Part shown: positions 1 through 64,000 of the stretch, one piece after another
How the letters are laid out: each line of letters starts with the position of its first letter
How positions within the stretch are numbered: position 1 is the first letter of the stretch
Source: Kamptonema formosum PCC 6407
Lineage (GTDB): Bacteria > Cyanobacteriota > Cyanobacteriia > Cyanobacteriales > Microcoleaceae
DNA: 64,000 nucleotides
Assembly (NCBI RefSeq): GCF_000332155.1
Contig: NZ_KB235903.1
Location: 1,893,328-1,957,327 of the forward strand
Reading direction: 5' to 3'
The notes under the pieces: generated by a model
What the model saw: the letters and a program-made list of their open reading frames with translations, nothing else
The model's database searches: none
What the model was told of the DNA's origin: nothing
Position numbers and translations under genes: made by a program

Positions 1-2
1 GA

Positions 3-32
3 ATAGATTTCCACTCTAGCTGCATCTGTTAA
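3..32 (+). other. Tail of a reading frame entering from upstream
   Basis: Reading in frame 3, the window opens inside a frame that ends IDFHSSCIC and stops with TAA at 30-32. Only nine codons are visible, so coding status is unproven. A Ser/Cys-rich C-terminus just upstream of a heterocyclase gene is what a cyanobactin or other azoline RiPP precursor could look like, but a random frame would also give this often. Confidence 0.15.
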
Positions 33-52
33 TTTCCTCAAAAATGTTTTTT

Positions 53-143
53 CTCCTTTCTAGGAGCGTGATTCGCCCCGATGAATCGCTGGGCAACTAC
101 CCTTATGTAGGGGTTTCGGATACCTGGCACCCGCCTGATGGTG
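53..143 (+). other. Run of four short hairpins in the patD leader region
   Basis: Four small inverted repeats follow each other: 53-57/62-66 (CTCCT/AGGAG), 70-74/83-87 (GATTC/GAATC), 100-103/109-112 (CCCT/AGGG) and 128-131/140-143 (CACC/GGTG). They fill the gap between the frame that ends at 32 and the patD promoter candidate. No U-run follows, so this is not a clear terminator. It could be a processed or attenuating RNA segment, and no riboswitch class is recognised. Confidence 0.3.
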
Positions 144-275
144 GAGTAAAGTTACTAATTCCTTTTTCGTTGCCTCCTTTGAGGTTTAAGCCAGCTAGGA
201 GTTTATTTCCCCAATGGTACTTTCTGGCTGGCTTACTTTTCGGTTGGTAGCGGTTACAAAATCCGCGATTTTTTC

Positions 276-305
276 TTGACATTTCCTTTTAAATCCTTTT
301 AAAAT
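276..305 (+). promoter_or_regulatory. Candidate sigma-70 promoter for patD
   Basis: A perfect -35 box TTGACA (276-281) and a -10 box TAAAAT (300-305) are separated by 18 bases. This would place the transcript start about 10-15 bases before the patD ATG at 325. It suggests that patD-patG can be expressed separately from genes upstream of the window. Confidence 0.4.
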
Positions 306-324
306 TCGAGCTAGATAAAATTCC

Positions 325-2694
325 ATGAACTCGACAAAAATCCTTCAAATCAAACCCCATTTTCGCGTCGAAATCATCGAACCCAAACAAGTTTACCTAC
401 TCGAAGAAAACTCCACCCACGCCCTCACAGGAAGCCTCTACTGCCAAATCCTTCCCCTCCTCAACGGTGAAAACAGCCTACAAGACATCATCGAAAAACT
501 TGACGGACAAGTTCCACCCGAATACATAGACCACGTACTGCAACGACTACAAGCCAAAGGCTACCTCACAGAAGCCGCCCCCGACTTATCGCCAGAAATC
601 GCCGCCTTCTGGAGTGCCTTGGGCATCGACCCCCCCACCGCCGCCCAATCCCTACAGCAAGCAAAAATTGCCCTCACCGCAGTTGGGGAAATCTCCCCAG
701 AACCCCTAGCCGCTTCCCTAACAGCAGTTGGCATTCATACCCAACCTTGGGAAACCCAGCAGTCTACATCCCCCTATACCCTGTTAGCAGTTCTCACCGA
801 CGATTACCTACAACCCGACCTAGCCAAAATCAACCAAATAGCCCTACAAACCAATCAACCTTGGCTTCTGGTCAAACCGGCTGGTAACATCCTCTGGCTA
901 GGGCCAATTTTCATCCCTCAAGAAACAGGTTGCTGGCAATGCCTCGCCCATCGCTTGCGGGGAAATCGGGAAGTAGAAACCTCCATTTTGCACCAGAAAG
1001 CCAAACTCTCCCTAAATCAGAGCCGGCAAACCCCTACTTCTCCCTCCCTTACTAAGGAGGGGTCAAACTCTTCTCCCCCCCTTACTAAGGGGGGACAGGG
1101 GGGTATCTCCGGTTGCCTCCCCACCGCCCGCGCCACACTCCCCTCCACTGTGCAAACCGCCCTACAACTCACCACCACTGAAATCGCCAAATGGGTTGTG
1201 CAACAGCAAACTGCCACCAATCTGAAAGGGAAAATTCTCACCTTCAACCAAATCTCCCTAGAACTGCAAACCCACACCCTGCCTCACCGTCCCCAATGTT
1301 CCGCCTGTGGCAATCCGCAACTGTTAACTGAAATAGGTTTTCAACCCGTTACCCTGCGTCCCCTGGCCAAACACTTTACCAGCGATGGCGGTCATCGTTC
1401 CGTCACCCCCGACCAAACCGTACAAAACCACCAACATTTAATTAGTCCGATTACCGGAGTCGTCACCGCCCTAGTCCGCGTTTCCGACCCCAACAATCCC
1501 CTCGTCCATACCTACAGCGCCGTTCACAGTTTCGGCAGCGCCACCTCTTTGAAAGGACTGCGCCACGTTTTGCGCCATAAAAGTTCCGGTAAGGGAAAAA
1601 CCGACCGCCAATCAAAAGCCAGTGGTTTCTGTGAAGCAGTCGAACGCTATTCGGGGATTTTCCAAGGCGACGAACCCCGGAAACAAGCAACTTTGGCAGA
1701 ACTAGGAGAAAAAGCAATTCATCCATACCGATGTTTGCATTTCAGTCCCCGCCAATATGAAAATCGGGAAGCATTGAACGAGAAAAATACTGTCGCCCAC
1801 GATTGGATTCCCCAAACTTTTGATGAAAGCCAATCGATTGACTGGACACCCGTTTGGTCGCTAACGGAACAAACCCATAAATACTTACCCACTGCTTACT
1901 GTTATTACGATTATCCATCGCCCAAAGACCACCGTTTCTGTAAAGCAGATTCCAACGGTAACGCTGCTGGGAACACTTTAGAAGAAGCGATTTTGCAAGG
2001 GTTTATGGAATTAATCGAACGGGATAGCGTCGGAATATGGTGGTACAATCGTCTGCAACGTCCGGCAGTAAATTTAGCCAGTTTTGATGAGCCTTATTTT
2101 TTAGAACTGCAAACTTATTATCAAAATAATGGCAGAGAACTTTGGGTGCTCGATTTAACTGCCGATTCAGGTATTCCCGCTTTTGCTGGCGTGTCTCGGC
2201 GCATTGATGGCGGTGCAGAAAGAATTATTGCTGGATATGGCGCACATTTAGACCCAAAAATTGCCATTTTACGCGCCGTTACAGAAGTAAATCAAATCGG
2301 TTTGGAGTTGGATAAAGTAGAAGCCGAAAAGTTAGAAGGGGCATGGCGAGATTGGTTATTAAATGCCACTTTAGAAAATCAACCTTATCTTGCTTTTGAC
2401 CCCAATGTTACTCCTAAAGTTTATAGCGATTACCCCCAACTTTGGAGCGATGACATCTATGAAGATGTAATGACTTGTGTGGAAATTGCCAAAAATGCCG
2501 GATTGGAAACCTTGGTACTCGACCAAACTCGCCCGGATATTCGGTTAAATGTAGTTAAGGTTATTGTGCCAGGATTGCGCCATTTTTGGTCGCGTTTTGG
2601 GGCAGGAAGATTGTATGATGTCCCTGTAAAACTGGGTTGGTTATCTGCGCCACGTTTGGAAGAGGAAATGAATCCGATGCCGATGCCATTTTAA
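325..2694 (+). CDS. patD: Cyanobactin-type YcaO heterocyclase (PatD family)
   Basis: This 789-residue protein has the length and layout of PatD/TruD, the ATP-dependent enzymes that turn Cys, Ser or Thr of a leader-bearing precursor into azolines. Residues 1-90 look like a leader-binding (RRE-like) domain. Residues 100-345 are E1-like with a zinc site at C203/C206 and C325/C328. From about 360 comes the YcaO domain, with KASGFCEAVERYSG (431-444) and a NAAGNTLEEA...ELIERD segment typical of the ATP/Mg site. The C-terminus ends in PMPMPF, the PxPxP-like tail usual in azoline-forming YcaO enzymes. An in-frame palindromic repeat interrupts residues 240-260. patG follows 72 bases downstream on the same strand. 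The family call is secure; the product and precursor are outside the window. Confidence 0.9.
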   Translation: MNSTKILQIKPHFRVEIIEPKQVYLLEENSTHALTGSLYCQILPLLNGENSLQDIIEKLDGQVPPEYIDHVLQRLQAKGYLTEAAPDLSPEIAAFWSALGIDPPTAAQSLQQAKIALTAVGEISPEPLAASLTAVGIHTQPWETQQSTSPYTLLAVLTDDYLQPDLAKINQIALQTNQPWLLVKPAGNILWLGPIFIPQETGCWQCLAHRLRGNREVETSILHQKAKLSLNQSRQTPTSPSLTKEGSNSSPPLTKGGQGGISGCLPTARATLPSTVQTALQLTTTEIAKWVVQQQTATNLKGKILTFNQISLELQTHTLPHRPQCSACGNPQLLTEIGFQPVTLRPLAKHFTSDGGHRSVTPDQTVQNHQHLISPITGVVTALVRVSDPNNPLVHTYSAVHSFGSATSLKGLRHVLRHKSSGKGKTDRQSKASGFCEAVERYSGIFQGDEPRKQATLAELGEKAIHPYRCLHFSPRQYENREALNEKNTVAHDWIPQTFDESQSIDWTPVWSLTEQTHKYLPTAYCYYDYPSPKDHRFCKADSNGNAAGNTLEEAILQGFMELIERDSVGIWWYNRLQRPAVNLASFDEPYFLELQTYYQNNGRELWVLDLTADSGIPAFAGVSRRIDGGAERIIAGYGAHLDPKIAILRAVTEVNQIGLELDKVEAEKLEGAWRDWLLNATLENQPYLAFDPNVTPKVYSDYPQLWSDDIYEDVMTCVEIAKNAGLETLVLDQTRPDIRLNVVKVIVPGLRHFWSRFGAGRLYDVPVKLGWLSAPRLEEEMNPMPMPF
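1042..1103. repeat. Palindromic repeat inserted in frame in patD
   Basis: Two hairpins sit side by side inside patD: CCCTCC/GGAGGG arms at 1042-1061 and a C-run/G-run pair flanking TTACTAA at 1075-1095, followed by ACAGGGGGG. They translate as a low-complexity SLTKEG...PPLTKGGQGG segment between the two zinc CxxC pairs. Motifs of this form (TTACTAAGGGGGG) look like a mobile intergenic repeat that has entered the gene without breaking the frame. Confidence 0.7.
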
Positions 2695-2766
2695 CGGCTT
2701 TTTCGGTTTTTACTTCTATTTTCCAAGTCAAAGTCCGAAAAACTTCTCAAAAAGTAGGAAACTAAA

Positions 2767-5700
2767 ATGGACAAGAAAAAACTGAAACAACTTGCCATCG
2801 AGCCAAATGGAAAAGTGGTGAAAGAACAATTGAATCCTTCCCTGCCACAAATCGCACCATCAAGTTTTCCTGAATATTCAATCTTACCCCTAGCCACAGC
2901 TATCCCAATGGTAGAAGCGGCAACATTGGATTACCCGGAAATAGATTGGCAACACACAACCTTTACCCTCTCCCGTTTTGCTTATCTACATCAACTCGGC
3001 GGCAAAATGGTGTTAGAATCACCCCTCTCCAAATTTAGAATTACCCTATTCGATAGCCAAGCCAGCGCCATCATCAGTTTATTATCCCAATCGCAAACCA
3101 TAACAACCATTAGTGTAGCCTTTCCCCATATTGAAACCGAAACAATTCAAAAATTTATTCATCTATTATTAGCCACTCAATTCTTATCAATAGAACCCGA
3201 ACCATTAAAATTAGAACTATGGGAATTTCACAACCTGCTGTTTCACAGTCGCAGTCGTGACGGCAGACACGATTATCAAACAGCATCAATCGAACATTGG
3301 GAACAAAGGGAATTATTTCCCATCGTCAAACCGCCCATGAGCGAGAAAATTATTCCTCTTTTTCGCCCTAACTTAGAATTATTAGCCCAAACCGATAGTT
3401 CCTTAACCCAAGCAATAGAAACCAGGCAATCCATTCGAGAATATGACGATTATCCCATCACCATTGAACAATTAGGCGAACTACTCTATCGCTGCGCCAG
3501 AGTAACAGAAGTTTATCAAATGGAAGAAGTAGGCGAAGTCAGTCGCCGTCCTTACCCCTGTGGTGGTGCGCGATACGAACTAGAAATTTATCCTGTTGTC
3601 CAGCAGTGTGAAGGATTGGATGCCGGATTGTATCATTATGACCCCCTCAACCATCAATTAGAGCAAATTGCCGACTACAATCCAGAAGTAGCCGCTTTAA
3701 TTGCAGATGCTCGTTTATCTAGCGGCGAACAAGACACCCCCCAAGTTTTACTAATTATTACCGCTCGGTTTGGCAGACTTTTCTGTAAATATAAATCCTT
3801 AGCTTATGCCTTAGTATTAAAGCACGTTGGAGTGTTGTATGAAAACCTCTACTTAGTTGCTACTGACATGAACCTCGCCCCCTGTGCATTAGGAGCAGGA
3901 AATAGCGATAGGTTCGCACAAATTACCGGACTGGATTACTACGAAGAATCAGCCGTCGGCGAATTTATGCTCGGTTCAATTTCCCGGAAAGTAGAAGCGC
4001 AGGGGAGAGAGGGAGCAGGGGAGCAGGAGAGCAGGGAAGCAGGGGAGCAGGGAAGTATAGAGAGTAAGGGAAGTACATCCTTCACTTCCTCCAATCTCGT
4101 AGTTCCCAATCTAACCAACTTTATAACTCCATCTGCTGCTCCGATGAACAACGCAGATAAGCTACCTGGACTCTATGACCTTTGGGCGCATACAAAAGGC
4201 GACCATGAAATTACCATTGTTATTCTTGATGGTAACGCTGACCTAGAGCGCTCTTGCTTCCAAGGGGCAAACATCAGCAAAATTTTCCCTTACTGGCACG
4301 AAACCCCAGAACCCATTGCTCTAGAATATTACGAGGCTTTTCTAGAGATTGAAAAGAGTGGCGAAAAAGGCGAAGCCAAAGCCAAAAAACTACAAGCTGC
4401 CGTCCCCGAAGCAATTCTCAATCGCCTAAAAGGAAACTTTCACGCTACTCACATCATCAGTACCATTATTGGTCAACACGGCTCACCCGTTCCCGGAATT
4501 GCCCCTCGCTGTCGCGCCATTAATATTCCTATCAACACTACTGGCGACAATGGTGAGTTTATCTCTCCAATTAATCTTACCCGCGCCTTTGAATTAGCAA
4601 TGAAACTGGGAGCAAACATCATTCACTGTGCGGCTTGCTGTGCCACTCAAACGGGTATTGCCCATGACTTGTTAGCTAGAGCAGTGAAAAACTGCCAGGA
4701 TAACAATATTCTGATTGTTGCCCCTACAGGTAATGATAAAGGTGAATGTTGGTGCATTCCCGCCATTTTACCCGGTGTTCTGGGTGCCGGCATGATGAAA
4801 GACAATGGAAAACCTGCCAACTACAGCAACTGGGGCGGTAATTACCAGCATGACGGAATTTTAGCTCCCGGAGAAAACATTCTCGGCGCACAACCTACAA
4901 CTGAAGAAACCAAACTTAGTCAAGGTACGAGTTGTGCGGCTCCCATCGTCACAGGTGTATCGGCATTGTTCCTAAGTCTGCAACTGCAACGCGGGGAAAA
5001 ACCCAATGCCGAAGCGGTGCGTCAAGCTATTTTAAATAGTGCCATTCCTTGTGACCCGGAAGAAATAGAAGAACCGGAACGCTGTTTAAGGGGGAAATTG
5101 AATATTCCAGGCGCTTATCAGTTACTAACTGGAAAAGAGTTAACCCCAGTTCAATCGCACTCAGAAATCGTTATCCAGGCTAATAGTGAAAGTCCTTTAA
5201 AGAGGACTGAAAACCCCATTGAAAGCCCGCTGACTTCCAGTATTAATGCCAGTAATCGCCCAGAAATTCCCTCTGTTGAAGCCTCAATTAACAGTCCGTT
5301 TGAACAGGCTTCTGCTATGAACTACAGAATTGATTCTCCGGCAAACTCTGGCACAGTGCAGCCATCCAATACAACCGTTGCCAACCTCACCCTCAGTCAA
5401 CCCGCCGAAGGCATCACCCCCAGCGCCACCTCAAAACTCGTCTACGCCTTGGGAACTATCGGTTACGACTTCGGTAGCGAAGCCAGACGCGACACCTTCA
5501 AACAGCTAATGCCTGCATTTGAAATTGACGGCACAGTAATTCCCCCTAATCCCTATGATGCCAGTCAAATGGTCGATTATCTGTCACAAAATCCCAGTGA
5601 AGCCAAAGCCTTGATTTGGACGCTCAATCAAGAACTTACCCCCATTTATGTCTTAGAACCCAGACAGGGCTTTGCTGCGGATGTCTACGAAATATTAATT

Positions 5701-6270
5701 ATGATGTTAGCGGGGCAAATTGAACCGGAAGACAGCGATGATTTTATCGAACGAGTCAGCATTCCCGCTAAAACAACTGATAAAACCGTGCAGTTATTTT
5801 CGGGGCAAGAAATTCCCGTAATTACCTTAATCAATATCAGGGGAATGTACGGTTGGAAAATCAACAATTTAGTCGAAGCAGCTTTGCAAAGTGTGGCTTC
5901 GCAAGCACCGCAAGTTGATGAAATTGCGATGCGAAAAGCTCTCACTAGCTTCGTAAATAAAGTTTATTTTGAGTTCCAAAATCTAGGACAAACTTCTAAA
6001 GACAGGGCATTAAATTTTTCCGTTACTAATGCTTTCCAAGCTGCTTCGAGCTTCGCTGAAGCTATTTCCAGAGGAATGCAACTCGATACGATTGAAGTAG
6101 AAAAAAGCCCGTTTTGTCGGATTAATAGCGATTGTTGGGATGTGATATTAAAGTTTTTCGATTCAGAAAATGGACTTAGGGCTAAGAGGGTTTATCGGTT
6201 TACAGTTGATGTGAGCGACAGAATTCCTGTAACTCTGGGTGAAGTTCGCTCTTGGTCTGTACCAAAATAA
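2767..6270 (+). CDS. patG: Cyanobactin oxidase-macrocyclase protein (PatG family)
   Basis: This 1167-residue, three-part protein is close to PatG in size and order. Residues 200-405 are an FMN-dependent SagB/McbC-type azoline dehydrogenase with the Lys-Tyr pair at K341-Y342. Residues 465-790 are an S8 subtilisin-like domain with D488, H559 (in HATH), N656 and S722 (GTSCAAP). A roughly 45-residue insert between D and H, rich in Lys/Glu/Ala, corresponds to the capping helices that make PatG a macrocyclase rather than a plain protease. Residues 880-1167 match the PatG C-terminal region of unknown role. A low-complexity Glu/Gly/Ser linker (412-434) joins oxidase and protease. An oxidase domain predicts thiazole/oxazole rather than only azoline rings. 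The AGGA ribosome site lies 8 bases before the ATG. Confidence 0.9.
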   Translation: MDKKKLKQLAIEPNGKVVKEQLNPSLPQIAPSSFPEYSILPLATAIPMVEAATLDYPEIDWQHTTFTLSRFAYLHQLGGKMVLESPLSKFRITLFDSQASAIISLLSQSQTITTISVAFPHIETETIQKFIHLLLATQFLSIEPEPLKLELWEFHNLLFHSRSRDGRHDYQTASIEHWEQRELFPIVKPPMSEKIIPLFRPNLELLAQTDSSLTQAIETRQSIREYDDYPITIEQLGELLYRCARVTEVYQMEEVGEVSRRPYPCGGARYELEIYPVVQQCEGLDAGLYHYDPLNHQLEQIADYNPEVAALIADARLSSGEQDTPQVLLIITARFGRLFCKYKSLAYALVLKHVGVLYENLYLVATDMNLAPCALGAGNSDRFAQITGLDYYEESAVGEFMLGSISRKVEAQGREGAGEQESREAGEQGSIESKGSTSFTSSNLVVPNLTNFITPSAAPMNNADKLPGLYDLWAHTKGDHEITIVILDGNADLERSCFQGANISKIFPYWHETPEPIALEYYEAFLEIEKSGEKGEAKAKKLQAAVPEAILNRLKGNFHATHIISTIIGQHGSPVPGIAPRCRAINIPINTTGDNGEFISPINLTRAFELAMKLGANIIHCAACCATQTGIAHDLLARAVKNCQDNNILIVAPTGNDKGECWCIPAILPGVLGAGMMKDNGKPANYSNWGGNYQHDGILAPGENILGAQPTTEETKLSQGTSCAAPIVTGVSALFLSLQLQRGEKPNAEAVRQAILNSAIPCDPEEIEEPERCLRGKLNIPGAYQLLTGKELTPVQSHSEIVIQANSESPLKRTENPIESPLTSSINASNRPEIPSVEASINSPFEQASAMNYRIDSPANSGTVQPSNTTVANLTLSQPAEGITPSATSKLVYALGTIGYDFGSEARRDTFKQLMPAFEIDGTVIPPNPYDASQMVDYLSQNPSEAKALIWTLNQELTPIYVLEPRQGFAADVYEILIMMLAGQIEPEDSDDFIERVSIPAKTTDKTVQLFSGQEIPVITLINIRGMYGWKINNLVEAALQSVASQAPQVDEIAMRKALTSFVNKVYFEFQNLGQTSKDRALNFSVTNAFQAASSFAEAISRGMQLDTIEVEKSPFCRINSDCWDVILKFFDSENGLRAKRVYRFTVDVSDRIPVTLGEVRSWSVPK
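4000..4070. repeat. Purine-rich tandem repeat coding for the PatG linker
   Basis: Repeats of the type GGGGAGCAG run through this stretch and encode the GREGAGEQESREAGEQGS linker between the oxidase and protease domains. The same purine-rich units occur in intergenic tracts elsewhere in the window (for example at 43.7 and 63.4 kb), so an intergenic repeat type has expanded inside a gene at a domain boundary. Confidence 0.65.
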
Positions 6271-6333
6271 TACCATTTCTCCAAAGTTTTGCTACAATCG
6301 CGTTGTCTCCCCTTGAAGCATAAGTCTTAAAAT

Positions 6334-7230
6334 TTAAGACCTCCGAATATTAAAACAGCACCAATCTTGCCGCCGCCACAATGTCGCCACTACCCAACCA
6401 TGCTGCTCTAAAGTATCAGCAATAGGCTTAGCTTGTTCTAGCAAAATTCCGCTAAGAACTCCCCAAGTAGTGGGTTTTGAAATTGCCTCAAACTGTGGAA
6501 TCAAATCAATAATAACTTCTGCTAAAATATTGCACATCAAACCGTCAACAGGGCCATCAATCGTTTTTATCAAACGATCGATCGTACCCTCTTCTACATT
6601 TAACTGGTGAGAGAGAATCCGGTTAAGTTTACGATTACTAATAGCAGCATCTACTGCTAAGGGATCGGTATCGACAGCATAGGCTTTTTTAGCTCCTAAC
6701 AAAATCGATCCAATTGATAAAATTCCCGATCCGCAACCAATATCAGCTATTATAGGAGCATTTTCACTAGAGCCAAAACCGAGCCGCATTTCTAAGGACT
6801 CTAAACATAACTGAGTGGTGGCATGAGTACCTGTGCCAAAAGCCATGCCAGGATCTAAACGTAGCAAAAGCCTTTCTGAATTTGTGGGTACTGGTAGCCA
6901 AGCGGGATAAATTAAAAAGCGATCGCCAATTTCTTGAGGTTGCCAGTGTACTTTCCAACTGCTGGCCCAGTCTTCTTCATCAATTAAATTCCACTGAGTA
7001 GCGGGTAGTGACAAACCGGAACAAAGAGCATCTTGGCGCAGATACAAAGAAAGAGCTGCTAAATCTAGTAAACCTGCCTGTTCTTCCGGCAAGTAGGCTG
7101 ATATTAAACAGTAATTATTTTTCATCTCGCTGGCAGTTCCCCGACAGCCAAAATTTTCCAAGCGCCAGAAGATTATATCTTCTAACCCCGGATCGCAAAT
7201 AACTCGAATTTCCCACCAGCTATGTGCCAT
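6334..7230 (-). CDS. prmA: Ribosomal protein L11 methyltransferase
   Basis: PrmA trimethylates lysines and the N-terminus of ribosomal protein L11 with S-adenosylmethionine. The 298 residues are the usual length. The SAM site shows [12 protein letters not shown] (128-139) and DIGCGSG (163-169), and the catalytic loop is CNILAEV (233-239). The N-terminal substrate-recognition part starts with [10 protein letters not shown]. It converges on patG with 63 bases between the stops and lies downstream of serA, from which it is separated by an AT-rich inverted repeat. Confidence 0.92.
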
Positions 7231-7300
7231 AAATTAATTAAAATTAAAAATTAAAAATTAAAAATTGGGATGCTGCATTTTTAATTTTTAATTTTTAACT
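7231..7300. repeat. AT-rich heptamer inverted repeat
   Basis: Tandem AAAAATT-type heptamers form the left arm (about 7240-7267) and their complement ATTTTTA the right arm (about 7276-7299), with a short loop GGGATGCTGC. The whole can fold into one long AT hairpin between serA and prmA. The same unit occurs between the two tRNA genes at 63.05-63.11 kb. Confidence 0.7.
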
Positions 7301-7308
7301 TTTTATTG

Positions 7309-8892
7309 CTAAAGAGTTACCGTGTAAGCATCTCGAATACCTGCAAGTTTGATAATCTCGGCCAATATTCCTTCTGGCAGAGGGTCATCAAGGCTCAGTA
7401 CCATTACTGCATCTCCGCGCACGATTCTGCGACCTACTTGCATACTGGCAATATTGACATTAAAACTGCCCAATAGGGAACCAAGTTTGCCAATAATTCC
7501 TGGCATATCGCGGTGCAAGGTAAATAACATATGGCGACTCGGAGAAACGTTCACGGGGAATTCATCGACGCTGGTGATCCGAATTTCATCTTCACCGAGT
7601 ACGGCCCCAGTGACGGTGTGCTCGCCAAGAGTTCCTTTAGCTTCTAATCGCAAAGAGCCTGCGTAGTCGCGGACGGAGGCATCTCGTGTCTCGATTACGC
7701 GAATGCCGCGCTCTTTGGCTTCGATGCTGGCATTGACGTAGTTTACTCGTTCGCGCAGTGCTTGAGATAGGAGGCCTTTAAGGGCGGCCACGACTACTGG
7801 CTGACTTTGATTGTTGGCAAGTTCTCCTTGGAGAAGAACATTCAGGTAATCGACTCGTCCTCCCGCTAGTTGACTGACCAAATTGCCCAGGGTTTCGGCT
7901 AATTGCAAGTAAGGTCTGAGCTTTTCGATCGCATCCGGGTAGATGCCAGGAATATTCACCGCAGACCGGGCTGGCAGGCCCAGGAGCACGTCTCGAATTT
8001 GTTCGGCGACATCGATCGCGACATTCACCTGAGCTTCCGCTGTCGAGGCTCCTAAGTGGGGTGTGAGGATGGCTTTTTGACCGAGCGATCGCAGTGGAGA
8101 ATCAGCTTGTAGAGGTTCGTTTTCGTAAACATCTAAAGCTGCACCCGCAATTTGACCCTCTTCTAAGGCTTTTGCTAGGGCTGTTTCGTCGATGATACCG
8201 CCTCTGGCACAATTGATAATCCGGGCGGTGGGCTTCATCTTCTCCAAGACTTCAGCGTTAATCAGGTGATAAGTTTCTGGAGTTTTGGGAATGTGCAGCG
8301 TGATGTAGTCGGATTCACGCATGAGCAATTCTAACTCTACCAATCTACAGCCAATCTGTTCGGCGCGTTCGGTGGAGATGAAGGGGTCATAAGCTAGCAA
8401 TTTCATCCCCATCGCTTTGGCGGCGGCGGCGACATGAGAACCAATTTTGCCTAAACCGACGATACCGAGAGTTTTTTTGTAAACTTCAACGCCCATAAAG
8501 CGATTGCGTTCCCACTTGCCGTTTTTCACGGAGTTATCGGCATCGGGGATGTAGCGGGAGATGGCTAACATCATGGCGATCGCGTGTTCGGCGGCCGCGA
8601 TCGTGTTACCTTCTGGGGAATTGACAACTACGATACCTTTGCGAGTAGCGGCGGGTACGTCTACATTATCGACCCCCACGCCAGCCCGACCGATGATTTT
8701 AAGCTGATTGGCTGCTTCAATTATTTCTTTAGTAACTTGAGTGCCGGAACGGATCATCAGAGCGTCATACTCTGGGATAATTCGCACCAGTTCCTCTAGT
8801 GGTAAACCAGTTTTTACATCAACTTGAGCAACTTGGGACAGAATATCAAGTCCAGCAGCATCAATGGGATCGGAGACAAGAACCTTTGGCAT
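7309..8892 (-). CDS. serA: D-3-phosphoglycerate dehydrogenase
   Basis: This enzyme carries out the first step of serine synthesis, oxidising 3-phosphoglycerate to 3-phosphohydroxypyruvate with NAD. The chosen start, MPKVLVSDPI, gives 527 residues, the usual size of the long ACT-containing form. A frame extending 14 codons further upstream has no family support. The Rossmann motif is GLGKIG (146-151), the catalytic His region is LTPHLGAST, and an intervening ASB-type domain and a C-terminal ACT domain (about 455-527) follow. Serine can inhibit such long forms through the ACT domain (family knowledge). Confidence 0.94.
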   Translation of the reverse strand: MPKVLVSDPIDAAGLDILSQVAQVDVKTGLPLEELVRIIPEYDALMIRSGTQVTKEIIEAANQLKIIGRAGVGVDNVDVPAATRKGIVVVNSPEGNTIAAAEHAIAMMLAISRYIPDADNSVKNGKWERNRFMGVEVYKKTLGIVGLGKIGSHVAAAAKAMGMKLLAYDPFISTERAEQIGCRLVELELLMRESDYITLHIPKTPETYHLINAEVLEKMKPTARIINCARGGIIDETALAKALEEGQIAGAALDVYENEPLQADSPLRSLGQKAILTPHLGASTAEAQVNVAIDVAEQIRDVLLGLPARSAVNIPGIYPDAIEKLRPYLQLAETLGNLVSQLAGGRVDYLNVLLQGELANNQSQPVVVAALKGLLSQALRERVNYVNASIEAKERGIRVIETRDASVRDYAGSLRLEAKGTLGEHTVTGAVLGEDEIRITSVDEFPVNVSPSRHMLFTLHRDMPGIIGKLGSLLGSFNVNIASMQVGRRIVRGDAVMVLSLDDPLPEGILAEIIKLAGIRDAYTVTL

Positions 8893-9060
8893 AGCAGGTG
8901 GGGCAAAGTAAACAAAGCTTTCCGCAGTATGCAATTGTATCTGTATCAGGGGTCTATGTACTGTCTTTTGCTGGAAAGATTTTAGCTTTTCCTTGAAAAA
9001 TCCATTTAAAATCCCTCAAGTCCTTACCTAGTAAGTCTTTTATCGCTATAATTCATCATG

Positions 9061-9149
9061 GGACTTACGCAAAAGTATCTCTAACGCCGCCCTCTGGATG
9101 GTAAAGATACCGCCCAGAGAGCGGCATTACGTGGTGCTTTTGCGTAATT
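9061..9149. repeat. Dispersed palindromic element, copy A (GTAACGCCGCC family)
   Basis: Outer arms GACTTACGCAAAAG and CTTTTGCGTAA enclose an inner core of the type CTAACGCCGCC...GCGGCATTAC with a central GGTAAAGATACCG. It is the first of at least six related elements in 9-27 kb. It lies in the 550-base gap between serA and the gene at 9445, which otherwise holds only repeats. Confidence 0.75.
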
Positions 9150-9150
9150 T

Positions 9151-9199
9151 CTGTTTTCCTTCGGGCCTGTTTTCCTTCGGGTCTGTTTTCCTTCGGGGC
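9151..9199. repeat. Three direct repeats of TGTTTTCCTTCGGG
   Basis: Three consecutive units of about 15-16 bases, each containing TGTTTTCCTTCGGG, follow directly on the palindromic element. CCTTCGGG can itself form a small stable stem-loop. No gene is associated. Confidence 0.7.
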
Positions 9200-9273
9200 G
9201 AGTGCTGGCGGTGCTGCTGAATGTGATAGTGTCATCATTTATGGGATCTAGTGCGATCGCGCACTATCAAAGC

Positions 9274-9297
9274 AGTCGGACATGAGTTAAACGTAGG
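9274..9297. repeat. Copy 1 of a repeat also found at 30.02 kb
   Basis: AGTCGGACATGAGTTAAACG followed by TAGG is repeated, with one base missing and minor changes, at 30019-30041. There it runs directly into a long perfect-arm palindrome. The shared block marks a second family of dispersed intergenic repeats. Confidence 0.6.
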
Positions 9298-9370
9298 CTA
9301 CACAATAGCCTCAAACATATATAGTGGCTTACAGGCTGTTTGTGGCGATCGCCCACCCGACAAGTTATAG

Positions 9371-9434
9371 CAGTTAACAGTTAACAGTTAACAGTTAACA
9401 AATAACAAATAACAACTAACCACTAACTACTAAC
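9371..9434. repeat. AGTTAAC heptamer tract
   Basis: Four tandem AGTTAAC heptamers pass into degenerate AACAAAT and AACTAAC units just before the gene at 9445. Short tandemly repeated sequences of seven bases like this are common between genes of filamentous cyanobacteria. Confidence 0.8.
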
Positions 9435-9444
9435 AATTTGAGTT

Positions 9445-9957
9445 ATGTATTATCTAGTTGCCATACTCCCCGACCGAATTCAAGCCGAAGCTGCTTATTC
9501 TGCCCTCGAAAAAGAAGGCTTGCCCATGAAGCAAATTAGCATCTTAGGCAGAGGCTATAAAAGCGCTGATGAATATGGCTTAATTGACCCCAAAGAACAA
9601 GCTATCAAACAAGCTAAATTCATGGCAATTTGGCTTGTACCCTTTGGATTTTTTGCCGGATTTTGTTTTAGCTTGATTACTGGCTTAAAGACTTTTGCCT
9701 TTGCCGGTGAACTTGGCGATCACATCATCGGCGGTATTTTAGGAGCTCTTTCTGGAGTATTGGGAAGTATTTTTGTTGGAGGCGGTGTTGGTTTAATATC
9801 TGGCGACGCTTTACCTTTTCGCAATCGCTTAAATGCAGGCAAATATCTAGTAGTTGTTAACGGCAATGAAACTCTCACACGCCAAGCTACACCTATTCTC
9901 CGGCAATTCGATCCTGAAAATATGCAGAGTTACTCCGATCCTAATATCTTTAGTTAA
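9445..9957 (+). CDS. Conserved cyanobacterial membrane protein, unknown function
   Basis: The 170-residue protein has a soluble N-terminus (YYLVAILPDRIQAEAAYSAL, resembling the ferredoxin-like fold of general-stress-type proteins) and two glycine-rich hydrophobic stretches at about 60-82 and 92-120, followed by a short soluble tail. The N-terminal motif suggests a small regulatory or stress-related membrane protein, but no function is known to me. It starts directly after the heptamer tract, with no strong ribosome site. Confidence 0.7.
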   Translation: MYYLVAILPDRIQAEAAYSALEKEGLPMKQISILGRGYKSADEYGLIDPKEQAIKQAKFMAIWLVPFGFFAGFCFSLITGLKTFAFAGELGDHIIGGILGALSGVLGSIFVGGGVGLISGDALPFRNRLNAGKYLVVVNGNETLTRQATPILRQFDPENMQSYSDPNIFS

Positions 9958-9995
9958 TTGGAATCCTCCAAAAATATTATGAGGAGCATACTTTG

Positions 9996-10490
9996 GTGAA
10001 AATCCAAACAGAACGTCTAGAACTTATTCCTTATTCACTGGAAGTTGCAGAAGCCGCAATCGCTGACAAATCTCAGATAGAAAAGCTCTTAAATGTCAAG
10101 ATTCCTAGCGATTGGCCTTGGTCAGAGGTAGAAGAAGTTTTACCCTTTTTTGCTCAGTTAGCTGCCGATCCGTTACAGTTAGGTTGGGGCGCTTGGTTAA
10201 TGATTCATAGTAGAGAAAATACTATTATTGGCGATTTAGGCTTTGGTGGCAAAAATGAGCAGGGAATAGTTGAAATGGGTTACAATGTTCTGCCTGCTTA
10301 TCAAAACCAAGGTTACGGTTTTGAAGCGATACAAGCACTGGTTAATTGGGCATTAACTCAAACGAATTTACATAAAATTCTCGCTACTTGCCCTCAAGAC
10401 CATTTAGCATCAAAACGGATTTTAGAAAAAGTGGGAATGCAATTAAAAAGTTGTGAAGAAGGCTTATTAAAATGGGAAATTACGCTATAA
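9996..10490 (+). CDS. GNAT-family N-acetyltransferase
   Basis: A protein of about 164 residues of the RimJ/RimL type: QTERLELIP at the N-terminus, the EMGYNVLPAYQNQGYGFEA acetyl-CoA segment and the HLASKRILEKVGM helix are all characteristic. It transfers an acetyl group to an amine; the substrate cannot be read from the sequence. The GTG at 9996 is chosen because a GAGGAG site (9981-9986) lies 9 bases upstream; a TTG at 9993 is the alternative. Confidence 0.85.
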   Translation: MKIQTERLELIPYSLEVAEAAIADKSQIEKLLNVKIPSDWPWSEVEEVLPFFAQLAADPLQLGWGAWLMIHSRENTIIGDLGFGGKNEQGIVEMGYNVLPAYQNQGYGFEAIQALVNWALTQTNLHKILATCPQDHLASKRILEKVGMQLKSCEEGLLKWEITL

Positions 10491-10502
10491 TATACTTTTA
10501 AG

Positions 10503-10575
10503 AATTACGCAAAACTGTTTGTAACGCCGCCTCTGGGCGGTATCTTTACAGCAACCAAGGGCGGCGTTACATAAA
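10503..10575. repeat. Dispersed palindromic element, copy B
   Basis: AATTACGCAAAA is followed by GTAACGCCGCC, a central GGGCGGTATCTTTAC and GGGCGGCGTTAC. This matches copy A in its outer TTACGCAAAA arm and in the core. It fills the gap before the S4-domain gene. Confidence 0.75.
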
Positions 10576-10609
10576 ATGAAAGCAAGCTACCTTAATCTAA
10601 AATCAGAAG

Positions 10610-11389
10610 ATGTTACCAAGAGAAGAACTGTTAAAAGGAATTGAAAATCGTGAGTGTGTGGCCCGTGCGATCGACCAAGCTGAGCAAGCACTCAAAACTT
10701 GGGAAATTAGCCTGACTGATTTTCTTTCTCCCCCTGAGTTAGCGGAGACACAAAAGGTATTTAGTCGATTAACAGAAGTACAACTAATTGCTTGGGGAGG
10801 CTATCCACAGGCGGAACGTCAAAGACTTGCGATCGCGCGTTCTGAACTTCCTTTAGACAATTCTAGCGTAAGTGTTGCAGCCTTAGAAATAGCTGGTAAT
10901 TTCCTCTTTGATACCGCATCTCACCGCGACTTTTTAGGATCTATCTTGGGTTCTGGAATTGTCCGAGAAAAGACTGGCGATATCATAGTTTTAGGGGAAA
11001 GGGGATCACAAGCAATAGTTGTGCCAGAACTGGTAGAATATTTAGAGATGCACTTAAAGCAAGTTCGTTCTGTTCCCGTACAAATTCAGCGGATAGAGTT
11101 GAGCGAACTGAAGATTAAGGAACCTAAAAAGAAGGAATTAACAACAGTAGAAGCATCAATGAGATTGGATGCGATCGCATCTGCTGGATTCGGGATGTCT
11201 CGTAGCAAAATGGTTGATTTAATTGAAGGTGGAGATGTGCGAGTTAACTGGAAAGATATCGCCCAATCTAGCCATATTATTAAGTCTGGAGATTTAGTTG
11301 CTATTCGTGGTAAAGGGCGATTAGAAATTGGGGAAGTTATGGTTACGAAAAAAGATCGTTATCGCATACAGTTAACTCGATACATTTAA
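10610..11389 (+). CDS. Photosystem II S4 domain protein (YlmH-like)
   Basis: The 259 residues match the cyanobacterial and plastid family named for a photosystem II-associated S4 protein. The C-terminal S4 RNA-binding domain spans about 183-245 (MRLDAIASAGFGMSRSKMVD...GDLVAIRGKGRLE). The N-terminal part is YlmH-like, with a region around 65-130 (AWGGYPQAERQRLAIAR). It probably binds structured RNA, perhaps rRNA; the link to photosystem II is family annotation, not visible here. Confidence 0.85.
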   Translation: MLPREELLKGIENRECVARAIDQAEQALKTWEISLTDFLSPPELAETQKVFSRLTEVQLIAWGGYPQAERQRLAIARSELPLDNSSVSVAALEIAGNFLFDTASHRDFLGSILGSGIVREKTGDIIVLGERGSQAIVVPELVEYLEMHLKQVRSVPVQIQRIELSELKIKEPKKKELTTVEASMRLDAIASAGFGMSRSKMVDLIEGGDVRVNWKDIAQSSHIIKSGDLVAIRGKGRLEIGEVMVTKKDRYRIQLTRYI

Positions 11390-11402
11390 GAAGAAGGGAC
11401 TA

Positions 11403-11540
11403 GGGAAAGAGGAGGAGATGGGGGAGATGGGGAGGATGGTAATTACCAATTACCAATCACCAATTACCAACTAACAACTAACAACTAACAACTAACAATT
11501 AGCGATTACCAATTACCAATTACCAATCACCAATTACCAA
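11403..11540. repeat. Purine tract and TTACCAA/TAACAAC heptamers
   Basis: A GGGGAGAT-type tract (11403-11437) passes into tandem AATTACC and CAACTAA heptamers that run up to the stop codon of the anti-sigma gene. No gene is seen. Confidence 0.8.
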
Positions 11541-12320
11541 TTATAAACTCCCCGTCATCACCATAGGCCCAGCCGGATTTTTAAGTAAAGGCGATGCTTC
11601 AACAGTCACAACTAATGTAGTTACTTCCCCATTAGTAGGCAGAGAAAGCTTGACAAAAACAGTGCCTTTTTCATTAGTATTAAACTGCTCCCAAGCCACT
11701 GTTTCCTCATTAATAACCGACCATAATTGATAAAATTGACCCTTGGGTAAAACCGGAAGATTCTTTAAAATTAAAACAGCTTTAGGTTCTCCGGGTGTAA
11801 CAACAATACTACCAGAAGCAGCAGAGGCTTGAGCCATACCTTTAAGAGAAACTAGATGAGTATTCGGTTGTTGCAACATCGCAATCACATCTTTTTGTCG
11901 CACAACCTGAGCCTCAAGCGTCGTTATTTGTTGTCTGAGTCGGTAGTTATCTAAACCAATAGCTAAAGCTAATAGTGCTGCTACGCTACCAATAATAGGA
12001 CTCCATCTTAGAGAAAATAGTTTTAGTTTTTCCCGAAGCAATGGGTGAGGATTTGCTGCAACAATCTTGTTTGGGAATGCAACAGTAGTTGTTGCAGCAG
12101 CTTCTAAAATAGAGTCATAAAGATGTGATGGCGGTGCGATATCAGGTAAAGCATAAGGCATGACTTCTAAAACTTCCTGTAAACTAGCTACCTCTGTAGC
12201 TAATTCAGGATTTTCTTTCAGCACTCGGCTTAATTCCTCAGCTTCTTCAGAGCTAAGGTTGCCAAGTACATAACCTGCCATCAATTCTTCTAAAGGTTCA
12301 GGAAATAAAGGCTCTGTCAT
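11541..12320 (-). CDS. Membrane anti-sigma factor, RskA-like
   Basis: The 259-residue protein has a cytoplasmic N-terminus (ELMAGYVLGNLSSEEAEEL, typical of RskA-type anti-sigma domains without a zinc finger), one membrane helix at about 106-123, a short coiled coil (125-150) and an extracytoplasmic RskA C-terminal domain. It would hold the sigma factor encoded just upstream until a periplasmic signal releases it. The start at MTEPLFPEP is chosen because the longer frame overlaps the sigma gene; this leaves only 8 bases between the genes. A stop codon closes the frame inside the heptamer tract. Confidence 0.85.
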   Translation of the reverse strand: MTEPLFPEPLEELMAGYVLGNLSSEEAEELSRVLKENPELATEVASLQEVLEVMPYALPDIAPPSHLYDSILEAAATTTVAFPNKIVAANPHPLLREKLKLFSLRWSPIIGSVAALLALAIGLDNYRLRQQITTLEAQVVRQKDVIAMLQQPNTHLVSLKGMAQASAASGSIVVTPGEPKAVLILKNLPVLPKGQFYQLWSVINEETVAWEQFNTNEKGTVFVKLSLPTNGEVTTLVVTVEASPLLKNPAGPMVMTGSL

Positions 12321-12328
12321 AGGTGTAA

Positions 12329-12919
12329 CTAGCCAATTAAATTTTGTAAGTTTTTTCTTAAATTCAATAAACCTTGGCGAGACCAAGTTTTAATTGTTCC
12401 CAGTGGTATACTAAGTTTGGCGGCGATTTCCGATTGACTCAAGCCATCGTAATAAGCCATTTCTAACACCTGCCGTTGTTTTTCGGGAAGTTGAGCTAAG
12501 GCATCGCGAACATAGTGCGAACGGTCACTTAAAGAAGCTGATTCAAAAGGTGTAAGAGGTGGAATTTCAGTAGCCATCATCTGACTCCATCGCTGGAGAA
12601 ATTTCAACTTAGTGCTGCGGGAACGAAGTTTATCAATTGCTCGCGAACGAGTCAGAGTTGTCAAAAAGCTGCTCAAAGAGCCACGATTAGGATTGTAAGT
12701 TCTCTTTTGCCAGAGATTGATAAAAATCTCTTGGGTTAAGTCTTCTGCTTCTTGAGGGTTTGTCAAGATTCTCAGGGCCAATCTGTAGACTAAGCTGCCA
12801 TAGCGGTTATACAAAATACCCAAGGCAGATGCTTGACCAACACTTATTAACTGAAATAACTCAGCGTCAGTCTGTTTGTCAGGGTCATCCACGCTTGTTT
12901 CGGCAGGGTTCAAATCCAT
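12329..12919 (-). CDS. ECF-type sigma-70 factor
   Basis: With the start at MDLNPAETSVDD this is a 196-residue group IV sigma factor. Region 2 is ALGILYNRYGSLVYRLALRI...AEDLTQEIFINLWQ, and region 4 is LPEKQRQVLEMAYYDGLSQSEIAAKLSIPLGTIKTW. There is no region 3 or 1, as expected for ECF factors. It is co-transcribed with the anti-sigma gene and lies back to back with the methionine-rich lipoprotein gene at 13194, a likely target. A longer frame (47 more codons) looks non-coding. Confidence 0.9.
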   Translation of the reverse strand: MDLNPAETSVDDPDKQTDAELFQLISVGQASALGILYNRYGSLVYRLALRILTNPQEAEDLTQEIFINLWQKRTYNPNRGSLSSFLTTLTRSRAIDKLRSRSTKLKFLQRWSQMMATEIPPLTPFESASLSDRSHYVRDALAQLPEKQRQVLEMAYYDGLSQSEIAAKLSIPLGTIKTWSRQGLLNLRKNLQNLIG

Positions 12920-13120
12920 AGGTTTTTCGTAGAACAGACCTAAACTGATAATTCTAAGTTGATTTCGATGGTGGTAGCAAGGGCATCTCCAGAAAGAACC
13001 AGACTCCATCTTCTTAAATACGACCCACAGAACTGCTTGGATGTAGGGAAGTTGGGTCACTTAACCTGAGTGAAAAAAAATATTTGAGGTTGACAATCCA
13101 ATCTCAGGAGTCATCCGTAC

Positions 13121-13156
13121 TACAATAGAACGCACTGTTAGCGATTACCTGCTAAC
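13121..13156 (+). promoter_or_regulatory. -10 box and inverted repeat before the Met-rich lipoprotein
   Basis: TACAAT (13121-13126) resembles a -10 element, and GTTAGC-N8-GCTAAC (13137-13142/13151-13156) is a perfect inverted repeat just downstream, 38 bases before the lipoprotein ATG. It sits in the divergent region shared with the sigma gene. A repressor site over the transcript start, or a 5-prime UTR hairpin, would both fit. Confidence 0.35.
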
Positions 13157-13193
13157 TTGTAGAATTAATATTTCTCAGACTTGGAAGAAAAAT

Positions 13194-13484
13194 ATGAACC
13201 GGAAAGTGCTTTGTTTAGTTGTTGGTTTGACCTTAACGGCTAGTCTATATAGCTGTTCTTCTAGTCCTAACACTGAAAATCAGGTGGCTCCTAGTGCTTC
13301 GCCTGCTTCCATGAAAAGTCCTGACGCGATGAAGAGTCCCGATGCGATGAAGAGTCCTGATGCGATGAAAAGTCCCGATGCGATGAAAAGTCCCGATGCG
13401 ATGAAAAGTCCCGATGCGATGAAAAGTCCCGATGCGATGAAAAGTCCCGATGCGATGAAGAGTCCCGATGCGATGAAGAAATAG
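13194..13484 (+). CDS. Methionine-rich repeat lipoprotein (nine MKSPDA units)
   Basis: The 96 residues start with a signal peptide ending in a lipobox (LYSC, Cys21), then a Ser/Pro/Asn spacer, then nine exact MKSPDA units (13311-13472) and a final MKK. Ten Met lie in the last 57 residues. The layout recalls MXKDX-repeat proteins, among them the MrpX-type methionine sponges that soak up hypochlorite and are re-reduced by periplasmic Met-sulfoxide reductases (family knowledge). Neighbours fit that role: a sigma/anti-sigma pair upstream, and thiol and Met-sulfoxide repair genes downstream. The repeat DNA is almost identical from unit to unit, which points to recent expansion. A GGAAG ribosome site precedes the ATG. 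The function is inferred. Confidence 0.85.
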   Translation: MNRKVLCLVVGLTLTASLYSCSSSPNTENQVAPSASPASMKSPDAMKSPDAMKSPDAMKSPDAMKSPDAMKSPDAMKSPDAMKSPDAMKSPDAMKK

Positions 13485-13562
13485 TATTTGTGGGGCGGGC
13501 GCTGCGGCAAACTTGATCTTGAGGATAATCAAAATTATAGATTACGCCAGCGCCCCTCTTCC

Positions 13563-14255
13563 TTAAAGTGGTAAAGTTGGGAAAAATGGAGCTAACCAAA
13601 GTTGGATCTTGACATCCCAACCTAAAATAATCGCGATCGCACTGAGTACAACAATTACTCCGCCAATTCTCTGTAAGGCTGCACTATGGGGGCGCAAGCG
13701 TAATAAGTTCTGGCTGAAATACCGCCCTCCATAGGCGATCGCTAGCAGCGGTAATCCCGCCCCCAAACCGTACAAAACTAATAAAACAAAGGTAGTTGTA
13801 GGCTGAGGGTTGACAACAGCTATAACCAAAATACTCGCCAGAACTGGGCCCGCGCAAGGTGTCCACAGCAAACCGAGTTGAGTTCCCAGCCAAAATTCAC
13901 CCATTAACCCCACCCGTACAGGTTCTTTCAGCCAACGTTGAAAGTGTAAGTATTTAAACACTAATTGGTAAATCTGGGGAAAAATGGTACTTACCCCAGC
14001 CATCAGCAGAAATGCAATTGCTCCATTGCGGAGAACGCTAGCAAGGCTAACAAACCAAGTTGATGTTACTCCCAATAAACTCCCAATTGCTGCAAAACCA
14101 GTAATTAATCCTAATACCAAAGCAACGGGGCCATAGCGATGAGATTGAAGGCTTCGCCCTAATAATAGAGGTAAAATTGGCAAAATACAAGGCGAGAGGA
14201 TAGTTAGAAATCCCGCTAGCAAAGCTACACCAGTCGAAGGGAGTGAAGTTGCCAT
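13563..14255 (-). CDS. ccdA: CcdA/DsbD-type thiol transport membrane protein
   Basis: The 230 residues form about six membrane helices with the two conserved CcdA cysteines, C23 (LSPCILP) and C133 (TPCAGPV). Such proteins pass electrons from cytoplasmic thioredoxin across the membrane to extracytoplasmic thioredoxin-like partners. The gene lies 4 bases after an anchored thioredoxin-like gene, so the two form a split DipZ-like unit. The best-known target of CcdA is cytochrome c maturation; the neighbouring exported MsrB gives another candidate acceptor. Confidence 0.88.
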   Translation of the reverse strand: MATSLPSTGVALLAGFLTILSPCILPILPLLLGRSLQSHRYGPVALVLGLITGFAAIGSLLGVTSTWFVSLASVLRNGAIAFLLMAGVSTIFPQIYQLVFKYLHFQRWLKEPVRVGLMGEFWLGTQLGLLWTPCAGPVLASILVIAVVNPQPTTTFVLLVLYGLGAGLPLLAIAYGGRYFSQNLLRLRPHSAALQRIGGVIVVLSAIAIILGWDVKIQLWLAPFFPTLPL

Positions 14256-14259
14256 TTAA

Positions 14260-14892
14260 CTACCCTAATAACTGGCGAATTGTCTGTTCTGTTTCGTCAT
14301 AAGCTCCTTCCCCAATATGATTATAGCGCCGAATGCCTTGTCGATCTGCTAAAAATAAATGAGGCCAGTATTCATTCTTGTAAGCAAGCCAAGTTTTAAA
14401 CTCGTTATCCAAAGGTACTGGATAAGTAATTTGATATTCCTTCAAAGCTTTTTTGACATTATTTACATCGCGCTCAAATGGAAATTCAGGAGTATGTATG
14501 CCGATAATTTTTAATCCTCGCTCGGCATATTGGCGATGCCAACGAGTAATGTAGGGTAGAGTACGCTGGCAATTAATGCAGGCGAATGTCCAAAATTGTA
14601 CCAACACCACGCTACCTTTGAGATCGGATATTTTCAGCGGTGGAGAATTGAGCCACTGGCTAATACCCTGAAACTCTGGTAAAATCTGTCCTACCTGTGA
14701 AGTAATAGCTCGCTCTGTGGTAGGGGAAATATCGCTTTTAGGAGGAGTAAGTATTGGAATATTTGTAGAGCTAGAGGTTGGGGTAGCAGTTGACATCATC
14801 TCTTTCTTGAGACCAAAACTGATAGCAGTTCCACCAACTCCTAGCCCTAAATACCATAGTAATTTACGCCGCCCCGGCCCGCGATTGTTCAT
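14260..14892 (-). CDS. Membrane-anchored thioredoxin-like protein
   Basis: The 210-residue protein has an N-terminal basic-hydrophobic anchor (GRRKLLWYLGLGVGGTAISF), a Ser/Thr/Pro linker, and a thioredoxin-like domain from about 75. The active site is C105-I-N-C108 in WTFACINC, and GIHTPEFPFERD is typical of the DipZ/TlpA-like group. It likely faces the periplasm or thylakoid lumen and receives electrons from the CcdA encoded next to it. The gene starts back to back with the cytochrome b/molybdoenzyme/msrB genes. Confidence 0.87.
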   Translation of the reverse strand: MNNRGPGRRKLLWYLGLGVGGTAISFGLKKEMMSTATPTSSSTNIPILTPPKSDISPTTERAITSQVGQILPEFQGISQWLNSPPLKISDLKGSVVLVQFWTFACINCQRTLPYITRWHRQYAERGLKIIGIHTPEFPFERDVNNVKKALKEYQITYPVPLDNEFKTWLAYKNEYWPHLFLADRQGIRRYNHIGEGAYDETEQTIRQLLG

Positions 14893-15082
14893 AAGGTAAT
14901 TTTCCTTCCTTAATTTACTTTAGATACGGATATGACCGAAAATTGGATGTTTTCTGCAAATATAAAAAATTTTAAATCCAAAATAGAGTCAGCCTCGTAT
15001 TAAATAAAAGCCTACCAATGAGTTATCAGTTTGTATCGGAAGTTACAAATAGCAGTCTCATAGTATAGCAACAGACAAGAAT

Positions 15083-15156
15083 GTTAGGATAAATTCCGTA
15101 ACGCCGCCCAGAGGGCGACGTTACGTAAGTTCTCAAAACAATAAAGTTGTCCTAAC
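15083..15156. repeat. Dispersed palindromic element, copy C, and heptamers
   Basis: Outer arms GTTAGGA (15083-15089) and TCCTAAC (15150-15156) enclose the core GTAACGCCGCCCAGAGGGCG followed by ACGTTACGTA. This shortened copy has lost the central loop of copies A and D. The 407-base divergent gap around it (14893-15299) also has AATTAGC heptamers at 15210-15240; no other gene is seen. Confidence 0.7.
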
Positions 15157-15299
15157 CTAATTACCTTGACATTGGCTATAACATGAAAACTTGTATGGCA
15201 GTCAAAATTGTTAGCAATTAGCAATTAGCAATTAGCAAATTAACCTGCTACCAGACAAATGAAATGTTTATACCCTTCCTATTTAGCTAAATACTTACT

Positions 15300-15905
15300 A
15301 TGGATTCATCTGTCCCTTCTAAAACATCTCGACCTCGACTACCAAACCAGGCAGCTTTAGCAAAGTTATTTCACTGGCTAAATATCATTAGTTTAGTAAT
15401 GATGATTGGTAGTGGATTGCAAATTTACAATGCTAATCCTGTTTTTGGTGGGCGCGGAGGATGGCAATTTCCATCTATATTTTTGTTAGGTGGTTGGCTC
15501 GGTGCTGGTAGACATTGGCATTTCGCCGCCATGTGGTTATTCACACTTAATCTTTTTTGGTATGGTCTTTATATTTTCATTAGCCGCCGCTGGCAGCATC
15601 GTTTTCTCGGCTATAATGACCTCAAGGCTTTACAGAAGTCTCAAAACGTTAAGCGCAAAAATTATTCATGGCATCGCCTAGCTTATACAGCAATTATTCC
15701 GGTTTTACTGCTAGCAGTATTTAGTGGAGTGGGAATGTATAAACCTGCTCAATTCCACTGGATTGTTGATTTATTTGGCAGTTGGCAGGCGCTGAGAATA
15801 GTACACTTTATATCAGTTCCTACTGTCATTATTTTTTCACTCGTTCACTCTTGGCTAGGCCTCAAGGTTGGGGGTTTTCGCCTAATTAAGTCAATTTTTT
15901 GGTAG
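15300..15905 (+). CDS. Cytochrome b561-type membrane subunit
   Basis: The 201-residue protein has four hydrophobic helices with paired histidines (H25 in LFHWLNI, the GRHWHFAAMW segment, YSWHRLAY and IVHFISV...LVHSWLG) that could bind two b hemes. It belongs to the prokaryotic cytochrome b/b6-like family that serves as quinol-facing subunit of molybdoenzymes. The molybdoenzyme gene follows after 10 bases. It is not an MsrQ/YedZ relative in sequence, but fills the same position. Confidence 0.85.
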   Translation: MDSSVPSKTSRPRLPNQAALAKLFHWLNIISLVMMIGSGLQIYNANPVFGGRGGWQFPSIFLLGGWLGAGRHWHFAAMWLFTLNLFWYGLYIFISRRWQHRFLGYNDLKALQKSQNVKRKNYSWHRLAYTAIIPVLLLAVFSGVGMYKPAQFHWIVDLFGSWQALRIVHFISVPTVIIFSLVHSWLGLKVGGFRLIKSIFW

Positions 15906-15915
15906 AGGTTTACTC

Positions 15916-16632
15916 ATGTTTCCAAATTCTCATAAGTCATGGCAACGCCGCCAAGTTCTGCAATTATCGGGACTCTCTGGTATCGGTTTAATTTTGGGCG
16001 GTTGTGGATTAGTTCGCACTGATAATATCATTGGCAAAAGTTTTGAACCTTTGAACGAAAGTGTAGAAAGTTTGTTGTTTAATCCTCAAAAACTGGTACC
16101 GGAATTTCCAGCTAGTGCCATCGAACCTGATGCCTTAATTATCAATACTTTTGATTCAACTCCAGAGCTTGACGTAAAATCTTTTCGCCTGATAATTGAT
16201 GGTGAGGTAAATCGTCCTCTGAATTTAAGTCTAGAACAAATTAAAGTTATGCCTCTAACTGTCATGACAATTCGTCATGTTTGTGTGGAGGGTTGGGCCG
16301 CTATTGTGCAGTGGGGTGGGGTGCGGTTGCGGGATTTGGTTGCTCTTGCTCAACCAAAGGCAAATGCTCGCTACATTTACTTTAAATCTGCGGATGACTA
16401 CTATGAAAGTTGGGATATTGCTTCAGCTTTGCATCCTCAAACTTTGATGGCTTATCAAAAGAATGGTAATCCTTTGAGTATTGAAAATGGCGCACCTTTA
16501 CGCCTAGCATCGCCAATTAAGCTAGGTTATAAACAGAGTAAGTGGGTAACTAAAATTACGTTAGTTGGTGAATTACTCCCTGAAAAAGGTTACTGGGAAG
16601 ATCGAGGTTATGAGTGGTTTGCAGGACTATAA
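15916..16632 (+). CDS. YedY/sulfite-oxidase-like molybdopterin protein (lipobox signal)
   Basis: The 238-residue protein has an N-terminus with R11-R12, a hydrophobic stretch and LGGC (Cys30), which suggests Tat export followed by lipidation. The sulfite-oxidase-type molybdopterin domain shows the Mo-ligand Cys123 in HVCVEGW and a SPIKLGYKQSKWV C-terminal motif. As in YedY/MsrP there is no heme or dimerisation domain. MsrP reduces protein-bound Met sulfoxide in the periplasm; here the substrate is unproven, but the nearby exported MsrB and Met-repeat lipoprotein favour it. Electrons would come from the cytochrome b encoded upstream. Confidence 0.87.
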   Translation: MFPNSHKSWQRRQVLQLSGLSGIGLILGGCGLVRTDNIIGKSFEPLNESVESLLFNPQKLVPEFPASAIEPDALIINTFDSTPELDVKSFRLIIDGEVNRPLNLSLEQIKVMPLTVMTIRHVCVEGWAAIVQWGGVRLRDLVALAQPKANARYIYFKSADDYYESWDIASALHPQTLMAYQKNGNPLSIENGAPLRLASPIKLGYKQSKWVTKITLVGELLPEKGYWEDRGYEWFAGL

Positions 16633-16699
16633 TAGTAACTTGCTTGTTTATGTTTACTCGATGAGATTGGTTGGTTAATTAGCGATTGGATGATGTATA

Positions 16700-17194
16700 A
16701 TGAAGAAACGATTTTTTTTACAAGCAGGTTTAGGAGTGGTAGGTATGGCATGGTTATCTCGCTATTTACCTTGGACATCAAAAGTTATGGCATCTTCTAA
16801 TGATGTTTTTGAAATTACTAAAACTGAAGAAGAGTGGCGTACAATCTTGACTCCTCAACAGTTCCAAGTGCTGCGCCAACACGGTACTGAACGCGCTCAT
16901 ACTAGCCCTCTCGACAAGGAATATGGGAAGGGAATATACGCCTGTGCTGGTTGTGATTTGCCACTTTTTTCATCGGAAACTAAATTTGATAGCGGTACGG
17001 GTTGGCCCAGCTTTTTTGACCCGATACCAGGGGCAATTGGCACATCTGTTGATAATTCCTTGTTTACAACTAGAATTGAAGTACATTGTCGTCGCTGTGG
17101 TGGGCATTTGGGTCACGTATTTGATGATGGGCCCAAGCCAACTGGTAAACGCTACTGTATGAATGGCGTGGCTCTCAAATTTATTGGTGGGTGA
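16700..17194 (+). CDS. msrB: Exported peptide-methionine (R)-S-oxide reductase
   Basis: The 164 residues comprise an N-terminal signal or anchor (KKRFFLQAGLGVVGMAWL, Tat-like KR-F) and an MsrB domain. The zinc cysteines are C82/C85 (CAGC) and C130/C133 (CRRC), and the catalytic Cys153 is in RYCMNGVALKF. Ordinary MsrB is cytoplasmic; the leader makes this one extracytoplasmic. It reduces the R form of Met sulfoxide and needs a thiol donor, which the thioredoxin-like/CcdA pair nearby could provide. It follows the molybdoenzyme by 67 bases, so it is probably in the same operon. Confidence 0.92.
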   Translation: MKKRFFLQAGLGVVGMAWLSRYLPWTSKVMASSNDVFEITKTEEEWRTILTPQQFQVLRQHGTERAHTSPLDKEYGKGIYACAGCDLPLFSSETKFDSGTGWPSFFDPIPGAIGTSVDNSLFTTRIEVHCRRCGGHLGHVFDDGPKPTGKRYCMNGVALKFIGG

Positions 17195-17220
17195 TATTCT
17201 GCTACAAAGATTCGATTTTC

Positions 17221-17270
17221 GTAACGCCGCCGTCCCGGCGGTATTTTTACCGCCAAGATGGCGGCGTTAC
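17221..17270. repeat. Dispersed palindromic element, copy D
   Basis: GTAACGCCGCC at 17221 and GGCGGCGTTAC ending at 17270 are perfect 11-base arms. Inside, CGGCGGTA and TACCGCC form a second nested stem. It is the cleanest copy of the family and could act as a bidirectional terminator. The rest of the 387-base gap (17195-17581) holds nothing I recognise. Confidence 0.8.
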
Positions 17271-17581
17271 GCGATTGGTAGGTAAATCCTGTGGAATCAA
17301 CCTGTTTACCTATCTTTTACTGCTGTACTAGAACCCTAAGATGTCAAGAAAACAGACAATTGGCTAACTGTAACAATGCTTAGGTCAGACTTTAGGGGAA
17401 ATCCACCTCCGACACTCCCCATCAGAGTTAAGACACAGTAAAGCTTTTATCCATTTCTAGAATCCTATTGGCTGAGGCTGATTAAAAATCAAGCGAGACA
17501 GTTCAGGAACTAGAACGAATACGATACAAAATCTTAGGCGCTTTCTAAATAATGAGTTCATAACTCAAATACAGGCGCTCT

Positions 17582-18151
17582 ATGAAAACCTCACTCAAAC
17601 TTCAATTCGCTGCTCTTGCTGCTACTGCTATCGGCACAATTTCTGCAATAACTCCCGCGATTGCGGCCTTCACCTTTGGTCAAAAAGATGTTGACCAAAC
17701 GAAATTTGTAGCCGCCGCAGTTCCATTCCGAGGCGGTACTACTCACCAATTAGTAATTCTAGAACAGGTCTCGAATAAACGCGCTTGCTGGAGTGAAAGC
17801 GGCAATCGTCCTGTTACTGTAAATCCCCTATTATTAAAGTTTAATTTCACAGGAATTTGTGGACGCGCTACTGATAGTAATGGCTACTCTATTCGGGTGG
17901 CTGGAACTGATTTAGGGATGCAATATAATCTTAATATTCAGCGCGTTAATGGAGAGATGGTACTGGTTGGTACTAATCGCCGCAATCCTTCTGCTGCACC
18001 GATGGTAATTGGTCGCACTCGCGGTGTTGCTAATGGTTTAACTAAGATTTCTCTGGAACCAGGCTGGCGCTTTGCTAAGCGGACTTATAATGGTAAGATG
18101 TTAGGGCATATTTATCTTACTAATAATAACATGGCGCTGGTAAATCGGTAA
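17582..18151 (+). CDS. Exported DUF3747 protein
   Basis: The 189 residues have a clear signal peptide (cleavage likely after AIA, about 28) and then the DUF3747 pattern: FTFGQKDVDQTKFVAAAVP, LVILEQ, two Cys in CWSESG and FTGICGR, DSNGYSIR, and GWRFAKRTYNGKMLGHIYLT. The family is cyanobacterial, extracytoplasmic and of unknown function, often found on S-layer or cell-wall proteins. It stands alone between repeats. Confidence 0.82.
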   Translation: MKTSLKLQFAALAATAIGTISAITPAIAAFTFGQKDVDQTKFVAAAVPFRGGTTHQLVILEQVSNKRACWSESGNRPVTVNPLLLKFNFTGICGRATDSNGYSIRVAGTDLGMQYNLNIQRVNGEMVLVGTNRRNPSAAPMVIGRTRGVANGLTKISLEPGWRFAKRTYNGKMLGHIYLTNNNMALVNR

Positions 18152-18368
18152 TTGGTAATTGGTAATTGGTAATTGGTAATTGCATTTTCTTTTTGCCTTC
18201 TGCTATAATTAGCTTAAGGCTCTTGTCAGCAGTAGTCTAAAGAGCTAGAATAAAATTCTACTTTATCAATCTATAACAACTGCCAAGACAGTTAGGACAC
18301 TCTAAATTGCTGAAACCATTGATTTTATTCCCTCTTCCCTAACCTCTAGCCCCTAGCCCCTAGTCCCT
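18152..18368. repeat. TTGGTAA and CTAGCCC heptamer tracts
   Basis: Five TTGGTAA units follow the DUF3747 stop, and CTAGCCC-type units sit at about 18335-18368. No gene is seen between them. Confidence 0.75.
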
Positions 18369-18386
18369 AATTATAGCATTACGCAA

Positions 18387-19157
18387 TTGTTTACACCTAA
18401 CAAAATCTTCACTGTAGATGCGCTGTCGGTTCGTCTCTACGAGACTGAGAAACAATTAGCAAACGACGCGGCACAAATTTCACAAACTTATTTACAGGAA
18501 ACTCTGACTAAACAGGGGAGTGCTACTGTACTGCTTGCGACTGGTAATTCGCAAATTAAATTTTTGGAAGCTTTGATTGTTTTAGGCGGTATAGATTGGT
18601 CTAAAATCACTTTTTTCCATTTGGATGAGTATTTGGGAATTGATGCTAATCATCCTGCTAGCTTCCGGCGCTATATGCGCGAAAGGGTGGAAAGTCGAGT
18701 GCATCCTGGGGTATTTCACTACATCGAAGGAGACGCGGCTCAACCGCTAGAGGAGTGCGATCGCTATGCTAAACTTTTACAGGAACAGCCGATTGATTTG
18801 TGCTGTCTGGGTTTGGGCGAAAATGGGCATTTGGCTTTTAACGATCCGCCTGTGGCTGATTTTGGCGATCGCAGAAGTGTAAAATTAGTAAAACTAGATG
18901 TGGCCACTCGCCGACAACAGGTAAATCAGAGTCTTTTTTCCCATTTGGAAGCTGTGCCCCAGTATGCTTTTACAGTGACTTTACCATTGCTTGGCTCGGC
19001 TAAAAAAATTATTTGTCTCGCACCAGAAAAACGCAAGGCTCCTGCGGTTAAGGAGATGCTTTTGGGGTCAATTAGTGCTGCACTTCCCGCTTCATTTCTG
19101 CGAATGCAGGCTCAGGCAACTCTATTTTTAGATGTAGATTCAGCGAGTTTACTTTAA
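18387..19157 (+). CDS. nagB: Glucosamine-6-phosphate deaminase
   Basis: The 256 residues match NagB, which converts glucosamine-6-phosphate to fructose-6-phosphate and ammonia. The motifs are LLATGNSQ near the N-terminus, FFHLDEYLG with the catalytic Asp-Glu region, and LGLGENGHLAFNDPP with the active His. The start is a TTG at 18387 (MFTPNKIFTVDALSV); no better ATG exists in frame. A small possible terminator follows. Confidence 0.9.
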   Translation: MFTPNKIFTVDALSVRLYETEKQLANDAAQISQTYLQETLTKQGSATVLLATGNSQIKFLEALIVLGGIDWSKITFFHLDEYLGIDANHPASFRRYMRERVESRVHPGVFHYIEGDAAQPLEECDRYAKLLQEQPIDLCCLGLGENGHLAFNDPPVADFGDRRSVKLVKLDVATRRQQVNQSLFSHLEAVPQYAFTVTLPLLGSAKKIICLAPEKRKAPAVKEMLLGSISAALPASFLRMQAQATLFLDVDSASLL

Positions 19158-19209
19158 GAGTTAACATTAACAGCACTCACGCAGACCTCACAAAAAACCT
19201 CAAAAAGTC

Positions 19210-19230
19210 GGCTGTAAGTTAGCCTTTTTT
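19210..19230 (+). terminator. Weak Rho-independent terminator after nagB
   Basis: GGCT (19210-19213) can pair with AGCC (19221-19224) over a seven-base loop and is followed by six T. The stem is only four base pairs, so the call is tentative. The rest of the 320-base gap to 19477 holds no other gene. Confidence 0.3.
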
Positions 19231-19477
19231 AAGTGGTTCCCATTTTTTGAAAAGGTGAGGGGATCGAGATTACCGAATCGCGATCGCATCTCAACAGCCT
19301 CTATACCGCTGATTTGAGGCAGCGATCCCACCTGGGATTTACCCAGATATTGTTACATTTGTCAATAGGTTGTCAAGCTTAATCGATCATAACTTTTAGT
19401 GTCAAATTAAGATTACACTATCCTGATTGTTGTAAAATTATTAAAAAATTATTTAAAGTTGTTTGAGAAGTAAGCCA

Positions 19478-19765
19478 ATGTTTGAAGAAAACTACAGGTT
19501 CCAGGTTTCGCCCTTACCTGCAAACAATCGCTGGAAGTGGCAAGTGCTCCTCCCGACAGGAGCCATCTTCACATCCAAAGAATACTACCCTACCTCGGAT
19601 CAAGCTATCTGTGCGGGTCAGCATTGGATTGATGTAGAAACAGCATTTAATGCTCTGAACCGCTCTCTATCCCAAATTTGCGGTGAAGGTACGATTACTC
19701 AGAAGGAATATGCCAATTTGATGAGATCTTTTCTGAGGATTACCAAGCACTCTTGTGAGAAGTAA
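19478..19765 (+). CDS. Small conserved cyanobacterial protein, unknown
   Basis: About 95 residues, starting MFEENYRFQVSPLPANNRWKWQVLLPTG (a TTG five codons earlier is less likely). It is soluble, with aromatic residues near the N-terminus and a helical C-terminal half (QAICAGQHWIDVETAFNALN). No domain is recognised. It stands alone. Confidence 0.6.
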   Translation: MFEENYRFQVSPLPANNRWKWQVLLPTGAIFTSKEYYPTSDQAICAGQHWIDVETAFNALNRSLSQICGEGTITQKEYANLMRSFLRITKHSCEK

Positions 19766-19949
19766 TACCATAACCATAGATGCGGATTATTGGGGCGGGT
19801 TTAGCTAATAACTTTGCCATTCCGCAGCTCGATCCTGTAGGCAACCCACCCCAAAAACTGGAATATCCTAGAAAAGACTTTTGTACTCAACCCTTCTAAA
19901 TCAGAAAAACTCTGATTTTTGAATCGCGATTGTATTTGCATTTATTTCA

Positions 19950-22721
19950 ATGTGGGCTAGAATAGACCCACTATTTGCAGTGAGCGATAAAGTGAGAGCA
20001 AAAATCCTCTTGTTCTTAAAAGCTATTCAGAGTTGGACGAGTAAAACTCGCTACATCAGAAATTTTGTCTGCAATTCCCGACAAAATTTACTGTCATTCC
20101 TTTGGTTGGGATTCCTGGCTTTTTTGGTCGCGATTGTAGTTGTTCCTCTAACAGTGCAGTATCCCGAAAGCAGCATTGCTCAAGTTCCATCTTATTCTGT
20201 TTCCAATCTTATCGAAAAAGGTAGAATTCTTTATGAGGCGGGGCGGTTTTCTGAGGCAGCAGCGCTTTGGCAACAGTCCGCTCAAAATTATGATATAAAA
20301 AACGATCGCCTTAATCAATCTCTTAGTTTAAGCTATCTCTCTTTGGCATATCAAGAATTAGGGCTTTTGCCAGAAGCAGAAAAAGCCATCGCCTCTAGTC
20401 TCAAGCTAATTAATAACTCCTCAATCAATCATTCTTCCTCAGCTATTGTACTCGCCCAAGCATTAAATATCCAAGGGCGTTTGCAGTTAGCAGCCGGACA
20501 AACTGAAGCTGCCCTCGATACTTGGAAAAAAGCAGAAGCATCTTATACTAAAGCTGGAGATGAAACTGGAATTTTAGGCAGTCAAATTAACCAAGCCCAA
20601 GCCTTACAAACCTTGGGTCTTTATCGCCGTGCCAAGGCAACGTTAGAGCAAGCAAATCAAAAATTACAAGCTCAACCCAATTCTATACTAAAAGCTACAG
20701 GATTAAGGAGTTTAGGAGTTGCTCTTCAAGCAGTGGGAGACTTGCGTGAATCTCAGAAAATTTTAGAGCAAAGTTTGCTAATTTCTCAGCAGCTACAAAC
20801 TGCAAATCCAGAGGCACCGGCTATGGAGAAAAGAGAACTTAGTGCCACGTTCTTAAGTTTAGGAAACACTGCCAGAGCTTTGCAAGATGCTAAAAGTGCT
20901 CTGAACTACTACCGACAGGCAGCTCAACTTTCTAGTTGTACTACTACTCAGAATAATTGCCAGAACAATCATACTAGCATACAAGCTTTACTCAACGAAC
21001 TTAGCTTGAGTATAGAAACTGAAAACTTAGCCGATATTAACTCATTATTGCCGCAAATCCAAAATCAAATAACTAACCTGCCACCTAGTCGAGCTACAGT
21101 TTATGCTCTAGTTAATTATGCCCAAAGTTTGATTGTAATGGAGACACCAAAAAATCGAGCGAGCGGCGATAACTCTGTCGTTAAATCCGTTCCTATACCT
21201 GTTACTAAACAAGCAGCTCAAGTATTGGCTTCAGCTATTCAACAAGCGACAACACTGCAAGACTTAAAAGCAGAATCTTACGCTTTGGGAGAGCTAGGAA
21301 AACTCTATGAACAGTCCACCCAGTGGGAAGATGCTAGAAAATTAACTCAACAAGCTTTGATAATTGCTCAAGGAATTAGTGCTGATAATATAGCTGCTCG
21401 TTGGCAATGGCAGTTAGGGAGAATTCACAAACAGCAGCGAAATTTACCGATGGCAATTGCAGCTTATTCAGAAGCAGTAAAAACTCTCCAATCTCTTCGC
21501 ACTGATTTAGTTACTATCAATCAGGACGTTCAGTTTTCTTTTCGTGAAAGTGTGGAACCAGTTTATAGAGAACTGGTAGAATTGCTATTAGATACTAATC
21601 CCAGTCAAGAAAATCTAAAGGAAGCTAGAAAATTAATTGAAGCATTGCAATTGGCAGAATTAGATAACTTTTTCCGCGAAGCTTGTTTAGATGTTAAACC
21701 CCAGCAAATTGATGAAGTAGATCCGCAAGCAGCGGTATTCTATCCGATTATTTTAGCAGACCGTTTAGCTGTAATTCTGTCTCTGCCAAAACAACCACTA
21801 CGCTATTACGAAACTAAATTGCCTAAAAACAATTTAGAAACTACTTTAGATGAGATGTTGCAATCTTTAAATCCGGCTTTCTCAAGTCAGGAACGCTTGC
21901 GGCTTTCTGAACAAGTTTACAACTGGTTAATTCAGCGATCGGAAGCAGATTTAGTCAAATATAACATCAAAACTCTAGTATTTGTCCTCGATGGCATTCT
22001 TCGTAATTTGCCAATGGCTGCTCTTTATGATGGCAAACAATATCTAATCGAAAAATACAGTGTTGCTATTACTCCGGGTTTGCAGCTACTAGAAGCACGA
22101 GGCCTCGGTCAGAGAAAAATCAAGGCTTTAACGGGAGGATTAACTGATGCTCGTCAAGGATTTTCAGCCTTGCCAGCAGTGAAATCAGAAATCAATCAAA
22201 TTAGCTTGGAAATTCCTTCTCAGGTGCTTTTAAATCAGGATTTTAGCGAGGTTAATTTGCAAAAGCAGATTCGTGAAAATTCTTTTCCTGTGATTCACTT
22301 AGCTACTCACGGTCAGTTTAGTTCTAATCCAGAAGAAACATTTATCCTGACTTGGAATGAGAAAATTAATGTCCGAGATTTTGAGAAGTTACTGAGTAGT
22401 TCAAGCGGACAAAATGGCTCTAGGAGAGTGGAATTGCTAGTTCTTAGTGCTTGCCAAACTGCTGCTGGTGATAGCAGGGCTGCTTTGGGATTGGCAGGGG
22501 TTGCGGTGCGTTCTGGTGCGAGTAGTACCCTGGCAACGCTTTGGTCTGTACGCGATGATTCTACGGCTACACTAATGGCGGAATTTTACCGAGAACTCGC
22601 TCAACCTAATATTACTAAAGCTGAAGCTCTCCGTCTTGGTCAGTTGGCTCTTTTAAACCAATCCCGTTACGAACATCCCTTTTATTGGGCTCCTTTTGTT
22701 CTGGTGGGAAATTGGCTGTAA
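19950..22721 (+). CDS. TPR-CHAT domain protein (caspase-like)
   Basis: The 923 residues start with a short cytoplasmic stretch and one membrane helix (about 50-70), then many TPR-like repeats (about 85-540), then a CHAT domain (about 590-923). The peptidase dyad is intact: H787 in HLATHGQF and C835 in SACQTAAG. CHAT proteins are caspase relatives, and in other bacteria some act as activated proteases in defence or death pathways. The helix places the TPR-CHAT part outside the cytoplasm or on the thylakoid side. The partner and substrate are unknown. A DUF928 gene follows. Confidence 0.9.
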   Translation: MWARIDPLFAVSDKVRAKILLFLKAIQSWTSKTRYIRNFVCNSRQNLLSFLWLGFLAFLVAIVVVPLTVQYPESSIAQVPSYSVSNLIEKGRILYEAGRFSEAAALWQQSAQNYDIKNDRLNQSLSLSYLSLAYQELGLLPEAEKAIASSLKLINNSSINHSSSAIVLAQALNIQGRLQLAAGQTEAALDTWKKAEASYTKAGDETGILGSQINQAQALQTLGLYRRAKATLEQANQKLQAQPNSILKATGLRSLGVALQAVGDLRESQKILEQSLLISQQLQTANPEAPAMEKRELSATFLSLGNTARALQDAKSALNYYRQAAQLSSCTTTQNNCQNNHTSIQALLNELSLSIETENLADINSLLPQIQNQITNLPPSRATVYALVNYAQSLIVMETPKNRASGDNSVVKSVPIPVTKQAAQVLASAIQQATTLQDLKAESYALGELGKLYEQSTQWEDARKLTQQALIIAQGISADNIAARWQWQLGRIHKQQRNLPMAIAAYSEAVKTLQSLRTDLVTINQDVQFSFRESVEPVYRELVELLLDTNPSQENLKEARKLIEALQLAELDNFFREACLDVKPQQIDEVDPQAAVFYPIILADRLAVILSLPKQPLRYYETKLPKNNLETTLDEMLQSLNPAFSSQERLRLSEQVYNWLIQRSEADLVKYNIKTLVFVLDGILRNLPMAALYDGKQYLIEKYSVAITPGLQLLEARGLGQRKIKALTGGLTDARQGFSALPAVKSEINQISLEIPSQVLLNQDFSEVNLQKQIRENSFPVIHLATHGQFSSNPEETFILTWNEKINVRDFEKLLSSSSGQNGSRRVELLVLSACQTAAGDSRAALGLAGVAVRSGASSTLATLWSVRDDSTATLMAEFYRELAQPNITKAEALRLGQLALLNQSRYEHPFYWAPFVLVGNWL

Positions 22722-22872
22722 TTGGTAATTGGTAATTGGTAATGGGTAATGGCTAATGGCTAATGGCTAATGGCTAATGGCTAATTACCCATCTTCCTCA
22801 TCTCCCCTTCTTCCTTCTTCCTTCCCCATCTCCACTTCTTCCTTCTTCCTTCTTCCTTCTTCCTTCTTCCTT
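22722..22872. repeat. TTGGTAA, ATGGCTA and TTCCTTC heptamer tract
   Basis: Three heptamer types follow one another directly after the CHAT stop: TTGGTAA, GGCTAAT and then TTCCTTC. An 81-codon frame over this stretch is a product of the repeats. The remaining part of the 416-base gap carries palindromic element copy E. Confidence 0.85.
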
Positions 22873-23020
22873 CTCTGGGAGACAGTTGCAGGGTTTCTAT
22901 GTCACTTTGTAATAAAATATATCTTAGGGTTGATTTACAAAAGCTTTATAAATATACTAGGAGTGAGGCTTTATTATGAATATACTAGGGTGCGACCTCT
23001 CGACTTGGAACACCTCAAAT

Positions 23021-23095
23021 AGGACTTACATAAATCTATGTGTAGCGCCGCCTTCTGAGCGGTAAAGTCACCGCCCAGAGGGAGGGATTACGTGA
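23021..23095. repeat. Dispersed palindromic element, copy E
   Basis: AGGACTTACATAAAT, GTAGCGCCGCC, a central GCGGTAAAGTCACCGC and GGATTACGTGAATTAG match copy A in order, with several drifted bases. It lies before the DUF928 gene. Confidence 0.7.
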
Positions 23096-23137
23096 ATTAG
23101 TTGGTAAGTTCTGTCAAATAAACAACATTTCCTCATC

Positions 23138-23887
23138 ATGATTAAGCACAAATCTTTGAAACATCTGAAGCTGTTTGCGATCGCGCTCTGCGTAGAGGTC
23201 TTGTTCGCTAACACCTTGCCAGTCCAAGTACAAGCTCAAACTCGGCCCCAGGCTTCCAAAGTCAGCGTCACCTTCAGCCCTCCCGGTGCAGGGAAACCTG
23301 ACAACTCCGCAGGGGGAGCCTCCCGCAGCAGCGCCCAGTGCGTTCAAGACACCGCCAATGGTGGCCCCTTGGCTACACCTTTAACGCCGGCGAATTATCA
23401 AGCGTTAACGGTGGCGGAACGTCCAACTTTCTTTGTTTACGTCCCTGAAACTTCAGCACGAAAGGTATTTTTTAGTCTGGAAGGTGAGAACAAAAACAGC
23501 CACTACCAAACGACTATACCGATTAGTGGCAAAGCGGGAATTGTCAGCGTCAGCCTCCCGGATAGCGCACCGGCCTTAGAAACGGGCAAAAATTATAAGT
23601 GGTCTTTTGTGATTATGTGCGGTAATGCACTCAGACCCGATAGCCCGGCGGTAGAAGGGACAATTATGCGATCGCAGCTTAATCCCACCTTAACCAGCCA
23701 GCTAGAAAAAGCCACACCTTTAGAGCGTGCTGCTTTGTATGGCAATGGTGGCATTTGGTACGATACTCTAGCTACAGTAGCCGAACTGAGGCGATTAGAA
23801 CCCAACGATTCCTCCATAGAGGCGACTTGGACACAATTGTTAACATCAGTCGGGCTAGATGCGATCGCCACTAAGCCACTCCTGTAA
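23138..23887 (+). CDS. Exported DUF928 protein
   Basis: The 249 residues have a signal peptide ending at about VQA (33) and a DUF928 domain. The PTFFVYVPETSARKVFFSLE strand, the GIVSVSLPDSAPALETGKNYKWSF segment and a C-terminal helical part (LEKATPLERAALYGNGGIWYDTL) are typical. DUF928 proteins are cyanobacterial, exported, and often near CHAT or CHASE2 genes, as here on both sides. Function unknown. Confidence 0.85.
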   Translation: MIKHKSLKHLKLFAIALCVEVLFANTLPVQVQAQTRPQASKVSVTFSPPGAGKPDNSAGGASRSSAQCVQDTANGGPLATPLTPANYQALTVAERPTFFVYVPETSARKVFFSLEGENKNSHYQTTIPISGKAGIVSVSLPDSAPALETGKNYKWSFVIMCGNALRPDSPAVEGTIMRSQLNPTLTSQLEKATPLERAALYGNGGIWYDTLATVAELRRLEPNDSSIEATWTQLLTSVGLDAIATKPLL

Positions 23888-24151
23888 TAAAAAAAAGGCA
23901 GAAGGCGGAAGGCTAATGCGGAAGATAGTAAAGAAGAGTTTGGGGGGACGACTTCCTACCTAGCAACCCATCGCGCCTTGGCCTCATGAAATTGACTCAA
24001 GCTCAAAACTCAAAACTTATGCAACGCGAAGTATCGCAAGGAACGAAGCAAACTCAAAACTCCCCCCCTTTATTTCCCCAAATTGTGGTTGCTCAACTAA
24101 AATCATGCTAGCAACCCAGATTCTCCTATCAAATCTGGATGCTAATAGCAG

Positions 24152-26662
24152 ATGTGGCCACAGCTCAAAAAGCGAATTTGGAAATGGCGTTCAGTTCTGA
24201 TTGCGGCTCCCAGCGTGGCATTCTTAGTCATGGCTGCCAAATATGCGGGACTCTTGCAGCTAATCGAATTAGTTACCCTCGATCAATATTTTCGCTTGCG
24301 TCCCCTAGAAACTGTTGACCAGCGTATAGTTATTGTCACGGTTGACGAATCAGATATCACTCGCATTGGCAAATGGCCCATATCTGATGCCGTCCTAGCT
24401 AAATTAATTAACAATATCAAAACCCAGCAACCTAGAGCTATTGGCTTAGATTTTTACCGCAACTTACCAGTACAGCCTGGCCACCAAGAATTAGTACAAG
24501 TATTTAAAACCACCCCAAATTTTATTGGTGTAGAAAAGGTTGTTGGCGATGCAGTTCCGCCACCGCCAGCATTGAGCGAATTAGATCGAGTAGGTATCGC
24601 CGATTTAGTATTAGATACCGACGGTAAAGTACGGCGAGCTTTACTCTCTGTCAGCACCGAAGATGGCCAAACCAAATTAGGTTTAGGTACAAAACTAGCC
24701 TTAATGTATTTAGAGAAAGAAGGCATTTCTCTAGAGATGATTGATGCTACTAAAATGCACTTAGGATTAGGCAAAGCAATATTCATACCTTTTACAGGTA
24801 ATGATGGCGGCTATGTCAGAGCTAATTCTGGCGGCTACCAAATTTTTCTCAACTTTCGCGGGCCCCAGGAAAGTTTTCCCACAATCTCGATGACGCAGGT
24901 TTTAGAGGGAAAAATTCCCCCTAATTTAATGCGCGATCGCATTGTTTTAATTGGTGCAACTGCACCCAGCCTCAACGATTTACTCTTAACTCCTTACAGC
25001 AAAACTTCCGGCGGTAGCCCCAAGCGGACTCCCGGAGTAGTCATTCATGCAAATATAATCAGCCAAATTTTGAGCGCCGCCATAGAAGGACGACCTTTAA
25101 TTAAAGTTTGGCCGCATTTACTAGAAGTTTTCTGGGTTTTAATTTGGTCTTCAGCGAGTGCTGGTTGGAGTTGGCGGCTGCTAGAATCAAAGCGTTTTAG
25201 AAACAATACTTTAGCGAAAGGAACGCTCCTAGTGGCATCCATTTTAGGCACAGGAAGCAGTCTCGTTACTGTCAGCTATGTAGCATTTCTAGGAAGTTGG
25301 TGGATACCTGCGATCCCCCCGCTACTGGGTGTCACTGGTTCTGCTGTGGCAATTGCAGTTGAACACAGCCGCAGATTGCACCGCGAAAGCGAAAAAAGAC
25401 TAGCTCAATTCTTAGAAGCTGTACCTGTGGGTGTAGCAGTAATTGATGCTGATGGCAACACCTATTACACTAACAATAAAATCCAAGAATTAGTGGGGAA
25501 AAAAGTTGCGGCCTCCGCCACAGCCAAGGAACTAGCAAAAGTTTATCAAATCTATGCAGCCGGTACAGATGAACTATATCCCAATCAAAAATTACCTATC
25601 GTGCGGGCCTTGAAAGGGGAACAAAAAATGGTAGATAATTTGGAAATTCGCGCCGCTAATGGTCAAATGATTCCGATAGAATGTCGGGCAACTCCTGTTT
25701 ATGATGAATTCGGTAATATTGCTTATGCGATCGCAACTTTTACTGACATTACGGAACGCAAAAAAGCGGAAGCGGAAAGAGAAAGCTTACTAGAAGAATT
25801 ATCTGAACTCAATCAAGATTTAGAAAAATCTCTCGATGCTGAACTAGAGCTCACCGATGCCTATGGTCGCTTCGTACCCCATGAATTTCTAGCATTGCTC
25901 GGATATGAAAGCATTATTGACGCAAAATTAGGCGATCAAGTAAAGTTAGAAATGTCGATTTTATTTTCAGACATTCGTGATTTTACAACTATGAGTGAAA
26001 GCATGACTCCTGAAGATAATTTTAAATTTATTAATGCCTATTTGAAGCGCATGGAGCCAGCAATTACTGCTAACAATGGATTTATTGATAAATATATTGG
26101 CGATGCAATTATGGCATTATTTAGCGGCGAAGCCGATGATGCTGTGAAAGCTGCTATTGCTATGCTTAAAGAGCTGGCTGAATACAATCAAACTAGAGGT
26201 CGGCCAGGCCGGCCATCGCTCCAAATTGGGGTAGGAATTAATACAGGTTCTTTGATGTTGGGTACTGTCGGCGGAGAAAACCGCATGAACAGCACGGTAA
26301 TTAGCGATTCGGTGAATTTAGCTTCGCGGATGGAAGGATTAACAAAAAATTATGGAGTGTCGTTGTTAATCAGCCATCACACTTTTTTGCGCTTGCAAAA
26401 TTATGAGGATTATTCGATCCGATTTATTGATAGAGTCCAAGTTAAAGGTAAGTCAAAAATGGTGGCTGTTTATGAAGTATTTGATGCCGATGAGCCGGAA
26501 ATGCGAGAGGCTAAGTTAGCTACTAAGTCAATTTTTGAGGAAGCTTTGTTTCTCTATATGAATGGGAATTTTACTAAATCCGCACAACTTTTTAAAGCGT
26601 GTTTATTAATTAATCCGCTAGATAAGGCAGCTAAAATTTATCTAGAACGCTGTCAAGTTTGA
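24152..26662 (+). CDS. CHASE2-PAS adenylate/guanylate cyclase
   Basis: The 836 residues start with a membrane helix (about 15-35), then an extracytoplasmic CHASE2 sensor domain (40-325), two or three helices (330-405), a PAS domain (410-540), a coiled coil, and a class III nucleotide cyclase domain (595-790). Both metal-binding Asp are present: D607 in FSDIRDFT and D651 in DKYIGDAIMALF. VISDSVNLASRMEG is the other catalytic stretch. It would make cAMP or cGMP on a periplasmic signal. The C-terminus ends with a short TPR-like region. The purine specificity is not decided here. Confidence 0.92.
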   Translation: MWPQLKKRIWKWRSVLIAAPSVAFLVMAAKYAGLLQLIELVTLDQYFRLRPLETVDQRIVIVTVDESDITRIGKWPISDAVLAKLINNIKTQQPRAIGLDFYRNLPVQPGHQELVQVFKTTPNFIGVEKVVGDAVPPPPALSELDRVGIADLVLDTDGKVRRALLSVSTEDGQTKLGLGTKLALMYLEKEGISLEMIDATKMHLGLGKAIFIPFTGNDGGYVRANSGGYQIFLNFRGPQESFPTISMTQVLEGKIPPNLMRDRIVLIGATAPSLNDLLLTPYSKTSGGSPKRTPGVVIHANIISQILSAAIEGRPLIKVWPHLLEVFWVLIWSSASAGWSWRLLESKRFRNNTLAKGTLLVASILGTGSSLVTVSYVAFLGSWWIPAIPPLLGVTGSAVAIAVEHSRRLHRESEKRLAQFLEAVPVGVAVIDADGNTYYTNNKIQELVGKKVAASATAKELAKVYQIYAAGTDELYPNQKLPIVRALKGEQKMVDNLEIRAANGQMIPIECRATPVYDEFGNIAYAIATFTDITERKKAEAERESLLEELSELNQDLEKSLDAELELTDAYGRFVPHEFLALLGYESIIDAKLGDQVKLEMSILFSDIRDFTTMSESMTPEDNFKFINAYLKRMEPAITANNGFIDKYIGDAIMALFSGEADDAVKAAIAMLKELAEYNQTRGRPGRPSLQIGVGINTGSLMLGTVGGENRMNSTVISDSVNLASRMEGLTKNYGVSLLISHHTFLRLQNYEDYSIRFIDRVQVKGKSKMVAVYEVFDADEPEMREAKLATKSIFEEALFLYMNGNFTKSAQLFKACLLINPLDKAAKIYLERCQV

Positions 26663-26676
26663 CTTGCAATCCTGGT

Positions 26677-26706
26677 GTAATACCACCCTATAGGCGGCAT
26701 TACGTA
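26677..26706. repeat. Dispersed palindromic element, copy F (short)
   Basis: GTAATACCACC and GGCGGCATTACGTAA form a reduced core of the family, in the 56-base gap between the convergent cyclase and CHAT genes. Its position suits a bidirectional terminator. Confidence 0.55.
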
Positions 26707-26718
26707 AGACTTTTGACA

Positions 26719-28500
26719 TCATTTTAAATCCAATCGTGCGCGTGCTTTCCCAATCCAAACATCTTCATCCGCAATCTTCGGATCTGCAAATTTTAAACAA
26801 GTTTGCCATTCTTTTAAGGCTCCTTTTGTATCATTCATACCTTCTAAAACTTGCGCTTTCAAACAATAAGCAGATGCCCGATTGTTATCCAGTTTAATCG
26901 CAGCATTCTGTTGTATTAACGCCTCTTCATACCGTCCTTGTTCTAGCCTCGCCCAACCTAGATTTTTCAGCAAAGAATACTTGGTGGCATCATCTTTAGC
27001 TAGTTCCAAACCTTGCCAGATCAAGTTAACAGCACCGTTGTAATTTTTGTCATGCACTATCAACAAGCGAGCCAATTGGCTATAAGCACCAGCAAAACCT
27101 AATTTTGCTGACCTCCGATATTTTTCACGAGCGCATTCAAAATCTTGGATATCTTGGCAAAGCCATCCTAAAGTATAGGGTACAACTCGATTATCTGGAT
27201 TCAAAATCTCCGCTAAGTGCAATACTTTTCGAGCTGTAATTAAATCGCCTTTCTGGTAACGGTCAAACCCAAAATCATTAACAAGTATAGCCAACTTTGG
27301 CAACCCATACAACCATCCCACAGAACCCCCAGTCAGCAGCAACAAAACTGCCCACTTGAATTTAAAATTGCATTGAATTATAATTTGGAATAAGTTAAAT
27401 CCTCGCTTTTGTGGTATTAAGTCATTCCAAGTTGGTGGTTCTACTGAAGGATTTTGACAAATTATCGGCAGCCAACTAGCACAAGGAAAGTCAGTTTCTA
27501 AGCCTTGTAACTTTTCTCGCGCTTCCCTAAAAGCCTGGTATAAAGAGTGGCCACTAGCAAAGTTTGTGAGAAAATCATTCAAGAATTTCTGAGCTACAAA
27601 GTCAGGAACCATTTCCCGCATGACAATCATTTGCGGAATTTCTAAATCATCCAATCGCTGCGCTAATCCCAATCCATCACAAGAGTTAAAAATTGCTAAC
27701 TGCAAACCATTTACCACAGCTTTTTTGAGACCATACCACACTTCATTAAGAGTCAAACTATCAGTTTCATTAATATGAATCCGACCCGTATCTTCATCTG
27801 TCTCACCGTGTCCTGCAAAAAAGATAATATCCCAAGGCTGCTCCCACAACTTATCATTAATTTGATTATGTTTGGGCTCAAGTAGAAAAACTACCTCTGC
27901 ATTGGGCAAACTTTTTAGTAATTCCCTATCTTTCTCAATGTCAATGCCTGCACTACAACCGAGAATGGCTAAAACTCTGACTTTAGATTTAGCAGCTATT
28001 GGCAATAGTTGTGGGCTTTTATACTCGATGGGACTGAGAGCAACTTCAGCAAAAGAGTAGCGATCGATAAAATCCCATAAGTGCCAGGGAAGTTTTCGCA
28101 AATAATTGTCTTCAGTACGAACCAATACCCGCACTTTTTCAGTTCGGTTTAATTCTTCTCGCAGTCCCCTGTCAATGTCGCGAAACTGTTCAGATTTCAG
28201 CCATTGATTTATGAGATTGCCAAGTTTTTCACCCGATTCTTTAATTTCTTTGAGGCGAGTGGAGAGTTTATTAGGGTTAATAAAATTGTGTTTAATAGAT
28301 CCGGGTTTAATTCGGGTAACTAACCCCAAATTACGGTATTCTTGCCAATGACGCTGCATTTCGGCAGCTAATTCTGGATTAGGGGGCAAACTGCGCGTGA
28401 TTTCTATCAAGACGCGATCGCCTTCTTTGATTTCCAGGGAAGCTCGAAACCCCCCTATTTCCAGATCGCCATCAAGCTTGAGGACAACTACTTTCTCCAT
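26719..28500 (-). CDS. CHAT-TPR membrane protein (second caspase-like protein)
   Basis: The 593 residues have the order opposite to the first CHAT protein. An N-terminal region of about 120 residues is followed by a CHAT domain (about 125-360) with H231 in FFAGHGET and C274 in FNSCDGLG. Then come a membrane helix at about 387-410 and C-terminal TPR or Sel1-like repeats. It is the third gene of a set with a sigma-like protein and a DUF1822 protein, an arrangement that recurs in cyanobacteria (recalled, not checked). Its role is unknown. Confidence 0.9.
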   Translation of the reverse strand: MEKVVVLKLDGDLEIGGFRASLEIKEGDRVLIEITRSLPPNPELAAEMQRHWQEYRNLGLVTRIKPGSIKHNFINPNKLSTRLKEIKESGEKLGNLINQWLKSEQFRDIDRGLREELNRTEKVRVLVRTEDNYLRKLPWHLWDFIDRYSFAEVALSPIEYKSPQLLPIAAKSKVRVLAILGCSAGIDIEKDRELLKSLPNAEVVFLLEPKHNQINDKLWEQPWDIIFFAGHGETDEDTGRIHINETDSLTLNEVWYGLKKAVVNGLQLAIFNSCDGLGLAQRLDDLEIPQMIVMREMVPDFVAQKFLNDFLTNFASGHSLYQAFREAREKLQGLETDFPCASWLPIICQNPSVEPPTWNDLIPQKRGFNLFQIIIQCNFKFKWAVLLLLTGGSVGWLYGLPKLAILVNDFGFDRYQKGDLITARKVLHLAEILNPDNRVVPYTLGWLCQDIQDFECAREKYRRSAKLGFAGAYSQLARLLIVHDKNYNGAVNLIWQGLELAKDDATKYSLLKNLGWARLEQGRYEEALIQQNAAIKLDNNRASAYCLKAQVLEGMNDTKGALKEWQTCLKFADPKIADEDVWIGKARARLDLK

Positions 28501-28589
28501 AACTCGCCTCTATACCTAGCCTATATTGAGGACAGTTTAATTTTAGGACGATCGCGATAGTTCAGTTTCAGCTCATCGAACTTTAACCC

Positions 28590-29558
28590 TCAAACCTGAA
28601 ACTTTTCTAAGATGCTGACATCACCCAAAGCTACCTTAACACTAAACTGTTCATCTGGATAGCCACTAAACTCTAATTGCATATTTTTGCTGTTTTTCGT
28701 CGCGACAGTTTGCATCACTGGCTTTCCTTGTTCGTCAAGTACTATTAATTGTAAATCCTGCGGCAAGTAAATTTGTGGTTTCACGGCATACAGTTCTACA
28801 AAGAAATCAACTCCCGGTTCAATTCCCGGCCCAAACCCTACAAATATTGCTACCCGATCGTCTGCCTTTTGCAATTGAAGCAACTTAGCTCCCATTGTTG
28901 TATTGTCCTGCTTTCTGAATTTTATAGGAGCGGCACTTCGGAAGTTAAAACTAGGTTCTGTTTCCGGCAGCGACAATAGGGATTCTATGGTTTCTACCAT
29001 TTCCCAGCCAGCATCCAAAATGCCGTTTACCCAATTGCTCAATAGCGCTACAATTGGACGAGGTGTACTCGCCACTGTCAGGAAACCTTCAAGGGATTGC
29101 CATTGTTTCAAAGGAATTTTTTCTGCTGTTGCTTTTTCTACAAAACCTATTAACTTTGCCTCTTGCATCGAGTCAGACAATTGCACGGCGATGTAACCAA
29201 TTCTGTCTGTCCAAACCTCGGCAGGTACTTCTACAATATCCGAGTCTGATAGCAAGGCTCTACACTCTACTTTGCCTAAATCTTTGATGGTTAAATCGGC
29301 TGTATTTAGCAGGCTTTGCATTAATGAATCCCAGCTATCGCCAACTTGTAAGTCTGTTTCAATTTGCATACACTGGCAGTAATAATTTACTGCTAAAACT
29401 GCTAAAGTATTGCGATAAACTTGTTCGCCTTTTTCTGCATTGGCTTGCTGGCGACGGAAGTGTTCTGCTTGTTTGCGAAACTTAGATGTGATAGTCACGG
29501 TAAAACTCAGTTCCTCTGTTGTATTGTTGTTTTCTAACATTTTCATGTTCCTTTTCAC
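28590..29558 (-). CDS. DUF1822 family protein
   Basis: The 322-residue soluble protein has the DUF1822 pattern: LAVLAVNYYCQCMQIETDL near the N-terminus and a middle region GYIAVQLSDSMQEAKLIGFV. The GTG at 29558 overlaps the stop of the upstream sigma-like gene by four bases (GTGA). An ATG at 29540 (MLENNNTTEE), 8 bases after AAGGA, may be the real start. It is co-transcribed with the CHAT gene, 89 bases away. The family is cyanobacterial and of unknown role, and may be a regulatory or scaffold partner of CHAT proteins. Confidence 0.85.
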   Translation of the reverse strand: MKRNMKMLENNNTTEELSFTVTITSKFRKQAEHFRRQQANAEKGEQVYRNTLAVLAVNYYCQCMQIETDLQVGDSWDSLMQSLLNTADLTIKDLGKVECRALLSDSDIVEVPAEVWTDRIGYIAVQLSDSMQEAKLIGFVEKATAEKIPLKQWQSLEGFLTVASTPRPIVALLSNWVNGILDAGWEMVETIESLLSLPETEPSFNFRSAAPIKFRKQDNTTMGAKLLQLQKADDRVAIFVGFGPGIEPGVDFFVELYAVKPQIYLPQDLQLIVLDEQGKPVMQTVATKNSKNMQLEFSGYPDEQFSVKVALGDVSILEKFQV

Positions 29559-29848
29559 CTATTCAAATATAGCTTAATGTGCGGAGAAAGTTCTCTAATG
29601 CTGCGCTGGTAGAAACTGCTGAGAGTTGATATTGGTATCCCTAAATCGGCTGAGATTTCTCTCCATTTTTCTCTAGCTAGTATTCGTATTGCTAAGGATT
29701 GAAAATTGAGATGGGGATACATTTTGTGACGCAGGTTTTGACAAAGCTGTCTCTCTCTACTTTTAGGTGGATGCCGTTGAGCTTCTATTGCCAGCATCAT
29801 CAGTTCCTCGTCTTGTAACCTGTTTCGTTCTGGATCGAATGGCATCAA
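29555..29848 (-). CDS. Short sigma-70-like protein of the DUF1822/CHAT operon
   Basis: 97 residues with a C-terminal helix-turn-helix (WREISADLGIPISTLSSFYQRSI) like sigma region 4. The N-terminal part (MLAIEAQRHPPKSRERQLCQNLRH) resembles the start of sigma-like proteins that precede DUF1822 genes, which are usually about twice as long (recalled). Here region 2 appears to be missing, so it may be a shortened sigma or an anti-sigma-like regulator. It overlaps the DUF1822 gene. Confidence 0.65.
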   Translation of the reverse strand: MMPFDPERNRLQDEELMMLAIEAQRHPPKSRERQLCQNLRHKMYPHLNFQSLAIRILAREKWREISADLGIPISTLSSFYQRSIRELSPHIKLYLNR

Positions 29849-30018
29849 GTCTCCTGTATTCGCCGTAGATGTTTTATTAGCCTCTATTTATCTGTTAAGG
29901 TTTTGTGGCAATTTTTACGCGAAGTGGCTAGATTTGTTACAAATCTTTATATTTTGTGGCGATCGCTAGGGTTTTAATTCCCAGTTAATAGCTCAATTCG
30001 ATTAAAACTCAGATAAGT

Positions 30019-30107
30019 AGTCGGACATAATTAAACGTAGGGTGGGCGCTCGCCGCAACCATCTGTAACTTATAGCTACAGATGATTGCGGCGAGCGCCC
30101 ACCTTAC
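30019..30107. repeat. Long palindrome with 31-base arms
   Basis: Arms at 30037-30067 and 30077-30107 pair at 29 of 31 positions around a nine-base loop. The GC-rich middle (GGTGGGCGCTCGCCGCAA) is perfectly matched. The left end overlaps the AGTCGGACAT repeat also found at 9.27 kb. It may be a small transposon-like repeat (MITE) or a strong terminator between the sigma-like gene and the STAS gene. Confidence 0.85.
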
Positions 30108-30127
30108 AAGCTATAGTATTTATACTC

Positions 30128-30505
30128 TTAACTCTTCAAATTATTTACATTGGTGACAAAATCCATTGCCACACCGATCGCCAATTCAAAACTATTACAA
30201 TTGTCAAAAATCTCAAAAGCCCGGTCAAGTTGAGTCAACTCAAATATCATTAGAACAGAAGGTAAAACAGAGCAAATAGCAAATCTGCGATTGAGGTGCT
30301 GCGACAGTTTAAAAGCAGAAACTAATGCCATTAAACCAGCACTGTCTAAAAAATTGACCTTTCCTAAATCGACGAGTAAAAAGTTATTTGCTGGGGAGAG
30401 AATAGCGGCAGTTAATTGATATTCAAAATCTGGTGCATTTGATGCGTTGATACGACCTTCTGGCTGAATAACTTTGATTTGTGGTTTAACAAAAACTGTC
30501 TGCAT
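30128..30505 (-). CDS. STAS domain anti-sigma factor antagonist
   Basis: The 125 residues form a single STAS domain with the phospho-acceptor Ser in FLDSAGLMAL. Such proteins bind serine-kinase anti-sigma factors and are freed or blocked by phosphorylation. The ATG at 30505 is chosen because GGAGG lies 6-7 bases upstream; a TTG four codons earlier is inside that site. No partner kinase is in the window. Confidence 0.87.
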   Translation of the reverse strand: MQTVFVKPQIKVIQPEGRINASNAPDFEYQLTAAILSPANNFLLVDLGKVNFLDSAGLMALVSAFKLSQHLNRRFAICSVLPSVLMIFELTQLDRAFEIFDNCNSFELAIGVAMDFVTNVNNLKS

Positions 30506-30577
30506 ATTTTCCTCCAAATTAGTGAACTTTTATCAATTGTATACCATTGGTTGTAAGCAACTACGGGCAGGTATGAA

Positions 30578-31135
30578 TTAAACTGCTTTTTGCTGCTGTT
30601 TGCGCTTCGATACCTTAGAAACATTAAAATTGCCAAAAACTAAATTATCTTTTGCAGTAGCAGGTTGAGCTAAGGGTTTGGCAACATCTAAAATTGAATT
30701 ATCAATTGTAATCATGCTATTCTCATAATCTTTATTCTGTTCATCCCAAACATCTTTAAATTCAACAATTACAACTCCTGGTCTGATAATTTGTACTGAA
30801 GCATGGGGAATTCCATCAGGGTTGCGATCTCCGGGCCCCATCATAAAAATATTACCTGTATCTCTTACAAATATCCCAAATGTGAGTTCGCTACCCAGGG
30901 GAAAAGTGCCTAAATTTATTGCTCCTCTACGATCTCGGTTAGTAGTAAGATATCGGCGCTCTGGATAAAAAAGGTGTAACTCATTGGTAAATTTAGCTAG
31001 GGATGGCATTATTTGTACTAATATATCGCCTCCGGTGGAGACAAGATACCCTCCTTTAGTTATATCTGCTGTTGCAGTACCTATTCCTAAAACCATAAAC
31101 GCTGTTCCAGCAGTGGTTATTAATTTTTTTTGCAT
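30578..31135 (-). CDS. Exported protein with DUF4114-like region
   Basis: The 185 residues have a signal peptide (about 1-23) and a domain in which VIVEFKDVWDEQNKDYENSMITI resembles the end of DUF4114, a domain of calcium-binding-like surface proteins. There is no PEP-CTERM tail; the C-terminus is basic (SKRKQQQKAV). It lies near two PEP-CTERM proteins. Confidence 0.6.
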   Translation of the reverse strand: MQKKLITTAGTAFMVLGIGTATADITKGGYLVSTGGDILVQIMPSLAKFTNELHLFYPERRYLTTNRDRRGAINLGTFPLGSELTFGIFVRDTGNIFMMGPGDRNPDGIPHASVQIIRPGVVIVEFKDVWDEQNKDYENSMITIDNSILDVAKPLAQPATAKDNLVFGNFNVSKVSKRKQQQKAV

Positions 31136-31157
31136 GACGTTCTTATGACTCCTTTGT

Positions 31158-31264
31158 TGGTAATTGGTAATTAGTGATTGCTGATTGGTAATTGGTGATT
31201 GGTAATTGGTAATGGCTAGTTGCTAATTGCTAATTGCTAATTGCTAATTGCTAATGGCTGATTA
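31158..31264. repeat. TTGGTAA and ATTGCTA heptamer tract
   Basis: Tandem TTGGTAA and GCTAATT heptamers fill the gap upstream of the exported gene at 30578. No gene is seen. Confidence 0.8.
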
Positions 31265-31382
31265 CTAATTGCCAAGTGTTTGTTTTCCGCCAATATTAGA
31301 GATTAGCAATTAGCAAAAGGATGGCAATTACTATTGCCGCAAGCAGACGTTAAAACACTGAAATTGCAAGATTAAGCCTATC

Positions 31383-32354
31383 TTATTCGTCAGATGCAGC
31401 AAAAATCTGTAAACTTTCCCGATGATGTTTACGTTTCGCCAGTAAGCGAGCACCAATTAGGCCTAACGCTACCAAAGTTCCCAAGAAAGAAGATGGTTCA
31501 GGCACGGCTTCCAATTCTCCATCAATCGGGATGTCATCATTTTCCAATTCTCCATTAATTGCGATGCCATCATTAGCACATTCGGCAAAGAAATTAGCGA
31601 TAAAGCTGCCAGAAGGCATTAAAGATTTGTCAAAGCTAAATCCAATAGTTTGAGAACCGGTTGCTTTAAAATGAGCAAAATCTAAACCCATAACGTTTAA
31701 TGCTGCGGTAGTCAAGAAACTGATATCACCTACTTTTTCACCAGAATCAATTACATTGAGAACTGTCCAGTCACCTGTTTGCTCAAAGTAGGAATCAGTA
31801 GCACTTAAATCACCCGTTGAAGGCGTACCCCCTCTGGATTTAATGTGAGCGTTGTACTCGTTTAAATTCCCATAGCCCGAATTAGTCTCGGCTACACTTT
31901 TGGCGATGACATTGCTATAAACTCCTGTGGTTTCAGCGCCGGAGTCATTGCCTTCTGCGAAACGGACGGCAAATAATTGACCGATTGTACTAGCTTCATT
32001 GAACTTTAAACCAGAGAAATTTAAGAACAAATCGCCATAACTAATACTGCCTCCTTGAACACCACCATGTTCAAATCCTGCTAAAGATAGATTAGTATTA
32101 AGAGCAACAAAAATTTTCTCGGCAGTTTCTTGAAATGCCAGGCCGTAAAATTCAAATGCTCCACCTCCTACTTGTCCTCCTGTTACGCCGTCATTGAAAG
32201 AATCAATGGCATAATTCCAGCCATTGTAGAGGCTTGCAGCTCTAGCTTTTTGTGGTTCGGATGCGACAATTATGCTGGCGGCAAAGGCTGTTGTGATGCA
32301 GCGAATTAGATTTTTTGTTGTTAGATGCACGGGAATACTCCTGAATTTAGGCAT
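31383..32354 (-). CDS. PEP-CTERM surface protein, XDD3-like
   Basis: The 323 residues have a signal peptide (about 1-38, ending ARA) and an exosortase tail: VPEPSS at about 283, a hydrophobic helix, then KRKHHR. The body (GWNYAIDSFNDGVTGGQVGG, YGDLFLNFSG, GNDSGAETTGVYSNV) resembles the XDD3 group of exosortase-dependent surface proteins. An exosortase would cut at the PEP site and export it to the surface; none is in the window. The repeat-like ELENDDIPIDGELE near the tail is unusual. Confidence 0.82.
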   Translation of the reverse strand: MPKFRSIPVHLTTKNLIRCITTAFAASIIVASEPQKARAASLYNGWNYAIDSFNDGVTGGQVGGGAFEFYGLAFQETAEKIFVALNTNLSLAGFEHGGVQGGSISYGDLFLNFSGLKFNEASTIGQLFAVRFAEGNDSGAETTGVYSNVIAKSVAETNSGYGNLNEYNAHIKSRGGTPSTGDLSATDSYFEQTGDWTVLNVIDSGEKVGDISFLTTAALNVMGLDFAHFKATGSQTIGFSFDKSLMPSGSFIANFFAECANDGIAINGELENDDIPIDGELEAVPEPSSFLGTLVALGLIGARLLAKRKHHRESLQIFAASDE

Positions 32355-32416
32355 TGAGAAAATCCAAGTTTGTTGTGTAAAGGCGCGATTAATTACGCCT
32401 TTACCATCGTTGAAAA

Positions 32417-34234
32417 TTAAACTTCTTTGTTAGCTGATGCGCGTTGACGTTTGAGTTTGGCAGCGACAGCACCAAATATTAATGTGCCCAGGATTGTCGT
32501 CGGTTCGGGAACGGGTTCGGTGCCGCCACCGATGCCAGGGTCAGGGTCAGGGCCACCAGGGATACCAGGGTTCTCTGGTGCTGCATCTGGGTTGAGGAGT
32601 GCGTACATATCAAAGCTCATTAAATCGGTATTAGAGGCGAGTTTGATGGGGAATACGGCGGGATTGTTGGGATCGACATCAAGACCGGTGACGGTAAATT
32701 CTTTAACGCCAGTACCGTTGACGAGTAAAGCGCCAAGTTCGGCAGCAAATTGGCTAAAATCGATGCGATCGCCTGCGGTGAAATCCTTGCCTAAAATGAT
32801 GTCTCCAACTGCTACGGTGAAGGGTTTAATAAAATTGCTCGGCAAGTCGAGAATTGAAGTAAATAAAGAGTCAGAAGTCATCTTGTAGTTAAAGCCGTAG
32901 GCGGTGGGAGGATCGAACCAGCGATTTCCTTCAACATTGCAAAAACTGTGGGTGGCTCCATCACGGTTACAGTTGGGTAGCCAAGGATTATATTGAGAAT
33001 CGGCAAATTTGTTAGCACGGAAAATGCCTTCAATACCATTGGCAAGTTTTGCCCAGAAACTAATTTCGTTGTCGTCGCTTAAACCTTCGCGATCGAAGAA
33101 AATATCTGTTACTGCGGAACCACCAAAAAGAGCTTTGCCATCAGTACCCATGAGGATAGATCCAATGCCTACAATCTTATCGTTTACCGCATCGTCTCCA
33201 ATAAAGATTCCTTTGCCCACATTTACCTGACTACCTGTAAAGGCAACTATTCCTTTTTTGTTGATGGAATTAGTACCGATAGAATCAAAGTTGCTGCTAG
33301 TCACACCTGTGACTGGATCGAAATTAGTACCAGCGATAACGTTGCGACCAAAGATCGATCCGTCGGCACTAATCAGCATTTGACCACTGCCGTTCCGGTG
33401 AACATAAGAAGACACAAATCCGTTATCGCTGATGTTGGCTTCGCGATACCAACCATTCCAAAAAGAGGCAGAGTCTTTAACTATTTGATTGATCCCATTT
33501 TCATCTCCACTCCAAAGGCCATAGTGACTTGTAAATCCTACCATTCCTTCATTGTTGATGGAGGGTGCGTCAGTGATGGGACATTGAAAATCACTTGCAC
33601 CAGCACTTTTGCAATTGGTGATATTCAGCGTAATACTACCATCGCTTTTGAAGATTTCTCGAACTCCATTTTTGACGGCGGAAAATGCAACTTCTCCCTT
33701 GTCGTTGAGTGATAGTCCCGGTAGAAAACTACTATATTCGCTGCCAGTTTCGGCAATAAGTTTAGGTTGTGAACCAATCTTGCCATCATAGCTGTATATG
33801 CCTGTAGCTCCAGTCTTTAGGGTTGCAAAAAATGCTACTGTTCCTGACTTGTTAATGGAAAGTCCTTGACCAAAACTGCTAAACTTGGAACTGGTTTGAG
33901 TATCAGCAATTAGTCTGGGAGCACCGACTCCCGTGTAGCTGTAGATTGCTTGACCGCCACCAGTTAGATTGGCATAATAAGCAACTCTTCCACCGTTATT
34001 GTTGATAGCAAATCCCTTTTGCTTGGCATCAAATGTGTTAAACCCTGCTTGCAGGCTTGTGCGGCCAAGTCCTTGACCAACACTGCTGTTTGAAGATCCA
34101 AGGTTAAATAGGTTGTTGGGATCGGAAATTGCAATAGGGGTAAAGTTGAACGCAAAAGCTAGAGCTTTTCCCCCGGCTAACAAGCTAAGAAATAGTGCCG
34201 TTGCTGTTGCTTGAAATATCTGTTTCCGTTTCAT
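32417..34234 (-). CDS. PEP-CTERM protein with NxxG repeats
   Basis: The 605 residues have a signal peptide ending near ALAF. Then come repeated modules with the pattern N-x-x-G-x-x-A-F (for example INKSGTVAFFA, LNDKGEVAFSA, INKKGIVAFTG), and an exosortase tail VPEPTTILGTLIFGAVAAKL followed by KRQR. This matches proteins described as choice-of-anchor tandem repeat NxxGxxxAF, a beta-propeller-like architecture. Just before the tail is a Pro/Gly/Asp-rich linker. It is likely an outer-layer protein. Confidence 0.85.
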   Translation of the reverse strand: MKRKQIFQATATALFLSLLAGGKALAFAFNFTPIAISDPNNLFNLGSSNSSVGQGLGRTSLQAGFNTFDAKQKGFAINNNGGRVAYYANLTGGGQAIYSYTGVGAPRLIADTQTSSKFSSFGQGLSINKSGTVAFFATLKTGATGIYSYDGKIGSQPKLIAETGSEYSSFLPGLSLNDKGEVAFSAVKNGVREIFKSDGSITLNITNCKSAGASDFQCPITDAPSINNEGMVGFTSHYGLWSGDENGINQIVKDSASFWNGWYREANISDNGFVSSYVHRNGSGQMLISADGSIFGRNVIAGTNFDPVTGVTSSNFDSIGTNSINKKGIVAFTGSQVNVGKGIFIGDDAVNDKIVGIGSILMGTDGKALFGGSAVTDIFFDREGLSDDNEISFWAKLANGIEGIFRANKFADSQYNPWLPNCNRDGATHSFCNVEGNRWFDPPTAYGFNYKMTSDSLFTSILDLPSNFIKPFTVAVGDIILGKDFTAGDRIDFSQFAAELGALLVNGTGVKEFTVTGLDVDPNNPAVFPIKLASNTDLMSFDMYALLNPDAAPENPGIPGGPDPDPGIGGGTEPVPEPTTILGTLIFGAVAAKLKRQRASANKEV

Positions 34235-34360
34235 AGATGCTGTATCTCCTGGTAATTTATTAACAATGACTTTGTGCTTTTCAATTGTTCGCGAGCTTCT
34301 ATCTCTTTATCTGCATCACCTATCGGTTTTTACGCCGAATTTGAATTCTGTTACATTTCT

Positions 34361-34918
34361 TTACAATTGACACTGGTCGATATCGGGTTCTAACATGGCG
34401 GTAGCGGCCAATAATTCCAACAAAGCGTGCAGTTTTTCGTGAGTAATGCAGAATTCGGCTGCACTTGCATCCTGCGAAACTCCCAACTGTTCGATCGCCA
34501 CTTTTTCCTCTGGACTCACTTGCAGGAACGTCATTTCCTCCGGGTTCCGCAAAATCCAAGACCCGTCGGGATGTTCGAGCCACTGGGCGATCGCTTTCAA
34601 CCGAGGGCCCTGAGAACGTGCTAAAATCCCCATAGCAAGAAGTTTTTCCACTAGCTTTGCTACTAAGTCGCGATCGCACCTAGAAAATTCTGCACTCAAC
34701 CGACTTTGAACTTCACTCACCGTCAAAACACCCGTGAAGTAGCGCAAAGCATAGCCTTCGACCTCATTGAAGCGAAATTCCCTCCCTCCTTCTATTGCTT
34801 GCAGAATAATTTCCTCTGAACTCCGCAGTCTGGCAAGTTTCCACCCAGGTCTGATGTCTGGACAAATCCATTTGTCCCATTCGACATTAGTGGGACGTTT
34901 TTCAATATTCATTAGCAT
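34361..34918 (-). CDS. PqqD-like (RRE-type) small protein
   Basis: The 185 residues open with WDKWICPDIRPGWKLARLRS, then FNEVEGYALRYFTG...LVEKLLAMGIL, which looks like a PqqD/RiPP-recognition-element winged helix, and possibly a second degenerate copy in the C-terminal half. Similar N-terminal segments occur in larger cyanobacterial membrane-fusion or M50-type proteins (recalled), so this may be a stand-alone domain or a remnant. No RiPP enzyme is next to it. The cyanobactin genes lie 28 kb away. Confidence 0.55.
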   Translation of the reverse strand: MLMNIEKRPTNVEWDKWICPDIRPGWKLARLRSSEEIILQAIEGGREFRFNEVEGYALRYFTGVLTVSEVQSRLSAEFSRCDRDLVAKLVEKLLAMGILARSQGPRLKAIAQWLEHPDGSWILRNPEEMTFLQVSPEEKVAIEQLGVSQDASAAEFCITHEKLHALLELLAATAMLEPDIDQCQL

Positions 34919-35047
34919 TATGTGATGCTTACCCTTGTGCCCTTCAAACTATCTATCGGGAGGGACACTCAACTTTTATGCGATATCTGGCGTTTATTTA
35001 CAAAACTTTACGTCATGTCCTCGGAAAGACTGTATCTCGGCTTAAAA

Positions 35048-35097
35048 GGAAGAAGGAAGAAGGAAGAAGGAAGAAGGAAGAAGAAAGAAGAAAGAAG
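35048..35097. repeat. GGAAGAA heptamer tract
   Basis: Tandem GGAAGAA units, the complement of TTCCTTC seen elsewhere. This is the only recognisable content of the gap before the MarR gene. Confidence 0.8.
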
Positions 35098-35217
35098 GAT
35101 TTACCTAAGCTAAATATTCCCCAAAACTAACGTACAGCTTGTCTTTCTTATTCCCCATCCCTTGACAATCGAGAAAAAGCACCTTACACTGATATTACGA
35201 ACACAAACTAAATTTCA

Positions 35218-35688
35218 ATGATTACTAACTCTACTATTAATTGCAAACCTCCGAGCCGATGGCACGACGTTCTCGCCCCCCACAGCATCGGCTACCGGAT
35301 CAAGCTGCTGGCCCAACTCAGCGGCCGCAGGTTTCAAGAACGGCTGGAACCCTTTGGTTTAACGCCTTTTCATTGGTTAGTGTTGTGCTGTCTGTGGCAA
35401 GAAGACGGCCTCCCCACTTCCAGCATTGGCGAGAAACTGCAACAGGTAGGGGGGACTTTAACAGGGGTGATCGATCGCATGGAAGAACGGGATCTAGTCC
35501 GCCGGGAACGCGATCCCAACGATCGCCGTATTTGGCGCATTTGGCTAACTCAAGCTGGCCGGGAACTGCAAGACGTACTCCCACCGATCGCACTCGGCAT
35601 CCGCGAACAAGCTATGACCGGAATTTCGAGTGCCGATCGCGAACTCTTCTCAGAACTCATAGATCGGGCGATCGCCAATCTTTCCTAA
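35218..35688 (+). CDS. MarR family transcriptional regulator
   Basis: 156 residues with the MarR winged helix (about 55-115: WLVLCCLWQEDGLPTSSIGEKLQQVGGTLTGVIDRMEERDLV and RRERDPNDRRIW wing). It lies 230 bases upstream of an EmrA-like gene on the same strand, like MprA/EmrR in enterobacteria, which represses emrAB and is released by drug-like ligands. The direct repeats in front of the adaptor gene are its likely targets. Confidence 0.9.
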   Translation: MITNSTINCKPPSRWHDVLAPHSIGYRIKLLAQLSGRRFQERLEPFGLTPFHWLVLCCLWQEDGLPTSSIGEKLQQVGGTLTGVIDRMEERDLVRRERDPNDRRIWRIWLTQAGRELQDVLPPIALGIREQAMTGISSADRELFSELIDRAIANLS

Positions 35689-35712
35689 GATTTCCTCCCT
35701 GGGATCGCCCTA

Positions 35713-35887
35713 ATGGATGAAGTGCAACCATCACCACCTCTTGTAGATTTAAATTAATCCTCAAATCATCCTCATGAAAGAAGTCTAGCCGCCCTCACTC
35801 TTTGTAAACTCTAATTAATCCTCTAATACTACGTACTCTAAACAAAAGCAGCCTTAATACCATAAAACTACGCATTCTAAACAAACG
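35713..35887 (+). promoter_or_regulatory. Repeated blocks upstream of the EmrA-like gene
   Basis: Two sets of direct repeats occur. 35713-35765 and about 35773-35826 are imperfect copies ending in AATTAATCCTC. ACTACGTACTCTAAACAAA (35828-35846) recurs as ACTACGCATTCTAAACAAA (35867-35885), 39 bases apart. The gene follows with a good AGGAGAG site. This looks like a duplicated control region, possibly for MarR binding. Confidence 0.45.
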
Positions 35888-35918
35888 ACATCTTAGTAAA
35901 TACCAGGAGAGAACCACA

Positions 35919-37577
35919 ATGCAACGCCCTAACGAAGAAATCAACGCCGCCGAACTCAACGGCAAAGGACAAGGAGTCGCCCTTCTAGAAAAGCCAGATG
36001 TCGGCGTTGCAGATATCAGCGATAAAATGCCTGCGATCGAGACTGAGACAGCGATTGCACCCATTACCGAAACAGAGCAAAAACAGCCCCCAGCCGACCA
36101 GCCGAAGAAAGGCGGCCCGAACTTACTAATCTTGGGAATATTAGGAATAGGTGCGATCGCCGCTAGCACCTTTGGGTATAGATACTGGCAATACGCCTCC
36201 GCCCATATCGAGACGGAAAACGCCACAGTTTCCGGTCATATCCACCAAATCAGCACCCGTATTAACGGGACTGTCAGCGACGTACTCGTAGCCGACAACC
36301 AGCAAGTAAAACCGGGACAACTGCTAGTCAAACTCGACCCCCGCGACTACCAGGTTAAAGTCCAGTTAGCCCAAGCCGCTTTAGAAAGCGCCCGCCGCCA
36401 AGCTCAAGCGGCGGAATCGAGCGTGTCTCTAGCTTCTCAAACAAACCAAGGTAAGACAACGCAAGCTCAAGGGGATATCTCAACGGCCCAAGCTGCGATC
36501 GGCACTGCTCAAGCCGCTCTCAGAGAAGCCCAAGCCGGCGTACCCGCAGCCCAAGCTATTGTCGCCCAAGAAGAAGCCGGAGTCCCAGCAGCCCAGGCGA
36601 AGGTAACGCAAGCAGAATCAAGCATTCCCCAGGCCCAAGCGAGAGTTAGGGAAGCCCAAGCGGGAGTTTCTGGGGCGCAAGCGAGGTTAGCCCAAGCCGA
36701 GGCGACGGTGACAAAGGCTAAGGCAGATTTGCAGCGCTACGATGAACTATTTAAGGAAGGCGCGATCGCAGGTCAACAACTAGACACAGCCCGCCAAGCC
36801 TACGATGTCGCCGTTGCCCAAAAAACCGCCGCCCAACAGGGAATCGAACAAGCTAAGGCCCAAGTCGCACAGGCTCAACAAGGCGTAGCGACAGCCCAAG
36901 CAGCATTAGCTGAAGCCAAGGAAGGTGTTAACCAAGCCCAGGCAAAAGTTGCCCAAGCCAGAGTTGGGATAGCCAGCGCCGAAGCGAAAGTCGCCCAAGC
37001 GCAAGAGGGGATTACTTCGGCTCAATCAAAATTAGAAGCTTCCAGAGGCGGATTGCAACAGGCTCAAGCTACTGGTCAGCAAACCCAGGTCAATCGATCG
37101 CAGTACAATGCAGCATTAGGTGCGATCGCGCAGTCAGAAGCCACCCTCAAAGACGCTCAACTGCAACTTTCCTATACCAATATCACCGCCCCCGCTGCTG
37201 GAGTCATCGGACGAAAATCTGTAGAAGTTGGTCAGCGCGTGCAACCGGGAACTCCTTTAATGGCGATCGTTAGTAATGAGTATTGGGTGACAGCTAACTT
37301 TAAGGAAACGCAATTGACTAACATGAAACCCGGTCAAAAAGTAGAAATTAAATTAGATGCTTTCCCCAATCATAAGTTTGAGGGTCGAGTCGATAGTTTC
37401 TCACCAGCATCAGGTTCTCAGTTTGCCTTATTGCCTCCCGATAATGCTACTGGCAACTTTACAAAAATTGTCCAACGGATTCCAGTAAAAGTTGTGTTTG
37501 ATGGCGAAAGTGTCAAAGGATATGAATCGCGGATTGCACCGGGAATGTCTGCTGTTGTCAACGTTGAAATTAAATAG
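35919..37577 (+). CDS. EmrA-like HlyD-family adaptor with long coiled coil
   Basis: The 552 residues comprise a Pro/Glu-rich N-terminus, a membrane helix (about 68-88), lipoyl-like halves (96-150 and about 430-500), and an unusually long Ala/Gln/Glu-rich coiled coil (about 150-420) built from repeats of the type AQAGVxxAQA. The barrel and C-terminal domain end in MSAVVNVEIK. Classic EmrA is about 390 residues, so the coiled coil has grown by internal repeats. It would link an inner-membrane MFS pump to an outer-membrane channel. Confidence 0.9.
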   Translation: MQRPNEEINAAELNGKGQGVALLEKPDVGVADISDKMPAIETETAIAPITETEQKQPPADQPKKGGPNLLILGILGIGAIAASTFGYRYWQYASAHIETENATVSGHIHQISTRINGTVSDVLVADNQQVKPGQLLVKLDPRDYQVKVQLAQAALESARRQAQAAESSVSLASQTNQGKTTQAQGDISTAQAAIGTAQAALREAQAGVPAAQAIVAQEEAGVPAAQAKVTQAESSIPQAQARVREAQAGVSGAQARLAQAEATVTKAKADLQRYDELFKEGAIAGQQLDTARQAYDVAVAQKTAAQQGIEQAKAQVAQAQQGVATAQAALAEAKEGVNQAQAKVAQARVGIASAEAKVAQAQEGITSAQSKLEASRGGLQQAQATGQQTQVNRSQYNAALGAIAQSEATLKDAQLQLSYTNITAPAAGVIGRKSVEVGQRVQPGTPLMAIVSNEYWVTANFKETQLTNMKPGQKVEIKLDAFPNHKFEGRVDSFSPASGSQFALLPPDNATGNFTKIVQRIPVKVVFDGESVKGYESRIAPGMSAVVNVEIK

Positions 37578-37720
37578 TTAGTTAACGGTTAACTGTTAAC
37601 TGTTAACTGTTAACGGTTAACTGTTAGTGGTTAGTTGTCATTGCGTTGGCGTAGCCTGCGTAATGACAAAAGCCAACTACTAACAATTAACAACTAACCA
37701 CTAACAATTAACAATTAACA
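37578..37720. repeat. AGTTAAC heptamers with an inverted repeat
   Basis: GTTAACT and CAATTAA heptamers fill the gap. Inside is an inverted repeat TTGTCATTGCG (37635-37645) / CGTAATGACAA (37659-37669), one mismatch. A related TCATTGCGAGTGAA stretch occurs at about 56.42 kb. Confidence 0.75.
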
Positions 37721-38974
37721 ATGATCGCACTTCCCCCAGCACTACGTTCTAGAAACTACCGCCTATTTTTCGCCGGACAGGGAATCTCTCTAATTGGCAA
37801 TTGGATGACACAAATCGCTTCAATTTGGTTAGTTTATCATTTAAGCCAATCAGCTTTTTTACTAGGTGTAGTTGGATTTGCTGGTCAACTTCCCACTTTG
37901 ATTGTCATACCATTTGCCGGAGTTTTAATAGATAGGTGGAATCGCCACCGAGTTCTAGTTATTACTCAAATACTTGCTATGATCCAGTCATTAGCACTAG
38001 CATTTTTGGCACTAACAGGAACAATTAATATTTGGCAAATCGTTATCCTGAGTTTTTGTCAAGGTGCAATCACCGCTTTTGATGCGCCAGCGCGTCAAGC
38101 TTTTGTACCTGAAATGGTAGAAAGGAAAGAACATTTAGCAAATGCGATCGCGATCAATTCTTCGATGTTCAATGCAGCAAGATTAGTCGGGCCTGCAATT
38201 GGAGGTTTGCTAATAGCTAACGTTGGGCCAGGTTACTGTTTTCTAATTGATGGTCTCAGCTACATCGCAGTAATTGCAAGTTTGTTAGCGATGAATGTTA
38301 AGCCTCGGAAACTAGCAGTCATTACTACTAATCCTTTAGAAAGATTTAAAGAAGGATTTGCTTATGTCTTTGGTTTTCATCCCATTCGTTCTATTTTAAT
38401 ATTATTAGCATTAATCTGCTTTGCTGGAATGCCATATACAATTCTAGCACCAATTTTTGCTACCAACATTCTACATGGAGGCCCTGAAACTTTGGGCTTT
38501 TTAATGGCAGCTTCAGGAATCGGAGCCTTATCGGTTGCGATTTATTTGAGTACGCGAAAAAGTGTACTAGGGTTAGGCAAATTAATTGCTATTTCGCCCG
38601 CAATTATGGGTTTAGGACTCATCGGTTTTGCAGCCTCGCGCCAGTTGTGGCTTTCATTAATAATGATGTTGGTAATTGGCATTGGTTTTATCCTCAATGT
38701 TACATCAAGCAACACCTTTTTACAAACAATAGTTGAAGATGACAAACGGGGGCGAGTAATGAGTATTTACGCGATGGCATTATTTGGTGCTACTCCTTTT
38801 GGCAATTTAATTGCTGGTGGGTTAGCTAATTATATCGGTGCTCCTAATACATTAATGATTGGAGGTATGATTTGTATTTTTAGCTCATTTATTTTTGCTA
38901 AGCAGTTACCAACGTTAAGGCGCTTAGTTAGACCGATTTATATGGAAATGGGTTTATTAAGTAAATCCACCTAA
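37721..38974 (+). CDS. MFS transporter, EntS/MFS_3-like
   Basis: The 417 residues have about 12 membrane helices and begin LRSRNYRLFFAGQGISLIGNWM, the start typical of MFS_3/EntS exporters. The FDAPARQAFVPEMV loop is also characteristic. It sits between the EmrA-like and EmrB-like genes on the same strand and probably exports a drug, siderophore or peptide-like compound. The substrate is unknown. Confidence 0.88.
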   Translation: MIALPPALRSRNYRLFFAGQGISLIGNWMTQIASIWLVYHLSQSAFLLGVVGFAGQLPTLIVIPFAGVLIDRWNRHRVLVITQILAMIQSLALAFLALTGTINIWQIVILSFCQGAITAFDAPARQAFVPEMVERKEHLANAIAINSSMFNAARLVGPAIGGLLIANVGPGYCFLIDGLSYIAVIASLLAMNVKPRKLAVITTNPLERFKEGFAYVFGFHPIRSILILLALICFAGMPYTILAPIFATNILHGGPETLGFLMAASGIGALSVAIYLSTRKSVLGLGKLIAISPAIMGLGLIGFAASRQLWLSLIMMLVIGIGFILNVTSSNTFLQTIVEDDKRGRVMSIYAMALFGATPFGNLIAGGLANYIGAPNTLMIGGMICIFSSFIFAKQLPTLRRLVRPIYMEMGLLSKST

Positions 38975-39019
38975 TTAAATATAAGATAAGGATCGCTAAA
39001 AAGCCGACTGTATAAACAT

Positions 39020-39181
39020 TCTTCCTTCTCTCCTAGATAACTAAATTTTTCTCTCCTAGATAACTAAATTTTTCTTCCTTCTTCCTTCTCTCCTAGATAA
39101 CTAAATCCTTCTTCCTTCTTCCTTCTCTCCTAGATAACTAAATTTTTCTTCCTTCTTCCTTCTTCCTTCTTCCTTCTTCTT
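39020..39181. repeat. TCTCCTAGATAACTAAAT repeats mixed with TTCCTTC heptamers
   Basis: TCTCCTAGATAACTAAAT occurs four times, separated by TTCCTTC tracts, just before the second MFS gene. It suggests expansion of a compound unit. Confidence 0.8.
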
Positions 39182-39216
39182 AGTTTCTCACAGCAACTCT
39201 AGATAGGTGTCAATCA

Positions 39217-40800
39217 ATGGCTAATACCAATACGATTCAACAGCAGCCATCCGAAGATCGCGTTCCCTTAAAAACTTGGATTGGTTTAATGGGAACCATT
39301 TTAGGCGCTTTCATGGCAGTTTTGGATATTCAAATTACCAACGCTTCCCTCAGAGATATTCAAGCCTCCTTGGGCGCAACCTTAGAGGAAGGTTCTTGGA
39401 TTTCTACGTCTTATTTAGTAGCCGAAATTGTAGTAATTCCTCTCACTGGTTGGCTATCGCGGGTATTTTCTATCCGGTTGTATTTATTGGTCAATGCGGC
39501 CTTATTTACCTTCTTTTCGGTCTGCTGTGCTTGGGCATGGGATTTGAATTCAATGATTATATTCCGCGCCTTACAAGGGTTCACAGGTGGTGTATTAATC
39601 CCGATGGCTTTCACATTTTTGCTGACTAATTTACCACCATCAAAAGTACCAGTTGGTATGGCAATGTTTGCGATTACAGCCACCTTTGCACCGTCAATTG
39701 GGCCAACCATCGGAGGGTGGCTGACGGAGAATTATGGATGGGAATATGTCTTTTATTTAAACTTAATTCCGGGGATGCTTCTGCTAGCTGCTGTGTGGTA
39801 TGCCGTTGACCCTCAACCACTGCAAACTCAACTGCTAAAAGGGGGAGATTGGTGGGGAATTATCTCAATGGCAATTGGGTTAGGTTCCCTCCAAGTTGTG
39901 TTAGAAGAAGGAAGTAGGAAAGACTGGTTTAGTTCTGATTTAATCGTGCGTTTAAGCATCATTTCTGTTATTTTTTTGAGCCTGTTTTTCTGGATTGAAC
40001 TGACTCGGAAACGACCTTTTATTAATTTGCGCTTGCTGACGCGGAGGAATTTCGGCTTAGCAAGTATTGTGAATGTATCGCTAGGGGTGGGATTGTACGG
40101 TTCTGTGTACATTTTACCCCTGTATTTAGGTCAGATTCAGCAATACAATTCTATGCAAATTGGTGAGGTGATTATGTGGGCGGGAGTCCCCCAATTATTC
40201 ATAGTTCCAATGGTGCCCAAATTAATGCAGCGTGTTGATATGCGGCTGATGATTGGGATAGGAGTTAGTTTGTTTGCGGTGAGTTGTTTTATGAATGCTT
40301 ATATGACTCATGACTATGGTATCAATGAGTTGCGTTGGTCGCAATTAGTACGGGCTATGGGACAGCCTTTAATTATGGTTCCTCTCTCGACGATTGCAAC
40401 TGCTGGTATGGAGAAACAAGAGGCGGGTTCTGCTTCGGGATTGTTTAATATGATGCGAAATTTAGGGGGTTCGATGGGGATTGCTGCTTTGGCAACTTTG
40501 GTGACGCGGCGAGAACAATTTCACTCGAATCAATTGGGTGATTCTGTATCGTTATATAACCCGGAAACGCAAGCAAGACTTAATCAAATAACTCAGTATT
40601 TTGTAAGCAGAGGTTCGGATTTGAGTGTGGCGCAAGATCAAGCGATCGCAGCTATTTCTAATATCGTTCGCCGGGAAGCTTATGTGATGGCTTTTAATGA
40701 TTGTTTTTACTTTGTGGGGATTGCTTTGCTATTAAGTGGAATTGCGGTAATCTTCTTTAAAAAGGTGAAGTCTGCTGGGGGCGGGGGAATGGTTCATTAA
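39217..40800 (+). CDS. DHA2-family MFS permease, EmrB-like
   Basis: 527 residues with about 14 membrane helices. LDIQITNASL near the start and the GLFNMMRNLGGSMGIA segment are typical of DHA2/EmrB pumps, which work with an EmrA adaptor. It completes the MarR-EmrA-MFS-EmrB cluster. The ATG at 39217 follows a poly-pyrimidine tract. Confidence 0.92.
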   Translation: MANTNTIQQQPSEDRVPLKTWIGLMGTILGAFMAVLDIQITNASLRDIQASLGATLEEGSWISTSYLVAEIVVIPLTGWLSRVFSIRLYLLVNAALFTFFSVCCAWAWDLNSMIIFRALQGFTGGVLIPMAFTFLLTNLPPSKVPVGMAMFAITATFAPSIGPTIGGWLTENYGWEYVFYLNLIPGMLLLAAVWYAVDPQPLQTQLLKGGDWWGIISMAIGLGSLQVVLEEGSRKDWFSSDLIVRLSIISVIFLSLFFWIELTRKRPFINLRLLTRRNFGLASIVNVSLGVGLYGSVYILPLYLGQIQQYNSMQIGEVIMWAGVPQLFIVPMVPKLMQRVDMRLMIGIGVSLFAVSCFMNAYMTHDYGINELRWSQLVRAMGQPLIMVPLSTIATAGMEKQEAGSASGLFNMMRNLGGSMGIAALATLVTRREQFHSNQLGDSVSLYNPETQARLNQITQYFVSRGSDLSVAQDQAIAAISNIVRREAYVMAFNDCFYFVGIALLLSGIAVIFFKKVKSAGGGGMVH

Positions 40801-40856
40801 ACCGATAAAGAGGTTTAGAAGTAGTTTTGACATCTCTCCAAACCTCTCTCCTATAA

Positions 40857-40961
40857 GATTTACGCAGGTCGTCCCAGAAACCGGGTTTTTGACAAAATCT
40901 GTGGCTAACAACTAAGTATTTTCGTCAAAAAACCCGGTTTCTCTGGTTGGGTGCGTAAGTC
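40857..40961. repeat. Inverted repeat with AGAAACCGGG arms
   Basis: AGAAACCGGGTTTTTGAC (40876-40893) pairs with GTCAAAAAACCCGGTTTCT (40924-40942), inside outer arms ATTTACGCA and TGCGTAAGT. The outer motif also ends palindromic element A. Between a convergent EmrB-like gene and hydrolase gene, it may act as a terminator on both strands. Confidence 0.8.
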
Positions 40962-41013
40962 CTCTCCTAAAAAAAGAGAGGCTTACTTATCTACAGTTTA
41001 CTTCTACAGTTTC

Positions 41014-42258
41014 CTAAACTCGATAGTTCCGATCTAACTTCAAAAATGTTTGCAGCAATACGTTGGCTCCCTCGGTACATTGCTCTGGAGATGTATATTC
41101 ATCTTCTGCATGGCTAATTCCTCCAAGACTGGGGACAAAAATCATCCCCATGTCAGTAAAACGTCCTATTTCTTGAGCGTCATGTCCGGCTCGACTAGGT
41201 AAATAGTAATAGCTTAAGTTTGATTCTTGGCAAACTTGCGCGATCGCATCTTGTATATGGGTGGCTGCTAGGGTAGGTAAGACGTGCAAAGTCTGAGCCA
41301 TTACTACTTCTGTTTGGGTAGCAGATGCGATCGCATTAAATTCCTGTTTGATTTTTCCTAGTAAGTTATCTAAATGACTTTGGGAAAGGTCGCGCAAATC
41401 AATTTTAAAATCAACTTTTGCTGGTACAGTATTCGCTGCATTCGGTGAAACGTTGAAGTATCCTACTGTTGCTACTTGTTCTCCCGGAGTTTCAACTCCT
41501 ATCTTATTTACAGCTAGTACCATTTGAGCAGCGGCAACTAAGGCATCTTTTCTCATGTTCATCGGTGTTGTGCCGGCATGGTTGGGACGACCTGTAACTG
41601 TTACTGTGTAGCGATATTGTCCGACAATTCCTTTGACAACTCCAATTCGATCGCCTGTATTTTCTAATACGCCGCCTTGTTCGACGTGGAGTTCTACGAA
41701 GGCTGCAATTTCACTAGGATTACGTTTGGCTGTTGCTATTTTTGACCAATCGCCGCCAATTTGTTCTAAGCAAGTTTGAATGGGAGTACCATCGTTGCGG
41801 CGGTAATATTCTGGGTCATTGAGAACATTGCCTGCCATTGCTTTACAGCCAATTACGGTACACTCTTCATCAGTAAAGACGATTACTTCGATCGCATGAT
41901 TGAGTCGGATGCCATTTTCATGCAGGACTCGCACTACTTCGATACCTGCGAGCACTCCTAAAACTCCATCGTAACGGCCGCCTACGGGTACTGTATCAAT
42001 GTGCGAACCTGTTGCCAGTGCGGGGGCTCCTTCTTCACGTCCGGCATACCTACCGATGATGTTTCCCGCTGTATCAATGCGAACAGTCATTCCTGCGTCT
42101 ACCATCCAAGATTGTACTAATTGCCGAGCTAGCAAGTCTTCTTTTGTGAATGCTACTCGGCTTACGCCTCCGTTTGGTAATTTACCGATTTCTGCGAGTT
42201 GGTAAATGCTGCGATCGAGGCGCGAACCATTGACTACAGGGATTAATGTAATAGTCAT
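41014..42258 (-). CDS. M20-family N-carbamoyl/allantoate amidohydrolase
   Basis: With the start at MTITLIPVVNGSRL (a longer frame adds 34 residues without support) it has 414 residues, the usual size. Zinc-site motifs are GSHIDTVPVGGRYDG, DEECTVIGCKAMAG and ELHVEQGGVLE. Members hydrolyse N-carbamoyl amino acids, allantoate or ureidoglycolate in nitrogen salvage; the exact substrate is not readable here. It is transcribed away from ilvC. Confidence 0.88.
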   Translation of the reverse strand: MTITLIPVVNGSRLDRSIYQLAEIGKLPNGGVSRVAFTKEDLLARQLVQSWMVDAGMTVRIDTAGNIIGRYAGREEGAPALATGSHIDTVPVGGRYDGVLGVLAGIEVVRVLHENGIRLNHAIEVIVFTDEECTVIGCKAMAGNVLNDPEYYRRNDGTPIQTCLEQIGGDWSKIATAKRNPSEIAAFVELHVEQGGVLENTGDRIGVVKGIVGQYRYTVTVTGRPNHAGTTPMNMRKDALVAAAQMVLAVNKIGVETPGEQVATVGYFNVSPNAANTVPAKVDFKIDLRDLSQSHLDNLLGKIKQEFNAIASATQTEVVMAQTLHVLPTLAATHIQDAIAQVCQESNLSYYYLPSRAGHDAQEIGRFTDMGMIFVPSLGGISHAEDEYTSPEQCTEGANVLLQTFLKLDRNYRV

Positions 42259-42424
42259 AAAATATGCTCCAAATAATCTGGGATTGAGGCTAGGAGAAGA
42301 ATTGAATAGTAGATTGCTGGCGCGATCGCTACTTGGAAGAAGACAAAACTTAGAAGTCAATCGTCAATCGCTAAAATGCACTCTTGAACGGGGATTGAGA
42401 ATTTTTGAGGACACAGGCTACTTC

Positions 42425-42439
42425 TGTATACTGTATACA
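42425..42439. promoter_or_regulatory. Perfect 15-base palindrome TGTATACTGTATACA
   Basis: TGTATAC-T-GTATACA is a perfect dyad in the 390-base divergent region between the amidohydrolase and ilvC. It resembles operators of GntR-type regulators. No regulator gene is next to it. Nothing else is recognised in the gap apart from HIP1 sites. Confidence 0.35.
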
Positions 42440-42648
42440 ATAGCTCTCAAACAGCAGAGTAAATGTAGCGATTTATACAATTTGTCAAAAATTTGAGCGA
42501 TCGCCACTGAGGAGAAGAGAGGAGTCAGAAATCAACCGTCAATGTCCCGCAGGATAAATGTGCCTGCGGACTATTAATTTGAGGATAAAATTGCTACAGT
42601 GAAAGTTTTGCAGTTATCACAACGCTCGCGCAGCAGGAGACAACCACT

Positions 42649-43647
42649 ATGGCCCGTATGTACTACGATGCCGACGCTAACTTAGACCTCTTAGCCAACA
42701 AAACCATCGCAATCATCGGCTATGGTTCTCAAGGTCACGCTCACGCCCTCAACCTTAAGGATAGCGGCATGAACGTCATTGTCGGCCTATATCCCGGCAG
42801 TAAATCTGCAACCAAAGCAACTGAAGCCGGTTTGACAGTTCATCCAGTTGATAAAGCTGCCGCTGCCGCTGACTTCATTATGATTCTGCTTCCCGATGAA
42901 GTCCAAAAAACTGTTTACAAGCAGGAAATTGAGCCGCATTTGACAGCCGGAAAAGTGCTAGCTTTCGCTCATGGCTTTAACATTCACTTTGGCCAAGTTG
43001 TCCCCCCTGCTGATGTAGATGTGGTGATGGTTGCGCCTAAAGGCCCCGGACATTTGGTGCGGCGGACTTACGAACAGGGTGAAGGTGTTCCTAGTTTATT
43101 TGCAGTTTACCAAGACGCTTCCGGTCAAGCACGCGATCGCGCAATGGCCTACGCTAAAGGCATCGGTGGCACACGCGCCGGCATCCTGGAAACCAGTTTC
43201 CGCGAAGAAACCGAAACTGACCTCTTTGGCGAACAAGTTGTGCTTTGCGGCGGCTTAAGCGCGTTAATTAAAGCCGGATTTGAAACATTAGTTGCAGCGG
43301 GATATCAGCCAGAATTAGCATACTTTGAATGCCTCCACGAAGTTAAACTAATCGTTGATTTAGTAGTAGAAGGCGGCCTCGCTAAAATGCGTGACAGTAT
43401 TTCCAATACAGCAGAATACGGCGATTTAACTCGCGGCCCTCGGATTGTTACTGACCAAACCCGCGCTGAAATGCGTAAAATCCTGAGTGAAATTCAATCA
43501 GGTCAATTTGCCCGTGAATTTGTACTAGAAAATCAAGCTGGTAAACCCGGATTTACTTCGATGCGTCGTCAAGAAGCAGAGCATCCTATTGAAGAAGTAG
43601 GCAAAGATTTGCGAGCGATGTTTAGCTGGTTGAAAAAGCAAGCTTAA
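42649..43647 (+). CDS. ilvC: Ketol-acid reductoisomerase
   Basis: IlvC turns acetolactate and acetohydroxybutyrate into dihydroxy acids in valine/isoleucine synthesis, using NADPH and Mg. The 332 residues are of class I size. Motifs: [35 protein letters not shown], and the metal-site stretch DLFGEQ...LCGG. No other branched-chain gene is adjacent. Confidence 0.95.
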
Positions 43648-43649
43648 AG

Positions 43650-43860
43650 CGAAGGAAGATGGGGAGCGGGGGAGATGGGGGGCGGGGGAGATGGGGAGCG
43701 GGGGAGATGGGGAGATGGAACAGGAAAGATAAAGATTTCCCCTCTGCTCCTCTGCCCCCCTGCCCCCCTGCTCCTCTGCTCCTCTGCTCCTCTGCTCCTC
43801 TGCTCCTCTGCTCCTCTGCTCCTCTGCCCCTCTGCTCCCCCGCTCCCCTGCCCCATCCCT
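43650..43860. repeat. GGGGAGAT and CTCCTCTG repeat tracts
   Basis: After ilvC comes a purine-rich GGGGGAGATGGGG tract, then about 8-base TGCTCCTC units in a long pyrimidine tract. Strand-wise complementary tracts (GGGGAG / CTCCCC) could fold on each other. Long open frames here are artefacts. Confidence 0.85.
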
Positions 43861-43861
43861 C

Positions 43862-44095
43862 TCAAGGGCTGGGACTTGCCTTTTGCTCTAAGTTTTCTAT
43901 ATCCTTCTGTCTTTGCTCGTTGGTATTCTTCGGCTTCAACCACTTGGGCCATAGTCCGACTACAAAATTTCTGCTTTGTAAGCTAGCATCTTTTACAGGT
44001 TTAGGTAGAAAAGTAAAGCTGTCGCCCCACATAACAAATACCACAGCTAAGAACAGGAAAAAAGGAAGAAAGTTTTTTGATTTTTTTGCTGACAT
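43862..44095 (-). CDS. Small one-helix membrane protein
   Basis: 77 residues: KKSKNF, a membrane helix (LPFFLFLAVVFVMW), then a basic and amphipathic tail (VKDASLQSRNFVVGLWPKWLKPKN) ending in Glu/Lys-rich residues. Short proteins of this form are common in cyanobacteria. No function is known to me. The gap upstream (44096-44550, about 455 bases) holds nothing else I recognise. Confidence 0.55.
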   Translation of the reverse strand: MSAKKSKNFLPFFLFLAVVFVMWGDSFTFLPKPVKDASLQSRNFVVGLWPKWLKPKNTNEQRQKDIENLEQKASPSP

Positions 44096-44550
44096 AAGTG
44101 GAACGGGGTTGAGGTGATCGATGTGCGCTATTTCAGTTGGCTCACTAATAATTACAAGGTAACATAAGGAGCAAGCTTAGAAGCAAACTAGCTCAGAACT
44201 TACGTATTAAAGTCGGAAACTCGGCTCCTCCGAACTCCCCTTAAAAAAAGGGCTGATTTTCCTCTGTTTTTAACGTAGTAGATTGCTTCGCTTTGCTCAG
44301 ATTGCTTTATGCTGAGTAACTGCGCTGCGCTTGACTGGGCTTCGGGGTTGATTCAGCTTGCTTCTGACACTTGCAACTGCACTTTGCAGCTTATAATTTG
44401 AAGATAAAAGCGTTCGTCCGAAAGCAGCAGGGAAAAGATTTAGATTATAAGTATTTCCCGACTATTTTTGTCAAAATAGATAGGCAATCGTCACTTTTTA
44501 GATATATCCTATTTCCCACAATAAGGAAAACTACCTGCGAGGAATCAAAT

Positions 44551-45993
44551 ATGTTTTCTAATTTAAAACTAAAAAACCGCATTCTAATTGGATATGGTTT
44601 ACCTATTTTATTTTTAATAAGCTTAGGCTCTCTTCTCTACATAGGTGCTGTTAGTCGAGATGCTATAGATCGGAAAGTAAAGCGTTCTCAAAACACTATT
44701 ATCAGCATAGGAAATGTAACCCAAAGTCTGTCTATAATGATCCGTAATGTCAGGGGTCAGGTGCTATTTCCCCAAGACATTAGTTACCAAAATAGATATG
44801 AATTAGGGTTGGAGAATTTTCGCAAGGCAACCGTTGAACTAGATAATTCTTTTCAAGATAATGAACAGCAAAAGCTGCTGACTATCATGGTGACAGAAAT
44901 AAATAGCTTAGATAGAATTTCTAAACAAGTGTTCGGATTGGTAAGAAAAGGCGATCTTGGTTATGCTAAAAATCTTACGGGTTCCCTACGGGTAAATGAA
45001 ATCGATCGGGTACGGGAAGATATTCTCACAAAAGAACTTGCATTTTTAGCAAAAGCATCTCAACAAGAAGAAAACGAAACGCGATCGCTACTGGCATTGA
45101 TTGTGATTGGTACGGCGGTGTCTGCAATAGGTTCCCTTGCTATTGGTCTTTGGGTTGCGTCGGATATTGGTAGGATGATGAATGGGGTCGCAGATGCGAT
45201 CGCTACTTCTTCAGTTAAGATTACGGCTACCGTAGACCAGCAAGAACGCACTGCTAGCCAGCAAGCTGCTGCTGTGAGTCAAACCAGCATTACAATGGAT
45301 GAATTAGGTGCATCCTCACAGACTACAGCCCAGCAAGCGCAATCAGCAGCCGCAGGAGCGCGTCAAGCTTTAAAGTTGTCTGAGGGAGGAACTCAGGCTG
45401 TAGAGCGTACTTTGGATGGAATGACGGCGCTGAAAGGGAAAGTGGAAGCGATCGCCAATCAAATTACCCACTTAAATGAGCAAGCTAACCAGATTGGAAC
45501 TATCTCAGGTTTAGTGAGCGAATTAGCAAACCAAACAAATATGCTAGCTTTGAATGCGGCTGTAGAAGCGGTGCGTGCTGGCGATCGCGGCAAGGGATTT
45601 GCTGTTATTGCTAATGAAATTCGTCAATTAGCCGATCGTAGCAAAACCTCAGCCACCAAAATTAATAATCTCGTTGCTGATATTCAAGCTGCGATCGATT
45701 TATCTGTAAAAACAACGAATGAAGGCACAAAAACTGTGGATTCGGGGATGGAATTAGCTCAAGGAACGGCAGAAGTTTTTTCCGCTGTCGCTGATGCTAT
45801 TAACGGTATTGCAGTTAGCACTCAACAAATTTCCCTTACCGCTCAGCAACAAGCACTCGCCGTTGAGCAGGTAGTTGATGCCATGAAAACTATTAATCAG
45901 GGAGCAGAAGAAAGCGCGATTGGTATTTCTAAAACGAAAGAAGGTACCGAAGAACTAAACCAAGCTTCCCAGAATCTCAAAGCAGTTTTGTAG
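44551..45993 (+). CDS. Methyl-accepting chemotaxis protein without clear HAMP
   Basis: With the start at MFSNLKLKNRIL, preceded by GAGGA, it has 480 residues; the longer frame adds 60 residues with no support. The order is TM1 (10-32), a four-helix-bundle-like sensor part (35-185), TM2 (about 190-215), then almost directly the signalling coiled coil. The tip is IGTISGLVSELANQTNMLALN and AVEAVRAGDRGKGFAVIANE. The short link leaves no room for a normal HAMP domain. It would steer pili-based phototaxis or taxis together with a Che system located elsewhere. Confidence 0.9.
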   Translation: MFSNLKLKNRILIGYGLPILFLISLGSLLYIGAVSRDAIDRKVKRSQNTIISIGNVTQSLSIMIRNVRGQVLFPQDISYQNRYELGLENFRKATVELDNSFQDNEQQKLLTIMVTEINSLDRISKQVFGLVRKGDLGYAKNLTGSLRVNEIDRVREDILTKELAFLAKASQQEENETRSLLALIVIGTAVSAIGSLAIGLWVASDIGRMMNGVADAIATSSVKITATVDQQERTASQQAAAVSQTSITMDELGASSQTTAQQAQSAAAGARQALKLSEGGTQAVERTLDGMTALKGKVEAIANQITHLNEQANQIGTISGLVSELANQTNMLALNAAVEAVRAGDRGKGFAVIANEIRQLADRSKTSATKINNLVADIQAAIDLSVKTTNEGTKTVDSGMELAQGTAEVFSAVADAINGIAVSTQQISLTAQQQALAVEQVVDAMKTINQGAEESAIGISKTKEGTEELNQASQNLKAVL

Positions 45994-46003
45994 TATGAGG
46001 GGT

Positions 46004-46110
46004 AATTGGTAATTGGTAATTGGTAATTGGTAATGGCTAATTGGTAATTGGGAAAGAGACTCCCAATTTTCCCTTTCTTCCTTCTTCCTTCTTCCTTCTT
46101 CCTTCTTCCT
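46004..46110. repeat. TTGGTAA and TTCCTTC heptamer tract
   Basis: TTGGTAA and GGTAATG units are followed by TTCCTTC units, in the gap between the chemoreceptor and the PstS-like gene. Confidence 0.8.
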
Positions 46111-46148
46111 TCCGTTATAAGATTTCAGCAAATTAATCGGCAAATATT

Positions 46149-46991
46149 ATGAAAATCATGCAAACGGTAATACAAGTTTCTCTTAGCTTTGCTACTTGTC
46201 TCTGGCTACAATCCTGTAGCCAGCCATCAGAGGTTATAGCACCACCAACTGCTACTCCATCGTCCAAGAAGATAACTTTAAGCGGTTCGCATACAATCGG
46301 ATCTATTCTTTTTGAAATAGCCAAGCCCTATGAAACTGCACACCCCGGAGTTAAAATTGATGTGAAAGAAAATGCTACTTGGCGCGGAATTGCAGATGTA
46401 CGCCAGGGGACTGCGGATATAGGAATGGTTGCTCGCTCGATGAAAGCTGATGAGAAAGACTTATTGGCTTCTACTATTGCTAAAGATGGCATATCAGTAA
46501 CTATACACAGGGACAATCCAGTTAAAAGTCTGACAAACCAGCAGATTGTTAATATTTACACGGGCAAGATTAAGAATTGGCAAGAAGTAGGTGGGAAAAA
46601 TCAGCCTATTTTGGTTATCCATCGCTCTGAGGGAGTGGCTGCTTTAGAACCTTTTTTGAATTATTTCAAATTAGAAAAAAGTGCGATTCGCGCTGATGTA
46701 GTTGTTACTGAAACGGACGAACTCGTGCAGGCTATGGTTGGGAAACCCGAGTCTATTGGTTTCAGTTCTATTGGTGTTGTAGAATCTATTAAGGACATTA
46801 AATTATTACCAATTAACGGAGTCGCCCCCACTAATGAAAATGTTAGTAGTGGTAAATTTCCCATTACTCGCCCTCTGAATGTGGTTACGAAAAATCCTCC
46901 TTCAGCTTTGGTAAAGGAGTTTATAGATTTTAGTCTTTCTCAGGAGGCGCAAGCAATTGTTAAACAGAAAAAGTTTGCGCCAGTGAAATGA
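46149..46991 (+). CDS. PstS-like phosphate-binding lipoprotein
   Basis: 280 residues: a signal peptide with lipobox-like LQSC (about Cys23), then a periplasmic binding fold of the PstS family (SGSHTIGSILFEIAKPYE, NQQIVNIYTGKIKNWQEVGG, GFSSIGVVESI). No ABC permease genes are adjacent. As the neighbour of a chemoreceptor it may be a ligand-binding partner for it, or a solitary phosphate sensor. Confidence 0.85.
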   Translation: MKIMQTVIQVSLSFATCLWLQSCSQPSEVIAPPTATPSSKKITLSGSHTIGSILFEIAKPYETAHPGVKIDVKENATWRGIADVRQGTADIGMVARSMKADEKDLLASTIAKDGISVTIHRDNPVKSLTNQQIVNIYTGKIKNWQEVGGKNQPILVIHRSEGVAALEPFLNYFKLEKSAIRADVVVTETDELVQAMVGKPESIGFSSIGVVESIKDIKLLPINGVAPTNENVSSGKFPITRPLNVVTKNPPSALVKEFIDFSLSQEAQAIVKQKKFAPVK

Positions 46992-47093
46992 TCTTATTGG
47001 TAATTGGTAATTGGTAATTGTAAGAAAGAATTAGGAGTCAAGAGTCATATTCACGATCGCAGTGTATACTTTTTATTTTTGAGGTGAAAGTTT

Positions 47094-47312
47094 ATGAAGA
47101 TTAGTTATGATTCCGAAATTGATGCTCTCTACATTAGACTTGTAGAAGGTAAGCATCAGTGTCGCACTTTACAGTTAACTGAGGAAATTGCTTTAAATAT
47201 TGGAGAAAATGAATTATTAGTAGGGATAGAAGTTTTAGATGCTACGGAAGTTTTAGGTGCAGGAAATATCCCTAATGTAGTGCTAGAAAATATATCTTTT
47301 ACTGTAGCTTAA
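47094..47312 (+). CDS. DUF2283 protein
   Basis: 72 residues matching DUF2283: MKISYDSEIDALYIRL at the start and ENELLVGIEVLDATE in the middle. Members are small and of unknown function, often near toxin-antitoxin genes, as here. Good GAGGTG site before the ATG. Confidence 0.85.
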   Translation: MKISYDSEIDALYIRLVEGKHQCRTLQLTEEIALNIGENELLVGIEVLDATEVLGAGNIPNVVLENISFTVA

Positions 47313-47386
47313 ATAGGGAAGGCGATCGCTATTTGTGCAAGTATCGCTCTCCCTGGTATTCTTACGAAAAGCGTCTTTGTGTAAAG

Positions 47387-47629
47387 TTAAGCTGTGTCGC
47401 TGTTTGTAGCTTGTGGCATCGACTCAATTAACGCCCTTAGCACTTTATTAACTGACTCTGGTGTTGTAAAAACTTGAGCTACATCTTCATCTAAAACCAC
47501 AACTTTTAATAGTGGCTTTCCCCCACGAGCTGCAAAGCGATTAGGCTTCGCTTTCTTGTAATCAAAGTGATACTCAGCTAGAAGCTCATCATCTGGATTG
47601 TGTGAGTCATCAAAAGGCGTTTTGCTCAT
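47387..47629 (-). CDS. BrnA-like antitoxin
   Basis: About 80 residues from ATG 47629 (a GTG three codons earlier is also possible). The C-terminal part VVVLDEDVAQVF...ESVNKVLRALIESM resembles the ribbon-helix-helix of BrnA antitoxins. It overlaps the end of the BrnT-like remnant by about 20 bases, the usual toxin-antitoxin gene order. Confidence 0.75.
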   Translation of the reverse strand: MSKTPFDDSHNPDDELLAEYHFDYKKAKPNRFAARGGKPLLKVVVLDEDVAQVFTTPESVNKVLRALIESMPQATNSDTA

Positions 47630-47813
47630 AATCCTCACGCTCTCTTCGAGTGGCTAAACGGACACTGATAATGCGAATAACTTTATAGCGTTCGGTGAAA
47701 GAAATCAACAGCAAGCGATTGTTTTGAGAGTGACCAATAATCATCTCTCGCCTCTCACCCATTGAGTTAGCTTCATCATCAAAAATAACAGCCAAGGAAT
47801 GAAAGATCGCCCT
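47610..47813 (-). pseudogene. BrnT-like toxin lacking its N-terminus
   Basis: The frame RAIFHSLAVIFDDEANS...RYKVIRIISVRLATRREREDYEQNAF matches the C-terminal two-thirds of BrnT toxins (FDDEANS, IRIISVRLATRRER). A stop at 47814-47816 closes the frame upstream, so the N-terminal KHGVxFEEA-type part is missing. The DUF1400 hydrolase gene ends only about 20 bases beyond, which suggests a deletion or rearrangement at this junction. The TTG at 47795 could start a short version, but a working toxin is unlikely. Confidence 0.7.
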
Positions 47814-47833
47814 TCATTAATTTTTACAGATAC

Positions 47834-49492
47834 CTATTGCTCCTGCTTAAGAAAACTTTGTACTATGGCCTCAGCTTCAGCAGGAATCTCCGTCACTAAC
47901 CGCACTGGAATTGCAGATGTAGAGGCAAATTGTGCATATTCTGGTGTTAGAAATACTGCATATTTCTCAGCATCGGGAGTGAGTTGAGCGGCCATTGCCA
48001 AACTAATAGCTTTAATGTAGTTGCGAACGCTAACGGCGCGAACACCGACGACTTCATCCCCTGTCACTGCTGTACTCGGTTTATCTGCTTGATCTAAAGT
48101 CGCGCTGGGATCTTTTACGCTCAAATGCGTGCCACCAACAAAACCAACTAGCCATTTCGGAGATGGAATTTTGGAAAATCCTGCGATTTGTTCGATTAAG
48201 GCGGGGGTAGTTTTGTCGGCGGAGGCGGCGACTACGAGGGTGGGAACTGCGATCGCACTCAATCCTGTTTCGCCAAATAGTAAAGATGTGGTAGGATTCA
48301 TCGCGATCGCTCTTTTAATCCGAGGATCGCGTAGTTGATAGCTATCTTGTGGAAGTCCAGCCGCCGCGCACTGAATCCCTTCTCCTAAGCTGAATGTAAT
48401 TAATTTGCTTTGACAGCGTTGTTTGAGCCTTGTCAGTTGCATTTCTGCGCCTGCAACTGATAGTGCAGTCGCTCCGCCGAAGGAATAACCAACTATCATC
48501 GCATTGTCTGTGGCTAATTTCCCTCGCAGGGAACCATCACTTTGATTGAGTTTGGCCAGTTCATCGAGGACAAAGCTGATATCTTTGGGTCGATCTATAA
48601 ATTCTTGTGCTTCTAAAATTAATCCTTTACCTGCGATCGCAGCATTAGTATGATCTGCGTTACTACCGGGGTGTTCTAAGGCCGCGACTGCATAGCCGTA
48701 AGAGGCTAAATGCTCTGCTAAATACTGCAAGTCAGTGCGGATGGAACCCAAGCCGTGAGAAAATACAATTACTGGTTTGTCAGCAGTTGTCGCCGCTGAC
48801 GAGTAGACATCGAGGGGAATGCGGCGGTTGCGTTGACTGTCATACAAGTCTAATTTAAGTACCTTTACAGAGTTAGGGCCAGCTTGGGTGGGATCGAAGG
48901 GTAGTTTGATATTGGGGTTGGTGGCCGCTAATTGAGGCGCGATCGCAGCCATGAACCGCTGGGTTTGCCAAAAACCTGCATTTAAGTTTTGCATAACTGC
49001 AAAGGCGCGATCCAAGTCAACGATCATCCGCTGGCCGGGATAAGCTTCGATAAAGCTGAGTACAGATAGACCCTCTGGCGCTGTCGATCCCAGTACCATT
49101 GCGGCTCGTAGCGCTTGCACCCCCGCACCATCGCGCCGAGGCGTGACAGTAGCGAGATCCGCGAGGATACCGGTGCCAATTTGGGTATTTAGCAGGTTGC
49201 TAACAGTGACGACGTTGAGTTGAATTTTCGTTTTCAGAGCACCGTAGATTTGGCTGCGCTGTTGAGATGAGAGCAACGCAGCATAGTTTTGCAGACTTTC
49301 TGGGAGTTTTCCCGTTTCCACAAGCGATCGCAAGTCAGCAACAGCGATTGACGACTCGAAAATTCCTTTACGGATGACAAGAGTTTCAGCAGCTTGTACA
49401 GGGGTTGCGATCCAGCCCAGGCTGCTGAGGGCGATCGCGCTTGCTATACTTACTGCTGAAGACAGGCATCTGAATTTGGGTCGCATAATCAT
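47834..49492 (-). CDS. Exported DUF1400/alpha-beta hydrolase
   Basis: 552 residues: signal peptide (about 1-34), a DUF1400 domain (about 35-160), then an alpha/beta-hydrolase with VIVFSHGLGS and the nucleophile elbow GYSFGG, and a late GGTHLSVKDP for the catalytic His. Cyanobacterial proteins of this form are predicted lipases or dienelactone-type hydrolases in the periplasm. It stands alone. Confidence 0.88.
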   Translation of the reverse strand: MIMRPKFRCLSSAVSIASAIALSSLGWIATPVQAAETLVIRKGIFESSIAVADLRSLVETGKLPESLQNYAALLSSQQRSQIYGALKTKIQLNVVTVSNLLNTQIGTGILADLATVTPRRDGAGVQALRAAMVLGSTAPEGLSVLSFIEAYPGQRMIVDLDRAFAVMQNLNAGFWQTQRFMAAIAPQLAATNPNIKLPFDPTQAGPNSVKVLKLDLYDSQRNRRIPLDVYSSAATTADKPVIVFSHGLGSIRTDLQYLAEHLASYGYAVAALEHPGSNADHTNAAIAGKGLILEAQEFIDRPKDISFVLDELAKLNQSDGSLRGKLATDNAMIVGYSFGGATALSVAGAEMQLTRLKQRCQSKLITFSLGEGIQCAAAGLPQDSYQLRDPRIKRAIAMNPTTSLLFGETGLSAIAVPTLVVAASADKTTPALIEQIAGFSKIPSPKWLVGFVGGTHLSVKDPSATLDQADKPSTAVTGDEVVGVRAVSVRNYIKAISLAMAAQLTPDAEKYAVFLTPEYAQFASTSAIPVRLVTEIPAEAEAIVQSFLKQEQ

Positions 49493-49661
49493 CTTTAACT
49501 CGCTCGGACTATATGTAGATATATCACCATACTGTCAAAAGTTTTCCGTGTCGGGTAAACTTCTGTAAAGGGAATAAATCTCGCAGAGAAGAAGAAACCC
49601 AAAGTGCGATCGCCTAGTTAATCCGATGATATGAGAATTACTTGATTATTTGCACCAGCTT

Positions 49662-49725
49662 GTAGGGTGCGTCAGACGAAATTCTACAGCGACGATCGAG
49701 GGTGACATTTACTGACGTACCCTAC
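49662..49725. repeat. Inverted repeat GTAGGGTGCGTCAG / CTGACGTACCCTAC
   Basis: 14-base arms (49662-49675 and 49712-49725, one mismatch) around a 36-base middle. Similar GGGTGCGTCAG elements are common in cyanobacterial intergenic DNA (recalled). It lies before the small genes at 49.8 kb. Confidence 0.7.
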
Positions 49726-49772
49726 CATATATGCTAGTTTCGTAAGTTCTGTAATTGTGCCTGACTCAAAAT

Positions 49773-50180
49773 TCAGCTTTTTTTCAAACAGTTCTCTGCA
49801 ACCTTGACCTTAAAGGTTGTACCCGACTTTTTAGGCAGCCATCCTATCTGTAATGCCTGTTGTATCCATAATGCCACATCTGAAGGCCTAACTGGGTTGA
49901 TTGCATACCTCCGCTCAATTGTCCAAGCTTGAATTTTTCCTGATTCATTTTGAAGTTGTAGAGGTACAAGTTCACTATAAACTAGACTGTATCTCTGTGG
50001 ATGGGGACGATCCGTCACAATTACTAGCACCGAGCCAGGTTCTTGAGCGTGTTCGACTGCAACGTGAAGAGATCCCTCCAGGTTCTCTGCTTGCATATTA
50101 GCTGCTTGCTTGCGGATGAGCCAGATGAATGTTTCGCCTTCAACAACTATTTTTCGCGCGCCTTTTTTCGGGATAGACAT
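49773..50180 (-). CDS. Small conserved hypothetical protein
   Basis: 135 residues starting SIPKKGARKIVVEGETFIWLIRK, then a beta-rich middle (PGSVLVIVTDRP) and a C-terminal YAINPVRPSDVALWIQQALQIGW. Proteins of this start occur in varied bacteria near polymorphic loci (recalled). Function unknown. It is the last of three small genes on the same strand. Confidence 0.7.
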   Translation of the reverse strand: MSIPKKGARKIVVEGETFIWLIRKQAANMQAENLEGSLHVAVEHAQEPGSVLVIVTDRPHPQRYSLVYSELVPLQLQNESGKIQAWTIERRYAINPVRPSDVALWIQQALQIGWLPKKSGTTFKVKVAENCLKKS

Positions 50181-50210
50181 TTATCTCACTTGCCTTATAG
50201 TTATGCCGCC

Positions 50211-50708
50211 TCAACGCTTCGGAATTATTCTATAAACACTTTGCATGAAATTCTCATATCCATTTTCTGGAAGATCGGAGAAATCATTTGCTGCCAGCAT
50301 ATTAAATGATAGCATTGCTGTACAGTCAATACTCGAATCATCCAGGCACGCTTTGATGAAATAGGTTGGATAAATTATTAATGAACGGTTTGGTGAAACT
50401 ACTCCATACCAATCTTGACCATCATCTTGAATGCAAACCCACTCCCAACTAAATTGACGAACAAGCTGATTTCCCCACACTATACCTAAACCCAATGCAA
50501 CATCAATCGGATCGGGTTTGTGAGTAAAATACTTTTTGAAAAAACTATCAGGCTCAGTTTGCCATTGATCTACGAATGAGTCTACTTTTTGAACAATCGC
50601 ATCCGGGTTGGCTGAGGGAAGTATTTCTAAGTTTCCTAAAGTTTCTACCGATAAAGCTTGGATCTCATTTGCTTCTTCTAGATCGAGTGGACGTTCTTGG
50701 ATACTCAT
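50211..50708 (-). CDS. Hypothetical protein, DUF3806-like
   Basis: 165 soluble residues. The segment DPIDVALGLGIVWGNQLVRQFSWEW...SLIIYPTYFIKACLDDSSIDC resembles DUF3806. The upstream gene ends 52 bases before it and the next starts 30 bases after. A role as immunity or accessory protein is possible but not shown. Confidence 0.65.
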   Translation of the reverse strand: MSIQERPLDLEEANEIQALSVETLGNLEILPSANPDAIVQKVDSFVDQWQTEPDSFFKKYFTHKPDPIDVALGLGIVWGNQLVRQFSWEWVCIQDDGQDWYGVVSPNRSLIIYPTYFIKACLDDSSIDCTAMLSFNMLAANDFSDLPENGYENFMQSVYRIIPKR

Positions 50709-50759
50709 AGCAACTCCTAATTTTAATAATGAAACAGCCCTGCTTGACGGTAAGGCTAA

Positions 50760-51266
50760 TTATAATAATCCAGCATTTTTTAAATCATCATTTTGCGCTA
50801 ATCGTACAGTTTCTATGGATTGATATCGATGTCCATCAATTGTGTATATCAAACCACACTGCGTGCATTCTAAGACAACTTTTTGTGCTTCTGTATCAAA
50901 CAAAGCAGACAGTTCTAATTTTCCACATCTCTGGCATTCAACATCTACTGATAAAACAACAATCTCCCATAATTGATCTCGCAAAATTGCCACCATAGAC
51001 TGTTCGCTTGAAGGCGCGAAATCTAGAAAACGCTTAATAATTTCGGGGGTACATTCCGATCGTTCAATTGGATAAGAATTAGGGTCAATGTTTATTAACT
51101 CTTCCAGTCCATATTCATCAATTAGATGTGGAGACAACAACATTTTGTTTTCTTGATACCAAGTTCTAAGGTATTGGAAGATGAGTAGAGCAGTATCTTG
51201 CTCATCTATCTGGGAAATAGTTTTGCAAAATTCGTGCCACGCTTTTCGGCAATTTTTACTCATCAT
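50760..51266 (-). CDS. Hypothetical protein with zinc ribbon
   Basis: 168 residues; the C-terminal half has CQRCGKLE and CTQCGLIY, a zinc-ribbon pair (Cys-x2-Cys twice, about 20 apart). The N-terminal half is helical (KAWHEFCKTISQIDEQDTALLIF). No family recognised. It is first in the three-gene set 51.3-49.8 kb. Confidence 0.65.
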   Translation of the reverse strand: MMSKNCRKAWHEFCKTISQIDEQDTALLIFQYLRTWYQENKMLLSPHLIDEYGLEELINIDPNSYPIERSECTPEIIKRFLDFAPSSEQSMVAILRDQLWEIVVLSVDVECQRCGKLELSALFDTEAQKVVLECTQCGLIYTIDGHRYQSIETVRLAQNDDLKNAGLL

Positions 51267-51386
51267 TAGTCTATTAAGGTACTGGATAAGTTGTAATTAA
51301 GTTGCCCGCCCCATCAGTAATGATTTGTATCTTACTTGTTTGGTTCTCACCGAATTGAGGGTCTACGTAGCAGTAGAAAACTATGA

Positions 51387-52781
51387 TTAAAAATCCAAAA
51401 CCGGAAAAGGTTTCGCCGCTTCAATCTGAGCCGCTAAAGCAATTAAAGTAGCCTCTGCCCCCGGTTTACCAATAATTTGAATTCCCAAAGGCAAACCATT
51501 AGTATCTAAACCAGTAGGCAGCGCGATCGCAGGTTGACCGCTAGCATTAAAAGGCGGACAAGGAGCAATCCAGTGAATGATTTTTTCTAATGTTTCCTCT
51601 GGAGTCAAATTTGCCCACTCGCCAACTCGAATTTGTGGGTACATATAAGTCGGCAATACTAGCACGTCAAAGTTATCAAAAAAACCGACAATCCGGCGGG
51701 CAATAACTTGCATTTGAGACACAGCTCCCAGATATTCTCCCGCAGAACGAGTTCGATCTAATAGCCAGCGATTCATCGGTTCTAGTGCCGGGGCGGGAAT
51801 ACCGCTAGCTGCTACACCCGACTGCCAAATTACACTAAATGGCTCAATTAAACCAGCGAAATCAGGACACCCAGGTTCAATATTATGACCTAATTCTGAT
51901 AGTAACTTTACTGTATCTATCACTGCCTGCTGACACGATGATGAGACTTCCCCTAGAGGAGCAATTGTCGTGGAAAAAGCAACTCGCAAGTTACTCAATT
52001 TTTGGTCAGCAGCCTCTAAAAATGATAATTCTGGATTTGGCAACCAGTAAGGATCGCCTGTAATATAACCAGACATTACATCCAAAAGTGCCGCCGCATC
52101 TCTGACAGTCCGAGCTAAGGGGCCATTTGTAGAAATACCACTTTGATAATCACCAACAGGCGCGTGAGAAACTCGCCCTCGCGTGGGCTTAATACCTACC
52201 AAACCGCAACAGAAAGCCGGGCCGCGAATTGAGCCACCACCGTCAGAACCTTGAGCGATCGCGCATAACCCCGCCGCCACCGCCGCCGCCGCCCCTCCGC
52301 TAGACCCCCCAGGCGTATAATCCAAATTCCAGGGGTTGCGCGTCGGTGGAAAACCTTCCGGTTCCGTATATGGCAAAGAACCCACCTGAGCCGTTGCAGT
52401 TTTGCCCAGAATATTGAATCCAGCAGCTTTAATCTTGGCGACTACACCATCATCGTAGGTGGCAATGTTGGACAGCAAAGCAGGCACTCCGTAGGTACAG
52501 CGCACGCCTGCAACAGGAGTGAGGTCTTTAATCGAAATTGGCACACCGAAAAAAGGTGGGAGACTTGCGCGATCGCTAGTTCTTGTTAACTGCTCAGTTT
52601 GAGATTTAGCGAGTGCGATCGCCTCCTGGGCCATCACAGTCACATAACTACCCACTTGGGCATCCAATCGCCCGATCCGTTCCAAATAAAGCTCCGCGAG
52701 CTCCAGGGGCGACACCTCACCACTGCGGATCGACCGCGCCTGTTCAAGGGCCGAAGAAAATGCCAATTCTACCGGATTCAT
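51387..52781 (-). CDS. Amidase (amidase signature family)
   Basis: 464 residues of the AS family: catalytic Lys in SIKDLTPVAG, cis-Ser in GGSSGGAAAAVAAG and nucleophile Ser in GSDGGGSIRGPA. It hydrolyses an amide; the substrate is not known. It resembles GatA-like enzymes but no gatB/C is near, so it is likely a stand-alone amidase. Confidence 0.9.
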   Translation of the reverse strand: MNPVELAFSSALEQARSIRSGEVSPLELAELYLERIGRLDAQVGSYVTVMAQEAIALAKSQTEQLTRTSDRASLPPFFGVPISIKDLTPVAGVRCTYGVPALLSNIATYDDGVVAKIKAAGFNILGKTATAQVGSLPYTEPEGFPPTRNPWNLDYTPGGSSGGAAAAVAAGLCAIAQGSDGGGSIRGPAFCCGLVGIKPTRGRVSHAPVGDYQSGISTNGPLARTVRDAAALLDVMSGYITGDPYWLPNPELSFLEAADQKLSNLRVAFSTTIAPLGEVSSSCQQAVIDTVKLLSELGHNIEPGCPDFAGLIEPFSVIWQSGVAASGIPAPALEPMNRWLLDRTRSAGEYLGAVSQMQVIARRIVGFFDNFDVLVLPTYMYPQIRVGEWANLTPEETLEKIIHWIAPCPPFNASGQPAIALPTGLDTNGLPLGIQIIGKPGAEATLIALAAQIEAAKPFPVLDF

Positions 52782-53189
52782 TATATTTGCCTAGAGAACT
52801 AACGCCTGCTACAGAGGAGTCATTTTAACGATAAAGATTCTGTAAATCCCAGCTTTTAGCAAAACTTTAACAATTTTGACACTCCCCGATCTAAACCACT
52901 CAGGAATCCTCAAGGAAAAATTTTGGGGAATAAATTTACAAAAACTTGATAATCGCTACTTTTTTATCAATCTTAGTAAGATCTATCTTAGGATGTAGAA
53001 AAACTTTACTGCCATCCTGCTAAAGAAAGAATATTTGATTGCCCGGTCTGGGAGTCAAATCCCCTTGAAATAGATCGGTCTGAATAGCTAAGCTGTTCAG
53101 TAAAGCGCACAGCAGCCTAATTGACCCTTGCCCAACCTGGATAAATCCTTTGTCCAAACAACCTTTCCCCTAAACAAGGTAGCGCACTT
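52782..53189. other. Gap before pilT, nothing recognised
   Basis: 408 bases between the divergent amidase and pilT genes. It holds AT-rich stretches and no convincing promoter, repeat or small gene. The pilT control region should lie here. Confidence 0.5.
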
Positions 53190-54443
53190 ATGACACAATC
53201 ACAGCGTCCGCCAGCACCCCGTCCTCCCGTTCCCGGCGCTCCCCCACCACCCCCCCCAGGAGGAAGACCTCCAGTACCTGGCGTACCCAAAGCAGCAGCA
53301 CCACCGCCACCACCAGCAACACCAGCCGCTCCACCTCCAGCCGCCGCACCCCCAAGTTCCACAGGCCCGGGCCTCGCCGCTGGTAACGTCACCTTGAAGG
53401 AGATGGTGATGCGAGCCAAAGAAGAAGGCATTTCTGACCTTCACTTGGGAGTAAATGAACTTCCCCGGTTCCGCAAACGTGGCGACATTACCGATGCCGG
53501 TTATCCCGTAACCGATTTAGATACTTTTATGAGTTGGCTGCGGGAGTGTATGAGCGATGAAGAAATTGCCTACTTCCAGAAAAACTTAGACTTTGACGGC
53601 GCTTTTGACTTTGGCTTTACTCGCATTCGGATCAGCGCTTTTGACTCCTTAGCTGGCCCAGCAATGGTATTACGTCTAATTCCAGCCGAAATTTTGACAA
53701 TGGAGCAATTGAGGCTACCAGAGGTCTTTAGGAAAGTATGCGGCTACCACAAAGGCTTAATTTTGGTGACGGGGCCAACAGGTTCTGGGAAATCCACCAC
53801 AATGGCCGCAATGATTGACTATATCAATAAGAACAAATCCCATCACATCATTACCATTGAAGACCCCGTAGAATTTGTACACACAAGCCGCAAATCTTTG
53901 ATCAAGCACCGGGAAGTCGGCCGACATACCCTCAAGTTTGTTAACGCTCTCAAAGGAGCTCTGCGGCAAGACCCGGACATGATGCTAGTAGGAGAAATTC
54001 GGGACAGAGAGACGGTGGAAATCGCTCTTAAAGCCGCCCAAACGGGTCACTTAGTAGCAGGGACGCTGCACACGAACAGTGCTATTAAAACCCTGACTCG
54101 GATTCTGGATATGTTCTCCTCTGAAGAACAGCCAGCGATGCGGGTTTCAATCGCTGAGTCTTTGGTGGCAGTCATTGCTCAATTACTATGTAAAACTACA
54201 GATGGTAAGCGGGCTGCTTTCCACGACATTCTGATCAATACCGACGTGGTTAAGGAATACATTCTCAAGGGGCAGAATGAGGAAATTAACCAAATTATGA
54301 TCAAGGATACTTATGAGGGTATGACGACAATGAACAAGTCTCTGTATACACTCTATCAAGAAGGTCGTATCACTGAAGAGATTTGCATTGAAAACTCCCC
54401 TGCTGCGAACGAAATGGCTCAAATGCTCCGAGGCCGAGTTTGA
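53190..54443 (+). CDS. pilT: Pilus retraction ATPase PilT, with Pro-rich N-terminus
   Basis: 417 residues. PilT depolymerises type IV pili, which drives twitching and, in cyanobacteria, gliding and DNA uptake. Residues 1-65 are an unusual Pro/Ala-rich extension. Then come the PAS-like N-domain (about 70-160), Walker A GPTGSGKST (near 195-203), the Asp box ITIEDPVEF, Walker B region LRQDPDMMLVGEIRD, and His box TGHLVAGTLHT. The C-terminal part is typical. pilB and pilC are not in the window. Confidence 0.95.
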   Translation: MTQSQRPPAPRPPVPGAPPPPPPGGRPPVPGVPKAAAPPPPPATPAAPPPAAAPPSSTGPGLAAGNVTLKEMVMRAKEEGISDLHLGVNELPRFRKRGDITDAGYPVTDLDTFMSWLRECMSDEEIAYFQKNLDFDGAFDFGFTRIRISAFDSLAGPAMVLRLIPAEILTMEQLRLPEVFRKVCGYHKGLILVTGPTGSGKSTTMAAMIDYINKNKSHHIITIEDPVEFVHTSRKSLIKHREVGRHTLKFVNALKGALRQDPDMMLVGEIRDRETVEIALKAAQTGHLVAGTLHTNSAIKTLTRILDMFSSEEQPAMRVSIAESLVAVIAQLLCKTTDGKRAAFHDILINTDVVKEYILKGQNEEINQIMIKDTYEGMTTMNKSLYTLYQEGRITEEICIENSPAANEMAQMLRGRV

Positions 54444-54456
54444 TCGCAAATAAAAA

Positions 54457-54494
54457 TGTTAACAGTTGACTGTTAACTGTTAACTGTTAACAAT
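54457..54494. repeat. TGTTAAC heptamer tract
   Basis: Tandem GTTAACT units in the 68-base gap between pilT and the KaiB-domain gene. Confidence 0.8.
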
Positions 54495-54511
54495 TTCTTT
54501 GGTGTTTTTCT

Positions 54512-55315
54512 TTGAATTCTGACCGCCAGCCCTTACCACAACTTTTTAAAGGCATTGCACTTTTTACGCCAGGGGGAGATTTAATCTACTGTATAGACCC
54601 CAGCAAAAAAAGTCGATGGCATTTGCATTTATGTGCAGCTCTACAAGAAATGCTGGGTTTGTCAGAACCTCCCCATTTTCTCGTCCCTTGTTACACAGCA
54701 ACTATTGACCGATGGCTCGATCCCCAGACTCAGCAGATGCGAATTTCGGCTGAAGCTTATCCCCCAGTTCTGCGACATCAAACTTTACTGAATGCGGTGT
54801 TTGAGACTCAAGATTTAGTTTGGCGCGTCCGTATTGAGGAACTTTGCAATCCAATGGTGATCGCTACTTATTACAACCAATTTCCTGAACTTTGGGAAAA
54901 TCATGAGTTAATTGTACAGTTTCCGAGTGGTGAATCTCAGTCGGAGAGTGAGATAGGAAGCTTACTGGCGCTGCGGCGGCGGAGTGGGGGAGTTGCGCGA
55001 TCGCTTTATGCAGATGCGGAAGCTACCCCGCCATTAGAAACTCAAGGATATGTCTTGCGTTTGTTTGTCTCTGGTAATAACGCCGCTACTGAAAGGACTC
55101 TTAAGACTTTGCACCAACTTTTAGATCAAACTCTGGGTCAACCCTATACTTTGAAGGTGATTGATGTTTTTAAACATCCAGATCAAGCAGAAGCGGATCA
55201 AATTTCTGCTACGCCTACTTTGATTAAAGTGTGGCCGCGCCCGGTGCGCCGGATTGTGGGAGAGTTAGGCGATGTTGATAAAATTTTGCGCCTACTTGCG
55301 GTTTCAGAGGTTTAA
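54512..55315 (+). CDS. KaiB-domain protein with extra N-terminal domain
   Basis: 267 residues from a TTG start. The C-terminal 90 residues are KaiB/SasA-like: YVLRLFVSGNNAATERTLKT, LKVIDVFKHPDQAEADQIS, ATPTLIKVWPRPVRRIVGEL. The N-terminal 170 residues (GIALFTPGGDLIYCID, YNQFPELWENHEL) are not recognised. It is not the clock KaiB (about 100 residues) and no kaiA/kaiC is near. Position just after pilT may link a KaiB-type fold-switching protein to pilus control. Confidence 0.82.
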   Translation: MNSDRQPLPQLFKGIALFTPGGDLIYCIDPSKKSRWHLHLCAALQEMLGLSEPPHFLVPCYTATIDRWLDPQTQQMRISAEAYPPVLRHQTLLNAVFETQDLVWRVRIEELCNPMVIATYYNQFPELWENHELIVQFPSGESQSESEIGSLLALRRRSGGVARSLYADAEATPPLETQGYVLRLFVSGNNAATERTLKTLHQLLDQTLGQPYTLKVIDVFKHPDQAEADQISATPTLIKVWPRPVRRIVGELGDVDKILRLLAVSEV

Positions 55316-55403
55316 ATTGGTAATTGTTAACTGTTAACTGTTAGTTGTTAGTTGTTAGTTGTTACCAATTACCAATTACCAATTACCAATTACCAATTAC
55401 CAA
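55313..55403. repeat. TTAACTG and TTACCAA heptamer tract
   Basis: Heptamers fill the gap between the convergent KaiB-domain and por genes and reach the por stop codon. Confidence 0.8.
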
Positions 55404-56390
<987 letters not shown>

Positions 56391-56947
56391 TTAGGGCTTA
56401 CGCATTATTTACGTAATTCTGTCATTGCGAGTGAAACGAAGCAATGGGTACCTTTAGTTTTTTGCTATTTTTGTTTGTGTAAGTGCTATGACTGTTGTTG
56501 ACTGTCTCTAGGCTGGGATTTACAGGTCATTTATATTGAGGCGATCGCACACCTGACCTGAATTCTTACGATTTAAAGATTGGGGTCAGTCGATCTAAAC
56601 TCCTTTTAGCAATAACTTTTAACTTGTAACCGACAGCAGTATAAATTTTGGGTGGGCGACTATCGTCCTCCCATCGGTTGTAATAATAGTTCTATTTTGT
56701 TCGTATAGCCATCCTCAACCTGATTGCTGGTAACAATCAGTATTTTATAGGTCGAGCATGGCTTTTGTGTTTCTAGCTGGGTGTAGATGTCAATACCTTC
56801 TAATGCTGTGCGATCGCAGCCAGCGTCTCAATCAACCACAGCCACGACTCACAGCTTTGGTGGCAAATTATTACCTACTCAAGGTTTCAGCTATCCTAGA
56901 TATAAATTTTACCTATTAACCTATCAGTTAGGTAAGTAGGTAAAACG

Positions 56948-57112
56948 GATTAACCATTAGCTATTAACCATTAGCCATTACCAATTAGCCATTAGCCATT
57001 ACCAATTAGCCATTAGCCATTAGCTATTAACCATTAGCCATTAGCTATTAACCATTAGCCATTAGCCATTAGCCATTAGCAATTAGCCATTAGCCATTAG
57101 CCATTACCAATA
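56948..57112. repeat. ATTAGCC heptamer array
   Basis: A long array of ATTAGCC/ATTAACC/TTACCAA heptamers runs into the desaturase stop. The rest of the 743-base gap (56370-56947) carries an end copy of GGCTTACGCA/TGTCATTGCG-type sequence at about 56.39-56.45 kb, and otherwise nothing recognised. Confidence 0.85.
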
Positions 57113-57928
57113 TTACTTTTGCACCAGTTTCACCTTAGTTGCTAAACCAAGTGCTTGTAGCAATTGAATTGTCATCCAAGTTAGGTCTATCTCCCACCAT
57201 TTTAAACCGTGACGAGCAGAGTATTGAAATGCGTGGTGATTGTTGTGCCAGCCTTCACCGTAGGTAACTAAAGCTACCCACCAGCAGTTAGTAGAACTGT
57301 CACTTGTCTCGTAAGTGCGATAGCCAAATTTATGAGTAGCGCTGTTAACAAACCAAGTACAGTGATATACTAAAGCCAGACGAACAAAGATTGCCCAAAC
57401 GACAAAAGGTAAACCCCCAATTAACAACAGTAAAAGACCAAAAGCAATCTGAATGGGGAGAAAATAATTTTGGAAAAACTTATAAACTGGGTCGTCAGCA
57501 ATGTCTTTTGTACAGCGATCGATGGTGTCAAGAGCAGGACAATGATAAAACATCCAACCGATGTGACTCCACCAAAAGCCGCGCCGAGAATCGTGGGGGT
57601 CTAAGGCTCCTTGATCGGAGTGTTGGTGGTGGACTCGGTGCAATCCCACCCAGTGAATTACTCCTCCTTGACCGGAAAGGACACCGCAAAAAACTAGAAA
57701 ATATTCTACCCATTTTGGTGTCTGAAAACTACGGTGGCTAACTAGGCGATGCCATCCTAAAGTGATGCCTAAACCGCCTGTTACCCAGTGGAGAATAATG
57801 GCTAAACTAACGGCTGCCCAGTTAAAATTACTTGGGAAGAGGGCGCACAGGGCTCCAATGTGAACTACTGCCAAACTAATAATGTGCGTCCAATTGAGTT
57901 CTAGTTTGGGTTCGGTGGCAATTGTCAT
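57113..57928 (-). CDS. desC: Acyl-lipid desaturase, copy 2
   Basis: 271 residues. The three His boxes are H60-R-L-V-S-H65, HRVHH (97-101) and HNNHHAFQ near 236. It introduces a cis double bond, most likely at position 9, in acyl chains, using ferredoxin. It is very close in sequence to the next gene, with the same start MTIAT; differences are spread over the length. The pair lies in tandem 137 bases apart. Confidence 0.9.
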   Translation of the reverse strand: MTIATEPKLELNWTHIISLAVVHIGALCALFPSNFNWAAVSLAIILHWVTGGLGITLGWHRLVSHRSFQTPKWVEYFLVFCGVLSGQGGVIHWVGLHRVHHQHSDQGALDPHDSRRGFWWSHIGWMFYHCPALDTIDRCTKDIADDPVYKFFQNYFLPIQIAFGLLLLLIGGLPFVVWAIFVRLALVYHCTWFVNSATHKFGYRTYETSDSSTNCWWVALVTYGEGWHNNHHAFQYSARHGLKWWEIDLTWMTIQLLQALGLATKVKLVQK

Positions 57929-58065
57929 GCTCGATCTGGATAGAAAGTTTTGAGAAGTAAATGAGTTGTTTTTTTTGAGCGCAGACTCTCGGTAATGAGT
58001 TCGGTTTAGGCAATCAGCAATAGATTTCGATCCGTTACCAATTACCCATTACCTATTACCGATCG

Positions 58066-58884
58066 CTAATTTTCTGCTTCTGCGAGTTTTACTTTGGTGG
58101 CTAAACCAAGTGTTTGCAAAAATTTAATTGTCATCCAAGTCAGATCTATTTCCCACCATTTCAAACCGTGACGAGCGGAGTATTGAAAGGCGTGGTGGTT
58201 GTTGTGCCAACCTTCACCGTAGGTGAGGACTGCTACCCACCAACAGTTAGTGGAGCGATCGCCTGCATCATAGGTACGGTAGCCGAATTTGTGGGTAGCG
58301 CTATTGACCAGCCAAGTGCAGTGAAACACGATGACTATGCGTGCAAAAACGCCCCAAACTACAAAAGGCCAACCGCCTAAGAAGTAGAGCAAGATGCCAA
58401 AGGCAACTTGGATGGGTATAAAGTAGCTTTGGAAAAATTTATAAACTGGGTCGTCAGCAATATCTTTGGTGTAACGGGGGATTTGATCTCTGATCGGCAG
58501 CTTGTAGAGCATCCAACCCATGTGACTCCACCAAAAACCTTGATTGGAATCGTGGGGATCTGGTTCAGTATCGGAGTGTTGGTGGTGCAACCTGTGCATT
58601 CCTACCCATTCGATGGGGCCGCCTTGGCAAGAGAGGGTTCCACAAAAAACCAGGAAGTATTCCAGCCATTTTGGGGTCTGGAAGCTGCGGTGGGTTACTA
58701 AACGGTGAAATGCCAAGGTAACGCCTAAACCGCCTGTTACCCAGTGCATAAATAGGGCTAGGGCGATGGCTGGCCAGCTAAAGTTACTAGGCACGAGAGC
58801 AAACAAGGCTCCAATATGGAGAAATGCCATAAAGCCTATGATTGTCCAATCAGGGCTAAGTTTTGTTGAAGTTGCGATCGTCAT
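58066..58884 (-). CDS. desC: Acyl-lipid desaturase, copy 1
   Basis: 272 residues with the same three His boxes (H60-R-L-V-T-H65, HRLHH 97-101, HNNHHAFQ). It is upstream of its paralogue on the same strand and may be co-transcribed with it. Tandem DesC-type genes may serve different acyl positions or temperatures. Cold induction is typical for desaturases but no element is visible. Confidence 0.92.
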   Translation of the reverse strand: MTIATSTKLSPDWTIIGFMAFLHIGALFALVPSNFSWPAIALALFMHWVTGGLGVTLAFHRLVTHRSFQTPKWLEYFLVFCGTLSCQGGPIEWVGMHRLHHQHSDTEPDPHDSNQGFWWSHMGWMLYKLPIRDQIPRYTKDIADDPVYKFFQSYFIPIQVAFGILLYFLGGWPFVVWGVFARIVIVFHCTWLVNSATHKFGYRTYDAGDRSTNCWWVAVLTYGEGWHNNHHAFQYSARHGLKWWEIDLTWMTIKFLQTLGLATKVKLAEAEN

Positions 58885-58965
58885 GAAGATAAAAGGTTTA
58901 CTAACTAAGGGGCCGCATCTGCGCCATAATAAACACCGCGCACTCAGATAGTGAGCGAGGTGAGG

Positions 58966-60195
58966 ATGAATAGCACTGAACGGCTACAAGAAGCAGAGCA
59001 GGCACTCTTTCAGATTTTTTCTGGAATTGGCGCGACAGTCAAGCAAAATCTCAAACGAGTTCTTGATGCCTTTCGCCACCATCGCGTAGGTGTCCACCAT
59101 TTTGCAGGAGTAACAGGCTACGGTCATGACGATTTGGGCCGTGAGACTTTCGATCGCGTGTTTGCTGACATCGTGGGGGCCGAGGCCGCTGCGGTGCGAG
59201 TCCAGTTTGTTTCGGGAACTCATGCGATCGCTTGCGCTTTGTTCGGCACTCTCCGTCCTGGAGACGAAATGCTGGCAGTAGCAGGTGCTCCCTACGATAC
59301 CTTGGAAGAAGTTATTGGTCTGCGGGGTCAAGGTCAAGGTTCTCTAATTGAGTTTGGCATTAGTTACCGCGAGTTGCCTCTGAGTAAGGATGGAAGCGTG
59401 GACTGGCAGGCTTTAAAATCTGCTGTTACAGACAGAACTCGCCTCGTTTTTATCCAACGTTCCTGCGGCTATTCTTGGCGACCGAGTTTATCAATTTCTG
59501 ATATTGAAAAAATCGTTCAAATAGTCAAGCATCAGAATTCTAACACAATTTGCTTTGTAGATAATTGTTACGGAGAATTTGTAGATGAGTGCGAACCCCC
59601 AGCGGTAGGTGCTGATTTGATTGCGGGTTCGCTGATTAAAAATCCAGGTGGTACGATAGTGCCTGCTGGGGGCTATGTAGCAGGTAGAGCCGATTTAGTA
59701 GAGGCTGCAACTTGTCGGTTAACAGCGCCGGGAATTGGTAGTGCTGGGGGTGCGACTTTTGAGTTAAATCGTTTGCTATTTCAAGGTTTATTTTTGGCAC
59801 CGCAGTTAGTGGGAGAAGCGATGAAGGGGAATCATTTAACTAGCTATGTTTTTTATAATTTGGGCTATAAGGTAAATCCCATGCCTGCGGCAAAAAGGCG
59901 AGATGTAATTCAGGCGATTGAGTTTGGTTGTGCCGAAAAGTTGGTGGCTTTTTGTAGGGCAATTCAGCAGAATTCTCCAGTGGGTTCGTATTTAGATCCT
60001 ATCCCTGCACCGATGCCGGGATATGAGAGTGAGCTGGTGATGGCTGGTGGTACTTTTATTGATGGGAGTACCTCGGAGTTTTCTGCCGATGGGCCGTTGC
60101 GGGAACCCTATATTGCTTTTTGTCAAGGGGGGACGCATTGGACTCATGTTGCGATCGCGCTGGAAGCTGCGATCGATGCTGTGGGGCCGGCTTAG
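58966..60195 (+). CDS. PLP-dependent methionine gamma-lyase-like protein
   Basis: About 409 residues from ATG 58966 (GAGGTGAGG just upstream; a GTG five codons earlier is possible). PLP-fold type I: HHFAGVTGYGHDDLGRE, a FVDNCYGEFVDE Asp motif, and the probable PLP Lys225 in GSLIKNPGG. It matches the family annotated as methionine gamma-lyase or aluminium-resistance protein; the activity is not established. It is divergent from the desaturases. Confidence 0.87.
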   Translation: MNSTERLQEAEQALFQIFSGIGATVKQNLKRVLDAFRHHRVGVHHFAGVTGYGHDDLGRETFDRVFADIVGAEAAAVRVQFVSGTHAIACALFGTLRPGDEMLAVAGAPYDTLEEVIGLRGQGQGSLIEFGISYRELPLSKDGSVDWQALKSAVTDRTRLVFIQRSCGYSWRPSLSISDIEKIVQIVKHQNSNTICFVDNCYGEFVDECEPPAVGADLIAGSLIKNPGGTIVPAGGYVAGRADLVEAATCRLTAPGIGSAGGATFELNRLLFQGLFLAPQLVGEAMKGNHLTSYVFYNLGYKVNPMPAAKRRDVIQAIEFGCAEKLVAFCRAIQQNSPVGSYLDPIPAPMPGYESELVMAGGTFIDGSTSEFSADGPLREPYIAFCQGGTHWTHVAIALEAAIDAVGPA

Positions 60196-60261
60196 TTAGT
60201 AAAGGTTTGAATTTTGAATTTTGTAGGATATAAACTTGAGTAGGGTTTCGATTACCTCAAT

Positions 60262-61299
60262 CTAATTAACATCAACTCCCACCAAATCAGCCACAACTTT
60301 CTCTAATCCAGCTATCACTTTCGCCGTCCGTTCCCAATCAACTTTATCAGGTGTATCTTCAGAAGTATGATAAAAAGGATAACGATAAGGAGCCGTATCA
60401 GTCACCATCAAACCAGGATAACCATGCTGCCAAAAAGCCCATTGATCTGACCAACCCACACCGGGAATAACACCAGGAATTGCTGCACCTTCCGAGGGAA
60501 ATTGAGCATGGCGGCGAAAAGATGCGATCGCATCTCTCACCAGCTTACTTGACCCCGTATTACCAATAAATCCAATAAAATTCCCAGAAGTAGGATAAAG
60601 TAGATTTAATGGCGCTGGATATTTCTGACTATCCTGAGCATCTGAATAATAACCAATTGTCTCTAAACTCAACATCCCTACAATCTTTTCATTACGTTCT
60701 CTACATCTTTTCGCATAAACTAAACTTCCCATATTCGCAGTCCAGAAAAAAGGCGGTTCCTCATTGACAAATTCAACAAAACGCAGTGTTCTGTTGAGTT
60801 TTTTATCCGCAAATATTCTCGCTAAAGCCAAGACTCCCGCCGCCCCAGTTGCATTATCATTCGCCCCAGGACTACCTACCACCGAGTCATAGTGTCCGCC
60901 AACTACCACAATTTCATCTGCATTTTTACCCCCTGGAATCTCTACCTCAATGTTATAATAAAATCTATCATCAATTTTATATTCTTGTCGTTCCACTTGA
61001 TAGCCAGCAGATTGAAATGAAGTTGATAAAAAATCAGCAGCTTCGGCAAGTTTCTGATATTGAATAAAATTGCGTTCTCCAATTTCACCAGCTAACTTTT
61101 CTACATCGCGGCGTAAAGTATCACGCATCAAAATTTCCTGTGGAGTTAAAGGGGGAATTGTCCCCTTATAGCTTTTCCCTGGCATGGCAATCATAGTTAA
61201 ATATAGCCCACAAATTATAATGATTACTACAATACTCAAGATAGCAAGTCTAATTAATGCAGTACGATCCCATAATTTAATTTTTCTTGTCGATCCCAT
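60262..61299 (-). CDS. M28-family metallopeptidase, membrane-anchored
   Basis: 345 residues: a basic N-terminus and one membrane helix (about 15-37), then an M28 zinc peptidase domain. Metal motifs are GGHYDSVVGSPGANDNATG, FVNEEPPF and YHTSEDTPDK. It likely acts as an aminopeptidase in the periplasm. Confidence 0.87.
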   Translation of the reverse strand: MGSTRKIKLWDRTALIRLAILSIVVIIIICGLYLTMIAMPGKSYKGTIPPLTPQEILMRDTLRRDVEKLAGEIGERNFIQYQKLAEAADFLSTSFQSAGYQVERQEYKIDDRFYYNIEVEIPGGKNADEIVVVGGHYDSVVGSPGANDNATGAAGVLALARIFADKKLNRTLRFVEFVNEEPPFFWTANMGSLVYAKRCRERNEKIVGMLSLETIGYYSDAQDSQKYPAPLNLLYPTSGNFIGFIGNTGSSKLVRDAIASFRRHAQFPSEGAAIPGVIPGVGWSDQWAFWQHGYPGLMVTDTAPYRYPFYHTSEDTPDKVDWERTAKVIAGLEKVVADLVGVDVN

Positions 61300-61413
61300 T
61301 CTTTTTAAATAATCGCTTTACTCTTTAGTCCGCGTAGGCGGACTTTGTTTGTGTAGTAGCGGTTTCAACCGCCAAGTATTATCAAGGATTTTTTCACCCA
61401 GATTTAGTATTAC

Positions 61414-62616
61414 CTAAGATTCTGGCAACTTATATTGTCCGACAATTCGCTTAGCATATTCTGGCACATGAGCCTCTAATTTCTCTGGGTGATTCCGCTT
61501 CACATAGAGATAATTCCGAGTGAAATGAGAATCAATCGAAAACCGCGCATATTCTAAACCTTTAGGCCCAATTTTCTCAATAAATACTCCCATTAATTTT
61601 GCCGCCCACATTGGCAAAGTTACTCCTTTTTCATAGGCAGGAATACTTTGCTGAACAGCGGGCATCCTATTACCTTGAGACATCACAGGCTGAGTATTTA
61701 ACTGCTCCATTACTAAGTCTAACATCTCTTGTCCCGTATCATTTCTTACCACAATCCATTGCCAGCCAAAAGGTGCGCCCATATAGCCTACAACTAAGTC
61801 TGCTAAACTATTAACATAATCAAAACAGCTCAGACAAGATGGGGCAAAAACGTCTTTAAGTTCCTTAGTATTTAGCCCAAAAAATGGCACTTTTTCAGTA
61901 GTTCCATCTTCATGCTTAAAATGAACGTTAAAATCCTGCATAAACTCATAAGACACCACTGTTTCATGAGAACGGCTAGTAGTTTCTAGGAATTTCTGCA
62001 AACCATCACGACTGACATTATCAACACAGGGAGTACCCAAAACATAGAGCTTTTCTAAACCTAGTTTTTTCTCCACAGTTCGCAAAGCTTGAATTTGACA
62101 GCCAACGCCAATCACTAACAGCCGTTTCATCCCCGATTTTTCGATTTGTTCCAATACTGAAAGGTTGGGAGAAAGCGTTGGTTTATTGACTTTAGCGGCT
62201 AATATCTCCTCTGGGGTTGTAGCAATAATTGGCATCGGTTGAAAGCGGTCTTCTTTGGTATTTTGGACGCAAACTACGCCTTCAACTATGCCGCGATTCA
62301 GCATTTCTATGGCAATTGTACTAACAATTCCCGTCCATTGTGCGCCCTCAATTGGCTCTTTTTTGCGGGCAGCCATCATGGTTTGATTAACGCCGAAATA
62401 CCAGTCATCGGGGTTGTCGAGATTCCGCGATCGCCCGTGTATTTCTGCTTCCAGTTCTGCGATATGCTGAGTTAGGAAGGCACAAGCTTCCTTGACATAA
62501 TGGATATAATATGTATCGCACAACCCGCATTCGCTACACAGTTCTTTAGCGGGACGGCGGCTGTTTGGTTTGAGGGCCTTGGCTTTTTTGTGTTGGGTAG
62601 ATTCGATTGCGGTCAT
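61414..62616 (-). CDS. bciB: Ferredoxin-dependent 8-vinyl reductase, BciB
   Basis: 400 residues of the F420-hydrogenase beta/FrhB-like family. BciB reduces the 8-vinyl group of divinyl chlorophyllide in chlorophyll synthesis. The N-terminal Cys cluster is ELCSECGLCDTYY (about 26-38) followed by KEAC; later Cys in GVGCQ, GTPCVDN and PSCLSC complete the Fe-S and flavin site. The sequence matches cyanobacterial members (Slr1923 type). It works in the same pathway as por, 5 kb away. Confidence 0.88.
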   Translation of the reverse strand: MTAIESTQHKKAKALKPNSRRPAKELCSECGLCDTYYIHYVKEACAFLTQHIAELEAEIHGRSRNLDNPDDWYFGVNQTMMAARKKEPIEGAQWTGIVSTIAIEMLNRGIVEGVVCVQNTKEDRFQPMPIIATTPEEILAAKVNKPTLSPNLSVLEQIEKSGMKRLLVIGVGCQIQALRTVEKKLGLEKLYVLGTPCVDNVSRDGLQKFLETTSRSHETVVSYEFMQDFNVHFKHEDGTTEKVPFFGLNTKELKDVFAPSCLSCFDYVNSLADLVVGYMGAPFGWQWIVVRNDTGQEMLDLVMEQLNTQPVMSQGNRMPAVQQSIPAYEKGVTLPMWAAKLMGVFIEKIGPKGLEYARFSIDSHFTRNYLYVKRNHPEKLEAHVPEYAKRIVGQYKLPES

Positions 62617-62676
62617 CTAAATTGCTGATTTTATGGAGAGGTGGCTTTTATTAAGGTATCAGGTAGGAGGTATAAT

Positions 62677-62877
62677 TTGACTGGCGAGGTGATAACCCCG
62701 CCGGAAACCCAGACAGAGCTGATATTTGACCAACTTGTGTTAAAAAAAGATAGGAGTGATAAGTTAGCAATTACACCCGGAATATCTATTCGTGACAAAC
62801 AATTCGTTAGTTTGACGGTAAAGCAGAGGTCTGCCAAAATAGATATTTCACACTTTTGTAAGCGTATCTGCTTTTAA
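62677..62877 (+). CDS. Possible short protein after a strong ribosome site
   Basis: TTG at 62677 lies 6 bases after AGGAGG (62665-62670) and opens a 66-codon frame (LTGEVITPPETQTELIF...KRICF); an in-frame GTG at 62641 gives 78. The composition looks protein-like but no family is recognised. It lies in the 357-base gap between bciB and the tRNA genes. Confidence 0.25.
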   Translation: MTGEVITPPETQTELIFDQLVLKKDRSDKLAITPGISIRDKQFVSLTVKQRSAKIDISHFCKRICF

Positions 62878-62973
62878 GGACTGTAATTTCGTAAAGTAAG
62901 ACAATAATCTGTTAACGCGGACAAATAATTTAACCCTCGACCACAGCAAGCCGTAACTCATTCATCTAACCAA

Positions 62974-63045
62974 AGCCCTTGATGAGGATTGAACTCATGA
63001 CCTCACCCTTACCAAGGGTGTGCTCTACCACTGAGCTACAAGGGC
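62974..63045 (-). tRNA. tRNA-Thr (GGT)
   Basis: 72-base cloverleaf on the minus strand: acceptor GCCCTTG/CAAGGGC, D-arm AGCTCAGTGGTAGAGC, anticodon stem CACCC/GGGTG around TTGGTAA with anticodon GGT (reads ACC/ACT), T-arm with GTTCAATCC. CCA is not encoded. Confidence 0.95.
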
Positions 63046-63052
63046 AGATAAA

Positions 63053-63110
63053 ATTAAAAGTTAAAAAGTTTAAATCTTTAATTTTTAATTTTTAATTTTT
63101 AATTTATTTG
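63053..63110. repeat. ATTTTTA heptamer tract between tRNA genes
   Basis: AAAGTTAAAAAG then tandem TTTTTAA heptamers form an AT-rich inverted repeat like the one at 7.23-7.30 kb. Confidence 0.75.
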
Positions 63111-63195
63111 TGGTGGGCCGGGCTAGATTTGAACTAGCGTAGGCGTAGCCAGCGGATTTACAGTCCGCCCCCATTAACCGCTCGGGCACCGACCC
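63111..63195 (-). tRNA. tRNA-Tyr (GTA), CCA encoded
   Basis: Minus-strand class II tRNA: acceptor GGGTCGG with CCGGCCC (one G-T pair), anticodon stem GCGGA/TCCGC around CTGTAAA with anticodon GTA, a long variable arm, and T-arm CTAG-TTCAAAT-CTAG. After discriminator A the next three bases are CCA (63113-63111), so the end may be encoded. Confidence 0.93.
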
Positions 63196-63299
63196 ATTTG
63201 CACCCACAATCATTAATAGTAGCAGTACTCCCTCTACTTGTGCAAGGGGGTAAATGAGATTTTTGGGAAAATTAATAAAACTTCATATATAGCAACCGC

Positions 63300-63478
63300 T
63301 TTCAGCGGTTAGGGGCTAGGGGTTAGGGGCTAGGGGCTAGGGGCTAGGGGGAAAGATGGGGGAGATAGGGGAGATGGGGGAGAGGAGGAGATGGGGAAGA
63401 AGGGGGAGATGGGAGAGATGGGGGGAGAGGGGGAAGATGGGGGAGAGGGGGGAGATGGGGGAGATGGGGAAGTGGGAA
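63300..63478. repeat. GGGGCTA and GGGGGAGAT tracts
   Basis: Tandem TAGGGGC heptamers pass into about 120 bases of GGGGGAGAT-type purine repeats on one strand. Runs of G suggest possible quadruplex or triplex structure. The gap (63196-63660) has no gene. Confidence 0.85.
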
Positions 63479-63660
63479 AGAAGGGAATAGAATCAGCGAG
63501 TTTCAGTAACTCAGAACGTCCTAACTACCAAGAAGGTTGATATAACGAGATTTTCCCCAGACTCAACAGGCAGAAGTGCTATCCTTACTGAATAGCACTC
63601 TAGCTCAACTGCATCCTATACTCCTGTAGACACATAACCTGCAAACCCAGGGAGAAAAAC

Positions 63661-64000
63661 CTAAGCAATTAGTTCGCCTGTTTCTTGTAGCGAGTGTAAT
63701 CGCCGATAAATCCCTCCTTGGCTTAACAACTCCTCATGAGTACCAACTTCCACAATCTGACCTTGGTCAAGAACCACAATCCGATCCGCCTCGCGAATCG
63801 TACTCAGCCGATGGGCAATAATAATCGTCGTCCGCGTCCCCAAGATATTTTTCATTGCTAGCTGAATCGATCGCTCTGATTCATAATCCAGACTAGAAGT
63901 AGCTTCGTCAAAGATTAGCACATCTGGATCGACTAATAGCGCCCTCGCAATTCCCAACCGCTGTCGCTGACCACCTGACAACCGCACACCGCGTTCGCCG
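63661..64000 (-). CDS. ABC exporter ATPase, C-terminal part (runs off window)
   Basis: The visible 113 codons hold the [15 protein letters not shown] signature, Walker [13 protein letters not shown], the His switch IIIAHRLST and [15 protein letters not shown]. This is the end of an ATP-binding domain of an MsbA/HlyB-type exporter, probably fused to a membrane domain outside the window. Confidence 0.9.

Follow-up and report, generated by a model that had tools for sequence, protein, structure and literature searches.

The block occupies positions 11541 to 17194 of the window, the 64-kb stretch of Kamptonema formosum PCC 6407 DNA that was analyzed. We checked the gene calls, and eight open reading frames lie where the sequence-only reading had placed them. 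The genes, identified by Pfam and NCBIfam profile searches, and the promoter motif copies discussed below are as follows.

11541..12320, minus strand: anti-sigma factor (RskA_C, 70.9 bits); ATG start at 12320 inferred
12329..12919, minus strand: ECF sigma factor, SigK-like (PRK12519, 287.7 bits, cut-off 222)
13019..13042, minus strand: motif before the sigma gene, 99 bp to ATG
13096..13119, plus strand: motif before the Met-rich lipoprotein gene, 74 bp to ATG
13194..13484, plus strand: Met-rich lipoprotein with lipobox LYSC and nine MKSPDA repeats, proposed oxidant decoy
13563..14255, minus strand: CcdA/DsbD transmembrane electron conduit (DsbD_TM/CcdA, 36.2 bits)
14260..14892, minus strand: thioredoxin-like protein with RR leader and CINC (AhpC-TSA/ResA-like)
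14925..14948, minus strand: motif before thioredoxin-ccdA, 32 bp to ATG
14976..14999, plus strand: motif before cytochrome b-molybdoenzyme(-msrB), 300 bp to ATG
15300..15905, plus strand: cytochrome b561-type membrane protein (Ni_hydr_CYTB, 45.3 bits)
15916..16632, plus strand: MsrP/YedY-like molybdoenzyme (Oxidored_molyb, 117.5 bits)
16700..17194, plus strand: MsrB with Tat-like export leader (TIGR00357, 179.7 bits, cut-off 113)

These matches bear out the identities first proposed from the letters alone: an ECF sigma factor with an RskA-like anti-sigma, a CxxC thioredoxin-like protein adjoining CcdA, a cytochrome b, a YedY-like molybdoenzyme with RR and lipobox, and an MsrB with an export leader. 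The nine-repeat lipoprotein is likewise recovered by TRF (period 18, 9.3 copies). The likely sigma start is the ATG at 12919; the anti-sigma frame extends upstream to a TTG at 12386, with the ATG at 12320 as its likely start.

We confirm the block and its gene calls. It turns up again, with a patchy distribution, in several families of cyanobacteria, so that the conservation on which the earlier proposal depended was found, if unevenly. Within the window's own family, a molybdoenzyme orthologue is present in just two of the 36 genomes searched. The sigma clade is also rare, with members in 6 of 291 genomes of the class at E<=1e-75; this threshold passes over a genus (g69) whose sigma is 57% identical. 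The sigma gene of clade member G192 starts near a contig end. No thioredoxin orthologue was found at E<=1e-55 in clade members G041 and G192.

The intergenic region between the sigma and lipoprotein genes yielded the motif ATCCRA-N14-CGTA. Exact copies of it then appeared in front of the thioredoxin-CcdA and cytochrome b-molybdoenzyme units of the window, whose sites were not part of its definition. Four of the five matches in the 64-kb window precede the four units of the block, against a mean of 0.19 and a maximum of 2 in shuffled windows. The motif lies 300 bp from the cytochrome b ATG in the window, compared to 32-155 bp in the relatives measured. Within 330 bp upstream of the window msrB there is no separate motif; the gene starts 67 bp after the molybdoenzyme gene and is probably read from the cytochrome b promoter.

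Across genomes with a clade sigma, the exact motif precedes the Met-rich lipoprotein gene in 13 of 13 cases, the cytochrome b gene in 9 of 9 and the thioredoxin gene in 9 of 10 (the tenth has one mismatch), the latter two read only where the genes own a promoter region through a divergent layout. Sigma promoters carry 11 exact and 4 one-mismatch copies out of 16, and the control gave the motif in 13 of 3000 random 330-nt stretches. All 15 block-bearing genomes with a clade sigma have an exact copy at a block promoter, and none of the 25 lacking such a sigma does. This comparison is not wholly out of sample, because ten of the 15 had already been seen when the motif was defined; it counts G346 and G064 once as the same genome, and it becomes 15 against 24 if G072 and G341, which share an identical lipoprotein gene, are one genome (the longer locus of G072 also covers G341). 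Seven of the 25 negatives (G154, G211, G323, G165, G330, G263, G239) were read only to within 1.5 kb of the thioredoxin gene, and three (L077, L050, L105) have an exact motif elsewhere in the locus. In G056, G064, G065 and G364, the sigma gene stands apart from the block or the block contig lacks it, and it came to light only afterwards. The motif marks a broader set of sigmas, since 5 of 18 sigma genes outside the clade (L253, L255, L256, L258, L264) also carry an exact copy upstream. A promoter motif common to four units and tracking the sigma clade supports co-regulation of the block, in line with the common control suggested earlier.

The motif also leads beyond the block. In the window's own genome, all 19 exact matches outside the block were read individually, and one is clearly placed, about 37 bp before a gene for an MsrA with a leader. 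This site is kept in G002 and in G036, which belongs to another family; in G036 and G055, the motif also precedes a gene for a Met-rich/PG-binding protein followed by msrB. In G002, G036, G055, G056 and ten further genomes, the matches read were those in the neighborhood of the block, of msr genes or of genes for Met-rich proteins, and those common with the own genome; in G041, all five non-sigma matches were read. In several genomes other than the window's, genome-wide match numbers are near those of the backwards control. Among clade genomes, msrA promoters show three exact and three one-mismatch copies in nine read, and stand-alone exported msrB promoters none in two read. A motif was predicted before the msrA of G041, which has a clade sigma and the four anti-sigma methionines described below; it is absent, and the prediction failed. 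The unlinked, leader-bearing MsrA with the same promoter places the system's predicted extent beyond the block. By sequence, CcdA, an exported CxxC thioredoxin and exported MsrA/MsrB fall under a common motif, though not in every genome.

MsrB belongs to the block in the window but is not a regular member, occurring in only 3 of 80 molybdoenzyme loci, two of them from the window's genus or nearest kin. A leader-bearing MsrA lies near 5 of the 80; elsewhere, MsrA/MsrB are found at a second locus with the same motif. Of 20 genomes searched, 14 have an MsrB match that runs through the leader uninterrupted by a stop, and one further copy (G066) has a stop within the leader. Together with lipobox or signal-like starts on the Met-rich proteins of the examined loci, these predicted leaders agree with the envelope location proposed earlier for MsrB and the lipoprotein.

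The window sigma is the sole match in its own genome at E<=1e-10. Its best solved-structure match is SigK, although the NCBI SigK subfamily model scores it below cut-off (130.5 of 226 bits), and its gene is followed by that of an RskA_C anti-sigma with one transmembrane segment. The six-transmembrane DUF1109 anti-sigma of the ECF16 type is not what we find; the RskA_C protein has a single hydrophobic segment instead. By sequence, the regulator is thus SigK/RskA-like, not SigF/NrsF. A redox-sensitive Cys pair is absent from the sigma: the window protein has no Cys, and none of 15 block-linked sigmas has more than one.

The anti-sigma, which also lacks Cys, has a cytoplasmic N-terminal part, one transmembrane segment (residues ~106-124) and a periplasmic domain. 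A structure model of the anti-sigma, at the level of secondary structure, has a mean pLDDT of 70. In the alignment, four periplasmic methionines, M148, M162, M253 and M255, are invariant in 15 of 15 block-linked anti-sigmas, counting as block-linked L262 (L304), which has all four. Among the 18 other anti-sigmas aligned, L210 has all four and L206 three; the remaining 16 have M148 in one, M162 and M253 in none, and M255 in nine. Relatives outside the clade thus mostly lack three of the four, and Cys is often present in the domain instead. These invariant residues suggest that the anti-sigma itself may sense methionine oxidation, making it a concrete candidate sensor of methionine, not cysteine, oxidation.

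The nine MKSPDA units of the window lipoprotein differ at three synonymous sites only, giving four distinct units. Among relatives, the unit varies (MKSPDA, DAMKGD, SKDKAGDAM, GGSMMKPGAM) while Met is constant, and the repeats are carried by lipoproteins, PG_binding_1, DM13 and other exported scaffolds. That several unrelated scaffolds carry a Met repeat suggests that methionine is the working part. One copy (L038) is degenerate and lacks the lipobox. A Met-rich exported gene is present in 20 of 24 loci with thioredoxin/CcdA compared to 2 of 56 without, and in 20 of 29 when loci were collected by their thioredoxin only; L046 has the sigma and the motif and no Met-rich gene in the block. The window lipoprotein does not match the MXKDX-repeat model TIGR02953 at E<=0.001, while of five Met-rich relatives two score above its cut-off (89 and 58.7), two come near it from below (39.6 and 32.4) and one gives no match. 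This repeat kind is encoded next to Brucella bcrS, according to the excerpted text of PMC8315932.

Met-rich periplasmic proteins and Scs thioredoxin systems also occur in copper tolerance, and the block could be a copper or metal defence module built from a Met-rich metal binder and an Scs-like CcdA/thioredoxin pair. We consider this very improbable. Some repeats do contain His or Cys (L077, L053, L078) or adjacent Met pairs (L048, L053), but the window repeat has neither His nor Cys and one Met per six residues, spacing that is similarly sparse in most Met-rich members examined. Moreover, the co-regulated genes found encode Msr enzymes, and no copper gene caught the eye in the loci that were read.

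In mycobacteria, SigK/RskA and DipZ go together, with DipZ in the SigK regulon, and the closest solved structure to the window thioredoxin-like protein is M. tuberculosis DipZ, whose thioredoxin domain it resembles. With SigK the best match for the sigma, a wall-binding domain on two Met-rich proteins and the rarity of MsrB within the block, one could read the locus as a general envelope-stress or disulfide-maintenance operon, the lipoprotein serving as a low-complexity spacer or a protein of the wall, with the Msr genes as bystanders. We judge this improbable, since the motif scan leads to MsrA and to a Met-rich/MsrB pair at second loci, and the repeat unit and its carrier change freely while Met stays.

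The molybdoenzyme has an Oxidored_molyb domain and a Tat-type leader; its twin arginines (R11, R12), lipobox Cys (C30) and C123 of RHVCVEGW, the presumed Mo ligand, are invariant in 26 of 26 orthologues. Its predicted structure, from 26 sequences, reaches a mean pLDDT of only 53. The block cytochrome b is not MsrQ; we propose that it donates quinol electrons to the molybdoenzyme. Because 56 of 80 cytochrome b-molybdoenzyme loci lack thioredoxin/CcdA, this pair has a life of its own. That independence, and a score far below the cut-off of the NCBI MsrP equivalog model (94.3 of 207 bits), would fit an enzyme acting on another S- or N-oxide or on sulfite and merely co-regulated. We regard this as unlikely: YedY/MsrP (1xdq) is the best solved homologue by 82.7 to 44.5 bits for the next, the RHVCVEGW Cys is fully conserved, and the remaining predicted targets concern Met redox or its electron supply.

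Taken together, these observations make it likely that a single sigma governs a regulon devoted to methionine redox in the cell envelope of cyanobacteria. Because the motif lies at the block promoters, before an exported MsrA and before a Met-rich/MsrB pair, the probable targets of one ECF sigma are a Met-rich decoy, an MsrP-like molybdoenzyme and its cytochrome b, a CcdA/DipZ-like line and, variably, exported MsrA/MsrB. Gene identities, leaders, recurrent linkage and the clade-tracking motif are read directly from the genomes. We infer the trigger, decoy function, substrates and electron routes as follows. At rest, the RskA-type anti-sigma would keep the sigma at the membrane. A periplasmic oxidant, with hypochlorous acid, singlet oxygen and peroxide as candidates, would trigger its release, possibly by oxidizing the four conserved anti-sigma methionines. 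Freed sigma would transcribe its own gene pair and the other ATCCRA-N14-CGTA promoters. The Met-repeat lipoprotein would serve as a sacrificial oxidant sink in the envelope; the molybdoenzyme, fed from the quinone pool via the b561-type cytochrome, would repair sulfoxides of the lipoprotein and other envelope proteins, as would exported MsrB (R) and MsrA (S), supplied with cytoplasmic electrons through CcdA and the DipZ-like thioredoxin. More tentatively, and with considerable doubt, sulfoxidized anti-sigma methionines might release the sigma, and the sensor might be reset by the very Msr enzymes that clear the decoy, which would complete a feedback loop.

Oxygenic phototrophs produce oxidants at their own membranes, and we found no description of a periplasmic methionine-repair regulon for them among the open-access literature matches listed. 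With one sigma and a readable promoter code, the proposed regulon is predictable and testable genome by genome.

The comparisons with known systems draw on excerpts of the cited papers. The block had been proposed as a counterpart of the Azospira suillum SigF/NrsF-MrpX-YedYZ system, and the functional likeness holds: both have a sigma/anti-sigma pair, a Met-rich exported repeat protein, an MsrP-type molybdoenzyme and a membrane haem partner (PMC4623255, PMC8315932). The regulator type differs and common descent is not shown; because the regulator is SigK/RskA-like and not ECF16 with a DUF1109 anti-sigma, likeness to Azospira and Brucella is functional. The cyanobacterial block further has a b561-type cytochrome in place of YedZ, has a lipoprotein, and adds both the CcdA/DipZ-like line and Msr genes that carry the motif of the sigma itself; perchlorate-reduction islands of two other strains likewise contain msrA and msrB whose products are predicted to be exported (PMC4623255). 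The HOCl-induced BcrS/AbcS-BcrXQP system of Brucella melitensis shares the divergent arrangement of a sigma gene and an MXKDX repeat gene, each carrying the sigma recognition sequence, and an Msr in the regulon, but has an ECF16 sigma with a six-transmembrane DUF1109 anti-sigma and MsrQ, and the excerpt mentions no thioredoxin/CcdA line (PMC8315932). Streptococcus pneumoniae CcdA-Etrx-MsrAB2 runs likewise from CcdA through a surface thioredoxin to exported MsrA/MsrB; its excerpt mentions neither a Met-rich decoy nor a molybdoenzyme, nor an ECF sigma dedicated to the system (PMC3914529). Mycobacterial SigK/RskA shares the sigma and anti-sigma types, a lipoprotein target and sigma autoregulation, whereas its SigK has a redox Cys pair, its targets are MPT83/MPT70, and neither a Met-rich protein nor Msr is mentioned in the excerpt (PMC7509140). 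In Limnospira indica PCC 8005, an MsrP-like molybdoenzyme, similar to ours by description, was named a candidate MetO reductase; no MsrQ was found, the gene was repressed in a radiation transcriptome, and the excerpt treats the protein singly, with no mention of block, decoy or sigma (PMC8400943). The proposed regulon would thus unite under one sigma what is known separately: the Met-rich decoy with its molybdoenzyme, the CcdA-thioredoxin-MsrA/B line, and SigK/RskA.

On sequence evidence throughout, we examined the proposal that one ECF sigma drives a Met-rich decoy and Met sulfoxide repair in the cyanobacterial envelope. The eight genes that the sequence-only reading had placed in the block (anti-sigma, ECF sigma, Met-rich lipoprotein, CcdA, thioredoxin, cytochrome b, MsrP/YedY-like molybdoenzyme and MsrB) are all present, with coordinates and identities as it gave them. 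The nine MKSPDA units of the lipoprotein differ only at three synonymous sites. Across 26 aligned orthologues of the molybdoenzyme, no change is seen in the lipobox Cys, the RHVCVEGW Cys or the twin arginine.

Molybdoenzyme loci were taken from the best 80 of 276 relatives found by scan. Of those that bear a name, Kamptonema sp. UHCC 0994 is closest, its molybdoenzyme being 95% identical. In 24 of these 80 loci, thioredoxin and/or CcdA adjoin cytochrome b and the molybdoenzyme, leaving out L107, a locus with a 35% thioredoxin match. Five of the 24 also have sigma plus anti-sigma; of the 80, three have MsrB and five have MsrA with a leader-like start. Because some contigs are cut (e.g., L036), locus counts are lower bounds. 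Two layouts recur. In the first, sigma-anti-sigma is divergent from the lipoprotein and ccdA-trx from cytb-molybdoenzyme; the second is a single collinear operon, Met-rich gene-trx-ccdA-cytb-molybdoenzyme. The conservation to which the sequence-only reading had tied its proposal holds in reach but not in evenness: the sigma-containing set also occurs in other families (locus L207 of genome G269, L208 of G080, L304 of G278), but molybdoenzyme orthologues (E below 1e-100) are found in just 6 of 59 relatives searched (own family, 2 of 36), so the distribution of the block is patchy.

A Met-rich exported gene often accompanies thioredoxin/CcdA; it was detected by tblastn or a composition detector, with export judged from leaders. 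Within the best 80 of 276 relatives, it is present in 20 of 24 loci with thioredoxin/CcdA versus 2 of 56 without (Fisher p about 6e-13), and one of those two, L067, looks spurious. Of the four loci lacking a counted match, L038 has a degenerate copy, L104 encodes an exported Met-repeat protein spotted by eye, the genome of L044 has a Met-rich gene beside sigma elsewhere (L249), and none was found in L046. A second locus set, fetched via thioredoxin alone with 1.5-kb flanks, avoids selection by the molybdoenzyme. Thioredoxin orthologues (E<=1e-55) occur in 65 of 291 genomes of the class, and 20 of the 29 non-own loci contain a Met-rich gene. Repeat units vary widely between relatives while Met is retained, and several kinds of protein carry them. 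The possible link of some Met-rich relatives to MXKDX depends on a low-complexity model.

Carriers of Met repeats
Lipoprotein
PG_binding_1 protein: L048, L142, L211
DM13 protein: L207
Plain secreted protein: L077
Another exported protein, with a Met-repeat insert: L104

An exported DM13 (electron transfer) protein lies within the operon in two families (L304 3972-4475; L207 4015-4515), and the L207 protein bears a Met-rich repeat of its own at the N terminus. A secreted protein of Acaryochloris sp. CRU_2_0 (L053 8971-9306), which ends in MMKDGMMKKDD repeats, is encoded directly 5' of a cytb-molybdoenzyme locus that is without thioredoxin/CcdA.

A putative promoter element of constant spacing, ATCCRA-N14-CGTA, was read from sigma/lipoprotein intergenic regions and upstream regions of Met-rich genes. 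A scan then located it 5' of thioredoxin and cytochrome b, whose promoters were not used in defining it.

The motif upstream of block and related genes (clade genomes)
Met-rich lipoprotein: 13/13 exact
Cytochrome b: 9/9 exact
Thioredoxin: n=10; 9 exact, 1 with one mismatch (L044)
Sigma: n=16; 11 exact, 4 with one mismatch, none in L250
Met-rich PG-binding gene: exact in L142 and L211, one mismatch in L089
Second Met-rich gene of L250: exact

As background, 13 of 3000 random 330-nt stretches contain an exact motif. The window has five matches, four of them inside the block (shuffle mean 0.19). In genus g69, an exact motif precedes the Met-rich gene in 9 of the 10 thioredoxin loci fetched; the tenth starts 176 bp from a contig end. 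The block motif appears to resemble the SigK promoter, CCATCC-N16/17-CCGAAT.

An unrooted tree of 35 sigmas has a supported branch (97/81) that separates the 15 block-linked sequences plus L206 and L210 from 18 relatives. Among genomes whose block was read, an exact motif stands at a block promoter in 15/15 with a clade sigma versus 0/25 without (p 2.5e-11), 10 of the 15 positives having been in view when the motif was defined (G002, G065, G080, G269 and G278 were not). Of the 25, 12 had no sigma at 1e-40 and the other 13 had only relatives from outside the clade. For G056, G064, G065 and G364, sigma status became known only after the motif had been defined. The clade sigma is rare (6/291 class genomes, E<=1e-75). 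An exact motif also lies 5' of 5 of the 18 non-clade sigma genes (L253, L255, L256, L258, L264), which argues that a wider group of sigmas recognises, or at any rate carries, the element; what tracks the clade is solely its occurrence at block promoters.

L258 (2207-3132) may hold a sister regulon with a different target: there, an RskA-type sigma from outside the clade and a Ferritin_2 protein are transcribed divergently, each with an exact motif on its side. In three genomes, an exact motif is found 5' of an exported 204-213-aa protein adjoining a third group of RskA-type sigmas:
L263 2377-3102
L264 25-757
L265 2338-3039

The own genome has only one sigma of this kind (E<=1e-10) and 23 exact motif matches, compared with 10 for a backwards control. 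All 19 matches outside the block were inspected: 17 lie within ORFs (short and doubtful at L118 and L123), for one the next ORF is 527 bp away, and the last stands about 37 bp 5' of an MsrA gene with a leader (PMSR 203 bits), a site that G002 retains. In G036, from another family, an unlinked locus has MsrA in one direction and, in the other, a Met-rich PG-binding protein with MsrB after it, and an exact motif for each direction; G055 has a Met-rich PG-binding protein plus MsrB, with motif. The motif was absent upstream of the MsrA genes of G062, G064 and G041 and of the exported msrB genes that stand alone in G060 and G062. The L118 match (G000 C1:964200-964223), which overlaps only a doubtful short ORF, is 95 bp 5' of a thioesterase-like gene, a possible further sigma target.

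The window anti-sigma has four periplasmic Met (M148, M162, M253, M255), all of them invariant in 15 block-linked anti-sigmas, where 25 of 132 periplasmic positions are invariant; random placement would give this with a chance of about 0.001, ignoring shared ancestry. Outside the clade, three of the four are mostly missing. Cys totals are 19 in 19 sequences grouped as outside the clade (the block-linked L262 counted among them) versus 2 in 14 block-linked anti-sigmas. Because clade members share ancestry, the Met invariance is a lead, not proof, for the possible reading that the anti-sigma senses Met oxidation.

A small exported protein (...GDLEPIAVQPGGAGMVVNLYNKANNVTF...) and a 240-260-aa membrane protein form a recurrent pair in the neighbourhood of the block, sigma, MsrA or MsrB, and are possibly another member of the system; a Met-repeat insert is present in the small protein of L104.
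L104 355-1889
L208 5019-6489
L213 516-1844
L148 2590-3656

Several short arrays of 7-base repeats (AATTACC, TAACAAC, TTAGCAA, TGGTAAT) lie around the block, within intergenic DNA or at its margins.
Window 11441-11543
Window 9367-9436
Window 15211-15238
Window 18138-18182

We found no earlier description of this gene combination in the open-access literature searched, and to our knowledge none has been reported. Its components have precedents. A decoy with MsrP-type repair is established in Azospira (PMC4623255) and Brucella (PMC8315932), two perchlorate-reduction islands contain msrA and msrB predicted to be exported (PMC4623255), a pathway from CcdA through an exported thioredoxin to MsrA/MsrB is established (PMC3914529), and a cyanobacterial MsrP-like protein without MsrQ is noted in Limnospira (PMC8400943). 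The window block has parts like those of the Azospira and Brucella systems, a putative decoy and an MsrP-type molybdoenzyme, and like those of the CcdA-thioredoxin-MsrA/MsrB pathway, both likenesses being read from sequence. Its regulator groups with the SigK/RskA type and its thioredoxin with DipZ.
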